Source: Cordilura impudica
Taxonomy: Eukaryota > Arthropoda > Insecta > Diptera > Scathophagidae
DNA: 64,000 nt
Reading direction: 5' to 3'
Assembly (NCBI GenBank): GCA_963682025.1
Contig: OY821518.1
Coordinates: 30,832,032 to 30,896,031, forward strand
In this document: piece after piece, positions 1 to 64,000 of the stretch
Position numbering within the stretch: the stretch's first letter is position 1
Layout: each line of letters starts with the position of its first letter
The notes under the pieces: model-generated
The model's database searches: none
The model's input: the letters and a program-made list of their open reading frames with translations, nothing else
Told to the model about the DNA's origin: nothing
Program-made: the position numbers and the translations under genes

Positions 1-162
1 TGTTTTTTTAAATCGCACGTGAAAATCTGTAGTGCGGTTTCCCTGGGCCTGAGCAAGACCCCACCCATCCGGCGAGCTAGGCCCCTACGCCAGCACGTGC
101 GACCAGCAAAGGCTCAGGGAAACGGAAGCGGATCTTCCACCAACGCCGCACCATTACAGAAA

Positions 163-180
163 TGGCGCCCAACGTGGGGC
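163..180 (+). other. tRNA-Lys primer-binding-site-like sequence
   Basis: The 18 bases TGGCGCCCAACGTGGGGC are complementary to the 3' end of tRNA-Lys(CTT) including CCA, the kind of site an LTR retroelement uses to prime minus-strand DNA. A CA dinucleotide, the usual LTR terminus, ends at 158, four bases upstream. The GC-rich stretch 50-160 could be the end of a 5' LTR cut by the window edge. No gag or pol follows: DFAENY-type coding sequence begins near 225 on the other strand. The call rests on the 18-base match and position only. Confidence 0.4.
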
Positions 181-225
181 CGATATGTTGATCATTTTCG
201 ATAACCACGTTGCCGCACCATTACA

Positions 226-1403
226 AGTTCATCACACAAAATGACTTGGTGCAGGTACCGAACCGTGCTACGCAAGTAAACAAAGTTTTCACAAATAACA
301 AATAACTAAAATGAGCTGATTGAACCTCATTCTGGGACATAGTTCTATAGTTTTCAGCAAAATCCACTCGCAAAATTAGGTCATTTCGTAGAATTTGATT
401 TTCTGAATACTCAAAGTAACTTTGCTGCGAATGTTTTCTAAAAGTATGCAGTTTAAAGCCGGAAATTGACAGTTCAGCTCAAATAATAAATCTTGCAGTG
501 GCGCGTCTGTGCTGCTTAACATCATCCGATTGTTAACCATTCTCCAATTTTCCCATTGAACTAATTGATCTAACCGATTAAGATACAGCAATGTAAATAG
601 CGCATCCTGTACGTCTTTTACGCGCTTATTGCAGTCATTTGACATACACATTTCATTTTCAACATTGCAACATGTTTTGTTTAAAAGTTCGACAAAATTT
701 GACGGAAATAGAGAAATGGTTTTATTAACGTTCTCTAAAAAGAAAGCCATGTTAGCGTGATATTGGCGTGATATTCAACTAACTCTACTGCTCTTGGTCG
801 ATTTTCATAGAACTTAGTTCGAGAAATGTTTTTATCCGGTTATTCAGTTTTAAAAACTTGATAAGCCTCATCACCTATGACTATCATTAACTTCTTAGCA
901 ACAGGCAGGCTATCAGCTTCAGCTAATATCGTGGATTTTCTGCCAGTAGATTGCACCGAGATATTGTCGCGATTAAAAAATTTTTCAATTACACTGATAT
1001 CATCATCAAATATTTTATCGGGAGCCTTGTCATTCTTTTCTTTGACCTTATATTGTTTAATGAGCGCCTCGAGAACTGCACATTTTTTATCCAAGTTTTT
1101 GGGTAATGCAAGCTCCACTTTTCACATAGCTTTCGCTAAAGTCTGCGCGCACTTATAAGAGCCGTTAGCAGGAAATTTTGTTGTTGCATTTATTTTCTCT
1201 CTTTCTCTAAAATTTGCAACTCGTTGTTTAATTGAAAATTTATTTGTTTTAGCAAGTGATGGGTTGATTTTTAAACTTTCACGAACTTTTTTTCGATAAG
1301 CTCGTACTCGCTCAGCCTCCTTATTTTTATGCACAATAAGTTTTTGCTCATAATTTTTTATATTATCACGATATTTTCTAGATCTTTCTGCAGTTGAAGT
1401 CAT
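226..1403 (-). pseudogene. DFAENY-type DDE-like transposase, broken copy 1
   Basis: This is a decayed copy of the protein family whose better copy starts at 20209. Reading on the minus strand from the Met at 1403, a basic N-terminus (AERSRKYRDN, then EAERVRAYRKKVRESL) leads into LPKNLDKKCAVLEALIKQY and a conserved RDNISVQSTGRK block. One in-frame TGA at 1122-1124 interrupts this part and the frame stops at 840. After a short gap and frameshift, 376-790 encodes EYHANIT, then MAFFLENVNKTISLFPSNF and a cysteine cluster (CCNVENEMC). A further frameshift gives VDFAENYRTMSQNEVQSAHF at about 310-372, which carries the presumed first catalytic Asp. The match fades near 225 after TKSFCVM. I recognise the protein type from uncharacterised arthropod and cnidarian proteins but know no family name. 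It is not functional. Confidence 0.7.
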
Positions 1404-1451
1404 TTTGTTAATTGTGAAACAATAAAAATAAATATAACGATGGAAGCGCAA

Positions 1452-2598
1452 AAATCGCTTTGGGTTTCGGAAAGCTTCAGCTTAAATTTCAGTTGGCAGC
1501 TATCAAATTGAAAATGCAATGTGAAAAAATTGTTATTGAAATTTTATTAAAAATTAAATTTTTAAAAACATTACCCAAGATTAAAAAAATTTTCTCCGAT
1601 TAAAAACTTATACATCTACATACTGCATCGGCGAATCGGCAAAGAGACCAGAAACCCGCTTACTTCCGTCCGCGATTCCTCCAGCGTTGCCATTTTGACT
1701 ACAATTTTAGGCAATTGGCTACTTTAAAAATGCAAACCTACAAAGCGTAGAGGTGTATTTACAAATAACCTTTGCTATGTAATTATAAGATTTATATTGA
1801 CCAAAACATTAAAAAAATATTTCCTTTTGCTTTTGCTTGAAGAAAAGACGGGAAGCGTGGAAAGGGGCCTGGCTGACACTCTTAGTCATGGGCCCACCTC
1901 CCCATTTCACATACACTTTTTAACCGTTCGAAATCGTTTTTTCTTTCAATAAATATCATTTAAGAGTATTTTCATATTGTAACGTACGTTACACACTTTG
2001 TATATATATTTTCAATTATCTTTTTATATAAGCACACATATTTTTTTTTTCAAAGTTCACCATTAACACTCTTTACAGAGCTTGTTAGATTGAAAAAAAA
2101 AATAAATTCAAACCGTGAAATTAAAAAAACCTTTTTTTGGTGACGTACGTTACACACTGTGTGCCCATCTTTGCTTAACATGATTTATATCTTTTGAATT
2201 TCTTTTGAAGGCTGTTTTTACATTTAATTCTTACAGAATGAAATTCATAAGTGGTTGCGGTTCGATTTTTATGACTACCCAAAAAACTTCTTCTTTTAGA
2301 AGAATAAATGAAAATACGAGGTAGGTGTAGATATAGCCCTGCCGCTCTCGACTGGATCACCAGAAAACATGATCCTTCATTTATTTTGAAGGTTGAATAT
2401 ATAGCCTATTATTTCACTAACATAACTTTTGATAACTTTCAAATTTCGCGTTTGGTATACATTTTTTCGGATTTGCCCATATACGCCTTGATTTTCCCTA
2501 CTCTTTTTATTTAATTAGTTTATTAACAAAAAATTTCAAATTCAATTTTTAACTTTGCCTCAGCCATCGTCCATTGTTGAGGCAAGTTGGCATATAAT
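1452..2598. other. Unassigned AT-rich DNA
   Basis: No convincing coding sequence. The 16-base string AACGTACGTTACACAC, built on the palindrome AACGTACGTT, occurs twice, near 1981 and 2143, and may belong to an unrecognised repeat. A moderately GC-rich patch lies at 1620-1690 and another at 1850-1910. Confidence 0.4.
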
Positions 2599-3392
2599 TA
2601 TACCCTATACCACTATGTGGTTTGGGTATAATGACTTTGTGCTGCTGTTTGTAACTACCAAAAATATTTGACCTAGACCCATGTTTAATTATACCGATCG
2701 AATCAGAATCACTATCTGATTCGATTTAACGATGTCCGTCCGTCCGTCCGTCCGTCTGTGTGTCCATGTAAAGCTTGTAATCAAACTGCAGGTCGCAAAT
2801 ATGAATATATTTTGATGAAATTTGGCATTTCATCTTTTATCGGCCATGGGATAAACGATGATGAAATTGGTGAGAATCGGTCCATGTTCAGACCTAGCCC
2901 CCATACAATTGTCCCCTATGAAATCAACATATATTGCCATAAGATCCAAATTATCATACAAATCTTAGTCAAATTGGGTTTGCATGTATATATTACATCC
3001 GTCATTAGTCCAAAAATGATCCCTATTGGACAACTCTTAGTCTTGGCCCCATATAGAGCTGCTTCCCTATCTTCACTTAAATCTATCAAAAAAAAGAAAA
3101 ATGTAGCACTGATTCTTCTCAAATTTTGTTTGTATATATTTTTGCAAAATACAAGAGACTTTACCAAATATGGTCAGGATCGGTCCATTTTTGGGCCTAG
3201 TCCCCATATAGATATAGCATCCGATATGAACTTTTTCATATCTGCAACCGAAAAAATTAATAAAAATCCGACTCAAATTTGGTTTATACTTATTTTCTAT
3301 ATCCAGTTAGTAGGGCCTGAGAGGTAGGGTCTAAACGCATGGTATAGGGTGTCGTATAGTCGGTCTACACCGACTATAATTTTCTTACTTGT
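2599..3392 (+). mobile_element. Family A (mini-me/Helentron-like) copy 1, near full length
   Basis: Starts TATACCCTATACCACTATG with a short hairpin (TATACCC ... GGGTATA). It carries a (GTCC)n microsatellite at 2730-2760 and ends with the palindrome AGTCGGTCTA(C/G)ACCGACT followed by CTTACTTGTT. This is the plan of mini-me/DINE-1 elements, which are non-autonomous Helentrons: GTCY microsatellite, terminal hairpin, no target duplication. At least fifteen other copies or fragments in the window share the sequence. Short open frames inside it are incidental. Confidence 0.75.
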
Positions 3393-3399
3393 TTTAATC

Positions 3400-3900
3400 A
3401 AAAATAATAAATTAACTAACTATGTATGTGTATAACTGCAGTTTTAAAATTCAATTTAAAAATAAGAAAATGTAAAATAAAAAAATTTATAATAAAAATA
3501 TCAAAATACAAACTTTTTATATTAAAAGCGTATCTAGATTGCTTAACAAAAAATTTTTTAAAGTTAATTTAAAAGTCGAAATTCTGACAATATTCTTTAA
3601 ACTTTGTGGCAAATTGCTAAATTTCAAACACCCCATATATTCAATTCTCTGCTTAGTAGTTTCACGTCTACATCTTGATACTCTTAGATTCGATCCGCAT
3701 CTGGTGTTAAAAACGGTTGGATTTCTTACAAAGGTTATTGTGTTATGGCCAATATTCTGCAATGTCTTAAATACAAAAACCAGCATCTGCATTTTATATA
3801 ATCCTTGTACCATGCATTTTTGGAAACATCCTTGTATAGCGATGAAAACTGTTTTTAAAGCTTTATAAAAAAAATCTAATAGAATTTTACTGGGCATACT
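3400..3900 (-). pseudogene. LINE reverse transcriptase C-terminal relic
   Basis: A minus-strand open frame (3897 to 3517) ends with RRETTKQRIEYMGCLKF, NLPQSLKNIVRISTFK and LTLKNFLLSN. This is the typical C-terminal tail of ORF2 in Jockey/CR1-like non-LTR retrotransposons, downstream of the polymerase domain. No catalytic YADD or endonuclease motif is present, so only the last 130 or so residues survive, as expected for a 5'-truncated LINE copy. An AT-rich trailer follows to about 3400, adjoining the end of family A copy 1. The call is by eye from the C-terminal pattern; the clade is uncertain. Confidence 0.6.
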
Positions 3901-4060
3901 TATATGATTTTTTTAAACTTTTATTTTTCAGATAAGGATCTATTTCTTATTTTTTGCTAGAAGTCATACATACATCTCAGATAAATAGAAGAAAGCCTCA
4001 CAAGAAATAGTTTTTTTTTCATAAATGACCGGATGCGCTTTGCAACATCCATCGTAATGA

Positions 4061-4925
4061 AGTAAAAAACTGGGAATACATTATTATTTTTATTATTTTT
4101 GGCGATTTTTGAATTAATCGATTTTTGGCTTTTTTGATTTTAGATTTTAGCGATTTTTTATTGCGGCGATTTTTGACTTGGCGATTTTCGTTTTTTATGA
4201 TTTTTAATTTTTGGCGATTTTAGTTTTTTGTGAATTTCAATTTTAGCGATTTTTAATTTAGGCGAATTTTGTTATACGCGAATTTCAGTTTTGGCGATTT
4301 TTGACTTTGGCGATTGTTTGTTGCGATCTTTGTTTTTTGCGATTTTTGGTTTTGGCGATTTTCGATCTGGCGATTTTTGTTTTTTGTAATTCTTGTTATT
4401 CGCGATTTTCGGTGTTGGCACACAAAGTCTTTTAATACTACAGCGCTACAGATATATGGCGTTAAATATTTGCTTTCTATGGGGTGCCACGCCCACTAAT
4501 CTGATCCCGCCCATTTATTTTCCTAGTACTAAAAATGATGGCTTATGAACTCACGCAAAGTCCCAAGGCTTTATCTATTATAGTACTCTAGATATATGAC
4601 ATTAATTATTTACTTTGTATGGTGGATGTCACGCCCATTGGTCCGATTCCATCCATTATTCCGCGACTCTTCAAATTAGTTCAATATGTGCATGTACAGA
4701 GCCCTTGCTGTCGTAGTACTGTAGATATTATATGTTAAAAATTGCCTTTATATGGAAGGTGCCACGTCCACTTGAAAAAACCAAAAAAAATATGGCCGAT
4801 TTTTTCTTCCGTATATGCAGTTACCTACTGTAAAAATTTCAAAAGGATCGGTTCAGGGGTGTATATAAACCAACAAACATACAAACCAACAAACAATCAA
4901 ACAAAACTTCATTTTTATATATAAG
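4061..4925 (+). repeat. Family G repeat: GGCGATTTTTG minisatellite plus three related modules
   Basis: 4085-4420 is a degenerate run of the motif (T)GGCGATTTT(T)G. It is followed by three related modules of 120-130 bp at about 4440-4560, 4565-4690 and 4700-4790. Each contains 'ATATATGGCGTTAA'-like sequence and a GTGCCACG(C/T)CCACT block. The end reads ACTTCATTTTTATATATAAG. The same motifs in reverse complement occur at 59.6-60.4 kb. No coding capacity is seen. Confidence 0.55.
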
Positions 4926-4979
4926 ATTTTGAAGGGACTGTAAATTAAAAAAAAATAAGTAAATTGTATCTCGTTAACA

Positions 4980-5451
4980 TCTACATGTAATATCAAAACT
5001 CGTAGATAAGGCGATTTCTTGTGACCGATGATTTGCTAAACAGTTTTCTCCCGATTTTGACCAAACGTATCTTATTTTAAAGATATTTCTTTTTCGCTAT
5101 CCACTAGATTTACCGATTTTTAAAATTTTTAATTTTTTTGGCGTAAAATGCATTGAACACATACATACATACTAACACATACAAAAAATTGTGCAATGCT
5201 ATATGTGTGTTTATTAAATTTGTTAATGTGTTGGTGAGTTCATTTTCTCAATTCACAATAATAATTGTGTTGAAATATAATTTTGAAAAATAATTTTGGA
5301 CATAAACCAACAACGACAATAATCTATATTTAAAAGTGTTGAATTGTGAATTGGCTAAAATTGATTAGCATACCTTTAGAGTCTTTATTAAATGAAAATA
5401 TAAATTTGTCATAGAATGTACACTCAAATTTCGAAGGCTGGGATCTGCTAG
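4980..5451 (+). mobile_element. Non-autonomous Helitron family E, diverged copy
   Basis: Shares 'GGCGATTTCTTGTGACCGATG' and 'GATTAGCATACCTTTAG(A/G)GTC' with the other E copies and ends at CTAG (5448-5451) followed by T. The hairpin before the terminus is degraded (ACTCAAATTTCGAAGG). The 5' end is diverged. Confidence 0.6.
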
Positions 5452-5548
5452 TTTACATAGATAGCTTTACCGTTAAAAACTGGATGTTGTGAGTTGATTT
5501 ATCGATATAACATTTTTGGAAAAAATCGCGGACTAAAAAGATTTGTTA

Positions 5549-5866
5549 TCTATAATATTAATAGGCTAGGCGATTTCTTGTGACCGATCTCTTGTTCTGC
5601 CGTTTTATACCGATTTTGACCAAACGTGTATATTATTTGAAAGGTATTTCTTTTTAGCCATTTTGCAGATTTACAGATTTTTAAATTTTTTCCTTTATGT
5701 TGAGAAAATTGCATTTAAAGTTGCTACTAACACATACATATATAAAATTATACAATGCTATATGTGCGTTTATTATATTTGTTAATGTGTTTGTGATTGA
5801 TTAGCATACCTTTAGGGTCTTTATTTAATGAAAAAATAAAATTTCCTGGAACTTGCAATCGAAATG
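5549..5866 (+). mobile_element. Non-autonomous Helitron family E, 3'-eroded copy
   Basis: Begins TCTATAATATTAATAGGCTAGG, as in intact E copies, and follows the family to 'AAATTTCCTGGAACTTGCAATCG'. The hairpin and CTAG terminus are lost. Confidence 0.65.
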
Positions 5867-5959
5867 TAGAACTACTTTGGCAAACATTCGCTGCAAATTA
5901 ATTTGTTCCTTTAAGTTCTGCAAATTACAAGTTTACCTTTGTCGCTCACTTTTATTTGT

Positions 5960-6420
5960 TATACCCTATATCGCTACGTGGTCAGGGTATATGTAATCAG
6001 TTTCTGCTGATGTTTCTGCTGATGCTTGTAAATACGTGACCTAGATCCACCTCTTATTATACCGATCGATTCAGAATCACTTTCTGTGTCTATTAAGCGA
6101 TGTTAGTCCGTCCGTCTGTCCATCCGCGCGTCTGTTCGTCCGCCTGTCTGTCCGTCCGTCCGTCTATCCGTCAGTCTGTCCGTCGGTCTACCCGTCCATT
6201 TGTACTAAAGTCTGTCTGCCTTTCCGAAAGTCTGTCTTTCCGAAAGTCGCTTTGTCTGTCCGTCCCTCTGTTCATCCACCTTATAATCATACTACAGGTC
6301 GCAAACATGAATTTATTTTGATCAAAGCTATTGAATTTGGTCAAAATCGGTGCACGCTCACAAATAAACCTTATTTGGCCAACTAAAATGTTTGTAAGAT
6401 CCAGATTATCATATACTACA
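5960..6420 (+). mobile_element. Family A, 3'-truncated copy with expanded (GTCC)n
   Basis: Starts ATACCCTATATCGCTACGTGG. The microsatellite at 6098-6270 is expanded to about 170 bp of GTCC/GTCT/CGTC variants. Similarity ends around 6420, before the terminal hairpin. Confidence 0.65.
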
Positions 6421-6547
6421 TGGAGTGAAAAGTACGTGGCCTCACATAGAGATGGCGTGACAAGTGCCAATTCTTTCTATTCATTCAGTAGAGCCCACTG
6501 TTAGAACAATTATGTCAAAATTTCCCGACATTTCCATTAATTAGAAA

Positions 6548-7110
6548 AGTTTAAGTTTAAGAAAAAATGGATTGCAAAGATTTTCGTTTTTGGATTAAAC
6601 ATTGTTTTTTGTTGCAAAAAGTAATGTCCAAGTCAAAGAATGGATTGCTGAACGTTATAGCGAATCTTCGCCATCATATTCATATATTAAAAGGTTGTAT
6701 TCTGATTTTAAGAGTGGTCGTACGAACACAATTGATGCAGATGGCCTTGGTTATCCAAAAGAGGCAGTTACCAAAGAAAACGTTGGAAAAGTGCATTAGG
6801 TTGTATTGGATGAACGAAAAATTAAAGTGAGTGAGGTTGCTGGCATTATAGAGATTTCAACAGAATGAATTCGGCATATATTACATCACCATATATGAAA
6901 AAGATGAACAAAAACAGATTCTTGTTCATGCTTCAAAGTATGCTTTGGAGAAGTTTGAAGTAAATTCGACAGAGTTTTTATATCGATTTATAACAATGGA
7001 TTCATTATTATACACCGGACTCCCATAGTCAGTCTGCGGAGTGGCCATAAGAATGCGAAAGCCGACCAAAGCGTCCAAAGATTCCGCTGGAAAGGTTAGG
7101 GATTACCTGA
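6548..7110 (+). pseudogene. Mariner transposase relic, N-terminal half
   Basis: Translated pieces in changing frames match the order of an irritans-type mariner transposase. First come DCKDFRFWIKHCFLL and KSNVQVKEWIAERYSESSPS (helix-turn-helix region), then RLYSDFKSGRTNTIDADGLG (linker), then VVLDERKIKVSEVAGI. After a stop, KQILVHASKYALEKFEVNS leads to YRFITMD, where the Asp is the first catalytic residue. The copy then continues as SQSAEWP and ends in LERLG near 7110, just before another TIR element. Several frameshifts and stops make it non-functional. The rest of the catalytic domain is absent. Confidence 0.75.
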
Positions 7111-7136
7111 AGGAAGGAAAAAATAACTGACAAGTA

Positions 7137-7738
7137 CTGGGCAATTCTATAAAAATGTCAACTTTGATGAAAAAAATTTTTTTTTCATATATATGAAGTA
7201 AGTTTAAAAATATATTAATATATGTTCCAAGTTACATTATATAATTTCTTACAAGAATTCTAGATTATAAAATAATTATAAAATTTATTTGTTAAATTTT
7301 CTTTTAATACATGTTTACGAAGCTTTAGTCATTCCGTCACAATCATTCCGTCATGTCAAATGACAGTTAATAATTTCAACACTATCATAGCTAAGTAGTT
7401 CTGAATTATAATTTTATATTGCTTATATATCATATGTAAAATATTCATTAGTTTAAAAACCTACTAGCTTCTTAATTGACAAAAGTTCCTAGGTTTAAAT
7501 ACCAGGACAGAGTCATGGTAGCAAAAATGTCATTCCGTCACACAATAGGAAATTACTCAAAAATAAAAGAATAAAATGGTGAAAAAATTATGTCTGAGTT
7601 TTTTTTAAATCTCTTACTCATTAACACTCATTTTCAAACTGAAGAATGAATTTTCAATTGAAAATAGCTTTGTGAAATAGCCTTAACTTCAATTTTTCAA
7701 CTCAAAATGTCATTCCGTCACATATGGAATTGCCCTAC
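7137..7738. mobile_element. TIR element with repeated CATTCCGTCAC motif
   Basis: The left end (C)TGGGCAATTCTATA and the right end, read in reverse complement as (T)AGGGCAATTCCATATG, form imperfect terminal inverted repeats. Inside, GTCATTCCGTCA(C/T) or close variants occur at about 7327, 7343, 7526 and 7709. There is no coding capacity. It is probably a MITE; the superfamily is not assigned. Confidence 0.5.
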
Positions 7739-7924
7739 TATGTGTAGTTATTGTACAGGTTGGATGAAGAAATTAAAAAAAACGATCCCACTTAAATAAG
7801 AAAAAAATTTTTTGCCGTCACACCGCCGCACAGTGATTTTGACTGGATTAGAATTTTGATATGCGTTTTTTTTTTTGTCTGACAGGTGGGACTTTAGCCT
7901 TAAATTTTTGCTATAAAACGTAAA

Positions 7925-8302
7925 TATCGCACCTGTACCTCTAAAGTGAGTCAACTCAAGAAAACGATACACAGTGGTCATATCTATCCACTGTAAAAAT
8001 CTTACATCGATTTTTCTAGTCTTTCGCAAAAAAAAATACAGTTGTAACCCTACTTGTATTATAAGAGTAGCTTCTTTAGAATCCACTAAAACGACATATT
8101 TTGAGTTCCACCCAAAAAACTTGTTATTTTTGATGTTCACTGAAAAAATCGCAAAAACAACTACTGTTGTATTATTCGCAATTCTTTACAACGAAACAAC
8201 TGTTTTTAAATTTTGTAGTAAATATTAAAAAAAACCTTTTTTTGCCTCTACTGAAAATTTGTAAATTTTGAGTTGACTCACTTAAGAGGTACAGGTGCGA
8301 TA
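7925..8302. mobile_element. MITE with 34-bp inverted repeats and TA flanks
   Basis: The left arm ATCGCACCTGTACCTCTAAA and its continuation GTGAGTCAACTCAA are mirrored at 8265-8300 (TTGAGTTGACTCACTTAAGA, then GGTACAGGTGCGAT). The arms are flanked by TA. Length is about 378 bp with no coding capacity. TA targets suggest a Tc1/mariner-mobilised MITE. Confidence 0.7.
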
Positions 8303-8652
8303 TATACATTTTCATTTTTAGTTAAGTTTTAGTACAAATGTGAAGTGTTAAAAGGTTAAAAAGGTTTTATTTTATATGTATAATGTCCTAATTCTTGAGG
8401 TAATTTTACAACTAATACTTTTTAAAATGCCTAACTTTGGCTCCCGTTAACTTTTTAGTCCTAATGTTCACAAGGTCCAAAAGTTGGCTTTTTTGAAAGA
8501 GCCCGAGTTAAAATATAATTTATTAAGCTGCGAACGTAAAAGTTGCCTCATATTGGTTCAAGATAGAGAAGTTTCAATGAAAAAGTCGTATGTTTTTACT
8601 TTAGTTAAAAATTTTTTTATTGTCTTTTTAAATATTTCTATATCAATTTTTA
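8303..8652. other. Unassigned AT-rich DNA
   Basis: Nothing recognisable beyond poor open frames. Confidence 0.4.
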
Positions 8653-8935
8653 CTAGCACATATCAGCCCCCGAAATTCGAGTAAAAATTCTAGGAAATTT
8701 TATTTTTTCATTAAATAAAGACCCTAAAAATACGCTAATCAATTTTATGTATGTGTTAGTAGCAACTTTAAATGCAATTTACTCAAAATAAAGGACAAAG
8801 TTGAAAAATCTGTAAATCTGCAAACCGGCTAAAAAGAAATACCTTTCAAATAATATACGTTTGGCCAAAATCGGGATAAAACGGTATAACAAAACATCAG
8901 TCACAAAAAATCACCTAGCCTGTTAATATTATAGA
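8653..8935 (-). mobile_element. Non-autonomous Helitron family E, internally deleted
   Basis: In reverse complement it ends CTAG (8653-8656), has the hairpin region CGAAATTCGAG, and begins TCTATAATATTAACAGGCTAGG. About 110 bp found in other copies, between the 'GATTAGC' and 'AAATTATACAATGC' blocks, is missing. Confidence 0.65.
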
Positions 8936-9062
8936 TTGTAAATTTATAAAATACATAAATTTTTAAATGAAGAAAAATTTTTAATTATATAAAAATGAGT
9001 ATAACTTATTGTTAGTGTTCTGAAAAACTACTTTAAATCAAACAATTTTAGTAAATATTTAT

Positions 9063-9790
9063 TCCAAATAGCCTTGATTTTCATCTTCTAGAAGTTGTTT
9101 AGCTTCTTCGTCTAATTCAATAGAGGTAGTTTTCCATTTTTTAAATTTTGGACATATATGGAACGAAATATACCATAAATTAGCACCTGATGAATTTTCG
9201 GCATTAAATTGCTTATATTGTTTCTGACTAGAGGATCCATCACATCCCCGTTTAGAAATTAAAGTAATGCTGCCATATCCAATTTTTTTTTAATGATCAG
9301 CATCAAGCGTTTTTAGCAATTGTTCTGCAGTATATTCAAGGAGATCTTGCAATTTTATTTCTGCTGAACTTGAAATGACACTAATCTCGATACTCGGGAA
9401 AAGTCCCACAATTCTTTTCATTGGTTCGCTTCCGCAATTCTTTATATTGATTTTTGGTCAACTTCAAATTCAGAAATAGGGTCAACGCTTCTTCTGGAGT
9501 AAATTTTTTAATCTTCAATTGGTGTAGGGATACTTTTCGAAATCCTCTTTTTGCGCCTTTGGCTCACTTCTACTATTTTTTCAATTATTTAAATTTTATT
9601 TTTTTTATTTTGTGTTGGTTGAATTTGGTGCAAAAATGAATCCTAAATCATTTTTTCTTTGATATTCTCCAGCTTGCGCCTTCGAGATCTTTCACTACAT
9701 CTGTCAATTGGATTTGCTGGTCGAGCCTTTTTCCCACTTTCGTTGGCAGTTGTAGATGAGCTCTCAAAAATGAATTCTTTAAAAACCAGT
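9063..9790 (-). pseudogene. RAG1/Transib-like transposase relic, copy 3
   Basis: Minus-strand translation shows the same order of blocks as the intact gene at 21.8-23.8 kb. KKFTPEEALTLFLNLKLTKN followed by QYKELRKR corresponds to LTPDEALSVLVEAKLSRHQY. After a frameshift, SSAEIKLQDLLEYTAEQLL corresponds to SAQVSLQGILDHTTERLL. After a stop, KRGCDGSSSQKQYKQF corresponds to the first catalytic block WGFDGSSGHSSYKQAF. The Asp of CDGSS is the RAG1 D600 equivalent. Similarity becomes weak after LWYISFHICP and the frame ends near 9063. The second and third catalytic residues, the zinc motifs and the terminal repeats are not visible. It is more diverged than the intact copy, so it probably derives from an older or different lineage. 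Confidence 0.65.
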
Positions 9791-9792
9791 CC

Positions 9793-9861
9793 TAGTGACG
9801 TTTGTATGAACCCACGACCCCCGCACGATAGACGAACACGCTACCTACCGGGGCGCTTAAA
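9793..9861 (-). repeat. Possible tRNA-derived SINE head
   Basis: Read on the minus strand, GGTAGCGTGTTCGTCTATCG followed by TGCGGGGGTCGTGGGTTCAT resembles the D-arm/A-box and T-arm/B-box (GGTTCATAC) spacing of a tRNA-derived SINE. The patch is GC-rich compared with its surroundings. No second copy is seen in the window, so this is tentative. Confidence 0.3.
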
Positions 9862-9937
9862 AGGGTGTGTCGTAATAGTTTTTTTTTACCATTTACCTGG
9901 TATTTAATTTTTTTCCCCATTTTATCAACTTTTGTAT

Positions 9938-10097
9938 TCATAACACACAGACGGACGGACGGACATCATTAAATCGACTCATAAATTGATATTGAGTCGA
10001 TCCGTATAATGAAAGATGGGTATAGGTCCAATATTTTTGGTAGCTTCAAACATCAGGGCAAACTCATTGTACCCTCACCACATAGTGGAAAACTTTT
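9938..10097 (-). mobile_element. Family A, 5' fragment
   Basis: Contains the (GGAC)n microsatellite, TCATTAAATCGACTCA and the inverted TATACCC-like end (GTACCCTCACCACATAGTGG). Confidence 0.6.
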
Positions 10098-10675
10098 GTA
10101 TTCATAAATTTGGCACAAAATATCTGACCTTGGGTCAGAAAAATTGTTCTAGTGCGCACAAGCGGAAATTGGCGGCTATACAGTGCAGTATAGGAGTTTA
10201 GGGGAGGGTTCGGACTAAAGAAGAGTGTAAGGCTTTTTTTTATGGCTTTTGATGGGCAGGAGTTATGCTGTATGTATTAAGTGATAGATTTTCGGGAAAT
10301 TTGGAACTTTTTGAATCTTTTTTTTTATTTTCTAAACGACTCAGTAACTTTTCTGTTTCTAACGTTAATAGCTTAGAAGTTACATTAATTATACAAATTT
10401 TTTTTTACTTTAAAATCTTTTAAAACAAAAAAGTTACAGTCATTTAAAAATTTAAATTTACAAAGAAATTTTTAATTTCAGCAAAATACTGAGAAAGTCC
10501 ATTTTCGAATACCCTGTTCGCTATGATATAGTTGAAATAGAATCGCAACTTTTTGGCTCCAGAGGTTCACTGGTATTTAATTTCAAGTGAACAACATAAC
10601 TTTAAAATCAGTATATAAAAAAAAAATGATTTTTGGCCGCATTCTCAAAATATGGTCCACAGTGCGGCGCATTCA
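10098..10675. other. Unassigned AT-rich DNA
   Basis: No gene or known repeat recognised. Poly-T runs lie near 10230, 10320 and 10400. Confidence 0.4.
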
Positions 10676-10951
10676 TCTACTTTCGGTCCAGAAAGAATGA
10701 AGACTTTACACTACGAATTGTTTCCCCACCCCCAGTATGCTCTAGATCTGAACCCCAGCGATTATTATTTGTTCACATACTTGAAAAAATGTCTCCAGCG
10801 AAAGAGATTTTCCACAAATGAAGAAATCATATCAGGAACGGAAGCTTATTTTGAAGAGTTTGACAAGTTGTATTTTTTCAAGGGTATCAAGATGTTAAAG
10901 GATCGCTGGAAGAAGTGGATTCTACCTATCGGAGATTACGTTGAAGATTAA
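10676..10951 (+). pseudogene. Mariner transposase C-terminal fragment
   Basis: An open frame encodes MKTLHYELFPHPQYALDLNP then SDYYLFTYLKKCLQRKRFST, continuing to TEAYFEEFDKLYFFKGIKML and ending in a GDYVED tail. This is the last quarter of a mariner (DD34D) transposase. The Asp of NPSDYYLF is the third catalytic residue. The first two catalytic Asp and the DNA-binding domain are missing. Upstream to about 10640 is unrelated AT-rich sequence, so the copy is 5'-truncated. A stop follows the normal C-terminus. Confidence 0.8.
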
Positions 10952-11015
10952 AATTGATTTGAAGTCTAAAAAAAAACTGTTTTTTCATTGTTAGGCCACG
11001 GAGTTTTCACTCCAT

Positions 11016-11437
11016 GTTTAATATTTATTACACATGCATGTTTATTATACACACTAACCTTTAATAGGCCAACAGCAAACAGTGTGGGACCATTTTTAGT
11101 CATAGCCCCATATAAAGTTGCTAAATCCCGATATTCACTTAAGTCTTTTAAAAAAGAAAAATATTTTGTAGATTTCTTTAAATTTTTTTTTTTTTTTTTT
11201 TTTTGAAAAATAAGTGACTTTGCTAGTCGCCATATAAAACTAACATCAAATTTTGACCTGTTCATAGCTGCACGCCACAAATTAATAACAAGACCACTAA
11301 AATTTGGTTTTTGTTTGTTTTCTATATATATATTGTATACAATTATTGCCTCAGCAAAATTGAGTCCAAGAGCCTCTCTCGAAGTGCATGGTATAGGTTA
11401 TTGTTTAGTCGGTCTAGACCGACTTATTTTTATTTAT
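11016..11437 (+). mobile_element. Family A, 3' fragment
   Basis: Diverged family A internal sequence, with a long poly-T at 11186-11204. It ends with AGTCGGTCTAGACCGACT. Confidence 0.6.
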
Positions 11438-11867
11438 TTTCTTTGAGTGTGTGTATGCGCGTGTATGTGTGTGTCTTTGTTTGTATGAGTACGAGTACGA
11501 GTACACATGAACAGTTAAACAACTGTTTAATAATTACTTATTTAAACAAAAATCCTTTGAGTTGGTTTAACAAAAACACGTTTCAATACACGTTTCCGTC
11601 CTTTGTGCATGTATGAGTGCGAAGTGAGTTGTGTGTACTGTTTAAAAAGTTTATTAAAATAACAATAAAAACCAACAATGATGTTGAAGATGAACGGGGA
11701 AAAAAGTTGCAGTTTTACAACTTCATATCGTTTTTATAAATGAGAGTATTAAGACTTTTATATTATGGAAATTAATGATGCTATCTACTATTGTTGGCTT
11801 TCCTAGATGGCAATATATAATTTTCGAAAAGTCACAGTTCTGAATTTTCAGGTCACGAGTATAATGA
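11438..11867. other. GT-rich simple sequence and unassigned DNA
   Basis: 11445-11510 is rich in GT/TGTG and ACGAGT triplets. The rest shows nothing recognisable. Confidence 0.4.
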
Positions 11868-12150
11868 GTGTGTTCTGATCGACTCGAAATCACTTTCTGT
11901 CTGTCCATCTGTCTGCATATCGAAGTAAATCTTGTAATCAAACTACAGGTCGTAGTGTTTAATATATTTTGGAGAAATTTGGTATATAAGTTTTTCTCGG
12001 CCATAGGACAAACGCTATTGAAATTGGTTAAAGTCGGTACATATTCAGAGCTAGCCCCTATAAAAATAAATCGTATCAGATTGACTAAAATGGTATATAA
12101 AATTTGGTATATGTGTGCCACCAATCTGTAGTCCAAAAATAAACCCTGTA
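11868..12150 (+). mobile_element. Family A, internal fragment
   Basis: Begins near the GATCGACTC block and the GTCTGTCC microsatellite and runs to 'CAATCTGTAGTCC'. Both ends are missing. Confidence 0.6.
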
Positions 12151-12161
12151 GCACCACTTTT

Positions 12162-12715
12162 AATACCATGCGTTTAGAGACCCTATTTCTTAGGCCCAAC
12201 TAATTGGATATAGAAAATAAGTTCAAACCGAATTTGAGTGACATTGGCATATAAATCGGATGCTACATTTATATGGGGACTAGGTCAAAAAGTGAACCGT
12301 TCCTGACCATATTCGGTAAAGTCACTTATTTTTTTGCAAAAATGTATAAATAACAAATTTGAGAAAAATTAGTGCAATATTTTTGTTTTTTGATAAATTT
12401 AAGTGAAGATCGGGAAGCAGATTTATATGGGGGTTATGACAAAGAATTGTCCTATAGGGTTTATTTTTCGACTACTGATTAATGGGAGTAATAAACATAC
12501 ACAAACCCAATTTGACCGAGATTTATATGATAATGTGGATCTTATAAAAATTTCGATTTCAAAGTCGATTTCATTGGGTTCATTTGTATGGGGAACAGAA
12601 CATGAACAGATTTTCACCAATTTCAATAGCGTTCATGCTATGGCCGATAGAAGCTTATATACCAAATTTCATCCAAATATATTCTTATTTGCAGACGGAC
12701 GGACACAGCAAACTA
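12162..12715 (-). mobile_element. Family A, truncated copy
   Basis: Reverse-orientation A sequence from ATACCATGCGTTTAGAGACC to a short GACGGACGGAC microsatellite. It abuts the preceding plus-strand fragment, giving a head-to-head arrangement. Confidence 0.65.
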
Positions 12716-12857
12716 ATATAACAAACCAATTCTTTGAATATTGAATGTCAGGTCAAATTTTAACACCATATCAAATATACAGCCCAATCGAAAACAAATA
12801 TTCCGTGTGAGATTTCTCAGTTTCCCCTTTACACCTATTCTGAGTTTTTTTCTTCTT

Positions 12858-12948
12858 GTTTATAACCTATACCACTATGTGGTTTTGGTATAATGACTTC
12901 TTGAGTCGATTTAGCGATGTCCGTCCGTCTGTCCGTCTGTCTTCGATT
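12858..12948 (+). mobile_element. Family A, 5' end fragment
   Basis: ACCTATACCACTATGTGG through the GTCCGTC microsatellite. It is cut by the start of family C copy 1. Confidence 0.6.
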
Positions 12949-12951
12949 AAA

Positions 12952-15718
12952 CCAAGTAAGAGTGTTAAATTCGACTGTGCCGAATCTTTGATACCCTTCA
13001 CCTCGGTTTGAGTATTGATAATAAATGTAAACAAAATATTTGAAAATGTGAACAATTTGTTAAACTTAATACCAAATTTTTTCAGTAAATTCTTTAGGTT
13101 GATCCGCTTAACAGATGATTTTTGTTTATTTCAAGAGTTGATCTATAAAACTCTCTCACATTAGTAATTCGAGCTCCAACGAGGAACGTCTTTTCTTTTA
13201 TTTCGGATTAAAGAAAATACGTTTCGGTGTTTGCTTTCTGGTCATCGTACATGCGTTTCCGGTTGTATGATAATCTCTCGTTTAATTTAGTTTAAGATTT
13301 TGCAAATTAAATAGCTCGTTCTAACGTCCCTTGCGAATGTAATGGTTGTGTAGGGTGGCTATACGCATTAAATCATGCTAATTGGAGATGGCTGTCTAGT
13401 TTCTTTTAACTGGCCAAATAATTCTTCATTGCGGCCGTATAGATCGGATAGAGTAACAATATAATAACCAAAAAAAAGGCTCTCTATGTTTGGAAAACAT
13501 AGAGAATAAATTTTTTTTTTACATATTAAAAGGGAGTTTTCACTATTAGATTTCGTGGTAACACAAAATAACACAATACAATACAAAATCTAACCCAGTG
13601 ATGCCAACTTTTGATTTTGCATTCAACGTTTTGGGTTTTACCTTGCATAACATGAAGTCAAATTTTGAAGTCATCATGAACACTGGTTCAAATTATAGAT
13701 GTCAAACGCAAAAAAAAAAAAATGTCCCAAAAATTTTAAATTAAATATTTTTTTTTCTTTATTTTCTGAAAAACTTAAAATTTACGTCTAAAGAAATTGT
13801 GAAAAATAATATATAAATAATATTCTCATCAAACTGAGCTTCATTTATGTAACAATTTTTATGTTCGCAATTCTTAAATATCATTTGAGGTTTTCTAAAC
13901 TTCATTGAATTTAAATTAATATTTTCTTATCCTGAAATGCTATTATTGTCTCCTCAATCGCAATATTTTTTCTTAATTTCAGTTTATTTTTTCGAAATAA
14001 ACATATTTTGTATTTTTTGAATATCAATTTGTGTTTCAAAATTGATGTCTTCTTAATTTCAAGTTATTATTTCCGACGTTTTAATATGATTTTCTGAAAT
14101 TCAATTGATATTTTCTAATTTCTAATTGGTAATCTGAATTCAAATTTATAGAATTGATATTTTCTTAAATTTGAATGGAAAATTTAAAAGGTGCAATTTT
14201 GTATTTATGTCAATAGTAATGCTTTACCAATTAAAAACAATTTTTAAAAATTATATGTAAACGCAATAAGATATTTTGTAGGTAAAGCAGAATAATAATT
14301 TAATATAACTATATAGAACTGTTTTGAAAACAAAAAACCCAATCATGAACTCGGTAACTCTATTTTGTAAACATAACAAAAAGTTTTTATGCCAAACTAT
14401 GGTCATATTTGTAAAAGTATGATGGAAAAACGTATGAAATAAAAGACCGGTCCTCTGTATACTCTTAACATTGTGGTGTTTGATATCTAATTGAAAATGT
14501 TGACATTCATGTTAAAATAGAAATAACTATTGCAAAGCTAACTAGAACAAAAATTGTGGCGCCATCTACTGTGGCATAGCAACACTGAGTATAATGAAGT
14601 GACACTCTGTTTATTAATTCAAAAGAAATGTATTTTCCCTAAAACAAAATATTGCAGAATTTTATATATATAAATTAATATACCGATTTATTTCTAACAT
14701 GCGGTTATTATGAATATACATACTATATATAGAATATATAGAATATATGTATATTATTTTATTATTTAATATGTATATGCAACATCAAAAGTTATTGCTA
14801 TGTTTTTCTTTATATAAATTAATACATAAATTTTTTTTTTTTGTAAAGTAATATTTTTTTTATTAACAGCTAAGCAGTTTAGCATTATTTGCTAGGTGTT
14901 GGTGAATTTTTACTCCCTTTATATTAACTCGTAGTATCTGCTTCTCTGCTTGTTGACAAAATTTTGGATCGATTTTTAACCCCTTTCCCGTGACCCCATT
15001 GATCTGAAACTTTGCAGGCAGGCTCATGCTAATAACAAAAAAGATCTAACAAATTTTTTTAGTGATGCCAAAACAATGGAAACTTTTAAATTTTTCTACC
15101 AGAATTGATAAAAAATGTACAAATGGTTAGTTTTTATTATATTATTACCACAACGACCACAAAAACAACAAGTTCAGCTATGACAACAATACAACATTTA
15201 GAATAATAACAAGAACGGTATAGAAACATCATATTTTTAATTTTTTGTTTAATTTTTCAGAGATTTCCCTGGACCTGTTCCACCAATTCTAATGATTTTT
15301 GAAATAGAAATCTTTCCATGATATTGGTGAATCATTCTCATTAAAAACGATCACCCTAGCTGTCCTATTGAGGGCGTGATCTTGATAAGAACAACATAGA
15401 AAATCATATTTTTAAAGACTTTTTTTAGTTCTTCATTCAAATCTCGGGCTCTAATCAAACAATTTGGGCGATTGTAAATAGCAAACTTTTCAGAATACTA
15501 GTGAATCATTTTTTATGCCAACAACCAGCCTAGCTGCCCAATTGAAGTTGTCATCGTGACTTCCACAGACGGACAGACGGACATCGCTATATCAACTCCG
15601 CTTGTTATAAGGATCACAAATATATATATTTTTTGGGGTCCAGAATTTTTTTTCTAATTATTACAAACGGAATGACAAACTTATATATACCCTCTGCACA
15701 CTGGGGTGGAGGGCATAA
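12952..15718 (+). mobile_element. Family C element, copy 1 (2.8 kb)
   Basis: Starts AAGTAAGAGTGTTAAATTCG and ends in CCCTCTGCACACTGGGGTGG AGGG, a TATACCC-type hairpin end in inverse orientation. The whole length is repeated at 35180-40138 and, inverted, at 43537-46657. A short GACAGACGGAC microsatellite lies at 15565. The hairpin, the GTCY repeat and the lack of a target duplication suggest a non-autonomous Helentron like family A, only longer. No coding region is seen. Confidence 0.65.
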
Positions 15719-15736
15719 AAATATATATGTATTAGA

Positions 15737-16690
15737 CTGGTCGCAGATTGTATGGGATTTTTTTAATTCTTAATATATGCGATGTCTAAAATATGAGGTT
15801 TGCTACTATAAATGCGGTCTTAATTTTTGGCTCGATCCTACGGTGCTCGCAGGTGCCTAGTGGCGCCCAAAGTACCCGAAGTTTGTTCATATGGAAAAAA
15901 AAACATGACTTTTTTCAGATTTTACGAAAATTTCGTTCTACAGTTTATTTTTTTCGACAAGTTGTTATTTTAATCGATGTCAGTAATAAATTTTCTTTTA
16001 TTCTTCAAAATCGAATAAAACTCGCCAAGACCACTTTTGTGTCAAAAAACACTAGGTCGTGAAATTTGACAGAAACTTTTTCACTTTTTTTTTGTCTCTA
16101 TACCTATAAGTACTCAAACATGAAAAATTGTTCTATTACCGCGTTGTTAACCTATTCTGAAATGAGGTCAATGAAGGAAAATTTTTTTGATAAAATTTTT
16201 AAAACTCCTTTTTTAAGATTTAAAAATTTTCTTAAACAAAATTTAAAAAAATAGATCTGGCACTTTTGGGTTTTGTTAAATGTATGTTGAAGATTAACTG
16301 TGTGAATTTTTAAGTAATTTCCTTTGGCAGAATTTTTTTTACAAGGATTTTTTTGCGGATTTCGAGAAAAATTAGATTTTTGTGAAACTTTCAGCAAATA
16401 CTTTATATCAAAAATGAATCAATTTTCTACTTTTAAATTTTATATTTTATATTAATAGCCTATGATTTCGGAAAAATAATATGACCCCTTTAACTTTTTT
16501 GGACTTGGGGTCACATATGACCCCAATCTAATAAAAGACAATTTATTTAAAAAATTCAAATATTTTGTAAGTACTGTTGAATTTTTTGATGTGATGCTTA
16601 AAATATAATAACCAGAAGTGCAAATCTGTCATGCTAAAAATTTGAAATAAGTCGAACAATTTTAACCCATTTGGATTTTATGACACTTTT
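15737..16690 (+). mobile_element. Family D element, partial copy
   Basis: Matches the interior of the complete element at 41290-42740, for example TTTCAGATTTTACGAAAATT, 'TTAAACAAAATTTAAAAAAATAG' and the GGGGTCACATATGACCCC palindrome. Terminal repeats are not visible at either end. Confidence 0.65.
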
Positions 16691-17001
16691 AAATAAAGAT
16701 TACCAAAAACCAGTTTCTCTATTATTTTTCTATTTGTTGTATGATTCGTACATTATTCGTTAACACTTTATGAAAATCTTTTCTGAATTTAACACCTCTT
16801 TCGGCAGTATCGTTTACTACAAGTAATTCCATGCAGATATTTCAACTCTTTTGGAGATCTTCATTGGATTCTCATGTCGATGGAAGAAATACTAAAAATT
16901 CTGCAGAAATACTAAAATAGCTGAAAAAATTTTTAATTTTCTGGGACACAATACCGCTTAAATGAAATTTTTTGGGTAAATGAATTTTCTATTTTCGAAT
17001 A
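16691..17001. other. Unassigned AT-rich DNA
   Basis: Nothing recognisable between the family D fragment and the Harbinger relic. Confidence 0.4.
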
Positions 17002-17528
17002 GTTTCACAAATGTAGCAGAATTTTATTTCTCAACCAATGATTTTCGAACACCTCATTTGTACGCTCAATAAGAGTGCGGTAATTTTCCTCTGCCGTTTT
17101 CGAAACATTTATCCACTTGGGGCAAAGATGTGTTTCATAAATATTTACCACTTCCGTCAGTACCATGCTAAAAGTATACCGGGCTAACGATATGTCGAAA
17201 TATTTCCCTACACCAGTCTGATAGCCAACTTCAGCAAATAATACAAGCACCCGCTAAGTTTGGCAACAAGTGCAACAGAAAATTGTTTTTTGGCCGGTAA
17301 TAAAGAAAAGCCAGTATATTTACTTTTGACTAATTTTGAAGACAATAATAAAGAAATTTATAATATCAATCCACAAAAAATGTTTTATACTTACAATGCT
17401 TATGGCAATCAAGTGGGTTGGACTCATAATAGCGCAACAGCCTCCTAGCAATACTTTCAATTCTTAATTGTTGCTCTTCTACAATAGAAATATTTTCCAC
17501 AAACATTTGGAAAGCAATATTACGCATT
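17002..17528 (-). pseudogene. PIF/Harbinger (HARBI1-like) transposase relic
   Basis: From the minus-strand ATG at 17528 the translation begins MRNIAFQMFVENISIVEEQQ and continues LRIESIARRLLRYYESNPLD before a stop. A second open stretch (17250-17005) gives VGYQTGVGKYFDISLARYTF and LTEVVNIYETHLCPKWINVS. This corresponds to the region before the first catalytic Asp in HARBI1-type nucleases. It then jumps to NYRTLIERTNEVFENHW, which resembles the C-terminal 'ERTIGVLKNRF' block. The catalytic core between them is deleted. By eye it is a Harbinger relic with a large internal deletion. Confidence 0.5.
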
Positions 17529-17604
17529 TGAATTTAGTTTTTTGGTTAAAAGTATTAAATTTATTTTACGTTTAAACTCGTGTAAAGAAATATAATTAAG
17601 TCGT

Positions 17605-17930
17605 TTTCATAGGGGCCATTTGTATGGCGAACAGAACATGAACCGATTTCACCAATTCCAATAGTATTCGTCCCATGGCCGATATAAGCTTATGTATCAA
17701 ATTTCATAAAATGTGTTCATATTTGCGACCCGTAGCTTGATTACAAGGTTTCCATGGACATACAAAGGGACGGATGGACAGACGGACGAACGGACATCGT
17801 TAAATCGATTCATCGTTAAATCGATTCGATCGGTACAATAAAAGTCTAAGTCAAATGTTTTTGGTAGTTACAAACATCATCACAAAGTCATTATACCCTG
17901 ACTACATAGTGGTATAGGGTATAATTAAGT
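17605..17930 (-). mobile_element. Family A, 5' half
   Basis: Reverse-orientation A sequence with a GACGGACGAACGGAC microsatellite at 17770-17797. It ends at the GTGGTATAGGGTATAATTA hairpin. Confidence 0.65.
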
Positions 17931-18661
17931 AAATATGTAAAACAAATATTAACTAAAACAAAATTAATTAACTAAACAAATGAATAAAATAAATAAAACA
18001 ATTTCTAAAAAAGAATTACAACATCTCATATCTCTCTTCCAGGGAATTATGCATCCAAAAGAACAACTGCTTATTTGAAACTTTTTTTCCAGTTTTCCGA
18101 ATATTTAAACAAATAACAGTATGAATTTCAATAGACAAAATAAAAGAATTTTTTTTTAAATAAATGTTTATTTATGTATTTCATTTTTTAATGCCAATAT
18201 AAAAAAAATATTTTTTTTCACACCACGTTGTAACTTCAAAAACCAAACATAAAAATGAAATGAATAAAAAAATCAAACCATAAACAAATTAAAAAAAAAA
18301 CATTTCTGGCAGTACATTTTTATAACAAAAAAATTAAGCTTACAGTAATAAAATTCAGACTAGTAGAACAATTTATAACAGCAATTTCTTACATTTGGTA
18401 TACAGTTATAGCCTCAACAAAGTTGGATCCAAGACCCTCTTGACAACTGCAACGAATGGAATGCAATAGAATGGAATACTCGTAGAAAGAGACATGTTAG
18501 AATTAAAATTTACGTACTTCTGTACATAGGTCAAAAGGTAGTTTAAATCCAATCTTCCTAGGAATGACGAAATCGACTTCGTAAGATACTCTTAAAAAGT
18601 TTAAAGCATTTTCACTGATAAGTGATGATAAGCTAGCTGAAAACATTTCTACTTCATTCTT
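17931..18661. other. Unassigned AT-rich DNA
   Basis: No gene recognised. 18395-18445 is a small scrap of family A. Poly-A/T runs are frequent. Confidence 0.4.
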
Positions 18662-19085
18662 ATTCATATTCTTCGAATTTATTTCTTTAAATTAAATCTG
18701 TAAATTAAAAATATCTCACGAAGCCGCAGGGATTGTCTGTAGTATGATATTTGTATATTAATAAAAAAATCGTTATCCTTCATATTTTTCTTTCCATCAA
18801 TGTATGGATTTGTGTATATTGCTGTGTATTGTGCTGCTTGTATTTATATCTTCGATGGCTTAAGTAAGTGACTTAAGCACATTTAGTAATTAATCAGAAT
18901 CTGCACCCTGCAAACCAAAATCAGTAATAATAACACAATCACTGACAGCAGACTTAAAGGCGTAAGTAAAATACAGATTATTTATATTTACATGCTTATT
19001 TGAATATTGCCATATGTAAGATATGTTAGAGTTTTTTTTTTCTTGTGAATCATCACCGAAGACATGATCCAAGATTACAGAAGAT
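18662..19085. repeat. Repeat I, copy 1
   Basis: About 420 bp also present at 31587-32065. Shared blocks include ATATCTCACGAAGCCGCA, TAGTATGATATTTGTATATT, AATCTGCACCCTG and GTAAGTAAAATACAGATTAT. No protein family recognised. Confidence 0.6.
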
Positions 19086-19159
19086 ATTTGGCACAATAGT
19101 TCATTTACAATAAATATGAAATACTTAAAGACAAAAATTATAACTTGAAAACATGTAAG

Positions 19160-19345
19160 AAAATATAGTCGGTCTAGACCGACTATACGACACCCTGTAC
19201 CATGGTTTAGAGATATTATCTCTTCGGTCCAACTAAGTGGATATAGAAGACAAGAATAAACCCAATATGAGTGGCATTGTTATTAATTTTTTTTGGCTGC
19301 TGATATGAAAAAGTCCATATCGGATGCTATACTTATATGGGAACT
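19160..19345 (-). mobile_element. Family A, 3' end fragment
   Basis: Begins at the AGTCGGTCTAGACCGACT palindrome and extends about 180 bp into the element, where a pogo-like MITE relic adjoins. Confidence 0.65.
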
Positions 19346-19365
19346 AAAGGACAAATATGAATACA

Positions 19366-19470
19366 CCTATCCCTCGATTTACACGATAGATGCGTTCCTG
19401 AAAAAATCGTGTAAACCGAAATAGAAAATATTTGTATGGAAAATCGTGTAAATCGAAAAAAGACACAAAC
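19366..19470. mobile_element. Pogo/Tigger-like MITE remnant
   Basis: CCTCGATTTACACGAT and several inverted or direct ATCGTGTAAA(T/C)CG motifs. Many Tigger-type ends contain CCTCGATTTA. A related piece lies at 30918-30998. Confidence 0.4.
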
Positions 19471-19674
19471 AAGAATTAATTTAAAATTTTGTTTAAAAAA
19501 TTCATTTATTTCAGCGTAAATTACATAATATAAAATCAATACATTAACAAAGTAGGAAGTATTAAAAGAAATTTATAAAACAAAAAAAATTTAATCATAA
19601 AAATTCAAACCATTTACAAAGTTACAAGTTTTCAAAGCAATTTATAAAACAAAATCTTAAAAAATCAATATGTA

Positions 19675-20053
19675 CTAGCGGATTCCAGCCCTCGAAATTC
19701 GAGTGCAAATATTCTAGGAAATTTTATTTTTGCATTAAATAAAGACCCTAAAGGTATGCTAATCAATTATAGCCAATTCACAAATCAACAGAAAGAAACA
19801 AACTCATATTTATTACAAACACATTAACAAATTTAATAAACACACCCATAGCATTGTATAATTTTATGTATGTGTTAGTAGCAACTTTAAATGCAATTTA
19901 CTCAAAATAAAGGAAAAAATTTAAAAATCTGTAAATCTGCAAAACGGCTAAAAAGAAATACCTTTCAAATAATATACGTTTGGTCAAAATGGGGAGAAAA
20001 CGGTAGAAAAAACTTCGGTCACAAGAAATTGCCTAACTTATTAATATTATAGA
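19675..20053 (-). mobile_element. Non-autonomous Helitron family E, full-length
   Basis: In reverse complement it starts TCTATAATATTAATAAG and ends with the hairpin CTCGAA/TTCGAG, 12 nt before CTAG. About 379 bp. It fits the canonical Helitron plan of 5' TC, 3' hairpin and CTRR. Confidence 0.75.
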
Positions 20054-20106
20054 TATATAGTCGATAAAAAAACAAGTCTTATATTTATATATATATATGG
20101 GGGATT

Positions 20107-20160
20107 TCATGTCAAGTGCACCAACTTTTGAAACCGATGTTTTCCGATCGGGATGAAATT
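20107..20160 (+). repeat. Left terminal inverted repeat of the DFAENY-type element
   Basis: Starts TCATGTCAAGTGCACC. It matches the complement of 26076-26129 with about one difference (GATGTTTT versus GATGTCTT). Confidence 0.85.
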
Positions 20161-20208
20161 AACCTTTCCGAAGGTATGTAACATAACTTCATAACATAAC
20201 AGAAGAGA

Positions 20209-21208
20209 ATGGTTATCTGTAACCTGAAAGAGTTATTTCCAACATTTCAATCTGAACACGAGGATGTTAGAATTGGCTTCACGAAATTAACCCAAATTTA
20301 CCATGAAAATGTTAAACTGATGTTGAAGGAAATCAACTTAAAGTATTTAACAGATGATTCGGCAGAAGATTTACACGATTACCGCGATTGCCTTAAATTG
20401 ACTATGTGTCCTAATGCAACAACTTCTTGCCACTTAGGTGAATGTACCAATTGCCCGAAAACCACATTCATCAAAGAAAATTTTATCAACTCTTTAGATC
20501 GAGAATATATAGAGGAGGTCAAATTTGATTCTTGGATTCAGACTGACAGATGCACATTGAAAACAATCATTTTAAATGTGAATGATTTTGTGGAAGAAAT
20601 GTGTACAGGATTGCTAAACTTGGTGACTTTTTAGTCAAAGAGCAATGGTCATTCTTCAAGGATTTGAAGATATATTTGAAGTCTGGTGAATTCGTTATTT
20701 CATATGATTTCGCAGAAAACTATACTACAGTATATTCACAGTAGTTATTTACTACATGAAAGATGAAAAACTGGAACACAAAAGTATGGCAATCATATCC
20801 GACGATTTAAAACATGATGCAGTTGCAGTTTATGAGTATCAGAAGAGAATACTAAAATTTCTAAAATCTAAATTTACAGTAAAGAAGGTAGACTACGTTT
20901 CGGACGGAGCTCGTCAACATTTTAAAAACAAAAGTAGCTTGGCAAATCTTATGGCCCATGAAAAAGATTTTGGAATGCCAGCTGAGTGGCATTTTCATCC
21001 TACTGCTCATGGTAAAGGAGCATGTGATGGTATTGGAGCAAACCTTAAAAGAATTGCAGTGAAGTATAGCCTCCAGTGCTCTCATCAAGATGCGACTGCT
21101 TTATTCCATTGGGCAAAGAGTTATTGTAAAGAAACTAAAATAGTTTTTAGTAGCAAAGAGGATCACCAGGAAACATTGAAAACACTGAAGAGCAGATTCG
21201 ATGCTGCG
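20209..21208 (+). pseudogene. DFAENY-type DDE-like transposase, copy 2, main part
   Basis: The first open frame (20209-20634) encodes a helical segment and a cysteine cluster (CPNATTSCHLGECTNC). It runs by a frameshift into VISYDFAENYTTVYSQ at about 20690-20745, holding the presumed first catalytic Asp. Roughly 50 bp that would encode 'QSAHW' (seen in copy 1) are deleted. The third part (20756-21208) has MAIISDDLKHDA, then VDYVSDGARQHFKNKSSLAN, AEWHFHPTAHGKGACDGIGA and a helical tail to RFDAA. There the RAG1-like element interrupts codon flow. The C-terminus resumes in frame at 25053. The DFAENY, SDG and HGKG blocks suggest an RNase-H-fold nuclease, which is inference. The N-terminal 200 or so residues seen in copy 1 are missing. 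It is not functional. Confidence 0.7.
21204..21208 (+). repeat. 5-bp target duplication, left copy (CTGCG)
   Basis: CTGCG directly precedes CACAGTG. The same five bases follow the right end at 25048-25052. GC-rich 5-bp duplications are typical of Transib and RAG-mediated transposition. Confidence 0.9.
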
Positions 21209-21248
21209 CACAGTGGGGCCAAATGCATGAAAAGTGGCGATTAATTCA
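21209..21248 (+). repeat. Left terminal inverted repeat with RSS-like heptamer
   Basis: The first seven bases CACAGTG equal the consensus heptamer of V(D)J recombination signals. Thirty-eight of 40 bases match the right repeat. No convincing nonamer (ACAAAAACC) follows at 12 or 23 bp. Confidence 0.9.
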
Positions 21249-21808
21249 TAGAAGTCATAATTTAAAAAAAAAAATATTTTTTATTAATGGATATTTATAA
21301 ATACATAAAAAACCAACATTTAAAAAAAAACAGAGTGAAAAAACACATTTTTTAACACTTTATGGGCCATTTTGTGTTCTGTAAAAAATCCTCTTTTTTC
21401 ACATTTTTTGCAGTAACTTTGGAACGGTGCGCTATAAATTATTCAATTAAATTGCAAATTAAAGCATACTAAATGTACTGTAAGAAAAATAAGTAATATT
21501 TTTAAAAATAATAAGGAATAAATATTTTATATGTATTTTTATTAGAAAATTTTTAAATTAAAATCATACCTTTTTTCTCGAAATTTTAAAATTTTGCTCA
21601 AAAATGAAACATTTGAGAATCTAATTGTTTTTTTATTGATAAATAACCATAAACACACTATTTAAAATAAATTTAATTAAATTCGGTTATACTATTTTTT
21701 TTTTTTTTTTGAAAACAACAATTTTTTATTATAATCATTATTACCTTCAATGTTAGTATTTACTTCACATTCAATTTCATAATCATAAATTAATTCGTTA
21801 CAATAATC

Positions 21809-21880
21809 TTAATCTTCATCTCCATCTTCATCTTCATCTTCATCTCCATCTTCATCTCCATCTTCATCTCCATCTTCATC
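21809..21880 (-). repeat. Coding GATGAAGATGGA repeat (acidic tail)
   Basis: An imperfect 12-bp/6-bp tandem repeat within the gene encodes the (DEDG)n tail. Repeat expansion may have extended the protein. Confidence 0.7.
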
Positions 21881-23806
21881 ATTGCTATTTTGATTGCTGG
21901 GAAGTACAAGCAACTCCAATGCAGATTTTGGCATTAGCTCTTTTTTCTTTTTAGAACTATTGCTCATGCTTGTTATAAACGGATCTGAACTTAAGAGAAA
22001 TCTATTAAAGATATCTTCCATTGTTTTTTCTCGACTGCATTTACGGGCAAAATTCTCCCTATAACTTTTAAAATCTTTATTTCTGGCTTCCTGAGACTCT
22101 TCGGTTAGCTGACCAATTGGCAATGGCGATAATGATATAATTTCAGGCCCATGAATAAAATATTTGTGAAGAGTAGGAGGCATATAGTACCATGGATATT
22201 TTTTCACAAATTGCCTGGCAGTGTTATTAGCGAAGTTTGTAAATTTTTCAATGTTGACCTCAATACCACTAGAAACTACAATTAATATTGTGTGCATATT
22301 TTTGATCAACTCTAAATCAATATTAGTAATTTCAGCAGATACTTCTGCATTCTTAAAAAAACGTCTTGCAGTATTCCCGTCATTAGAGTTACCAAAACCA
22401 GGTTTTGGTTGATCAATGATCAATCCCGTTCTCTTTTTAAATTCGCGTTGAATACGACTTTTAGTTTCAGCAATAATTTTTTTTTCTTCGTCACTTCTTG
22501 CCTGCCATTTTTGAATTGGAAGTTTATATGCCAAGTGAATAAGACATTCAAAAAATCTTATCCAGCCATGTAGGACAGACAAACCGAACTCCATGAAGTC
22601 TACGTTGGAATCTCTAGAAATCATTTGTTCAATATTGTTGAACTCCTTGCTGGTAGCGCCACATATGTAGCACTTTTGTGTGGACTTTGTGTCTGTAATC
22701 GCGTTACACACTTTACCGTCAATCATAACGAGAATTAGTTTGTGGTTCACTTTTATCTTTCTTTCTCCAACTGATATCACTGTATCGATAAGAGCATTTT
22801 TTTCTGTCTCCACTCTTTCTCTTTCTGTTTTAATACTGTTGACCGTTTCTTTCATAAATTCAATTTTTAATGGCCTGCAAAACCTAGTTGAAGACGGTCG
22901 AGGATTATGCCAAATGATTTTGTTTTTACAAACTAATTTTAATGGTACAATTGACGTAATAAATACAGAAGAATCAGATGCATTACTGTCATGAAAGGCT
23001 TGTTTGTAAGAACTATGCCCTGAACTTCCGTCAAAGCCCCACTTAGTGTATAAAGTAATTTTTTCGATTTCTTCGTTGTCTAACGAATTTAAATCTGCAT
23101 TTTTAACCGACAAAAGGCGTTCAGTGGTATGATCCAATATTCCTTGTAGGCTAACTTGCGCTGATGCTTCAGAAATTTTCATTTGTTCTCCCTTTGGGTA
23201 ACATTTTTTCTTAGCTCTTTGGACCAATTTATATGATGGAAATTTCTCAGGTGCAACCTTTCTAATAACATTATATTGGTGGCGACTTAGCTTCGCTTCT
23301 ACCAAAACGGACAGAGCTTCATCCGGAGTTAACTGCTGTGGTGGTACCTGTTCTATACTTTTTCGGTATTTTTGGGCTTTTGTTGGAGATGATATTATTT
23401 CCTTAACAATTTTCGACTCATCTATTTTTCCAACAGCTCTCAAGCTCATTTGTGTGGCGTAAGCCAAAACAGGCAAAGAAATTTGATCTCTTATGTCTTT
23501 ACATTTCTTAACTTTTGTTTTTTCTTTGCACTCTTCAAATGAGAGTTCATTGCGACCTCTTTTTTGTTGTGGTTCTGGTGGTGGACTGAATGAGATTGAG
23601 GCATCCAGCCAATTCTTATTATTTTTTAAAAAAATTTCATTCTTTCTATGACATTTTTGCCACCGAATCTCATAGCTAGAGCAAAAATTATGAAACCTTG
23701 TCATAAAATCTACCATATCCGAAGGGTCGACACGTTTTATTACTTCCCATCTCAAAAGTTTATCCTGAAGTGATTTAGGTTCTGCACTCCTCATAAAATT
23801 ATGCAA
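21809..23806 (-). CDS. RAG1-core-like transposase (Transib/RAG superfamily)
   Basis: An open frame of 665 codons for a DDE recombinase that would cut at the CACAGTG-type ends of its own element. Blocks follow the RAG1 core in order. WGFDGSS (D259) fits RAG1 D600. FCRPLKIEFMKE fits the CCKPLCLMLADE block. LVMIDGK (D363) fits D708. CYIC (C379, C382) fits zinc ligands C727/C730. LHGWIRFFE fits LHCDIGNAAEFY. NDGNTARRFF fits NGNFARKLM. LHKYFIHGPEII (H547, H552) fits H937/H942. IGQLTEESQEARNK (E573) fits E962. The N-terminal 250 residues contain LTPDEALSVLVEAKLSRHQY, also present in copy 3. The C-terminus is an acidic DEDG tail coded by a 12-bp repeat. The first codon by this count is TTG. The first ATG is codon 5 (23794), and open sequence extends upstream to about 23938 without an ATG, so an upstream exon or lost start is possible. 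RAG1 numbering is from memory. Confidence 0.88.
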   Translation of the reverse strand: MHNFMRSAEPKSLQDKLLRWEVIKRVDPSDMVDFMTRFHNFCSSYEIRWQKCHRKNEIFLKNNKNWLDASISFSPPPEPQQKRGRNELSFEECKEKTKVKKCKDIRDQISLPVLAYATQMSLRAVGKIDESKIVKEIISSPTKAQKYRKSIEQVPPQQLTPDEALSVLVEAKLSRHQYNVIRKVAPEKFPSYKLVQRAKKKCYPKGEQMKISEASAQVSLQGILDHTTERLLSVKNADLNSLDNEEIEKITLYTKWGFDGSSGHSSYKQAFHDSNASDSSVFITSIVPLKLVCKNKIIWHNPRPSSTRFCRPLKIEFMKETVNSIKTERERVETEKNALIDTVISVGERKIKVNHKLILVMIDGKVCNAITDTKSTQKCYICGATSKEFNNIEQMISRDSNVDFMEFGLSVLHGWIRFFECLIHLAYKLPIQKWQARSDEEKKIIAETKSRIQREFKKRTGLIIDQPKPGFGNSNDGNTARRFFKNAEVSAEITNIDLELIKNMHTILIVVSSGIEVNIEKFTNFANNTARQFVKKYPWYYMPPTLHKYFIHGPEIISLSPLPIGQLTEESQEARNKDFKSYRENFARKCSREKTMEDIFNRFLLSSDPFITSMSNSSKKKKELMPKSALELLVLPSNQNSNDEDGDEDGDEDGDEDEDEDGDED

Positions 23807-24163
23807 CTCATGACGAGGAATGAAAATTGTTTTGGGACATGTTCCTAAAATTAATAAGATTTCTATTCGTTTAAAATTTGCAAAAAGTAATTCCTTTAAC
23901 CCTGTACCGAATAATTTACACTTTCACAACACTTTAAATATGTAACATCACATCACAAAACATTGACAGCTAAAACAATAAATAAACGTGTCAGTACCGA
24001 ATCAATAATACCCTACGGATGGATAGAAATTCTTAAAAATGTATTATCATTATATTAGTAGATTGATATCACCAGCTTAAAACAAAATTAAAACTTTGCT
24101 CGTATGATGCATGTATATGACCAACAGTTATTATGTAGGACTCAAATAAATGACAATAATAAA

Positions 24164-24385
24164 TAGGGATGGGAGCGTGACCTCCTTCAATTTTTCAAAA
24201 TAGTGCACTTGTGCCATATACAATTTTCTAATAATTTAAAATTAACAAATGTTTAAGTAAAATTCATTGAAATATCATAAACACATGTAAAATAATTTAA
24301 TTAGTTTTATTCATAGTAAATAAACCCAACATACGCAATCACGTGAGCATGCGTGAATTAAAGTTACTCACGCCCCCATCTCTAA
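24164..24385. mobile_element. hAT-like MITE, 222 bp
   Basis: The ends TAGGGATGGGAGCGTGA and, inverted, TAGAGATGGGGGCGTGAG, form a 17-bp inverted repeat. The flanks ATAATAAA and ATTAACAA agree at 6 of 8 positions, consistent with an old 8-bp duplication. A related GGGATGGGAGCG sequence occurs inverted at 25716-25728. It lies upstream of the RAG1-like gene and could affect its promoter. Confidence 0.6.
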
Positions 24386-25007
24386 TTAACAACACATTTT
24401 TTAGCTACAATAACAACTACTATAACGAAAATAATGACAAAACAAAGTAAAAACAACTTGATGTTTTGTTTTTTTTTTTTTTCATGTTTGTGGATTTTTA
24501 GCATCTTGAGTTATTTCACAAAAACAAGCATAACTCAAAAATCGCAAAAAATCGCAAAAAAATATTTTGGGGTTTATTAGTTGAGATCTGATATTATAAC
24601 ACTGTATAGACGATTTTACGCAAGCTCACGAACAAAGTTGTTGAAACTCCATATATAAATCAAAAATAGCCCATTTTTGGGCTAATTTTATTTTATTAAC
24701 ATTTAATATTTTTAAAACATTTATTTAAACAAAAAAACATGTACTATATAGTAAACTACCTGAAGTTGACGGTTCCATTATAAAAATTTAACTTTTAGAA
24801 GTATTAATAGAAAAAATTATCAATTGAAATATCAAAATTTTCACTTTTTTTCAATATGCACAAAAAAAATAACAATTATTCAACTTTAAGTGCTCACTTC
24901 AACTAAAGCAAACAACTTAAAAGTATAATTTTTGCAATTAGTGATGCAGAATTTTATCCACTTTCACCCGGTACCAAACACGATCATGAATTTTAAAGTT
25001 CATATTT
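24386..25007. other. 5' noncoding part of the RAG1-like element
   Basis: AT-rich with a poly-T at 24467-24482. No gene. If the transposase has an upstream exon or promoter, it must lie here or in 23807-24163. Confidence 0.5.
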
Positions 25008-25047
25008 TGAATTAATCGCCACTTTTCATTCATTTGGCCCCAATGTG
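25008..25047 (-). repeat. Right terminal inverted repeat of the RAG1-like element
   Basis: In reverse complement it starts CACATTGGGGCCAAATG. It differs from the left repeat at positions 5 (T for G in the heptamer) and 18. Confidence 0.9.
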
Positions 25048-25052
25048 CTGCG
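25048..25052 (+). repeat. 5-bp target duplication, right copy (CTGCG)
   Basis: Identical to 21204-21208 and directly adjacent to the right terminal repeat. Confidence 0.9.
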
Positions 25053-25221
25053 GTAACAATCGATGGCACCGCTCAATACCATGCTTTTATACCGCTTGTC
25101 GATGGAAGACTCAAGTTGAAAAAGTTTTCTGCCTCTATTCAATGCGATTTCTCTGCAAAGACAACAAATAAACCAGCAGTGAAATCAACAGCTGAATCTA
25201 GTAAGCCAAGAAAGGATTGAC
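25053..25221 (+). pseudogene. DFAENY-type transposase, copy 2, C-terminal part
   Basis: Continues the frame interrupted at 21208: VTIDGTAQYHAFIPLVDGRL then KLKKFSASIQCDF, ending KPRKD and a stop. GTxQYHAFIP followed by KKFS is the usual C-terminal signature of this protein type as I remember it. The exact in-frame join across the RAG1-like insert shows that the gene pre-dates the insertion. Confidence 0.75.
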
Positions 25222-26075
25222 AAAAAAACGCAGTAAATAAAGGCGACAAAAAAGCTGGATGAAAGACTGGGTATTTAAAAATTTACAAGACTTAAATACT
25301 TCATCAGCTACAATAAATTAAGTATAAAAACAGTTATGATATAAATGGATCTAATGCAATTAAGATTAAATTTTAATAAATTATTTATCTTTTTATTTTT
25401 AATATTATTATTATTATACATTAATTTAATTATTATAAAAAATAAATAAAAAATAATAATTTTTCAACATTTCTATAGAAAAAAAGCGATTTTTTTTCCT
25501 GAGGTTAACATATTCTGGGTATTACAGTATCGAGGGTATAAAATTTTAGTTAGGTATGTTATATACCTTCGGAAAGCTTAGTTTGTCTAGTTTCTCATTA
25601 TAAGTTTTATTTGTAAGGTTTTAGACACAAATTGGAAAAAATTCAAAATAGTGCATTTGTGAAAAATTGAAAAACCGTTGTCTTGAGTTACAAAACATTT
25701 ATTTTGATATATATCCCGCTCCCATCCCACTAAGCGACCAAAAAGCTCTTAAAGGAAATATCCTAAGCTTTCTTATGAAAAAAAAAATGCCCTTTTTGAA
25801 AAAAAGGCAAAAAATGCTTTAATTTAGAAAAAAAAAGTCTACAATTTTTTTTTTTTTTTTTAAGTATTTTTTTCCGAAATATTGAAGAAATAGCTATTTA
25901 AACTATTTGGGAGAAAATTTTCTAAGAACAATAGGTAATAAGTTACATGGATGAGAAAAAACACCTGTTTGGCCAAAATGTCAAATTTTGATCCCCTCTA
26001 ACTCAGAGAGATTTTGACCGATCTTGTTGAAAAATTGTGTCTAAACTACTATCCAATAGGACTAACCTTGGTGCA
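25222..26075. other. 3' noncoding part of the DFAENY-type element
   Basis: AT-rich, no gene. It contains the inverted subterminal block at 25550-25575 and a GGGATGGGAGCG-like hAT end scrap at 25716-25728. A 20-base string TTCAAAATAGTGCA(C/T)TTGTG is also found at 24194-24213. Confidence 0.5.
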
Positions 26076-26126
26076 AATTTCATCCCGATCGGAAGACATC
26101 GGTTTCAAAAGTTGGTGCACTTGACA

Positions 26127-26129
<3 letters not shown>
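26076..26129 (-). repeat. Right terminal inverted repeat of the DFAENY-type element
   Basis: Reverse complement begins TCATGTCAAGTGCACC. It runs directly into an (AT)n tract. Confidence 0.85.

Positions 26130-26174
<45 letters not shown>
26130..26174. repeat. (AT)n microsatellite
   Basis: About 22 AT units. The left side of the transposon also has an AT run, so the element probably inserted into this tract. Confidence 0.9.
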
Positions 26175-26177
<3 letters not shown>

Positions 26178-26678
26178 TTATCACTTTAAATAAATTCTTC
26201 ATCACTGTCTTCCACTACTAATCGTATATGTTTGGTGGGCGACAAATCACTTTCGTTACTAGATGAAATTTTTTCCCTTTCTGGTTCGATACTTGTTAAA
26301 TTGGAGAAATATCGTTTCGTGGAGATTTGTAAAAGTAATTGGTAATTGAAGGCTGAGTTGATTTATTGTGTAAATATTTATGAACCTCCCAATATTGTGC
26401 TAATCCCTGTGTAATGTATCGCTGGAATGCGAAGGCTCTTTCAATATTTTGGTCATATTTTAAAAATTTTCCAGTTTTCGACCTAACTCAAACCCTTCAC
26501 ATATATTTTTCGTTGTCAGTGCTACTGATTCTGCATCTCCTTCGGAATCGTTGTTTTTTTTCGGTCACCAAATTCACTAAATCTTAAACATCCAGCTCTC
26601 TATGTATCATTAATGCATCAATATCACCTGCTCAAAAGTCATCAAAGCCTTCTCCTCCCACCGCACGTGCCAACTGCA

Positions 26679-27794
26679 TTATGTCAGAATATTCAGGATC
26701 CAACGATTGACAACATAAAGCATCATTACTGTTAAAGATTCATCATTTTCAATTTGATCTAAAATATACTTGAAAGATCGTTTGATATACAATGCTTTAA
26801 ATGTCGAAATTATTCCCTGATCTAGGGGCTGCAACAAGTAAGTCGTGTTTTTTGGTGGAAATGTAACTTGCACATTCTCATATTGCAAGTCTTGTGGATG
26901 TCCAGGAGCATTGTCAATTGCTAGAACCACTTCAAATGGCAGTCCCTTTTTGTTTAAATACCGCTTTGCATCTGGGACAAAAATATTATGAAGCCTGCCA
27001 CTAAAAACAGCGGCCGTAACCCATGCCTTTTTATTTGCCATTCAATAAATGGGCAAGTTGTCTTTATTTAATCCTTTAAACGCACGTGGCGTTTGTGATT
27101 TGTAAATAACAAGTGGCTTGGAACAAAATAGAATATTTATGCGATCTTTAGCAACTTTGTATCCACTTGCAGTTTTATTAGGTTTTGATACAAAAGTCCG
27201 CTGCGGCTTTTTTTTTTTTCAAATGAGCCCCGATTCGTCTGCATTGAAGACTTGATCGGGAGTGTATGAGTTGGTATCAATAATATCAGAAAATATTTCG
27301 GGATATTTTTTAGCAGCATCTGTAAGCGGAAGCTTGTTCACCTTTTAACTTCAAACTGTCTAAGGAATGTCTTTGCTTAAGTTTTTCAACCATGACTTGC
27401 CGAAAATGATGTTTTTTTTTTTGTAGTTGATGACGTGGATGGTAGCCGATCATTTAGTTTTTCATAAATCCTTAAAGCTTTATTTGTTATAGCATTGGTA
27501 TCAATCGGAATTCGCTTTTGAGTTTGATCTTCTATCCAGATCATTAAAGCCTTTTCCATATTTTCAATCGTCATGTCCCGAACGTATGAAGTTGTACTCA
27601 AGCTCGACTTAGTTCCAGCTACAACATTTTTTCTGATAAGGATTTCATTTTTTTTATAGATCTTATTGTAGCTTCGTGAATAGAAAAAATTTTAGAAACT
27701 GTTGATACTCTGTCTCCTTTACGTAGTCTATCTAAAATCTGAATTTTATTATTACTTTTCTTTTAACTTGATTTTTATAAATTTTTTTCGGCAT
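26679..27794 (-). pseudogene. Tigger/pogo transposase relic
   Basis: The ATG at 27794 starts MPKKIYKNQVKRK, followed by frameshifted helix-turn-helix sequence (GDRVSTVSKIFSIHEATI). Then come MTIENMEKALMIWIEDQTQK and IPIDTNAITNKALRIYEKL, a CENP-B-type DNA-binding domain. Around 27238 DQVFNADESGL carries the first catalytic Asp, next to a stop and an indel. 27041-26679 gives KKAWVTAAVF, EVVLAIDNAPGHP (second Asp) and TTYLLQPLDQGI (third Asp). Thirty residues separate the last two, fitting the DD30D-type pogo/Tigger pattern. All three catalytic positions survive, but the frame is broken several times. No terminal repeats were identified. Confidence 0.8.
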
Positions 27795-28279
27795 GTTAAA
27801 AAATTTTAGCTGAATTATACCATGCAAAGTTGCAAAAACTATCCTCACAAATATTTTTATATTTGTGATATAAGAAATGTAACACGATACACAACTGTCT
27901 GTTTCTAAACACTAACTGTAATGATTTATTATCAGATTTGTATGCTTCTTGTGTTTGTGATCATAAAAACGGGGAACTCCCGTTTTATATATAATGACAG
28001 CGTTACCATACGAAAAAAAATCATGTGAATCCGATCGCAGGGAAGATGTGTAAACATCTAGTAATTAAAGATTTTTTTATAGCACTTTCTTAAAATCAAA
28101 CAGAAAGCGTATCACTTATAGCAATCAACTGCAGGGGCTCTGTTAATATAAAAATATTTATTAATATTTATTATTTATTATTTTAACCGGTTAATTTTTA
28201 ATGTTTCGTTTTTTATTTTTAATTTTTAATTTTTCGTTTTTCATTTTTCATTTTTATTTTTGTTTTAATTTTTCATTTT

Positions 28280-29003
28280 TATACCCTATACCACTATGTG
28301 GTTTGGGTATAATGACTTTGTGCTGCTGTTTGTAACAACCAAAAATATTTGACCCAGACCCATCTTTAATTATACCGATCGAATCAGAATCACTTTTTGA
28401 GTTGATTTAACAATGTCCGTCCGTCCGTCCGTCCGTCCGTCTGTGTGTCCATGTAAACCTTGTAATCAAACTGCAGGTCGCAAATATGAATATATTTTGA
28501 TGAAATTTGGTATATAAGCTTTTATCGGCCACGCTGTTCAAATTGGTGAAATTCGGTCCATGTTCAGACAAATTACCCCTATGAAATCGACATAAATTGC
28601 CATAAGATCCAAATTGTCATATAGATCTTACTCAAATTGGGTTTGTATGCGTTCATTACATCCATTAATGAGTAGTCCAAAAATGATCCATTTGGTCTCA
28701 TATAGAGCTGCTTCCCGATATTAAATTAAATCTATTAAAAAAAAAATATTGCACTGATTCTTCTCAAATTTGGTTTGTATATGTTTTTGCAAAATACAAG
28801 ACCTAGTCCCCATATAGATATAGCATCCGATATGAACTTTTTTTTCATATCTGCAGCCAAAAAAATTAATAAAAATCCCACTCAAATTTGGTTTTTGCTT
28901 ATTTTCTATGTCCAGTTAGTTGGGCCTAAGAGATAGGGTTTCCAAACGCATGGTATAGGGTATCGTATAGTCGGTCTAGACCGACTATAATTTTTTTTCT
29001 TGT
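28280..29003 (+). mobile_element. Family A, near full length, inside heptamer array
   Basis: TATACCCTATACCACTATG to AGTCGGTCTAGACCGACT and TTGTTT. Both sides are TTTTTCA-type array, and no target duplication is seen. Confidence 0.75.
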
Positions 29004-29107
29004 TTATTTTTCATTTCCTATTTTTAAATTTTTAATTTTTTTTTTCATTTTTAATTTTTTATTTTTCATTTTTAATTTTTTTCTTCATTTTTCATTTTCC
29101 TCATTTT

Positions 29108-29863
29108 TACACCCTATACCACTATGTGGTTGGGTATAATGACTTTGTGCTTTGACCTACACCCATCTTTAATTATACCGATCGAATCAGAATCACTATC
29201 TGATTCGATTTAACGATGTCCGTCCGTCTGTGTGTCCATGTAAAGCTTGTAATCAAACTGCAGGTCTCAAATATGAATATATTTTAATGAAATTTGGTAT
29301 TTAATCTTTTATCGGCCATGGGATGAACGCTATTGAAATTGGTAAGAATCAGTCCATGTTCAGACCTAGCCCCCATACAAATGACCCCTATGAAATCAAC
29401 ATATATTGCCATAAGATCTAAATTATCATACAAATCTTAGTCAAATTAGGTTTGTATGTATATATTACATCCATTAATCAGTAGTCCATAATTGATCACT
29501 ATTGGACAACTCTTAGTCATAGGCCCCATATAGACCCCGATCTTCACTTAAATCTATCAAAAAACAAAAATATTGCACTGATTCTTCTCAAATTTTGTTT
29601 GTGTATGTTTTTGCAAAATACAAGAGACTTTACCAAACATGGTCAGGAACGGTCCATTTTTGGGCCTAGTCCCCGTATAGATATATCATCCGATATGAAC
29701 TTTTTCATATCTGCAGCCGAAAAAATTAATAAAAATCCCACTCAAATTTGGTTTATGCTTATTTTCTATATACAGTCAGTTGGGTGTAAGAGATATGGTC
29801 TCTTATCGCATGGTATAGGGTATCGCATAGTCGGTCTAGACCGACTATAATTTTCTTACTTGT
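29108..29863 (+). mobile_element. Family A, near full length, inside heptamer array
   Basis: ACACCCTATACCACTATG to AGTCGGTCTAGACCGACT and CTTACTTGTT. It lies 100 bp from the previous copy in the same orientation. Confidence 0.75.
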
Positions 29864-30590
29864 TCATTTTTCATTTTTTATTTTTCAATTTTCATTTTTT
29901 ATTTTTAATTTTTTATTTTAAATTTTTTATATATAATTTTTTATTTTTCATTTTTTTTTTTTTCTTTTTTCATTTTTTATTTTTCATTATTCATTTTTAA
30001 TTTTAGTTTTTCATTTTTCATTTCTTAGTTTTCATGTTTCATGTTTCATTTTTTAGTTTTAATTTTTTATTATTAATTTTTTATTTTTCATTTTTACTTT
30101 TTAATTTTTTTTATATTTAATTTTTCATTTTTCATTTTTTATTTTTCATTTTTCATTTTTCATTTTTTATTTTTCATTTTTCATTTTTCATTTTTAATTT
30201 TTTATTTTTATTCTTAATTTTTTATTTTTCATTTTTAATTTTTTTTTAATTTTTCGTTTTTCATTTTTTATTTTTCATTTTTCAGTTTTCGTTTTTCATT
30301 TTTCATTTTTTATTTTTAATTTTTTATTTTTCATTTTTTATTTTTCATATTTTATTTTTTATTTTTCATTTTTTATTTTTTCTTTTTCACTTTCATTATT
30401 AATTTTTAATTTCTCTTTTTTCATTTTTCATTTTTTATTTTTCATGTTTCGTTTTTTATTTTTCGTTTTATTTTTCATTTTTTATTTTTTATTTTTCATT
30501 TTTAATTTTTCATTTTTTTTCTCATTTTTCAACTTTCATTTTTTATTTTTCATTTTTTTTTATTTTTTATTTTTCACTTTTAATTTTCAA
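29864..30590 (+). repeat. TTTTTCA/TTTTTAA/TTTTTTA heptamer array
   Basis: About 730 bp with a 7-bp period. Five T are constant; position six varies (C, A, T, G) and A is last. No gene. An open frame at 30444 is only repeat translation. Confidence 0.8.
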
Positions 30591-30917
30591 ACGGGTTATT
30601 ATAATATCATAATTTTTTCACCAATACAATTACATTTTGTCTTACGACTCACATGTTACGCTCACATATTACGCTTACATGTGACGCTGTTTTTGAAATT
30701 TACCCCCCTGCGAGTATAGATGTTTAGACATCAAAAAACATTTGGTAATATTCGTTAATTTAAAAAATTTTTTAGAAACATCATAATTATATTGTTAATG
30801 TGAAAAAACATGAATATTATTTATACTAATGCAGTTAAATATGTATGTTATATGTACATATACACATAAAATATGTAATTAAAAAAAATTCCCGCAAATT
30901 GAGGTAATTTCTCACAT

Positions 30918-30998
30918 CCCTCGATTTATACGAAAACAAAAAAAGTCGTGTAAAAGTGAAATCGTGTAAAAAAAAAGAATCATGTAAATCGAGGAATA
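30918..30998. mobile_element. Pogo/Tigger-like MITE
   Basis: Begins CCTCGATTTATACG and ends ATGTAAATCGAGG in inverted orientation, with internal TCGTGTAAA motifs. It resembles the fragment at 19366-19470. Confidence 0.5.
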
Positions 30999-31009
30999 GG
31001 TGTAAATTT

Positions 31010-31578
31010 TTTTAAAATTTAGTGTATAAGCTTCTATCGGCCATATGATGAACGCTATTGAAATATTTGTGAAAATCGGTCCATGTTCAGACCTAGTCCC
31101 CATACAAATGACTCCTATGTAATCTACTTAAATTGCCATAAGATCCAAATTATTATACAGATCTTGGTCAAATTAGGTTGTGTATGTTTATTATATCCAT
31201 TTATCAGTTGTCCGAAAATAAGCTCTTAAGGACAATTGTTAATCACTGCCTCCATATGAAAGCTGATTCCCGATATTCACTTAAATCTATCAAAAAACAA
31301 AAATATTGCACAGATTTTTCTCAAATTTGGTTTGTTTTAAATATGGTCAGGATCGGTATATTTTCCGACCTAGTCCACATATACATAAATATACAATCCG
31401 ATGTGAACTTTTTCATATGTATGTGAAGGCAAAAAAATTAATAACAATGTTACTCAAATTTTGTTTATGTCTATTTTCTATATTTAATTGGTTAGACCTA
31501 AGAGATTGGGTCCGGGTCTCTAAACGCATGGTATAGGGTATCGTATGATCGGTCTAGGCCGACAATAATTTTCTTACT
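31010..31578 (+). mobile_element. Family A, 5'-truncated copy
   Basis: Starts within the element (GTATAAGCTTCTATCGGCC) and runs to a diverged terminal hairpin (GATCGGTCTAGGCCGAC). Confidence 0.65.
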
Positions 31579-31586
31579 TTTTTTCT

Positions 31587-32065
31587 TTGAATTTATGTCT
31601 TTAAATTAAGTTTGCAAATTAAAAATATCTCACGAAGCCGCAAGGCTTGTGTGTAGTATGATATTTGTATATTAATAAAAAAATCGTTATCGTCATATTT
31701 TGCTTTCCACCAATGTTTGTGTGTATGTATGTATGTATGTTTGCATGTGTGTATGACTGTTTTAGTGTATTTCTTGTATTTATATCTGCGATGGTTTAAG
31801 TAAGTGAATTAAGCACATTTTGTAATTAAACTCTACGGATCAGAATCTGCACCCTGTAAACCAGAATCAGTAATACTCGTATTTAATAACACATGTACTG
31901 ACACACATTCATCCATTTAATGACAGCAGACTTACTGGCGTAAGTAAAATACAGATTATTTATATTTACATACTTATGATAATAAATGCCATATGTAAGA
32001 TATATTATTATTTCTTTTCCTGTGAATCGTCAGCAAAACCAAGATCAAAGATTACAGACTTCCAT
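31587..32065. repeat. Repeat I, copy 2
   Basis: Second copy of the sequence at 18662-19085 with the same block order. It includes a GTATGTATGTATGT expansion at 31720. Confidence 0.6.
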
Positions 32066-32227
32066 TTATATGCAGGTTCATATATAAAATCTTTTGAGAT
32101 GTGTTCTTTGTCGAGGACAGGGACAGTGAAAGATTTTATTATAAGAAAGAACTCCAAATTAGATTCTTACAAATAACAGCTTCATACATTTTCAGCTAAT
32201 TTTAGTTTCAGACAGATTTAAATTAGA

Positions 32228-32525
32228 ATACGCGCAGGGGGGTAAATTTATATTTCACAATACAATTACAAAAACAGCGTAACACAAATCGGTGAGAGCT
32301 GTAACACAAATAGGTGTATGACTTATGATGATATAAAATTGTTTTTTTTTTTTACTTATATACGTTTATATTGGGATATTTTTAACGTTTTACAGCAAAG
32401 GGTTGTTGAATTAACTGAAACAGTTTTTGTTATATGTGATACATAGATGACGCTTTCTGTTTGATGTTAAAAAATGACATAAAACAATCTCCCCTGTGAT
32501 CGGACTCACATGGTTTTTTTTTTTT
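32228..32525 (-). mobile_element. Family F element, short copy
   Basis: Has the GCGCAGGGGGGTAAATTT end and the CTCCCCTGTGATCGGACTCA CATG end, but only about 300 bp and no heptamer array between them. Confidence 0.55.
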
Positions 32526-32559
32526 GACATGGGAGCGGAAACTATAAACCAGGTTTGTT

Positions 32560-33530
32560 AATCTACATATATAAAAGAGCTGTAGGTTCCTCTCTCGGCG
32601 TAAAGTCCCACTAAGAGCGGATTTTTAAAAATTCTTACATTAACGGGGTAAAAGCGGACAAAAAGGGGAAAATGGTAACAAATTAATCTATGAAGATTTG
32701 GTGTAGACTCCATCCGAGGAACAAATGTGGGCTCAGGACTAATTTTTTCGAAATTCGGCCATTTAAGGGGAAAAAAAACGGCCAAAAAGGTTAAAAATTT
32801 TACCTTTCTGCATCTTCTTCACATATTAATCTATATATATGAACTTTGTTACACAGTCTCACCCGAATACGTGGGCATCAATCAATAATGATTTTATTGC
32901 TAACTCTAACGTCTAGGGGAGGAAAAACGGCCAAAAAGGGGAGAAATTGAATATTTGGTATCTACTAAACAAACGAAACTAAGAATATGAAATATGGTTT
33001 GTGGATTCCACTAGACATAGAGGAAAACTTTTGGAAATTCGGATGTTAAGGGGGGTAAAAACGGTACCTTTGCATATTCTTAACATATTAGTCTATATTT
33101 ATGAATTTTGGTATATAGACCCCACCCAATATGTGGGCATCAGTCAAGGGTGAATATATCGGTAATTCTAACATGTAGGGGAAGAAAAACGGTCAAAGAG
33201 GGGAGAAATAATACATCTGATATTTTCTAAACAAACGAATATAAAATATACTTTGTGGATTCCCCTAAATATAGAAACATCAAATGAGACGAAATATTTT
33301 GGAAATTCGGAAGATAAAGGGGGGGGGGCGGGCAAAAAAGGCCTGTAAGTGTAAAAGTGTACCTTTTTGTATCTTCTTTACAAAGTAATTTAGGAAAATG
33401 AAATTTGATATGTAGATTCTACCAGAGACACAAACATCGGAGAAGAATAAAATTTGTTTTAATTCGAGCCTTTGGGGGAGTAAAAACTGGTAAATTTTCC
33501 TTTAAAAGTAAATTTTCTTAAGAAACCAAG
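32560..33530 (+). repeat. Diverged tandem array, period about 265 bp
   Basis: The block GGGGAGGAAAAACGGCCAAA recurs as GGGGAAGAAAAACGGTCAAA 262 bp later. CACCC(G/A)A(A/T)ACGTGGGCATCA-type blocks and TACCTTT...CATATT blocks recur with similar spacing. About 3.5 units, no coding region. The 5' edge ATCTACATATATAAAAGAGC could be an element end. Confidence 0.5.
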
Positions 33531-33536
33531 AAAGAA

Positions 33537-33890
33537 AACGATAGTCGGTTTAGACCGTTACCCTATAACATGCGTTTACAGAATTGGTCTTAGGTGCAAC
33601 TAATTGGGTTTAAAAACATCATAAACCAAATCTACGTCGAAAATTGGACCGATCCTAACCATATGTGGTAAAGTCACTTATATTTTGCAGCAACATATAA
33701 GGTTAATTTTGGTCTACGGATTATGGATGTAATAGACACACACAAACCCAGTTCGACAGAGATTTATTAGATAATTTGGATCTTATGGGAAGTTAAGTCG
33801 ATATCATAGGGGTTATTTGAATGGGGACTAGTTGTGAACATGCACCCATTTTCACCAATTTCAACAGCGTTTGTCCTATGGCTTCAGTTA
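33537..33890 (-). mobile_element. Family A, 3' half
   Basis: Diverged copy beginning at GATAGTCGGTTTAGACCG and ending in the middle of the element. Confidence 0.6.
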
Positions 33891-35179
33891 CTTCCTTTCC
33901 AAACTAAGCCATCGATATTACAAATAATATTATTTTTGAATAATTTTCGAACCTGTTATGAATAAAAAAGTGGTACTTAAATATTGTAGGTGGTAATACA
34001 TCGGAAATGTTTACAAAATTATGTATATTTTTACGAAATCACTATTGTGTGTTCTATATTGGAAGATAACACATTTGTTAAAAAAGATACAAAAAACAAA
34101 TAGATAATTGCAAAGAAATATTTTTGTAGTGATGCCAAAACAGTGGAAACTTTTAAATTTCTTTTAAATATTTATAGATTCTGTTGTTTTCTTTCAATTA
34201 TTATAAAATACTGGCAAGAATAAAGTTTTACGAACCAAACCAGAATAATAGATGATTTTAGTGATGAACGCAGGCAAAAGAATATTTGTGAGAAATATTC
34301 TATGAATAAAGCCATAAAAGCGTCTGGCTAGCATTAATTTTGCTAAAGAATGCATGAACTGGAATGAGTATACTGTTGGCAAATAGTGTTGTCTAGAAAA
34401 TTATATACTTAAATGGCCATAAAACCGCTAACACTTCGGGAGTTTTACTGAAATAAATTAATACAATCGTTCAGTATAGAAATCATCCACCCTCCAAGAT
34501 CATGACCATCATTTTATTTCACAGTGTTATTGTATGGTAAAGGTTTCCATTGTTTTGTCAACAGCATAAAAATGTTAATTGTTTCTGAAGTTATATTAAT
34601 ATCTCTTCTTTGTTAAATAAATAAAACATACAAATGTGTATTTTAATAAAAGAGCCCAAGTCGTCAAAAATATTTATTGTTAAAAGTTTCCATCGTATTA
34701 TCATTCACACTATATTTCTTATTGATTTAAAATATTATTCTGGCTTAAATAAAGAACATAATAATTACGGTAACAACGTAGCGGGTAAACAGCTAGTCTG
34801 ATTATATATGAAGAGCTGTGGTTACAACATGAACCAATTATGACATTTATATGGGGTTGGGTCTCAACATTTACTAATAACTTACAATTTCAAAGAGACA
34901 AGTTCGCTAAACTGCAAACTTAAATCTTTGTAACGTATAGTTGGATTATAAGATTTATATGGAAATTTCCATAGACGGACGGACATCCTTAGCAATTTCG
35001 AATCTATGATATATCAGCAATACAAAAAGTACAGGTAGTTCGTTAAAATTACAAATAAATAACTTTATATTTGTAATTTTCCCGCTGGCCACATGATTGC
35101 AACAAGACTTTTAGACCGGTCTAAACTTTAAAACTGTTTAGTCATTCTTGCAACTTTCAAGCAATATATTTTAATAAAA
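33891..35179. other. Unassigned DNA with small repeat scraps
   Basis: 34130-34165 is a scrap of family C (TAGTGATGCCAAAACAGTGG). 34820-35000 contains a degraded family A piece ending in GACGGACGGACATCC. No gene recognised. Confidence 0.45.
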
Positions 35180-35613
35180 ACAAGTAAGAGTGTCAAATTC
35201 GGTTTCGGTTTGAGTATTGATAATAAATGTAAACAAAATATTGGAAAAAGTAAACAATTTGTTAAACTAAATACCAAATTATTTCAGAAAATTCTTTGTG
35301 TTGGTTTTCGTCTTTTCTATTATTTCGGATTTATTTTGGTGTTTGCTTTTTGGTCATTGGTGATCGGCATGCATTTAGGTTATATACCTATATGCATGCG
35401 TTTCCGGTTATATGACATAACTTCTCGTTTAATTTAGTTTTTGCTAATTAAATAGCTCGCCCTAACCTACATTGCAAAGGTAATGGTTGTGTAGGGTGGC
35501 TATATGCATTATATCATGCTAATTGGAGATGGCTGTATAGTTTCTTTTAACTGGCCAAATATTTCTTCATTGCGGCCATATAGGTCGGATGGAGTAACAA
35601 AATAATAACCAAA

Positions 35614-36398
35614 ACAAGTAAGAAAATTATAGTCGGTCTAGACCGACTATACGATACCCTATACCATGCGTTTAGAAACACTATCTCTTAGGCCCAACTA
35701 ACTGGACATTGAAAATAAGCAAAAACCAAATTTGAGTGGGATTTTTATTAATTTTTTTGGCTGCAGATATGAAAAAGTTCATATCGGATGCTATATTTAT
35801 AAAGGGACTAGGTCCAAAAATGGACCGATCCTGATCATGTTTGGTAAAATCTCTTATATTTTCCAAAAATATATACAAACAAAATTTGAGAAGAATCAGT
35901 GCAATATTTTTGTTTTTTAATAGATTTAAGTGAAGATCGGGAAGCAGCTCTATATGGGGTCAAAGGGATCATTTTTGGACTACTCATTAGTGGATGTAAT
36001 GAACGCATACAGACCCAATTTGAGTAAGATCTATATGACAATTTGGATCTTATGGCAATTTATGTCGATTTCATATGGGTAATTTGTATGGGGGCTAGGT
36101 CTGAACATGGACCGATTCTCACCAGTTTCAATAGCGTTCATCCCTTGGCCAATAAAAGCTTATATACCAAATTTCGTCAAAATATATTCATATTTGCGAC
36201 CTGCAGTTTGATTACAAGCTTTACATGGACACACAGACGGACGGACGGACGGACGGACGGACATTGTTAAATCAACTCAGAAAGTGATTCTGATTCGATC
36301 GGTATAATTAAAGATGGGTCTAGGTCAAATATTTTTGGTTGTTACAAACAGCAGCACAAAGTCATTATACCCAAACCACATAGTGGTATAGGGTATAA
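35614..36398 (-). mobile_element. Family A, near full length
   Basis: AACAAGTAAGAAAATTATAG, the AGTCGGTCTAGACCGACT hairpin, a (GGAC)n tract at 36236-36261 and the closing TATACCC-type hairpin. Very similar to the opposite copy at 36775-37570. Confidence 0.75.
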
Positions 36399-36774
36399 AT
36401 ATTCAAATTAGGGATGCCAAACGCAAAAAACCAAATGTCCCAAACATTTTAAATAAAATAATTTGTTATCTTTATTTTCTGAAAAACGTCAAATATTCAT
36501 CCAAAAAAAAATTGTGAAAAATAATATATGTATAAATAACATTCTCATCAAATTGCGTTTATTTATGTAACAATTTTTATGTTCGCAATTCTTAAATATC
36601 ATTTGAGGTTTTCTAAAATTCATTGAATTTAAATTAATGTTTTCTGTAGTCCGATTCTGTAAATTTCAACGATCCGACAACAGCAAAATATATCGACAGA
36701 TATTGTTGTTTGCACTAAGGAATAAGTGATTCACTAAGTATATACATCTTAACGACAGTCGACAAATCTATTTT

Positions 36775-37570
36775 TATACCCTATACCACTATGTGGTTTG
36801 GGTATAATGACTTTGTGCTGCTGTTTGTAACAACCAAAAATATTTGACCTAGACCCATCTTTAATTATACCGATCGAATCAGAATCACTTTCTGAGTTGA
36901 TTTAACAATGTCCGTCCGTCCGTCCGTCCGTCCGTCCGTCCGTCCGTCTGTGTGTCCATGTAAAGCTTGTAATCAAACTGCAGGTCGCAAATATGAATAT
37001 ATTTTGATGAAATTTGGTATATAAGCATTTATCGGCCATGGGATGAACGCTAATGAAATTGGTGAGAATCGGTCCATGTTCAGACCTAGCCCCCATACAA
37101 ATTACCCATATGAAATCGACATAAATTGCCATAAGATCCAAATTGTCATATAGATCTTACTCAAATTGGGTTTGTATGCGTTCATTACATCCACTAATGA
37201 GTAGTCCAAAAATGATCCCTTTGACCCCATATAGAGCTGCTTCCCGATCTTCAGTTAAATCTATTAAAAAACAAAAATATTGCACTGATTCTTCTCAAAT
37301 TTTGTTTGTACATATTTTTGCAAAATACAAGAGACTTTACCAAACATGATCAGGATCGGTCCATTTTTGGACCTAGCCCCTTTATAGATATAGCATCCGA
37401 TATGAACTTTTTTATATCTGCAGCCAAAAAAATTAATAAAAATCCCACTCAAATTTGGTTTTTGCTTATTTTTTATGTCCAGTTAGTTGGGCCTAAGAGA
37501 TAGGGTTTCTAAACGCATGGTATAGGGTATCGTATAGTCGGTCTAGACCGACTATAATTTTCTTACTTGT
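36775..37570 (+). mobile_element. Family A, near full length, with datable empty site
   Basis: TATACCCTATACCACTATG to CTTACTTGTT, with (GTCC)n at 36909-36947. Family C copy 3 reads AATCTATTTTTCTATTTAT (in reverse complement near 45784-45800) where this copy has the insertion. So the element sits between T and T with no duplication. Confidence 0.8.
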
Positions 37571-38817
37571 TCTATTTATATAAATTGTAAGCGAGTAGCA
37601 TCTCCGTCAAAATAAGCGAAAAACACAGAGAATAGAAAAAAAACAAATTACTTCGTGTGTGACCGGATGATTTTATGTTTATGTTTTATATCTCTATTTT
37701 TTTTTTTACTAATATATCTGTTTATTTATGTGAAAATGAAATAATGAATTGAATATGCTATTTAATTTTTTTATTTATATAAAAAAGTTTTTTAATAAAA
37801 GCAAAATATTTTCACTATTTTATGATTTTTATTTATGTATGACGACATTTCAACCTAAAAATTTAAGTTTTTATCGATTGAATAAACAACACAAAAATGG
37901 TTGTCGTTTAGATAACAACAACAGCTGACTTTAACAATAGCGTATATCGTTTAAAAATTTTACTGATAATTTTGCTTTTCTTTTTTAACGATTCGACAAT
38001 CGTTAAAAGAAGTTACTGAAAGCTATTAATTTCTCCTGAATGGCAATATTTTTTTTTTTTAATTTAAACATTTTTTAAATGCAAACATATTTGGTGTTTT
38101 TTTGGAATTTCAATTTGTGTTTAACGAATAAAATTTATATATTAAAGATGCAATTGATGTCTTCTAAATTTAAAATTATTTCCGACGTTTTGATATGATT
38201 TTCTGAAATTCAATTAATATTTTCTAATATATAATTTGAAATTTTAATTCCAGTTTTTAGAATTGATATATTCTAAAATTTGAATGGAAAATTTAAAAAG
38301 TGCAATTTTGTATTAAGTGAATACTAATGCTTTAGTAATTATAAACAATTTTTAAAAATTAGATGTAATCGCAATCAGATATTTTGTAGGTAAGGCAGAA
38401 TAATAGTTCTATATAACTATGTAGAAAGCAAAAAACTCATTGATGAACTCGGTAACTTTATTTTGTAAAGACAACAAAAAGTTAACATGCCAAACTTATG
38501 TTCATATTTGTAAAATAATAATGAAAAAACGTATGAAATAAAAGACCAGCCCGTGTATACACTTAACATTGTGCTGTATGATATCTATTTGGCATTCATG
38601 TTAAAATAGAAATAACTATGTATTGCAAAGTTAATTAGAACAAAAATTGCGGCGTTATCTACTGTGGCTGAGCAAAATGAAGTGACACTCTGTCAATGCA
38701 AAAGAAATGTATTTTCCCCACAACAAAATATTGCAGAATTTTATGTAAATAAAATAATATACCGATTTATTTCTAACATGCTGTTATTATGGATGTACAT
38801 ATATAGAATATATGTAA

Positions 38818-39482
38818 CGGGTGATTTTTTTGAGGTTAGGATTTTCATGCATTAGTATTTGACAGATCACGTGGGATTTCAGACATGGTGTCAAAGAGAA
38901 AGATGCTCAGTATGCTTTGACATTTCATCATGAATAGACTTACTAACGAGCAACGCTTGCAAATCATTGAATTTTATTACCAAAATCAGTGTTCGGTTCG
39001 AAATGTGTTTCGCGCTTTACGTCCGATTTATGGTCTACATAATCGACCAAGTGAGCAAACAATTAATGCGATTGTGACCAAGTTTCGCACTCAGTTTACT
39101 TTATTGGACATTAAACCAACCACACGAATGCGTACAGTGCGTACAGAAGAGAATATTGCGTCTGTTTCTGAGAGTGTTACTGAAGACCGTGAAATGTCGA
39201 TTCGTCGCCGTTCGCAGCAATTGGGTTTGTGTTATTCGACCACATGGAAGATTTTACGCAAAGATCTTGGTGTAAAACCGTATAAAATACAGCTCGTGCA
39301 AGAACTGAAGCCGAACGATCTGCCACAACGTCTATTTTCAGTGAATGGGCCCTAGAAAAGTTGGCAGAAAATCCGCTTTTTTATCGACAAATTTTGTTCA
39401 GCGATGAGGCTCATTTCTGGTTGAATGGCTTCGTAAATAAGCAAAATTGCCGTATTTGGAGTGAAGAGCAACCAGAAGATCT
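38818..39482 (+). pseudogene. Tc1/mariner-type (IS630) transposase, 3'-truncated
   Basis: The left end GGGTGATTTTTTTGAGGTTA matches the typical TIR of this insect family. The ATG at 38930 opens MNRLTNEQRLQIIEFYYQNQ, SVRNVFRALRPIYG, ATTxxxRTEENIA-type linker sequence and RRSQQLGLCYSTTWKILRKD, a paired-type DNA-binding domain. A 1-bp frame change near 39340 and a stop (39353) precede MAENPLFYRQILFSDEAHFW, where SDEAHF holds the first catalytic Asp. At 39481 the frame runs into family C sequence at a GATCTA junction. The second and third catalytic residues are therefore lost, and the last 20 residues of the frame are not transposase. Confidence 0.85.
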
Positions 39483-40342
39483 ACTAAATTTTTTTAGTGA
39501 TGCCAAAACAATGGAAACTTTTAAATTTTTCTACCAGAGTTGATAAAAAATGTACAAAGGGTTAGTTTTTATTATATTATAGCACAACGACCACAAAAGC
39601 AACAAGTCCAGCTATGACAACAACACAGCATTTAGAATAACAACAAGAACAATATAGAAACATCATATTTTTCATTTTTTTTTTTAATTTTTCAGAGATT
39701 TCCCTGGACCTGTTCCACCGATTTTAATGATTTTTGAAATAGAAATCTTCCCATGAATTTGGAAAATCATTCTCACTAAAAATGATAACCTTAGCTATCC
39801 TATGGAGGGCGTGATCGTGACAAGAACCACATAGAAAATTATATTTTTTCAGGACTTTTTAGTTCTTCATTCAAATCTCGGGCCTTAATTGACTGATTTG
39901 GACGATTTTAAATAGTAAACTTCTCAGGATATCAATGAATCATTTTTTATGTCAACGAGCACCCTAGCTACCCAATTGATGCCGGACAGATGGACAGACG
40001 GACATCGCTATATCAACTCCGGTTGTTATAAAGATCACAAATATATATATTTTATGGGGTCCAAAATTTTTTTTCTAATTATTACAAACGGAATGACAAA
40101 CTTATATATACCCTCTGCACACTGGAGTGGAGGGTATAGTAAAAAAAAGTTTGTTTGCACAAAAGACAGAAAAGCTTACATAAGTATTTTATTGTCCCTG
40201 AAGATCAATTTGTGAGTATAATTCCTTTAACTGACATGTCCAATCATGCATCATGTCAATTAATTTATTGTTGAATAAAAAATGTATATAAAAAAGTATA
40301 TAAAAGATAAAACTACGGACATACTTTCAATTTAAAACCACT

Positions 40343-41003
40343 AAGAAAATTATAGTCGGTCTAGACCGACTTTACAATGCCGTACACCATACCTTTCAAG
40401 AGAGGGTCTTAGATCCAACTTTGCTGAGGCATTAACTGGATATAGAAATTAAGCATAAACCAAATTTTAGTGGTATTGTTATGAATTTGTGGCATAAAGA
40501 TATGAAAAAGCCAATTTCTGATATTATATTTATATGGGGACTAGATCAAAAAATGGACCTATCAAAACCATATTTGGAAAAGTCACTAGCTTTTACGAAT
40601 TTTTAAAAAATTTACATTATTTTCGTTTTTGATAGATTTAAATGAAGATCGCGAGTCAGTTTTATATGGGGACTACGACTAAAAATAACCCTATAGGGCT
40701 TATTTAAGTGGATATAATGCATAGACATACACCAGATTACATATATATAAATATATATATATATAAAGATATGATAATCTGGATCTTCCGACCATTTTAA
40801 TCGGTCTGGGTAGTAGTTATTTGTGTGTGGCTAGGTCTGAACATATACTGATTTCCACCAATTGCTTAGGCAGAGAGACGTACAGACAGAAAAACAAACA
40901 GAAGGACGGATGGGTGGATATCGCTAAAAGTGATTCTGGGTGTAGGTCAAAGATTTACAAACATCATCACAAATTCATTATATTCTCACCATATAGGGTA
41001 TAA
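40343..41003 (-). mobile_element. Family A, diverged copy
   Basis: Starts at the AGTCGGTCTAGACCGACT hairpin and retains internal order. An (AT)n expansion lies at 40741-40766 and the 5' end is degraded. Confidence 0.6.
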
Positions 41004-41289
41004 ATAAAGTGCAGAAGCATAATGGAAATCACAAACAGACATTCGTATACAAGTGCTCGTAAAGACAACAAAAATATAAAAAAAATTATGCAGAAAATTT
41101 CATGTACACAATTAAAAGAGTTGTAATTATAATCCTGGTCAGACTAACTGTTTAAAAACATATCTGTTTTCAAAGTTCAATTGGAAGTACTTAAGCAATG
41201 ATGGATTTATGTAACAGTAAGTAGCCTACGTTGGAGTGGTTTTATGCAAGTGTAATCGTATGTTTGTAAGTATATCCATGTCTGTATAC

Positions 41290-42740
41290 TAGGGTGGCCC
41301 TTCATTATATGGAGAAAAAAAAGTCTTCAAATTCTCGGGCGCACCCCCTAGAATAGCAAAACAGCTGAGAAATACAAAGTTTTGGGCCAATCAAAAAACA
41401 TTTAGAGGTGGCTCAACGCGATTGAAAATTTCCAGTGTGTTTATATGGGGAAAATATGACTATCTTTCAGATTTTACGAAAATTTCATTGTGTGGTTTAA
41501 GTCATCCGACAAATTGTTATATAATTCGGGATCAGTATTAAATTATCTTCTCAAAAAGCTATAAAAACTCAAAATCGAATTAAAATTCGCCAAGGAACTT
41601 CAAATGCCCCAGACCACTTTTGTGCCAAAAAAAACTAGGTCATGAAATTTGATGGCATTTTTTTTTTTCAACTTTAAGAAATTAATTAAAGTCAACATTT
41701 TGTTTTAGTCTCTATACCTGTAGTAATCAGATATGAAGCATTGTTTTATTACCACCTTGTTAACCTATTAATAAGCATTAAGACCAAAAATGGAAATTTT
41801 TTTGATAAAATTTTGAAAACTCCTTTTTCAAGTTTTAAAAAATTTTCTTAAACAAAATTTAAAAAAATAGTTCTGGCACTTTAAATGCTTGTTAAAAGCA
41901 TACTAGATATTAACTGTGTGAATTTTCAGGTAAATCCCTATGCCAGAATATTTTTGACAAGGATTTTTTTTTTGCGGATTTCGAGAAAAATGGGATTTTG
42001 ATAAAATATTCTGTAAGTGTACTCCTTCTAAATACTTTGTTTAAAAAATTTATCAGTTTTCTACTTTTAAATGTTATATTTTATCTCACTAGCCTGGGGT
42101 TTCGGAAAAAAAAATAATATGACACCATTAACCCTTTTGTAATTGGGGTCACATATGACCCCAAGCTAATAAGAAACAATTTATTCAAAAAATTCAAATA
42201 TTTCGAATTTTGAGATGTGACACTTAAAACATATTAACCAAATGTGCAAGTCTTCCATGCCAAAAATTTGGAATAAATCAAACAACGTTAACCCATTCCT
42301 TGCCGAGGCTAAACTTTGAATTTTGGCATATTTTAAAAAATTAATTGATCTAGTAAAGTAGATGAAACCCTTACTAATGGTTCGGAAATAAAATTGCGTT
42401 ATATTTTACGAAAACTTATTCTTATGTGCTCCTAGGGTTAAAATGATTCAAAAATCGACAGTATATGCAAAATATTTGAATTTTTTGACTTAATCGTCCT
42501 ATCCTAGCTTGGGGTCACTTGTGGCGCCAAGTCCAAATGGGTTAATGACGTCAAATTATAAAATCATCATAATCATCAAATCATAAAAATCGGTAAAATA
42601 TAGCACAATTTGAAATTTTTAATCACCTCAAAAAAATTTTTTTTGATTGACCCAAAACTTTCTCAGTTTTTTTTTTTTCGCATATATCTAGGGGATGAGA
42701 CCGAGAGTTTGAACACTTTTTTTTATTAAGGGCCACCCTA
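41290..42740 (+). mobile_element. Family D element, complete, 8-bp duplication
   Basis: The ends TAGGGTGGCCCTTCATTAT and, inverted, TAGGGTGGCCCTTAATAAAA, bound 1451 bp. The flanks CTGTATAC and ATGTATAC match at 7 of 8. An 8-bp duplication and TAGGG ends fit hAT or P superfamilies. No coding region. Inside are the palindromes GGGGTCACATATGACCCC and a CCCATTTGGACTTGG motif in several places. Confidence 0.75.
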
Positions 42741-42871
42741 ATGTATACGTTGTAAGTTTGATAATGAGGACATCTAGCCACTATTCGAAAACCAATATAT
42801 GATTTAAGCTACATCACTGACAGGCAGACTTGCTTATCTGCTGATTCTGTAATGATGATGTATGATAAATA

Positions 42872-43300
42872 TTTGTACCCTACATCACTACGTAATGAGG
42901 CTGTAATTAGTTTGTGCTGATGTTTGTAACTACCAAAACTATTTGACCTAGACCAACTGTTATTATACCGATCGACTCCAAGTCACTTTTTGAATCATCT
43001 TGACGATGTCCATCCGTCCTTCCTTCTGTCTGTCCGTCCACGTAAATATTTGAATAAAATCGCAGGTCGCAAATATTAATATATTTTGAAGAAATTCGGT
43101 ATGTAAATTTCTATCGGAAATAGGCCGAATACTTTTAAAATTGGTAAAAATCGGTGTATGTTCAGACCTAGCACCCTCCAAATAACCCCTATTACACCGA
43201 TTTAAATGGTCTTAAGATCCAGATTATCATATTTATTCGATAAAATTTGGAGTATGTATGTCTGTTATACCCACTAATCAGTAGTCCAAAAATAACCACT
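42872..43300 (+). mobile_element. Family A, 5' half, diverged
   Basis: GTACCCTACATCACTACGTAA, a (GTCC/TTCC)n tract at 43008-43040 and 'TCAGACCTAGCACCCTCCAAA'. It ends near the CCAAAAATAACC block. Confidence 0.6.
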
Positions 43301-43536
43301 GCAGGACCATTAGTAGTAGTAGCAGTAGTATTAATTCTTTATTTAATTATGTTATTTTAAATATTACATAAAATCTTAAAGAAAAATGAGAAACTATATA
43401 ATATAAATTTAATTTCTTTTTTTTAATTTTTAATTTTTCATTTTTTTTAGTTTCATTTTTAATTTTTCGTTTTTCATTTTGCATTTTTAATTTTTCAGTT
43501 TTTATTTTTCATATTATATTTTCATTTTTCATTTTT

Positions 43537-46500
43537 ATACCCTCCACTCCAGTGTGCAGAGGGTATATATAAGTTTGTCATTCCGTTTGTAATAATTAGA
43601 AAAAAATTTTGGACCCCAGAAAATATATATATTTGTGATCCTTATACCAACCGGAGTTGATATAGCGATGTCCGTCTGTCCGTCTGTCCGTCTGTGGAAA
43701 TCATGATGACGGCATCAATCGGGCAGATAGGGTGCTCGTTGATATAAAGAATGATTCACTAACATCCTGAGAAGCTCGCTCTTTAAAATCGTCCAAATCG
43801 GTAAATTAGGGCCCGAGATTTGAATGAAGAACTAAAAAAAGTCTTGAAAAAATATAATTTTCTATGTTGTTCTTGTCACGATCACGCCCTCAATAGGATA
43901 GCTGGGGCCATCATTTTACTGAGAATGATTCACCAAGCTCGTGGAAAGATTTCTATTTCAAAAATCATTAAAATCGGTGAAACAGGTCCAGGGAAATCTC
44001 TGAAAAAGTAAAAAAAAAAATTAAAAATATGATGTTTCTATATTGTTCTTGTTGTTATTCTAAATGTTGTATTGTTGTCGTAGCTGGACTTGTTGTTTTT
44101 GTGGTCGTTGTGGTAATACTATAATAAAAACTAACCCTTTGTACATTTTTTCATCAACTCTGGTAGAAAAATTTTAAAGTTTCCATTGTTTTGGCATCAC
44201 TAAAAAAATGTACTAGATCATTTCTGTTATTGTCACGAGCCTGCCTGCAAAGTTTCAGATCCATTGGATCACGGGAAAGGTGTTAAAATCGATCCAAAAT
44301 TTTTTCGACAAGCAGACACTACGAGTTAATATAAAGGGAGTAAAAATTCACCAGCATCTAAAGCAAATAATGCTAAAATATGTACCTAGTTGTTAATAAA
44401 AAAAAAACAATGTAAATTTAGCAAAAAAAAATTTTATGTATAAATTTATTTAAAGAGAAAAACTCAAAAATAACGTTTGATGTTGTATTTTTTGTGTGTT
44501 ATATTTACATATACATACATACACATATTAAATAATACAAATAATATACATATATTCTATATATGTATATCCATTTTAACTGCATGTTAGAAATAAATCG
44601 GTATATTATTTTATTTACATAAAATTCTGCAATATTTTGTTGTGGGGAAAATACATTTCTTTTGCATTAACAGAGTGTCACTTCATTTTGCTCAGCGTGA
44701 CTATGCCACAGTAGATGGCGCCACAATTTTTGTTCTAATTAGCTTTGCAATAGTTATTTCTATTTTAACATGAATGTCAATATTTTCAAATAGATATCAT
44801 ACAGAACAATGTTAAGAGCATACACGGGCTGGTCTTTTATTTCATACGCTTTTTCATTATTCTTTTACAAATATGAACATAAGTTTGGCATATTAACTTT
44901 TTGTTGTCTTTACAAAATAGAGTTACCGAGCTCATCAATGAGTTTTTTGCTTTCAAAACAGTTCTACATAGTTATATAGAACTATTATTCCGCTTTACCT
45001 ACAAAATATCTGCTTGCAATTACATCTAATTTTATTCACATAAATAAAAAATTGCACTTTTTAAATTTTCCATTAAAATTTGAGAAAATATCAATTCTAA
45101 AAACTGAAATTAAAATTTCCAATTATAAATTAGAAAATATTAATTGAATTTCAGAAAATCATACCAAAACGTCGGAAATATTAATTTTAAATTTAGAACA
45201 CATTAATTGCATTTTTAATATATAAATTTTATTCGTTAAACACAAATTGAAATTCCAAAAAAAAAAAAACAAATATGTTTACATTTAAAAAATGTTTACA
45301 TTAAAAAAAAATATTGGCATTGGCTTAATAGCTTTTCAGTAACTTCTTTTAACGATAGTCGAATCGTTAAAAAAAAGAAAATAGCAAAATTATCAGTAAA
45401 ATTTTTGAACGATATTCGCTATTGTTAAAGTCAGCTGTTGTTGTTATCTAAACGACAAACATTTTTGTGTTGTTTATTCAATCGATAAAAACTTAAATTT
45501 TTAGTTTAAAATGTCGTCATACATTAATAAAAATCATAAAATAGTGAAACTATTTTGCTTTAATTAAAAAAACTTTTTTATATAAATAAAAAAATTAAAA
45601 AACATATTCAATTCATTATTTCATTTTCAAATAAATAAACAGAAATATTAGTAAAAAAAAATAAAGATATTAGACATCAACATAAATTCATCCTGTCAAA
45701 CACGAAGTAATTTGGTTTTTTCTATTCTTCTTTGTTTTTTCGCTTATTTTGACAGAGATGCCACTCATTCACAATTTAAATAAATAGAAAAATAGATTGG
45801 TCGACTGTCGTTAAGATGTATGTACTTAGTGAATCACTTAATCCTTAGTGCAAATGGTCGGATCGGTGAAATTTACAGAATCGGACTACAGAAAACATTA
45901 ATTTGAATTCAATGAATTTTAGAAAACCTCAAATGATACCTTATAATTGCGAACATAAAAATTGTTACATAAATAAACGCAATTTGATGAGAATGTTATT
46001 TATATATAAATTTTCATAATTTTTGTTGGATGAAAATTTGAAGTTTTTCAGAAAATAAAGATAACAAATTATTTTATTTAAAATGTTTGAGACATTTGGT
46101 TTTTTGCGTTTGGCATCCCTAATTTAATTATTTATTATTACAAATTTTTTCCAAATATGGCAATCTTTTAATAAAAAAGTTGAAAGAGCTTTTTTTTGGT
46201 TATTGTTTTGTTACTCATTCCGACCTATGGCCGCAATGAAGAAATATTTGGCCAGTTAAAAGAACCTATACAGCCATCTCCAATTAGCACGATTTAATGC
46301 TTGTAGCCACCCTACACAATCATTACCTTTGCAATGGAGGTTAGGATGAGCTATTTAATTAGCAAAAACTAAATTAAACGAGAAGTTATTTCATATAACT
46401 GGAAACGCATGCATATAGGTATATAACCTAAATGCATGCAGATCTGCAACTACGACGACCAAAAATCAAACACCGAAATAAATCCGAAATAATAGAAAAG

Positions 46501-46657
46501 ACGAAAACCAACCCAAATAATTTGCTGAAATAATTTGGTATTAAGTTTAACAAATTGATCACTTTTTCCAATATTTCGTTTACATTTATTATCAATACTC
46601 AAACCGAGGTGGAAGCTATCAAAGAATCGGCACAGCCGAATTTAACACTCTTACTTA
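43537..46657 (-). mobile_element. Family C element, copy 3, uninterrupted
   Basis: The most complete C copy (3.1 kb). It starts ATACCCTCCACTCCAGTGTG and ends in reverse orientation at CGGCACAGCCGAATTTAACA and CTCTTACTTATT. Both flanks are TTTTTCA/TTTTTAA array with no duplication. Useful as the empty-site reference for copy 2. Confidence 0.75.
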
Positions 46658-46967
46658 TTCATTTTTAATTTTTCATTTTTCGTTTTTCATTTTGCATTTT
46701 TAATTTTTCATTTTTCAGTTTTCGTTTTTCATATTTTATTTTTCATTTTTCATTTTTAATTTTTCATTTTTTGTTTTTCATTTTGCATTTTTAGTTTTTA
46801 ATTTTTCATTTTTAATTTTTCATTTTTAATTTTTAATTTTGCATTTTTAATTTTTCAGTTTTCAATTTTTATATTTTATTTTTCATTTTTAATTTTTTAT
46901 TTTTAATGTTGCATTTTTTGTTTTTAATTTTTCGTTTTTCATTTTTCGTTTTTAATTTTTAATTTTA

Positions 46968-47370
46968 TATTTTTAATTTTTAATTTTTAATTTTTAATTT
47001 TTAATTTTTAATTTTTAATTTTTAATTTTTAATTTTTAATTTTTAATTTTTAATTTTTAATTTTTAATTTTTAATTTTTAATTTTTAATTTTTAATTTTT
47101 AATTTTTAATTTTTAATTTTTAATTTTTAATTTTTAATTTTTAATTTTTAATTTTTAATTTTTAATTTTTAATTTTTAATTTTTAATTTTTAATTTTTAA
47201 TTTTTAATTTTTAATTTTTAATTTTTAATTTTTAATTTTTAATTTTTAATTTTTAATTTTTAATTTTTAATTTTTAAGTTTTAATTTTTAATTTTTAATT
47301 TTTAATTTTTAATTTTTAATTTTTAATTTTTAATTTTTAATTTTTAATTTTTAATTTTTAATTTTATATT
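46968..47370 (+). repeat. Near-perfect (AATTTTT)n array
   Basis: About 57 uninterrupted 7-bp units with a single visible variant (AAGTTTT near 47276). It is embedded in the more variable TTTTTCA array 46658-47590. The homogeneity suggests recent expansion. Confidence 0.9.
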
Positions 47371-47812
47371 TTTAATTTTTCAGCTTTAAGTTTTTATTTT
47401 TCACTTATCATTTAAATTTTTAATTTTTCATTTTTTAATTTTCCTTTTTTATTTTTAATTTTTCATTTTTAATTTTTAATTTTTCATTTTTCGTTTTTAA
47501 TTTTTAATTTTTTATTTTACATTTTTTATTTTTATTCTTCATTATATTATTAATTGAAATTGTCATTTTTAATTTTTAATTTTTCATTTTTCAAAACGTT
47601 TTTGTAACGCTATTCGCTCCCTCATTTTATTTCCCAACACTTCCAAATGAAATCATACCTTCATTTTATTTTCAAACACTTCCTAATCTGTTCACCAATA
47701 TAATTGTATCTCACACCGTTTTTGTCTTACTCTGTTTTTGTGATTGTATTGTGAAATAGAGTTTTACCTTCCGGAGCGTATAGATGTTTACACATCAAAA
47801 AATAGATTGCAT

Positions 47813-48765
47813 AGATTTTTTTCACTTTCGATTGAAAATTTTTTTGAGAAGTATAATTGGCGTTACTAAACATGTTTATAATCGGTCCATTTTCGATTTA
47901 GACCCCATATAAAAATAAGCTTTTTCATAAAAAATTGTTTTAACACTTATTTTCTATATACAATTTAATGGATCTAAAAACATTTCTTTAGAACCATGAA
48001 TATAGGGTATCGTGCATATGTTTCTTATTTGTTTTTTTTTTATAAATACCCTTTTAATTTAATTGAAATCTGACACTTGCATTCGAATATATCCGTCTGT
48101 ATGGTGGAGTGGGAATTTATTCGTAATTTATACGTTTAAGAAGAAAATCACGTATGTTTTGGTCATATCTGCTGCAATATTTATTATTTCACAATTTTTT
48201 ACCTTTTCTGGTTAATGATTTTTATTTATTTATTTATTTTTTTTTTTTTTTTTTTTGGCAGTAATGTTACCATTAAAAGCTGTTTAATATTTCATTAATT
48301 AAATTGAAAACGAAATAACATCCTTTGTTTGATGTGAATAATAATATGGAATATGTGAATGCATGCAGGTAACTACTTACTTTTATTTTAAAACTTTGTT
48401 TCATAACTGTTTACAGATAACGACGTTTAAGGCTTGTGATTACTATAAAAAAATCAAATTTAAAATATGTATATATAAAGATTAAACAATATTTATGATA
48501 AAAACTTTTTAAAATCTGATGTGTGAAAATATTGTGTAAAAAGCTTTTAAAAAAAATCAATATTTGACTTAAAGAAAAATTTTATGTTTATAAATAAATA
48601 AGCAAGAAAGGAGCTCATATATCAAGCTATGACCGCAAAAAAGCTTTTACTGCATTATTTAAATTATTTATTTATTTTTATTTATTTTTAAGGTCAATGG
48701 AATAAATCCTTATATACCTGTACAAGTGATATAATTACATATGTACGAGTATTATGCAAAATCAA
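47813..48765. other. Unassigned DNA
   Basis: 47870-48020 is a degraded family A fragment (AATCGGTCCATTTTCGATTTA). A poly-T lies at 48238-48258. No gene. Confidence 0.45.
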
Positions 48766-49455
48766 TTAATTGATAAAGAATATAATCACATTATAATCGC
48801 AACAAATTCTTCGAAATGGATCAGCTAGAGCATATTTGGTTTTAAAAGATTTAATAAAGAGTGGCTTGAATTGCCGTGATATTCGTTGAGGAACATAAAA
48901 AGTTATATTGTTGACAAGAAAGTTAGAACAGATTTCACCATTAATTAGGTCGATCATAAATGTTACTTTTGGCATCATCCTATGGCTTTCCAAAGTAAGT
49001 AATTTTATTAATTTAAGTCTATCAACGTATGAAGGTAGATTAATTGCAGGATTCCAAGGTAAGCCACATAAGCAAAAGAGTAGAAATTGTTTTTGTACGA
49101 ACACTATTCGTTGAATATGAATTATAGTAGGGATTCGCGATTACTGAGCCATATTTTAAATAGATTTTACAAGGGATGTTAAAAGTTGTTTGGTTATGTA
49201 AGGATCGAAAAATTCTTTTGTCCATCGTTTAATAAAGGCGAATATACCTCTAGCTTTATTGACTATCATGGTGACGAGAAATACAAAGTTTAATTCAGGA
49301 TCAAGTAGAATCCCTCAATCGTGAAAAGTATTAACTAGTTTAAGCTGATATCCACCCACATTTAAATTTTTTCAAGTTGATTTCCATTAGGTTACGATTA
49401 CACCACGAAAAGAAATTATTGAGATCTGATTTAATATGATCAACATGTTGATAGT
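48766..49455 (-). pseudogene. Jockey-type LINE reverse transcriptase C-terminal relic
   Basis: Minus-strand translation from about 49455 gives DLNNFFSWCNRN..MEINLKKFKCG. Next come LVNTFHD and GILLDPELNFVFLVTMIVNK, then ARGIFAFIKRWTKEFFDPYI and an 'EYGS' region (YLKYGSVIANPYYNSYST). It continues VQKQFLLFCLCGLPWNPA, YVDRLKLIKLLTLESHRMMP and VPQRISRQFKPLF. This is the thumb and C-terminal part of ORF2 in Jockey-clade elements. Frameshifts and stops are scattered and the catalytic YADD region lies beyond the 5' truncation. Helitron E starts at 49462, immediately upstream of the truncation. Confidence 0.75.
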
Positions 49456-49461
49456 AACAAA

Positions 49462-50528
49462 TCTATAATATTATTAGGCTAGGCGATTTTTGTGACCGAT
49501 GTTTTGTTCTACCGTTTTATCTCGATTTTACCCAAACGTATATTATTTGAAAGGTATTTCTTTTTAGCCATTTTGTAGATTTACGGATTTTTAAATTTTT
49601 TCCTTTATTTTGAGTAAATTGCATTTAAAGCTGCTACTAACACAAACGTAAACATCTATACGCGCAGGGGGGTAAATTTCTATTTCACAATACAATCACA
49701 AAATCAGCATAACATGTGAGCTCACATGTTACTCTGTGAGACGTAAGACAAAATCGGTGTGACATATGATTGTATTGGTGAAAAAATTATGATAAGTAAT
49801 AACCTGTTTGAAAATTAAAAATGAATTGTGAAAAATAAAAAATGGAAAATAAAAATAAAAAATTAAAAATAAAAAATGAAAAATTAAAAATAAAAAATTA
49901 AAAATAAAAAATAAAAAATGAAAAACGAAAAATGAAAAATAAAAAATGATAACTTAAAAAATGAAAAATTAGAAATGAAAAATAACAACTGAAAAATTAA
50001 AAGTAAAACATGAAAAATAAAAAATAGAAAATGAAAAATGAAACATCAAAAATAAAAAATTGAAAATGGAAAATGAAAAACGAAAAATTAAAAATGAAAA
50101 ATGAAAAATAAAAAATTAAAAATCAAAAATTAAATGTAAAAAATGAATGAAAAAAGAAAAATAAGAAATGAAAAATGAAAAATAAAAAATGAAAACTAAA
50201 AAATGAAAAATTAAAAATAAAAAACCAAAAATTAAAAATTAAATTAAAATAAATATTTTTGTATTAGCAGAGCCCCTGCAGTTGATTGCTATAAGTGACA
50301 CATAGATGACGCTTTATGTTTGATTTTAAAAAAGTGCCATAAAAAATCTTTAATTACTAGATGTTTACACGTCTCCCCTGTGATCGGACTCACATGCTTT
50401 TTTTTGTTTTTTGTGTTGATTTGTCAATTGGCTATAATTGATTGGCATACTTTTAGGGTCTTTAACTAATGAAAAAAATAAAATTTTCTAGAATTTGCAC
50501 TCGAATTTCGATGGCTGGAATCTGCTAG
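49462..50528 (+). mobile_element. Non-autonomous Helitron family E, split by family F
   Basis: The first part 49462-49647 (TCTATAATATTATTAGGCTAGG) and the last part 50398-50528 (hairpin, TCTGCTAG) are one E copy. Family F lies between them and replaces about 60 bp. Confidence 0.7.
49648..50397 (-). mobile_element. Family F element, copy 4 (about 750 bp)
   Basis: GTAAACATCTATACGCGCAGG to CTCCCCTGTGATCGGACTCA CATG, with the reverse-complement heptamer array (AAAAATG/AAAAATA/AAAAATT) at 49815-50250. Because it lies in a Helitron of known sequence, its limits are well defined. Inverted TAGATGTTTAC motifs lie inside each end. Confidence 0.65.
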
Positions 50529-50810
50529 TTTCTATAATTACACTATATCTACTATGTAAATACACTTAGAATATCCCACTTCGAAATTTCGATAGATTAT
50601 GCAAATGGTCCTAAATTATCGATAGCTCGATATATTTATTTTCGAAAAAAGGTAAATATTGGATCCCTGATATCTAGGAATAGTCCTCGACAAATACACC
50701 TTGAGACATTGTTAAACAACACATTGAGATTAGTTGCAACCCAGAGTGAAGAATCCAGCGAAACTCTGGTTTAAATTAAGAAATTTACTTAAAGCTACCT
50801 ACTATACGGT
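50529..50810. other. Unassigned DNA
   Basis: No clear feature. The last part may be upstream LINE endonuclease sequence. Confidence 0.35.
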
Positions 50811-50876
50811 AGCCTATAGCGATTGTAGAAAGTGTCTTGGATCTAATTAGGAGTTGATAGGAGAGGCTATGCTGGT

Positions 50877-51371
50877 TAGTGCAGGTCGATTTTTTTTTCG
50901 CAAAATCGTATATGCGGAAAATAAGCTAGGGATCATACTGAGCAACTTTGCTGAAGAGGCTATGGATCTATATTTCGATCCAGCGATTTTTAAGGGGAAG
51001 TTGGACTTTGTATGGGAGGTATGCCTAACTCTTAATAGATTTTGATGAAAACTGGTGTGGACATAGTGTATGAAAAACAAGTAATGTGTACCAAAAATGA
51101 GTCTGATCGGACACATATTTCGGGTATATTTGCCCGAGAAACTGTTATTTAAATTTTTTTTAATACTTTTATTTAAATTTTTTCTAATTTTTATGATTTG
51201 AAAAAACATTTCAAAAACGTTTCACATTATGTCCATACCAAGTCAAATTTCCCCTTAAAAATCGCTGGATCGAAATACAATTTAGACCCATAGTTTTTTC
51301 AGCAAAATTGCTCAGTATGATCCATAGTTTATTTTTCTGATTTTCGGTCCCCTACAAATCGACATGCCCTA
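50877..51371. mobile_element. Family K fold-back element, copy 1 (495 bp)
   Basis: Inverted arms of about 140 bp, starting TAGTGCAGGTCGATTT on the left and, inverted, TAGGGCATGTCGATTT on the right. They share TGGATCATACTGAGCAA-type and TTTCGATCCAGCGATTTTTA blocks. The 8-bp flanks ATGCTGGT and ATGTTGGT agree at 7 of 8. Removing it joins TAT GCT GGT GGA ATT in the LINE endonuclease frame. Confidence 0.8.
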
Positions 51372-52437
51372 ATGTTGGTGGAATTGCCATTTATATAAAA
51401 AAAGGAATAACCTATAATTTTAAAACAGTTCAGAAATTACTAACTCCTGGGTTAATAATACAGAAGCCGCTAATTTGGTGGAACAAATATTCATTGAAGT
51501 AATATCTGAAAGAAGAAAGCTACTTGTGAGATGTGTTTATAGATGTGATAAAAATATATGCATGAACTCATTCTGTACAATTTTGGAAAATCAGTCTGTC
51601 TTATATGACGATGTCATTAATGTTGGTGATTTTTCCTCCAACACTTTAATTGATTCGAACCCTAACACCAACATGGCCAATAAAGGCCACGTTACTAACA
51701 TAAGCAGTACTTTACTGGATATTTTCTATGTTAGTGATGAATCAAGTGTCCTAATTTATGATCAACTATCCGTTCCGTGTTCTTCTAAGCATTATCTAAT
51801 ATTTCTGACGTATAAATTTCAACTGTTCATCCCCTCACAAGCTATTACTTTTCTTGATTTTAAAAATATTAATTTCAACCTTTTGGAGGAAGAATTTTAT
51901 AAAGTAGATTGGAATCAGTTATAAATATAATATGGTAGCCGTACATGATCAACTTTCTTTTTTCGAAAGTAACATAAAAAATTTGTTTGATCAAATAGTA
52001 CCACAAAGAACAAAAATTGTAAAACAAACAATAAATCCCTGGTTTACATACAGAATAAAAAATAGATCAGAGAGATCTGGCTTAAAGCTGATATCAACTT
52101 TTACAATAATTATATTAACAATCACGCAAATTTTTCCAATAATGAATTCTATTTCGCCTGTGTAACCGACTCTGATGTCTTATCATGTTGTATGTCGATT
52201 AAAAAAAATGCTGTTGGAATTGACGGAATCGATCCCAATTTTTTTTAAATTCTTCTACCAGAATTACTGCCATTAACCACCCACATTTTTAACAAAATTA
52301 TAACAACATGTTTCTATCCCACAAATTGGAAAAGAGCTAAAATTATATCCATACCATACGGATTATAGACCAATTGCCATCTTGCCTTTCTTATCTAAAG
52401 TTTTTGAATGTATAATTTATAATCCAAGGTCATTATA

Positions 52438-52862
52438 TCTGTGGTCACAAGCGATAAGCGCCTAAGTCGACTTAAGAACGATTTGAGTTATATATGCTGT
52501 CATATTCTACTAAAAACGCTTTATATTTACGTGAAATCCCCATTTCTCTAACACTTTTTATTAAAAAGTTATTAATGAAAACATACTGACCTAAGTCGTA
52601 ACAAAGCCTTACATATATATAAACAGTTATTTTTCTCGAAAGAATGATTTTCGCCGATTTCAGTTATGTATACTATCATATTCTACTAAAAAATCTTTAT
52701 ATTTACGTGAAATCCCCATTTCTCTAACACTGCTTTTTAAAAAGATATTAATACAAATATTCCGACCTAAGTCGTAATGAAGCGCTATTACTTTTATTTA
52801 AAAAGCTATTTTTCTCAAAAGCATGATTTTCGAGTTAGGCGGTTATATCTTGTGACCACAGC
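52438..52862. mobile_element. MITE in LINE, TA duplication, internal tandem repeat
   Basis: The ends TCTGTGGTCACAAGCGATAA and, inverted, GCTGTGGTCACAAGATATAA, are each flanked by TA. Inside, two copies of a unit of about 170 bp share TACGTGAAATCCCCATTTCT (near 52530 and 52705) and GACCTAAGTCGTAA. The TA target suggests Tc1/mariner mobilisation. Confidence 0.75.
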
Positions 52863-53355
52863 TATTTAAAAAAAAACACAGTTGCATAACAGCACACATA
52901 TTTGATGCTGAAGAAATAAGGAAAGAAAAACCAACTTTCTAATACCGTAAGATTACTCAAAAGATTTCTATACTGTTGATCATAACATATTGTGCTACAA
53001 ACTTCAAAACATGATCATGGTCTCAAACACAGCTACACGTCTTATATACACATACTATCGAAATCTAATTTACTGCCCGTTAGAAGAGGTGTCCCTCAAG
53101 GGTCGATCGTGGGACAGCTCCTCTTTTCACTTTACGCAAATAATCTCCCAAATCAACTACATCGCTGTAAATTACGAATGTATGCAGATGATATTCAACT
53201 TTTCATAAGTTGCAATGCATCTGATATTCAACAATGTGTAGAAACTTTGAATCAGGAATTACAAGAAGTATATTTTTGGGCTGCAACAAATCCTAAAAAA
53301 TCAAAATGTCTGGTTATTCAAAAACGACCTACTGCAGAGGATACAATAACTAGCA

Positions 53356-53731
53356 TCTATAATATTAATAGACTAGACGATTTCTTGTGACTGATGTTTT
53401 ATTCTGCCGTTTTATCCCGATATTGACCAAACGTATATTATTTGAAAGGTAGTTCTTTTTAGCTGTTCACCAGATTTAAAGATTTTTAAATTTTTTTTCT
53501 TTATTTTGAGTAAATTGCATTTAAAGTTGCTAGTAACACATACATAAAATTATACAATGCTATGTGTGTGTTTATTAAATTTGTTAATGTGTATTATATA
53601 AAAATGAGTTTATTTTTTGTGTTGATTTGTGAATTGGCTATAATTGATTAGCATACCTCTAGGGTCTTCAATTAACTAAAAAAAAAAATCCTAAAATTTG
53701 CGCTCGAATTTCGAGGGCAGGAATCTGATAG
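53356..53731 (+). mobile_element. Non-autonomous Helitron family E in LINE
   Basis: TCTATAATATTAATAGAC to TCGAATTTCGAGG and CTGATAG (the terminal CTAG is mutated to ATAG). LINE coding resumes on the other side. Confidence 0.7.
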
Positions 53732-54384
53732 TATATTTAAATAACTGGTAGCCGCAGTAAATTCATTAAATTGGATTAATATTTAATAGAAGCCTTACAT
53801 GGACTGAACACATTAACTACGCTTATGGAAGAACATTTTCAATGCTCAGAACTCTTTTGTCAACAAAAAACTGCACTTCTTGCTAATTATTGGAAGCGAA
53901 TTATTTGCAAAATCTAAGTAGTGAAAAACAAGATCGTATATTCCAAACTATTTGTCGTTACATATGCGGAATAAAAAAACAGAAGCATTTCACCTTTCAC
54001 AACAAATCTCTATGGTATTTAGTGTGAAGATTTACTCAATGCAAGAGTTCTCATTTTTATATACAAAATAATAACCGGAACATCTTTACAGTCATCTAAC
54101 CTTTTCTAGATCAAATAGAGGTAAAAGAATTATCTCGCTTAGACAGCGTAGCTTAACTTCAGAATTGCAATTCTATATTAATGCAATTCGTCTCTGCAAT
54201 TTATTTCCGAATTTTTAAGAGAAAATTACTTAATTTCTACTCAGTTCATTAAGCTGTAAAATATTTTTCTCTATTTGAACTTACAATTGTTCATATTTTT
54301 TAAATTTTATTATTTAATTTTTTTTTTTTATAAAATCAATAATTTTTTTTATATTTAATTTTATTACAAGTATTAATATTGCAA

Positions 54385-54760
54385 CTAGCAGATTCCAGCC
54401 CTCGAAATACGAGCGCAAATTCTAGGAAATTTTATGTTTTCTTTAAATAAAGTCCCTAAAAGTATGCTAATCAATTATAGCCAATTCACAAATCAAAAAA
54501 AAAACAAACTCATTTTTATTACGAACACATTAACAAATTTAATAAACACACACATAGCATTGTATAATTTTATGTATGTGTTAGTAGCAACTTTAAATGC
54601 AATTTACTCAAAATAAAGGAAAAATTTTAAAAATCTGTAAATCTGCAAAACGGCTAAAAAGAAATACATTTCAAATAATGTACGTTTGGTTAAAATCGGG
54701 ATAAAACGGTGGAACAAAACATCGGTCACAAGAAATCGCCTAGCCTATTAATATTATAGA
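54385..54760 (-). mobile_element. Non-autonomous Helitron family E, full length
   Basis: Reverse complement runs from TCTATAATATTAATAGGCTAGG to the hairpin and CTAG (54385-54388). It follows the LINE 3' end directly. Confidence 0.75.
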
Positions 54761-54867
54761 TTAAAAATAGTTATATTTCCAAATGCACAATTCTATACTG
54801 TAGTAAGACACTTTTAGTCATATGTGTAGAATTTCAAATAAATAAATACAAATACAACTTTTCTGTG

Positions 54868-55031
54868 GTTATATAAAATAAGCATAAACCAAATTTTAGT
54901 TCTGTTGTTATTAATCTGTGGCATGAAGAGATGTTCATGAGATAGTTAATTTCTGATGTTAGGTCAAAAAACTTATCGATCATGACAACATTTAGTAAAG
55001 TCCCATAATTTACACAAAAATATAGGTAAAT
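54868..55031 (-). mobile_element. Family A fragment
   Basis: Degraded internal A sequence (AAATAAGCATAAACCAAATT), interrupted by family K copy 2. Confidence 0.5.
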
Positions 55032-55751
55032 TAGGGCGGGTCGATTTAAAAATCACCCAAGTGACAAGGAAAATCGTATTCTAGGGATCAAAATAAGAAA
55101 CTTTGCCCGAGGAATCATACCTCTAACACGAATTCTATGTCTCGACTTTTAACCTGTCTGTCTGTCTGTCTCACTTTGACCCATTTAGAGTGCCCCAATC
55201 GAGTCCAAATGTATGATCGACCGCCACATACTTTGGAGGGCCGACCCACCCATACCAGTAGCACACCCCCTGGAATCTCCTAGGGGGTTCCCCATACAAA
55301 CATTTAAAAAAATCACCATTTTTTGTTTAGAATTAAGCTGACTATGTTTGATTTAATATTAAAATTAACACTCATACGTACACGTATCTTCTACTCTGCT
55401 AATAAATAATAATCATACGCCTTGACTATGTTGTGTTTTTCAAAAAGATGGATCGGATGAGGGTAAATTACTTTTAGATTACTCCGTGACTATGCGTGAC
55501 TCTGCATGACTACCCCAAAATTAATCTGTAGTCACAACAAGACTATGGGCCAAGTTTTAGATTAATTGCATGAGGGGGAATGGGGTTGCCCCATGGCAGA
55601 CAGACAGACAGACCGGTCAAAAGTCGGGACATCAGAATTCGTTTTAGAGGTACGGTTCCTTGAACAAATTTTTTTTATTTTGATCCCTAGAATATGATTT
55701 TCCTTGTCACTTGAGCGATTTTTTTGCCTCCTTACAAATCGACCCGCCCTA
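55032..55751. mobile_element. Family K fold-back element, copy 2 (720 bp)
   Basis: Inverted arms of about 145 bp: TAGGGCGGGTCGATTT, CAAGTGACAAGGAAAATC, TTCTAGGGATCAAAATAA and a GTCTGTCTGTCTG run in both arms. The flanks AGGTAAAT and ATGTAAAT match at 7 of 8 bases. No coding region. Confidence 0.8.
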
Positions 55752-55764
55752 ATGTAAATATATA

Positions 55765-56440
55765 TAGGGAGGGGCTCTCAGGTCCAACTAATTGGATGTA
55801 GCAAATAACCATAAGACAAATTTGAGTGGCATTGTTATTAATTTTTTTTCCCTTTGAATATGAAAAAGTTCATATCGGATGCTATATCTAAATGGGAACT
55901 ATGTCAAAAAATAGACCGATTCTGAACATATTTGGTAAAGTCACTTATTTTTTGCAAAAACATATACAAACCAAATAGTATGAGCAAAATCTGCGCAATT
56001 ATTTTGTTTTTTGGTAGATTTAAGTGAAAATCAGGAAACAGCTTTACATGGGGCTATGACTTAGAATGGTCCTACAGGATTTATTTTTGGACTAGTCATG
56101 AATGGGTCTAATTAATGCACACACAAACCCAATTTGACTGAGATCTATATGATAATTTGGATATTATGGTAATTTATGTCGATCTCATAGGGGTAATTTA
56201 TATGGGGATAGGACTGAACATGCACCGATTTTTAATAGCGTTTGCCCCATAGCTTATAAAAGCTTACATACCAAAGTAAATCAAATTGTATTCATATTTG
56301 TGACCTGATTGAAAGGTTTACATGGATAGACAGACAGACGGACAGATGGACAGAAGGACGACAGACGGACAGATGGAAAGATGGGTGGACGACCATCACT
56401 AAATCGACTCAGAAAGTGATTTAGCATTAATAAAAGATGG
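55765..56440 (-). mobile_element. Family A, diverged copy lacking the terminal hairpin
   Basis: GGTCCAACTAATTGGATGTAG to a (GACAGACGGACAGATG)n microsatellite at 56325-56390. Confidence 0.6.
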
Positions 56441-56715
56441 GATGGATTTAACTGAAGTTCGGGAATCAACTTTATATGGGTACTATGATTAAAAATGTTC
56501 CTGTAGTGTATACTTTTGGACTACTGATTAGTGGGTATAGGAGAACGGTCTCAGAACAAACCGGCCTGACGTATAGATGGCGGCAGTAGTTTGAAAAATG
56601 TTAGTTTCTGTGGTAAAAAGTGGCAACCTTATAAAACATATGTTTTAAGCTTCAAGGCTGGTGCCTTGTTGTTTAGAATTTTTTTCTCTGAGTCATCAAA
56701 AGTAAGTAAACGTTA

Positions 56716-57067
56716 TCTATAATATTAATAAGCTAGGCGATTTCTTGTGACCGATGTTTTCTTCTACCGTTTTATCCCGATTTTGACCAAATGTATATTA
56801 TTTGATGTATATTAGTTTACAGATTTACAGATTTTTAATTTTTTTCTTTTATTTTGAGTAAATTGCATTTAAAGTTGGTACTAACACATACATAAAATTA
56901 AGGGTATACAATGCTATGTGTGTGTTTATTAAATTTGTTAATGTGTTTGTAATAAAAATGAGTTTGTTTTGTTGGTGTTGATTTACATACCTTTAGGGTC
57001 TTTATTTAATGAAAAAATAAAATTTTCTAGAATTTGCACTCGAAATTCGAGGGCTGGAATCTGCTAG
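56716..57067 (+). mobile_element. Non-autonomous Helitron family E, near full length
   Basis: TCTATAATATTAATAAGC to the hairpin CTCGAAATTCGAG, 12 nt spacer and CTAG, followed by T. Confidence 0.8.
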
Positions 57068-57084
57068 TTAAATTCAGTATTTTC

Positions 57085-57960
57085 ATTTGGAAGGTCTCAG
57101 TGCAACAAATATTAAAGCCGTGCTAGATTCTACTTTGGGGGAGTCTGTTCCTTCGTTTATGACTATAAAATATTGGGTGGCAGGATTTAAATGAGGCCGT
57201 ACGAGCTGCTAAGACGAAACCGTAGTGGTCGCCCAATTAAAGTGCCCACCGCTGAAATGGTTAAAAAAAACCATAAAATGGTATCGGATGATCCTCGACC
57301 AAAGGGCGGGCGCTAGATGAAATGATAGGCATTTCAAAAACTGCTACACTTCGCAAATTGACGAAAAGTAGGATATCAGAAGGGTATGGGTACCGTGAAG
57401 ATGTCTCAATGGAGTGTTTGGTGATGGATGAGACATGGGTCCACCACATCACACCTGAGAAAAGACAACAGTCGAAAAAGTGGACGGAATTGGGAGAATC
57501 GTCTCCAAAGAAGGCCAGGCTATGGCATCTGTTTTTTGGGATGCGCGTGGGATAATTTTTATTAGTTATCTTCAAAAAGGAAAAACAATCAACAGCGAAT
57601 ATTACGTAAACTTACTGCAGCACTTAGATGATGATATCAAGGAAAATAGGCCGCATTTGGCGAAAAAGAAAGTATTGTTCCATACAGGCAATGAACCAGT
57701 TCAAACATCCACTATTTTCGTGGCCAAAATCCATGAATAAAAATTCGAATTGCAGGCAGATTTCGCTGCCTCAGATTATTTTTCATTTCCAAACTTGAAA
57801 AAATGGCTCGGTGGTAAAAGATATGACAACAATGAAGAGGCAGAATCTGCGTTTGATGACTTTTTGAAGCATTTAGAGAATTCTCACTATAAACAGGGTA
57901 TCGAAACTATTGAATATCGCTGGGAATAATGTATCGATCTAAAAGGAGAATATGTTGAAA
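57085..57960 (+). pseudogene. Mariner transposase relic, nearly complete
   Basis: In changing frames: TNIKAVLDSTLGESVPSFMT and YWVAGFK (DNA-binding domain); GRPIKVPTAEMVKKTHKMV-type linker; ISKTATLRKLTKSR; ECLVMDETWVHHITPEKRQQ (first catalytic Asp present); ASVFWDARGIIFISYLQKGK and INSEYYVNLLQHLDDDIK. The second catalytic motif reads VLFHTGNEPVQTS where HDNAPAH is normal, so the catalytic Asp is replaced by Gly. The third motif is ASDYFSFPNLKKWLGGKRYD, with the Asp present. The C-terminus KGEYVEK is followed by the stop at the usual place. Several frameshifts plus the lost Asp make it dead. Confidence 0.85.
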
Positions 57961-58039
57961 AATAAAAAAATCCCAAATTTTTTGTGCTTCATATGTCAGG
58001 TCGAGTTGTTCTAGCATCGCCCACGTACTACACACCAAA

Positions 58040-58365
58040 TTTTTTGGATTTATGTATGATATCGTATGACAATTTCAGGCGGTCTGATGGGGGTCATTGT
58101 CTGGAAGCTAGATCCGTATGTATCGATTTGTACCAAATTCAATACCGTTCATCGTATGGCCGATAAAAGCTCGTATACCAAATTTTATCAAAATATATTC
58201 ATAATTGCGACCTTTAGTTTGTTTAATGGTTTACATGGACACACAAATAAGCAGACGGAAAGACAAACAGTATAATAAGAGCTGTATCTGGGTCAAATAT
58301 TTTTTTTTATATATAAACAACAGCACAAACTTATTTTACCCTCACCACATAGTTGTATAAGTTAT
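58040..58365 (-). mobile_element. Family A, 5' half, diverged
   Basis: Internal A blocks (ATGGCCGATAAAAGCTCGTA), a short degraded microsatellite and ACCCTCACCACATAGTTGT. Confidence 0.55.
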
Positions 58366-59569
58366 AAGCATTGAGTGTGGTGTATGTATTTAAAAAATAA
58401 AATATTTTCAAATGAGTCCAATAAAAAACATTTTTGACTTGGTTGAATGAATATGTGAAGAAAGTCATTTGAAGAGTTTATTTGCCCCCGCACAATAAAC
58501 CATAATGGAGGACACTTAAACGTCAGCGGTAAAAATGTTGGGAAATTCAACAATTCGTAATTATTCATGTATTCAACTATTTTAATGAAATCAACACTTC
58601 ATAATATATTTACAAAAAAATAATAATAATTTTATTCCCTGTGAAAACAATAACAATTTTATAACATGAAATTAAACCTTCACTTCCTGTGTCAATAGCA
58701 TTTCAAATACAGATCCACATCCGCTTCCGCTTCATGAAGTGTCAATTTTTTTTTTTATTATACGACGAGTATTAAAACCAATACACTCGAACAAACTGTC
58801 TGCTACACACAAACATTCACGCACTATCAAACAGCAAACAACAAACATCAATAATGGCATTTAAACTCTATTGTTTTTTTTTTTTTTTTTTTCAACAAAA
58901 AACTTTTCCATTAACCATTGAGTCCAAATTTATATTTCGTTCACGCTGTCAACTTCAATATCAATTTGTAGTATTTTCATTTTCGACTGTATATTCTTAA
59001 ATGTGGCTGTCACTTCCTAATTTTTTTTTCTCATAATATTTCCTGGCCATTCACTTGAATAATAAAAAAATAAATATGTTTGCAAGTTTTTTGTATCGAC
59101 CGTATGTTTTAAATCCGTATGGACTATCGGTAATCTCCATTGAAAAATAAATCATCCAGAACAGTCAGACAGGAACTGAGTGTGACAAAGTATTAGGCAC
59201 ATTACAAGTTACTTTTAGATCTATAGAGAGCGTTTATATTTATAAACATAATACATATAAATAAATTAAAACAAAAACTTTAAAATAGTTAATTTGACTA
59301 TAGACAGCCTCAGGTGTCATTGATATTTTTATACAGGGCCGGCCCTTGGGTAGAGCCAGTAGGGCCATGGCTCAGGGCGACTAGTAGATTGAGGCGCCAT
59401 ATAGCCATATATAAAATAAATTAAATCAATCCTTCGGAAGATATTATGTTACATAATAAATAAAAAAAATGTATTTTCTTTTTTGTTCGCTACTTAAAAG
59501 AAATTCATATTTATCGCATAATATAGGCTTTCATTTATTATATGTGATGCACTATAAAGGTTAAAGCCC
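58366..59569. other. Unassigned AT-rich DNA
   Basis: No gene recognised. Poly-T runs at 58749 and 58875-58891. CAGGGCCGGCCCTTGGG at 59335 resembles a hAT-type terminal repeat, but no partner end was found. Confidence 0.4.
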
Positions 59570-60430
59570 CGACACTTTGCACAAGTTCATCAGATACTAA
59601 TGTAAGTATGGGATGGGATTAGTGGACGTGGCACCTCCTACACAAAAAAAATATGAAGTACTACGAAAACGGCATTCTTGAAACTTTTGACAAGTACATT
59701 AATTATCAATGTGAGTGGAAAATATGGGCGGAATCGCCCAAATCAAAAATCGTCAAAACTGAAAATCGCAAAAAAAAATCGCCAAAATCAAAAAATTTCA
59801 AAACCAAAAAAGGGCAAAAACAAAAATCGCTAAAATCAAAAATCGCCAAAACCAAAAATCGCTAAAATGAAAAATGGCCAATTGATATTCAAAATTCAAG
59901 TCCAATAGTTAAAATGTTGCCCGATTTAATTTGGAAAATCCATGTTCTTCTCATCGGCATATATAAGTACCTTGCTTCAGAGAAGGAACGCCGAAAAATT
60001 TGATAATTGTTGCACCGAACGAAAAAACAAAAAATATGGCACCTCCTGTACAAAAAAATATGAAGTATCTACTACGAAAGCGACTGTCTTGAAACTTTTG
60101 CCAAGTACATTAATTATCAATATGAGTATACGTGGAAAATATGGACGGAATCGCCCAAATCAAAATTCGTCACAACCGAAAATCGCAAAAAAAAAAATCG
60201 CCAAAATCAAAAAATTTCAAAATCAAAAATGGGCAAAAACCAAAAATCGCCAAAATTAAAAATTGTCAATTGATATTCAAAATTCAAGTCCAATAGTTAA
60301 AATGTTGCCAGATTTTATTTGGAAAATCCATGTTCTTCTCATGGGCAGCCATATGTACCTTGCTCAAGAGTAGGAACGCCAAAAAATTTGATAATTGTTG
60401 CACCGAATGAAAAAACGAAAAATATTGTAT
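59570..60430 (-). repeat. Family G repeat, tandem duplication of about 400 bp
   Basis: Two units begin at about 59640 and 60045. Both contain AAACTTTTG(A/C)CAAGTACATT, TGGAAAATATGG(G/A)CGGAATC and CAAAATTCAAGTCCAATAGT. Both also contain a run of AAAATCGCCAAAATC, the complement of the GGCGATTTT motif at 4.1-4.4 kb. Confidence 0.65.
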
Positions 60431-60618
60431 ATCGGCAAGCATTGAAATAAAAAAATTTTAATTAAATTAAATAAAATATTTTAATTGCACAATTCAAACT
60501 TTGTAGGAAAAATTGATTATAAAATAAAACATGTCAATAAGTCTCAGTAAGTCGTAGCGAAGCGGACAGGGCATACAATTTCTGGTATAAGGAAAGTCTA
60601 CATATTCAATTTTGAACA

Positions 60619-60696
60619 TCTATAATATTAATAGGCTAGGAAAAAATAAAATTTCTTAGAATTTGCACTTGAATTTCGAGGGCTGGAATCTGCTAG
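60619..60696 (+). mobile_element. Minimal Helitron family E copy, 78 bp
   Basis: The first 22 bases of the family (TCTATAATATTAATAGGCTAGG) are joined directly to the last 56 (hairpin TTGAATTTCGAG, spacer, CTAG). Both termini are intact and the whole interior is deleted. Confidence 0.8.
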
Positions 60697-60698
60697 TA

Positions 60699-60885
60699 TT
60701 TATAATATTATTAGGCAAGGCGATTACTTATGACCAATATACAAATTTTAGTTGTCAACCGATTTTGACCAAACATACCTCATTTGAAGGGTATTTCTTA
60801 TTAGCTGTCCACCATTTTTACAGATTTGCACCGTCTGGTACATTTTCTTGGAGTAATGCTCATTTAAAGGTGCTACATATTGTGT
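60699..60885 (+). mobile_element. Helitron family E, 5' part, adjoining the previous copy
   Basis: ATTTATAATATTATTAGGCAAGG and following E sequence start three bases after the CTAG of the 78-bp copy, a head-to-tail arrangement. The 3' end is missing. Confidence 0.65.
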
Positions 60886-60939
60886 GTGAAAAGATGAATA
60901 TATGGCATTAATATTTGAAAATGATTTCGGGTATATGGC

Positions 60940-61245
60940 CGTTGCTGCAGTTCTTGACGAAGCGCATTCTGGACGTCCAATTTTGAGCATTGCCGTATGC
61001 TACGGATAACACGAACAGTGTTGGCCTCCAAGACTTCAGTCGTCAGCATATACCAGTGCCTTCCAACAGCCTCACGGGAATTAATAGAGATGTGTTAAAT
61101 CACAGGGCCTTAGAGGCCAATTGACAGGTCCATTTCTCGAAATCTATTTGTCGCTAATGCCAATTGTTGCGGCCGCCGTATGCCACGTATAAGGAGAGCT
61201 CGTAGAACATTGAAATTTGGCCCAGAGCCTCTTGTCAACTAAATC
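60940..61245 (-). pseudogene. Tc1/mariner-type transposase C-terminal relic
   Basis: Minus-strand translation gives YTWHTAAATIGISDK, then ISRNGPVNWPLRPCDLTHL, and KALVYADD after a stop. It matches the 'CHTA..TI.LL..KF..ISRNGPVNWPPRSCDLTPLD' block of the same IS630-type family as the element at 38818. The final catalytic Asp (TPLD) is changed (THLY). Stops and missing ends make it a short dead fragment. Confidence 0.6.
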
Positions 61246-61284
61246 AAGAAAAATTTAAAGTTTCATCAAAATTGACCACCCGAA

Positions 61285-61570
61285 AAGATTTTTTCGACCC
61301 AAATTTTTATTTCTTCATAAAAAGTCATGAAACTTGGCACAAGTCATCAGTGTTATAAAGTTGAGGTACTTGTTACGAAAATCGGCCGCATTCATAGCCT
61401 ACAGCCCATATACCCGAAAATGAATTTTTGAGCCGAATTTTTGTTTCTTCATTAAAAAAAGTCTTGTAGCTTGACTCAAGATATCAGTATTATGAAGTAA
61501 AGATGTTTGCTAAGTTTTACAGAAATATGCCGCACCCATCGCTCATATAACCCAAAAAAAGTTTTTTAGA
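61285..61570 (+). repeat. Two diverged tandem units of about 140 bp
   Basis: Both units have GA(C/G)CC(C/G)AA(T)TTTT(A/T)(T/G)TTTCTTCAT, a CAGT(G/A)TTAT(A/G)AAGT block and CGCA(T/C)(T/C)CAT(A/C)GC, ending near AACCCAAAAAAAG. Confidence 0.5.
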
Positions 61571-62230
61571 AGCTAAAGGTAGCAGTATTTTTCTATGAAA
61601 AAAACGAGCTGAAGCAAGATAAACGACTCACATATAACTCATAAATATTTTTACGTGTATCCATATATAGACTTTGATCCATCTGTTCCTAAACATGTTT
61701 TTGAGGTTGACGTCTTATGCTAGTAATGCACTGTGGTTTTTTTCCGTTTTTTTTTTGGCATAAAGTCAATTTTTTTTTTTGTTAAGTATATTAAAATTTT
61801 GTTGATTTTTAATTTTTAAACACCCCAGTTAGAAAAAAAAATATTTAACTTAAACATGTGGAGCAATACTGTTCTGTTTGCGCACTGTTAAAGTCAGCTG
61901 ATTATGTACAACACGTTTTGTGTGAAATTGGCGTGAAAAATTTTGCAACTTTGATTGATTGTTCTGGCGAAAGTTTACACAAAAGTGAAAAGGATAAATA
62001 TGGAAAACGATTGTCCATGTATGTAAAACTATAGTTTACCAATGTTTGTATCGTTGTTATGTGTTTTTGTCCTATTGTACCGTGTTTTGTATATGCGTAT
62101 TTTTAGAATGAGTTTAACAAGTGTAGTTGTGTTGCGTGGATCAGTACTTTTGCATGGCAAAGCGTTGCAAAAAGTTGTAGGTGAGAAGTTATTAACCAAA
62201 GTGTGCAAATTAATAAGAAACTGATCCTTT
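61571..62230. other. Unassigned DNA upstream of RAG1-like relic 2
   Basis: No terminal repeat was identified. 62092-62225 can be read as RIFRMSLTSVVVLRGSVLLH GKALQKVVGEKLL. This might be N-terminal coding sequence of the relic, but there is no independent support. Confidence 0.35.
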
Positions 62231-63750
62231 TTGTCCGAATCCACACGTTTTCGAAAAAATCAAATTTTTCTAGTACAATATGTGTTTAGTCGTTCTGAGC
62301 TGGTTGACATTTGGAGCAACAACAATCGCTCAAGAGACGCCATACAACAGCACATATTGAAAAGTATCCCACAAAAACATTTAAATAACGAGAACACTAA
62401 GTTAATAAATGAAAAAGTGAAAGCCTTCATCAATTATATAAAAAACACTTGCCGAAGTGTAATTCAACTCTGGAAATATTTAAGGAAATGGCTTGACAAA
62501 AGCATATTCATAGAAATCACTGGTCATTATGCGTTAGCAAATAAAGTGGGTCGCCCAAAATGTGATAACAACTTATCTCCCTTACTCATACATGCTGCCA
62601 CAAATGAAAAAGTTTTAGCTGTTGTTTTGAAAGCAGCTGGGAGTTGTAAGAGTATTAATGAAATAAAAAAGAAGCTTTTTGCGGATGAGCCCAAACAAAT
62701 GTCAGCTGACAGTGCGCTTGCATTTTTATTGGAAAATGAATTCACAAAAAGTCAGTATATAAATATACAATGAAATGCAAAAATTCACGGATGTGACAGA
62801 TACCCGGCATATCCGGCCGTACTTAATTCTAAATTAAAACTAAGGCCAAAAGGAATTGAATATTTTGAAAATAAGGCACATGTATCATTACAAAATCTTT
62901 TGGATCATACGTCTTCCCGCATTCTCGAAATGCAACACGAGGTCCTAGAAACACTTCCCAACGAGGTACATTGCAAGTTATTATTCAGCTATGGATATGA
63001 TGGTTCATCCGGCCAGAGTTTGTACAAACAGCGTTTCCAGTTCCACGATAGTCCTTCAATTGGCAGTTCACTGTTCGTTACTACAATTGTCCCATTGAAA
63101 TTAAAAAATGAGACGCAACAAATTATTTGGCTCCGCAATCTGTTAGATTTTGCCGGCCATTGAAGATTGAATTCTTTAAGGAAACTACCGCCCTCATATT
63201 AGCTGAAAATGAAAATTTGGATGCACAGATTCGCAACATGCAAATATATTTGTATAAATTTAAAGAAAAATATATATGTATATGTCGAATATACTGGACA
63301 CATGACATTAATAGATGGGAAAGTCTTAAACATATTGTCAGGAAGCAACTCATGTCAGTCTTGCCCTATCTGTGGAGCGAAGCCAAAACAATTGTTCGAT
63401 ACTAAAGATATAAACTCGAATGTTTTCATGGCTAAGGCGCACGCTCTTCAATATGAAATCAGTCCTTTACACGCTTGGATTCGCTTTTTCGAGTTTATTT
63501 TAAAAATCTCATATAGAATTGAGCTTAAGAAGTGGCATGTCAAGGATTGCAATAAGCTTAAACTAAAAGCATGAAAAAGACTGTTACAATTAAAAATTAT
63601 GAAAGACATGGGCCTAAATGTGGACAAGCTTCTTTCAAATGGCAGTGAAAACTCCAATGATGGCAACACAGCGAGAAGATCATTTTCCAATGCAGCTTTA
63701 CTGTCATCAGTTCTTGATTTTGATTATGATATTCTACAAATTTTTTGAAC
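62231..63750 (+). pseudogene. RAG1/Transib-like transposase relic, copy 2
   Basis: The first open part (to 62773) includes YLRKWLDKSIF, KVGRPKC and MSADSALAFLLENEFTKSQY, matching LTPDEALSVLVEAKLSRHQY of the intact gene. After stops and shifts come LQNLLDHTSSRIL and YGYDGSSGQSLYKQRF (first catalytic Asp, RAG1 D600 equivalent). Then come SSLFVTTIVPLKL, VRFCRPLKIEFFKET and MTLIDGKV (second Asp, D708 equivalent). Next are CPICGAKPKQLFD (zinc cysteines), LHAWIRFFEFILKISYRIEL and NSNDGNTARRSFSNA. Translation stops after DYDILQIF at about 63748. The part with the zinc histidines and the third acidic residue is absent, so it is 3'-truncated and dead. It is more diverged from the intact copy than a simple duplicate would be. 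Confidence 0.8.
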
Positions 63751-64000
63751 TAAAAGAAAATTGAGTATCTTCTATAGTAAGTAACATAACCACACTTATT
63801 TAAGATTTTGTAAACTGTATCTTTACTTTCAAAATGAAGGACTAATCACCAGACAATAATAGGAGATAAATACTGAAATTTAAATTTGTATTATTTTTTT
63901 TTCGTCAAATATAATAGAAAATTTAAAAATAATGCTTTTAATGGAAACGTCAAAAACCTAGTTGCATGTTGCCCAGATCGGTATATTGCAGCTATATGAA
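63751..64000. other. Unassigned DNA
   Basis: The C-terminal RAG1-like blocks are not found here. No other feature seen. Confidence 0.4.

Follow-up and report, generated by a model that had tools for sequence, protein, structure and literature searches.

A 64,000-nucleotide stretch of the Cordilura impudica genome, referred to here as the window, contains a 3839-bp element (positions 21209–25047) that we identify, with a probability of about 0.97, as a complete Transib cut-and-paste transposon that carries its own transposase gene and has recently multiplied. The element combines a transposase homologous to that of Transib, a D-D-E triad at Transib spacing, inverted ends beginning with a CAC heptamer-like sequence and a GC-rich 5-bp target-site duplication. 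It is a young example of a kind of transposon that was already known and that is related to the enzyme which rearranges antibody genes.

Element boundaries and insertion site

The left terminal inverted repeat (21209–21248, plus strand) starts with CACAGTG and lies 3′ of the transposase gene, i.e. downstream, while the right repeat (25008–25047) starts with CACATTG on the minus strand and lies 5′ (upstream) of the gene. These 40-bp repeats agree at 38 positions, with mismatches at positions 5 and 18, and the sequence CTGCG is present directly outside both the left end (21204–21208) and the right end (25048–25052). The end pattern occurred twice in the 64-kb window and was absent from 100 shuffles. 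Thus, the initial annotation, which described 40-bp inverted repeats with 38 matches, CTGCG on either side and one long frame inside, was right to the base, and the element is complete as it had claimed. The bases of the window copy also fit an alternative boundary with a 3-bp TGC duplication and 41-bp ends. This boundary was ruled out by other copies: of 39 complete insertions, 37 are flanked right outside CACAGTG and CACATTG by perfect 5-bp repeats, and we conclude that the duplication is 5 bp.

The insertion lies within an outer repeat (20104–26132) that is not part of the Transib element and consists of an interrupted frame between 57-bp inverted ends (20104–20160 and 26076–26132). When the flanks were joined with a single CTGCG, the reading frame continued through the junction. 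Forty scored matches (of 484 candidates) crossed the joined site with 94–97% identity, and the empty site was uninterrupted in all five paralogues read at the junction, four of which contained CTGCG while the fifth had one substitution within it. These data show that the Transib element inserted into the outer repeat and that other copies of this repeat kept the empty site. The outer repeat, for which at least 40 genomic copies match around the insertion site, is possibly a DNA transposon without family assignment; a paralogue (L084) contains a 395-aa frame with no Pfam match above the cut-off, the best being DUF3880 at 15.8 of 25.2 bits.

Inspection of the remainder of the window revealed a second, older Transib (62606–63739, plus strand) with an upstream frame from 62225; it is 33% identical to the first and contains several stops. 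A possible left end of this element is the CACTGTGG at 61729, for which no partner was found within the window. A third Transib-like transposase is present as two pieces (9161–9542, minus strand) that are 37% and 38% identical. We also observed a helix-turn-helix (DUF4817) frame and a reverse transcriptase fragment (38921–39355 and 52986–53390), as well as long arrays of a 7-bp A+T-rich repeat (29863–30587, 46661–47591 and 49811–50243).

The transposase and its assignment to Transib

The transposase frame (23923–21809, minus strand) spans 704 codons from stop to stop, and translation from the first ATG gives a 661-aa protein of the Transib family (23794–21809). Its C-terminal end is an acidic tail of Asp, Glu and Gly residues that is coded by a 12-bp tandem repeat (21812–21880, minus strand) and differs in length among copies. 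Residues of the CxxC and HxxxxH type, which bind zinc in RAG1, are common to the window protein and the chain of PDB entry 6pqn, the Helicoverpa zea Transib transposase. Zinc binding by such residues in RAG1 is in line with a published account (PMC7204232). Alignment with HzTransib, whose catalytic residues are reported as D126, D225 and E436 (PMC6941560), identified the corresponding minus-strand codons as those of Asp255 (23030–23032), Asp359 (22718–22720) and Glu569 (22088–22090). Counted on the HzTransib residues, the D-D-E spacing is 99 and 211, the same as in HzTransib. Ahead of the acidic tail, the window copy departs from the family consensus by five substitutions and a deletion of two residues, and its own protein may therefore be impaired. 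Structure prediction from the single transposase sequence gave a mean pLDDT of 34.8 and was set aside.

Our assignment to Transib rather than RAG1L is based on a contrast in score: comparison with 6pqn gave 390.8 bits (E 1e-115), with 41% identity over 481 matched residues, whereas comparison with the RAG1L chain 6b40 gave 10.7 bits (E 1). The 6pqn match and the conserved D-D-E residues and spacing support the initial proposal that the element belongs to the Transib/RAG superfamily. The accompanying label 'RAG1-type' was overstated, as the Pfam RAG1 model scored 23.8 bits, slightly short of its cut-off of 25, and no second frame of RAG2 size was found. We nevertheless considered the possibility that the element is of the RAG1-like (RAGL or ProtoRAG) type, or that the frame is a domesticated RAG1-like gene. 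The Pfam RAG1 model does match 78 C-terminal residues of the transposase (E 1.5e-5), and in the whole genome it gave eight matches above the cut-off (68 of 413 candidates scored); however, these eight reached only 26.6–27.7 bits and were short and C-terminal, covering model positions 530–650 of 653. The HzTransib score also far exceeds that of RAG1L, the other frames of at least 80 aa inside the element are just 85, 86 and 107 aa, and a family with 195 ends is incompatible with a single domesticated gene. We consider a RAG1-like identity to have hardly any chance of being correct and retain the assignment to Transib.

A RAG2-like gene was not found beside the transposase by inspection of the other open frames inside the element, none of which exceeded 107 aa, a procedure that would miss a gene in short exons. 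Scans of viral_contigs and prokaryote genome_contigs by a few short peptide patterns, in collections that may not include the window's own genome, confirmed no relatives of the transposase. A literature search combining the start of the end sequence with 'transib' gave, among the matches listed, no paper that contains 'transib'.

Genomic copies, target sites and age of the family

The genome searched comprised 1.486 Gb in 855 contigs. Transposase matches were scored for 63 of 41,280 first-look candidates and were 92–100% identical to the window protein; 28 of the 63, counted from the match table, span residues 2–701 without a stop. A search with the end pattern, which placed no constraint on positions 5 and 18 and tolerated as many as 3 mismatches, identified 195 matches (97 forward and 98 reverse), and the reversed control gave none. 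The family thus has about 97 pairs' worth of ends. Among the 100 ends listed, 82 formed 41 pairs and 18 stood alone, and the number of insertions may therefore be higher. Six of the 41 pairs span 1.8–3.2 kb and presumably represent copies with internal deletions; four others extend over more than 4.5 kb.

We examined a sample of 21 copies consisting of the window copy and the 20 next-best of the 63 by protein score, a choice biased toward intact frames. Both ends were present in all 21. One end was CACAGTG in 20 copies and TACAGTG, with loss of CAC, in L010; the other was CACATTG in all 21, with a 1-bp deletion further in for L028. Perfect 5-bp duplications were found in 19 copies, including L028, which the script scored as unlike owing to the deletion in its end and which is counted here as perfect; L012 and L023 had one and two mismatches, respectively. 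All 18 further pairs picked from the zero-mismatch end list had perfect duplications, bringing the total to 37 of 39 complete insertions. The initial annotation had proposed a search for other copies with 5-bp duplications, and both the 195 ends and the duplications, which are 71% G+C, support its reading of GC-rich 5-bp duplications. Exceptions are the imperfect repeats of L012 and L023, among 39 insertions, and the altered end of L010, among 21 copies.

Target sites were tallied over the 39 insertions, using the left copy for L012 and L023. Position 1 was C in 33 sites, position 2 a purine in 38, position 4 a pyrimidine in 36 and position 5 G in 34. The full CRNYG sequence was present in 24 of the 39, as compared to 0.54% of 5-mers in the window, showing that the family prefers C-R-N-Y-G targets. 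For the function of the window copy's protein and its cleavage chemistry, we infer that the 661-aa DDE transposase would bind the two 40-bp ends and, by analogy with HzTransib and RAG, would nick 5′ of CAC and form hairpins on the flanking DNA. The element would then be joined to C-R-N-Y-G sites at positions staggered by 5 bp, which would generate the 5-bp duplications.

The 21 copies differ from their consensus by 0.18–0.56% (mean 0.34%), and 224 of their 244 variable sites are singletons. This low divergence, together with the predominance of singletons, suggests a recent burst from a near-uniform source; the numbers of changes per copy were slightly overdispersed relative to a Poisson distribution (dispersion 1.7, p 0.027). 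The fly mutation rate is 2.8e-9 to 5e-9 per generation, which would place the burst roughly 0.7–1.6 million generations ago. Frames were open in 17 of the 21 copies, with that of L011 ending slightly early, and broken in L009, L010, L021 and L028. L024 has a stop listed when each base change is taken alone, and its frame is open when read whole. The 77 singleton changes in the frame comprise 23 silent, 50 replacement and 4 stop changes (expected 17.9, 55.6 and 3.5) and look neutral. Singleton density inside the frame is about half of that outside, which we attribute to the choice of copies by protein score. The claim that the element was recently active holds on an evolutionary scale, given the low mean divergence and the number of open frames.

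These data also bear on the possibility that the family no longer moves, its burst having ended and its surviving open frames being simply young. The four broken frames, the neutral appearance of the singleton changes and the 0.35% difference between even the closest pair of copies, which we count against movement today, all point in this direction. However, 17 open frames of 21, among copies selected by protein score, and the 28 of 63 scored copies without a stop speak against it, and any transposon would be expected to change neutrally once inserted. Under neutrality, the window copy's unbroken frame would place its divergence below about 0.8–2.8%. On balance, cessation of movement seems rather unlikely, and a recently multiplied family with its own transposase remains our reading.

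End forms and comparison with known systems

The 100 zero-mismatch ends listed, of 195, fell into two forms, 49 with CACAGTG and C at position 18 and 51 with CACATTG and A at position 18, with no mixtures. Each of the 41 pairs read from this list consisted of one CACAGTG and one CACATTG end. We rejected decay as the source of the two mismatches because both differences recur in other copies, indicating that they are fixed features of the family. That the two-base difference is functional, with the two ends handled differently, would be compatible with the finding of only two forms even though the search left positions 5 and 18 free. Unlike ends are also known, as a few Transib elements in Drosophila melanogaster and Anopheles gambiae are described as having asymmetric ends with 12/23-like spacing (PMC8355894). 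However, expansion from a single source would fix whatever difference between the ends had arisen by chance, and the two ends of the window copy agree at all 38 other positions; we therefore regard a functional difference as quite improbable. Slightly more doubtful still is a specific form of this idea, with downstream CACAGTG versus upstream CACATTG as a working label that would lead the transposase to join two unlike ends, in a rudimentary precursor of the 12/23 pairing rule. If it were true, this precursor would reside in just two bases, one in the heptamer and one further in.

The left heptamer had been equated with the V(D)J recombination signal. This is correct insofar as CACAGTG is identical to the signal heptamer; the other end reads CACATTG, and the nonamer and 12/23 spacing are lacking. 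A nonamer at 12/23 spacing was not found in either end with spacers of 11–13 or 22–24; the best score was 5 of 9 with a spacer of 11 at both ends, and 8.9% of element positions score 5 of 9 or higher. The window element carries CACAGTGGG, and RAG1/2 in a cell assay were reported to use CACAGTG followed by GG poorly (PMC9723617). Most Transib families are described as having symmetric ends that are heptamer-like but not nonamer-like (PMC8289069), and some as matching the consensus exactly in both heptamer and nonamer (PMC6941560). As neither consensus nonamers nor 12/23-like ends are present here, the window element is, judged from its ends, less signal-like than some known Transib elements. 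A Transib heptamer identical to the recombination signal is likewise not new, as it is already in print (PMC6941560). The accepted origin of V(D)J recombination from Transib/RAG transposons is unchanged by the window element. A Transib family this young, in which many copies retain an open frame, would be useful for testing end and target choice by RAG-like transposases, as the difference between its ends, its preference for C-R-N-Y-G targets and its shorter derivatives occur together in one genome.

Among known relatives, Hztransib is the element whose transposase gave the 41% identity and identical catalytic spacing; it is reported to measure 3518 bp and to have long inverted ends, a 5-bp GCTCG duplication and a deduced protein of 489 aa (PMC1852546). 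It constitutes a separate family; in the window protein, about 150 residues precede the start of the match, and the acidic tail is a feature of the window protein. Transib1 of Drosophila simulans and D. melanogaster is also a Transib that spread recently to many copies, but it is 3,030 bp long and invaded D. melanogaster in 2013–2016 (PMC12230796), as opposed to a burst here that would be roughly a million generations old at the fly mutation rate used above. ProtoRAG and other RAGL transposons have CAC ends, 5-bp duplications and DDE ancestry in common with the window element (PMC7204232, PMC8289069), but carry both RAG1L and RAG2L, whereas the window element has one long frame. Finally, vertebrate RAG1 and its recombination signals share the CACAGTG heptamer with one end of the window element, and differ in that the latter has no nonamer, no 12/23 spacing and a protein that matches RAG1 only weakly.
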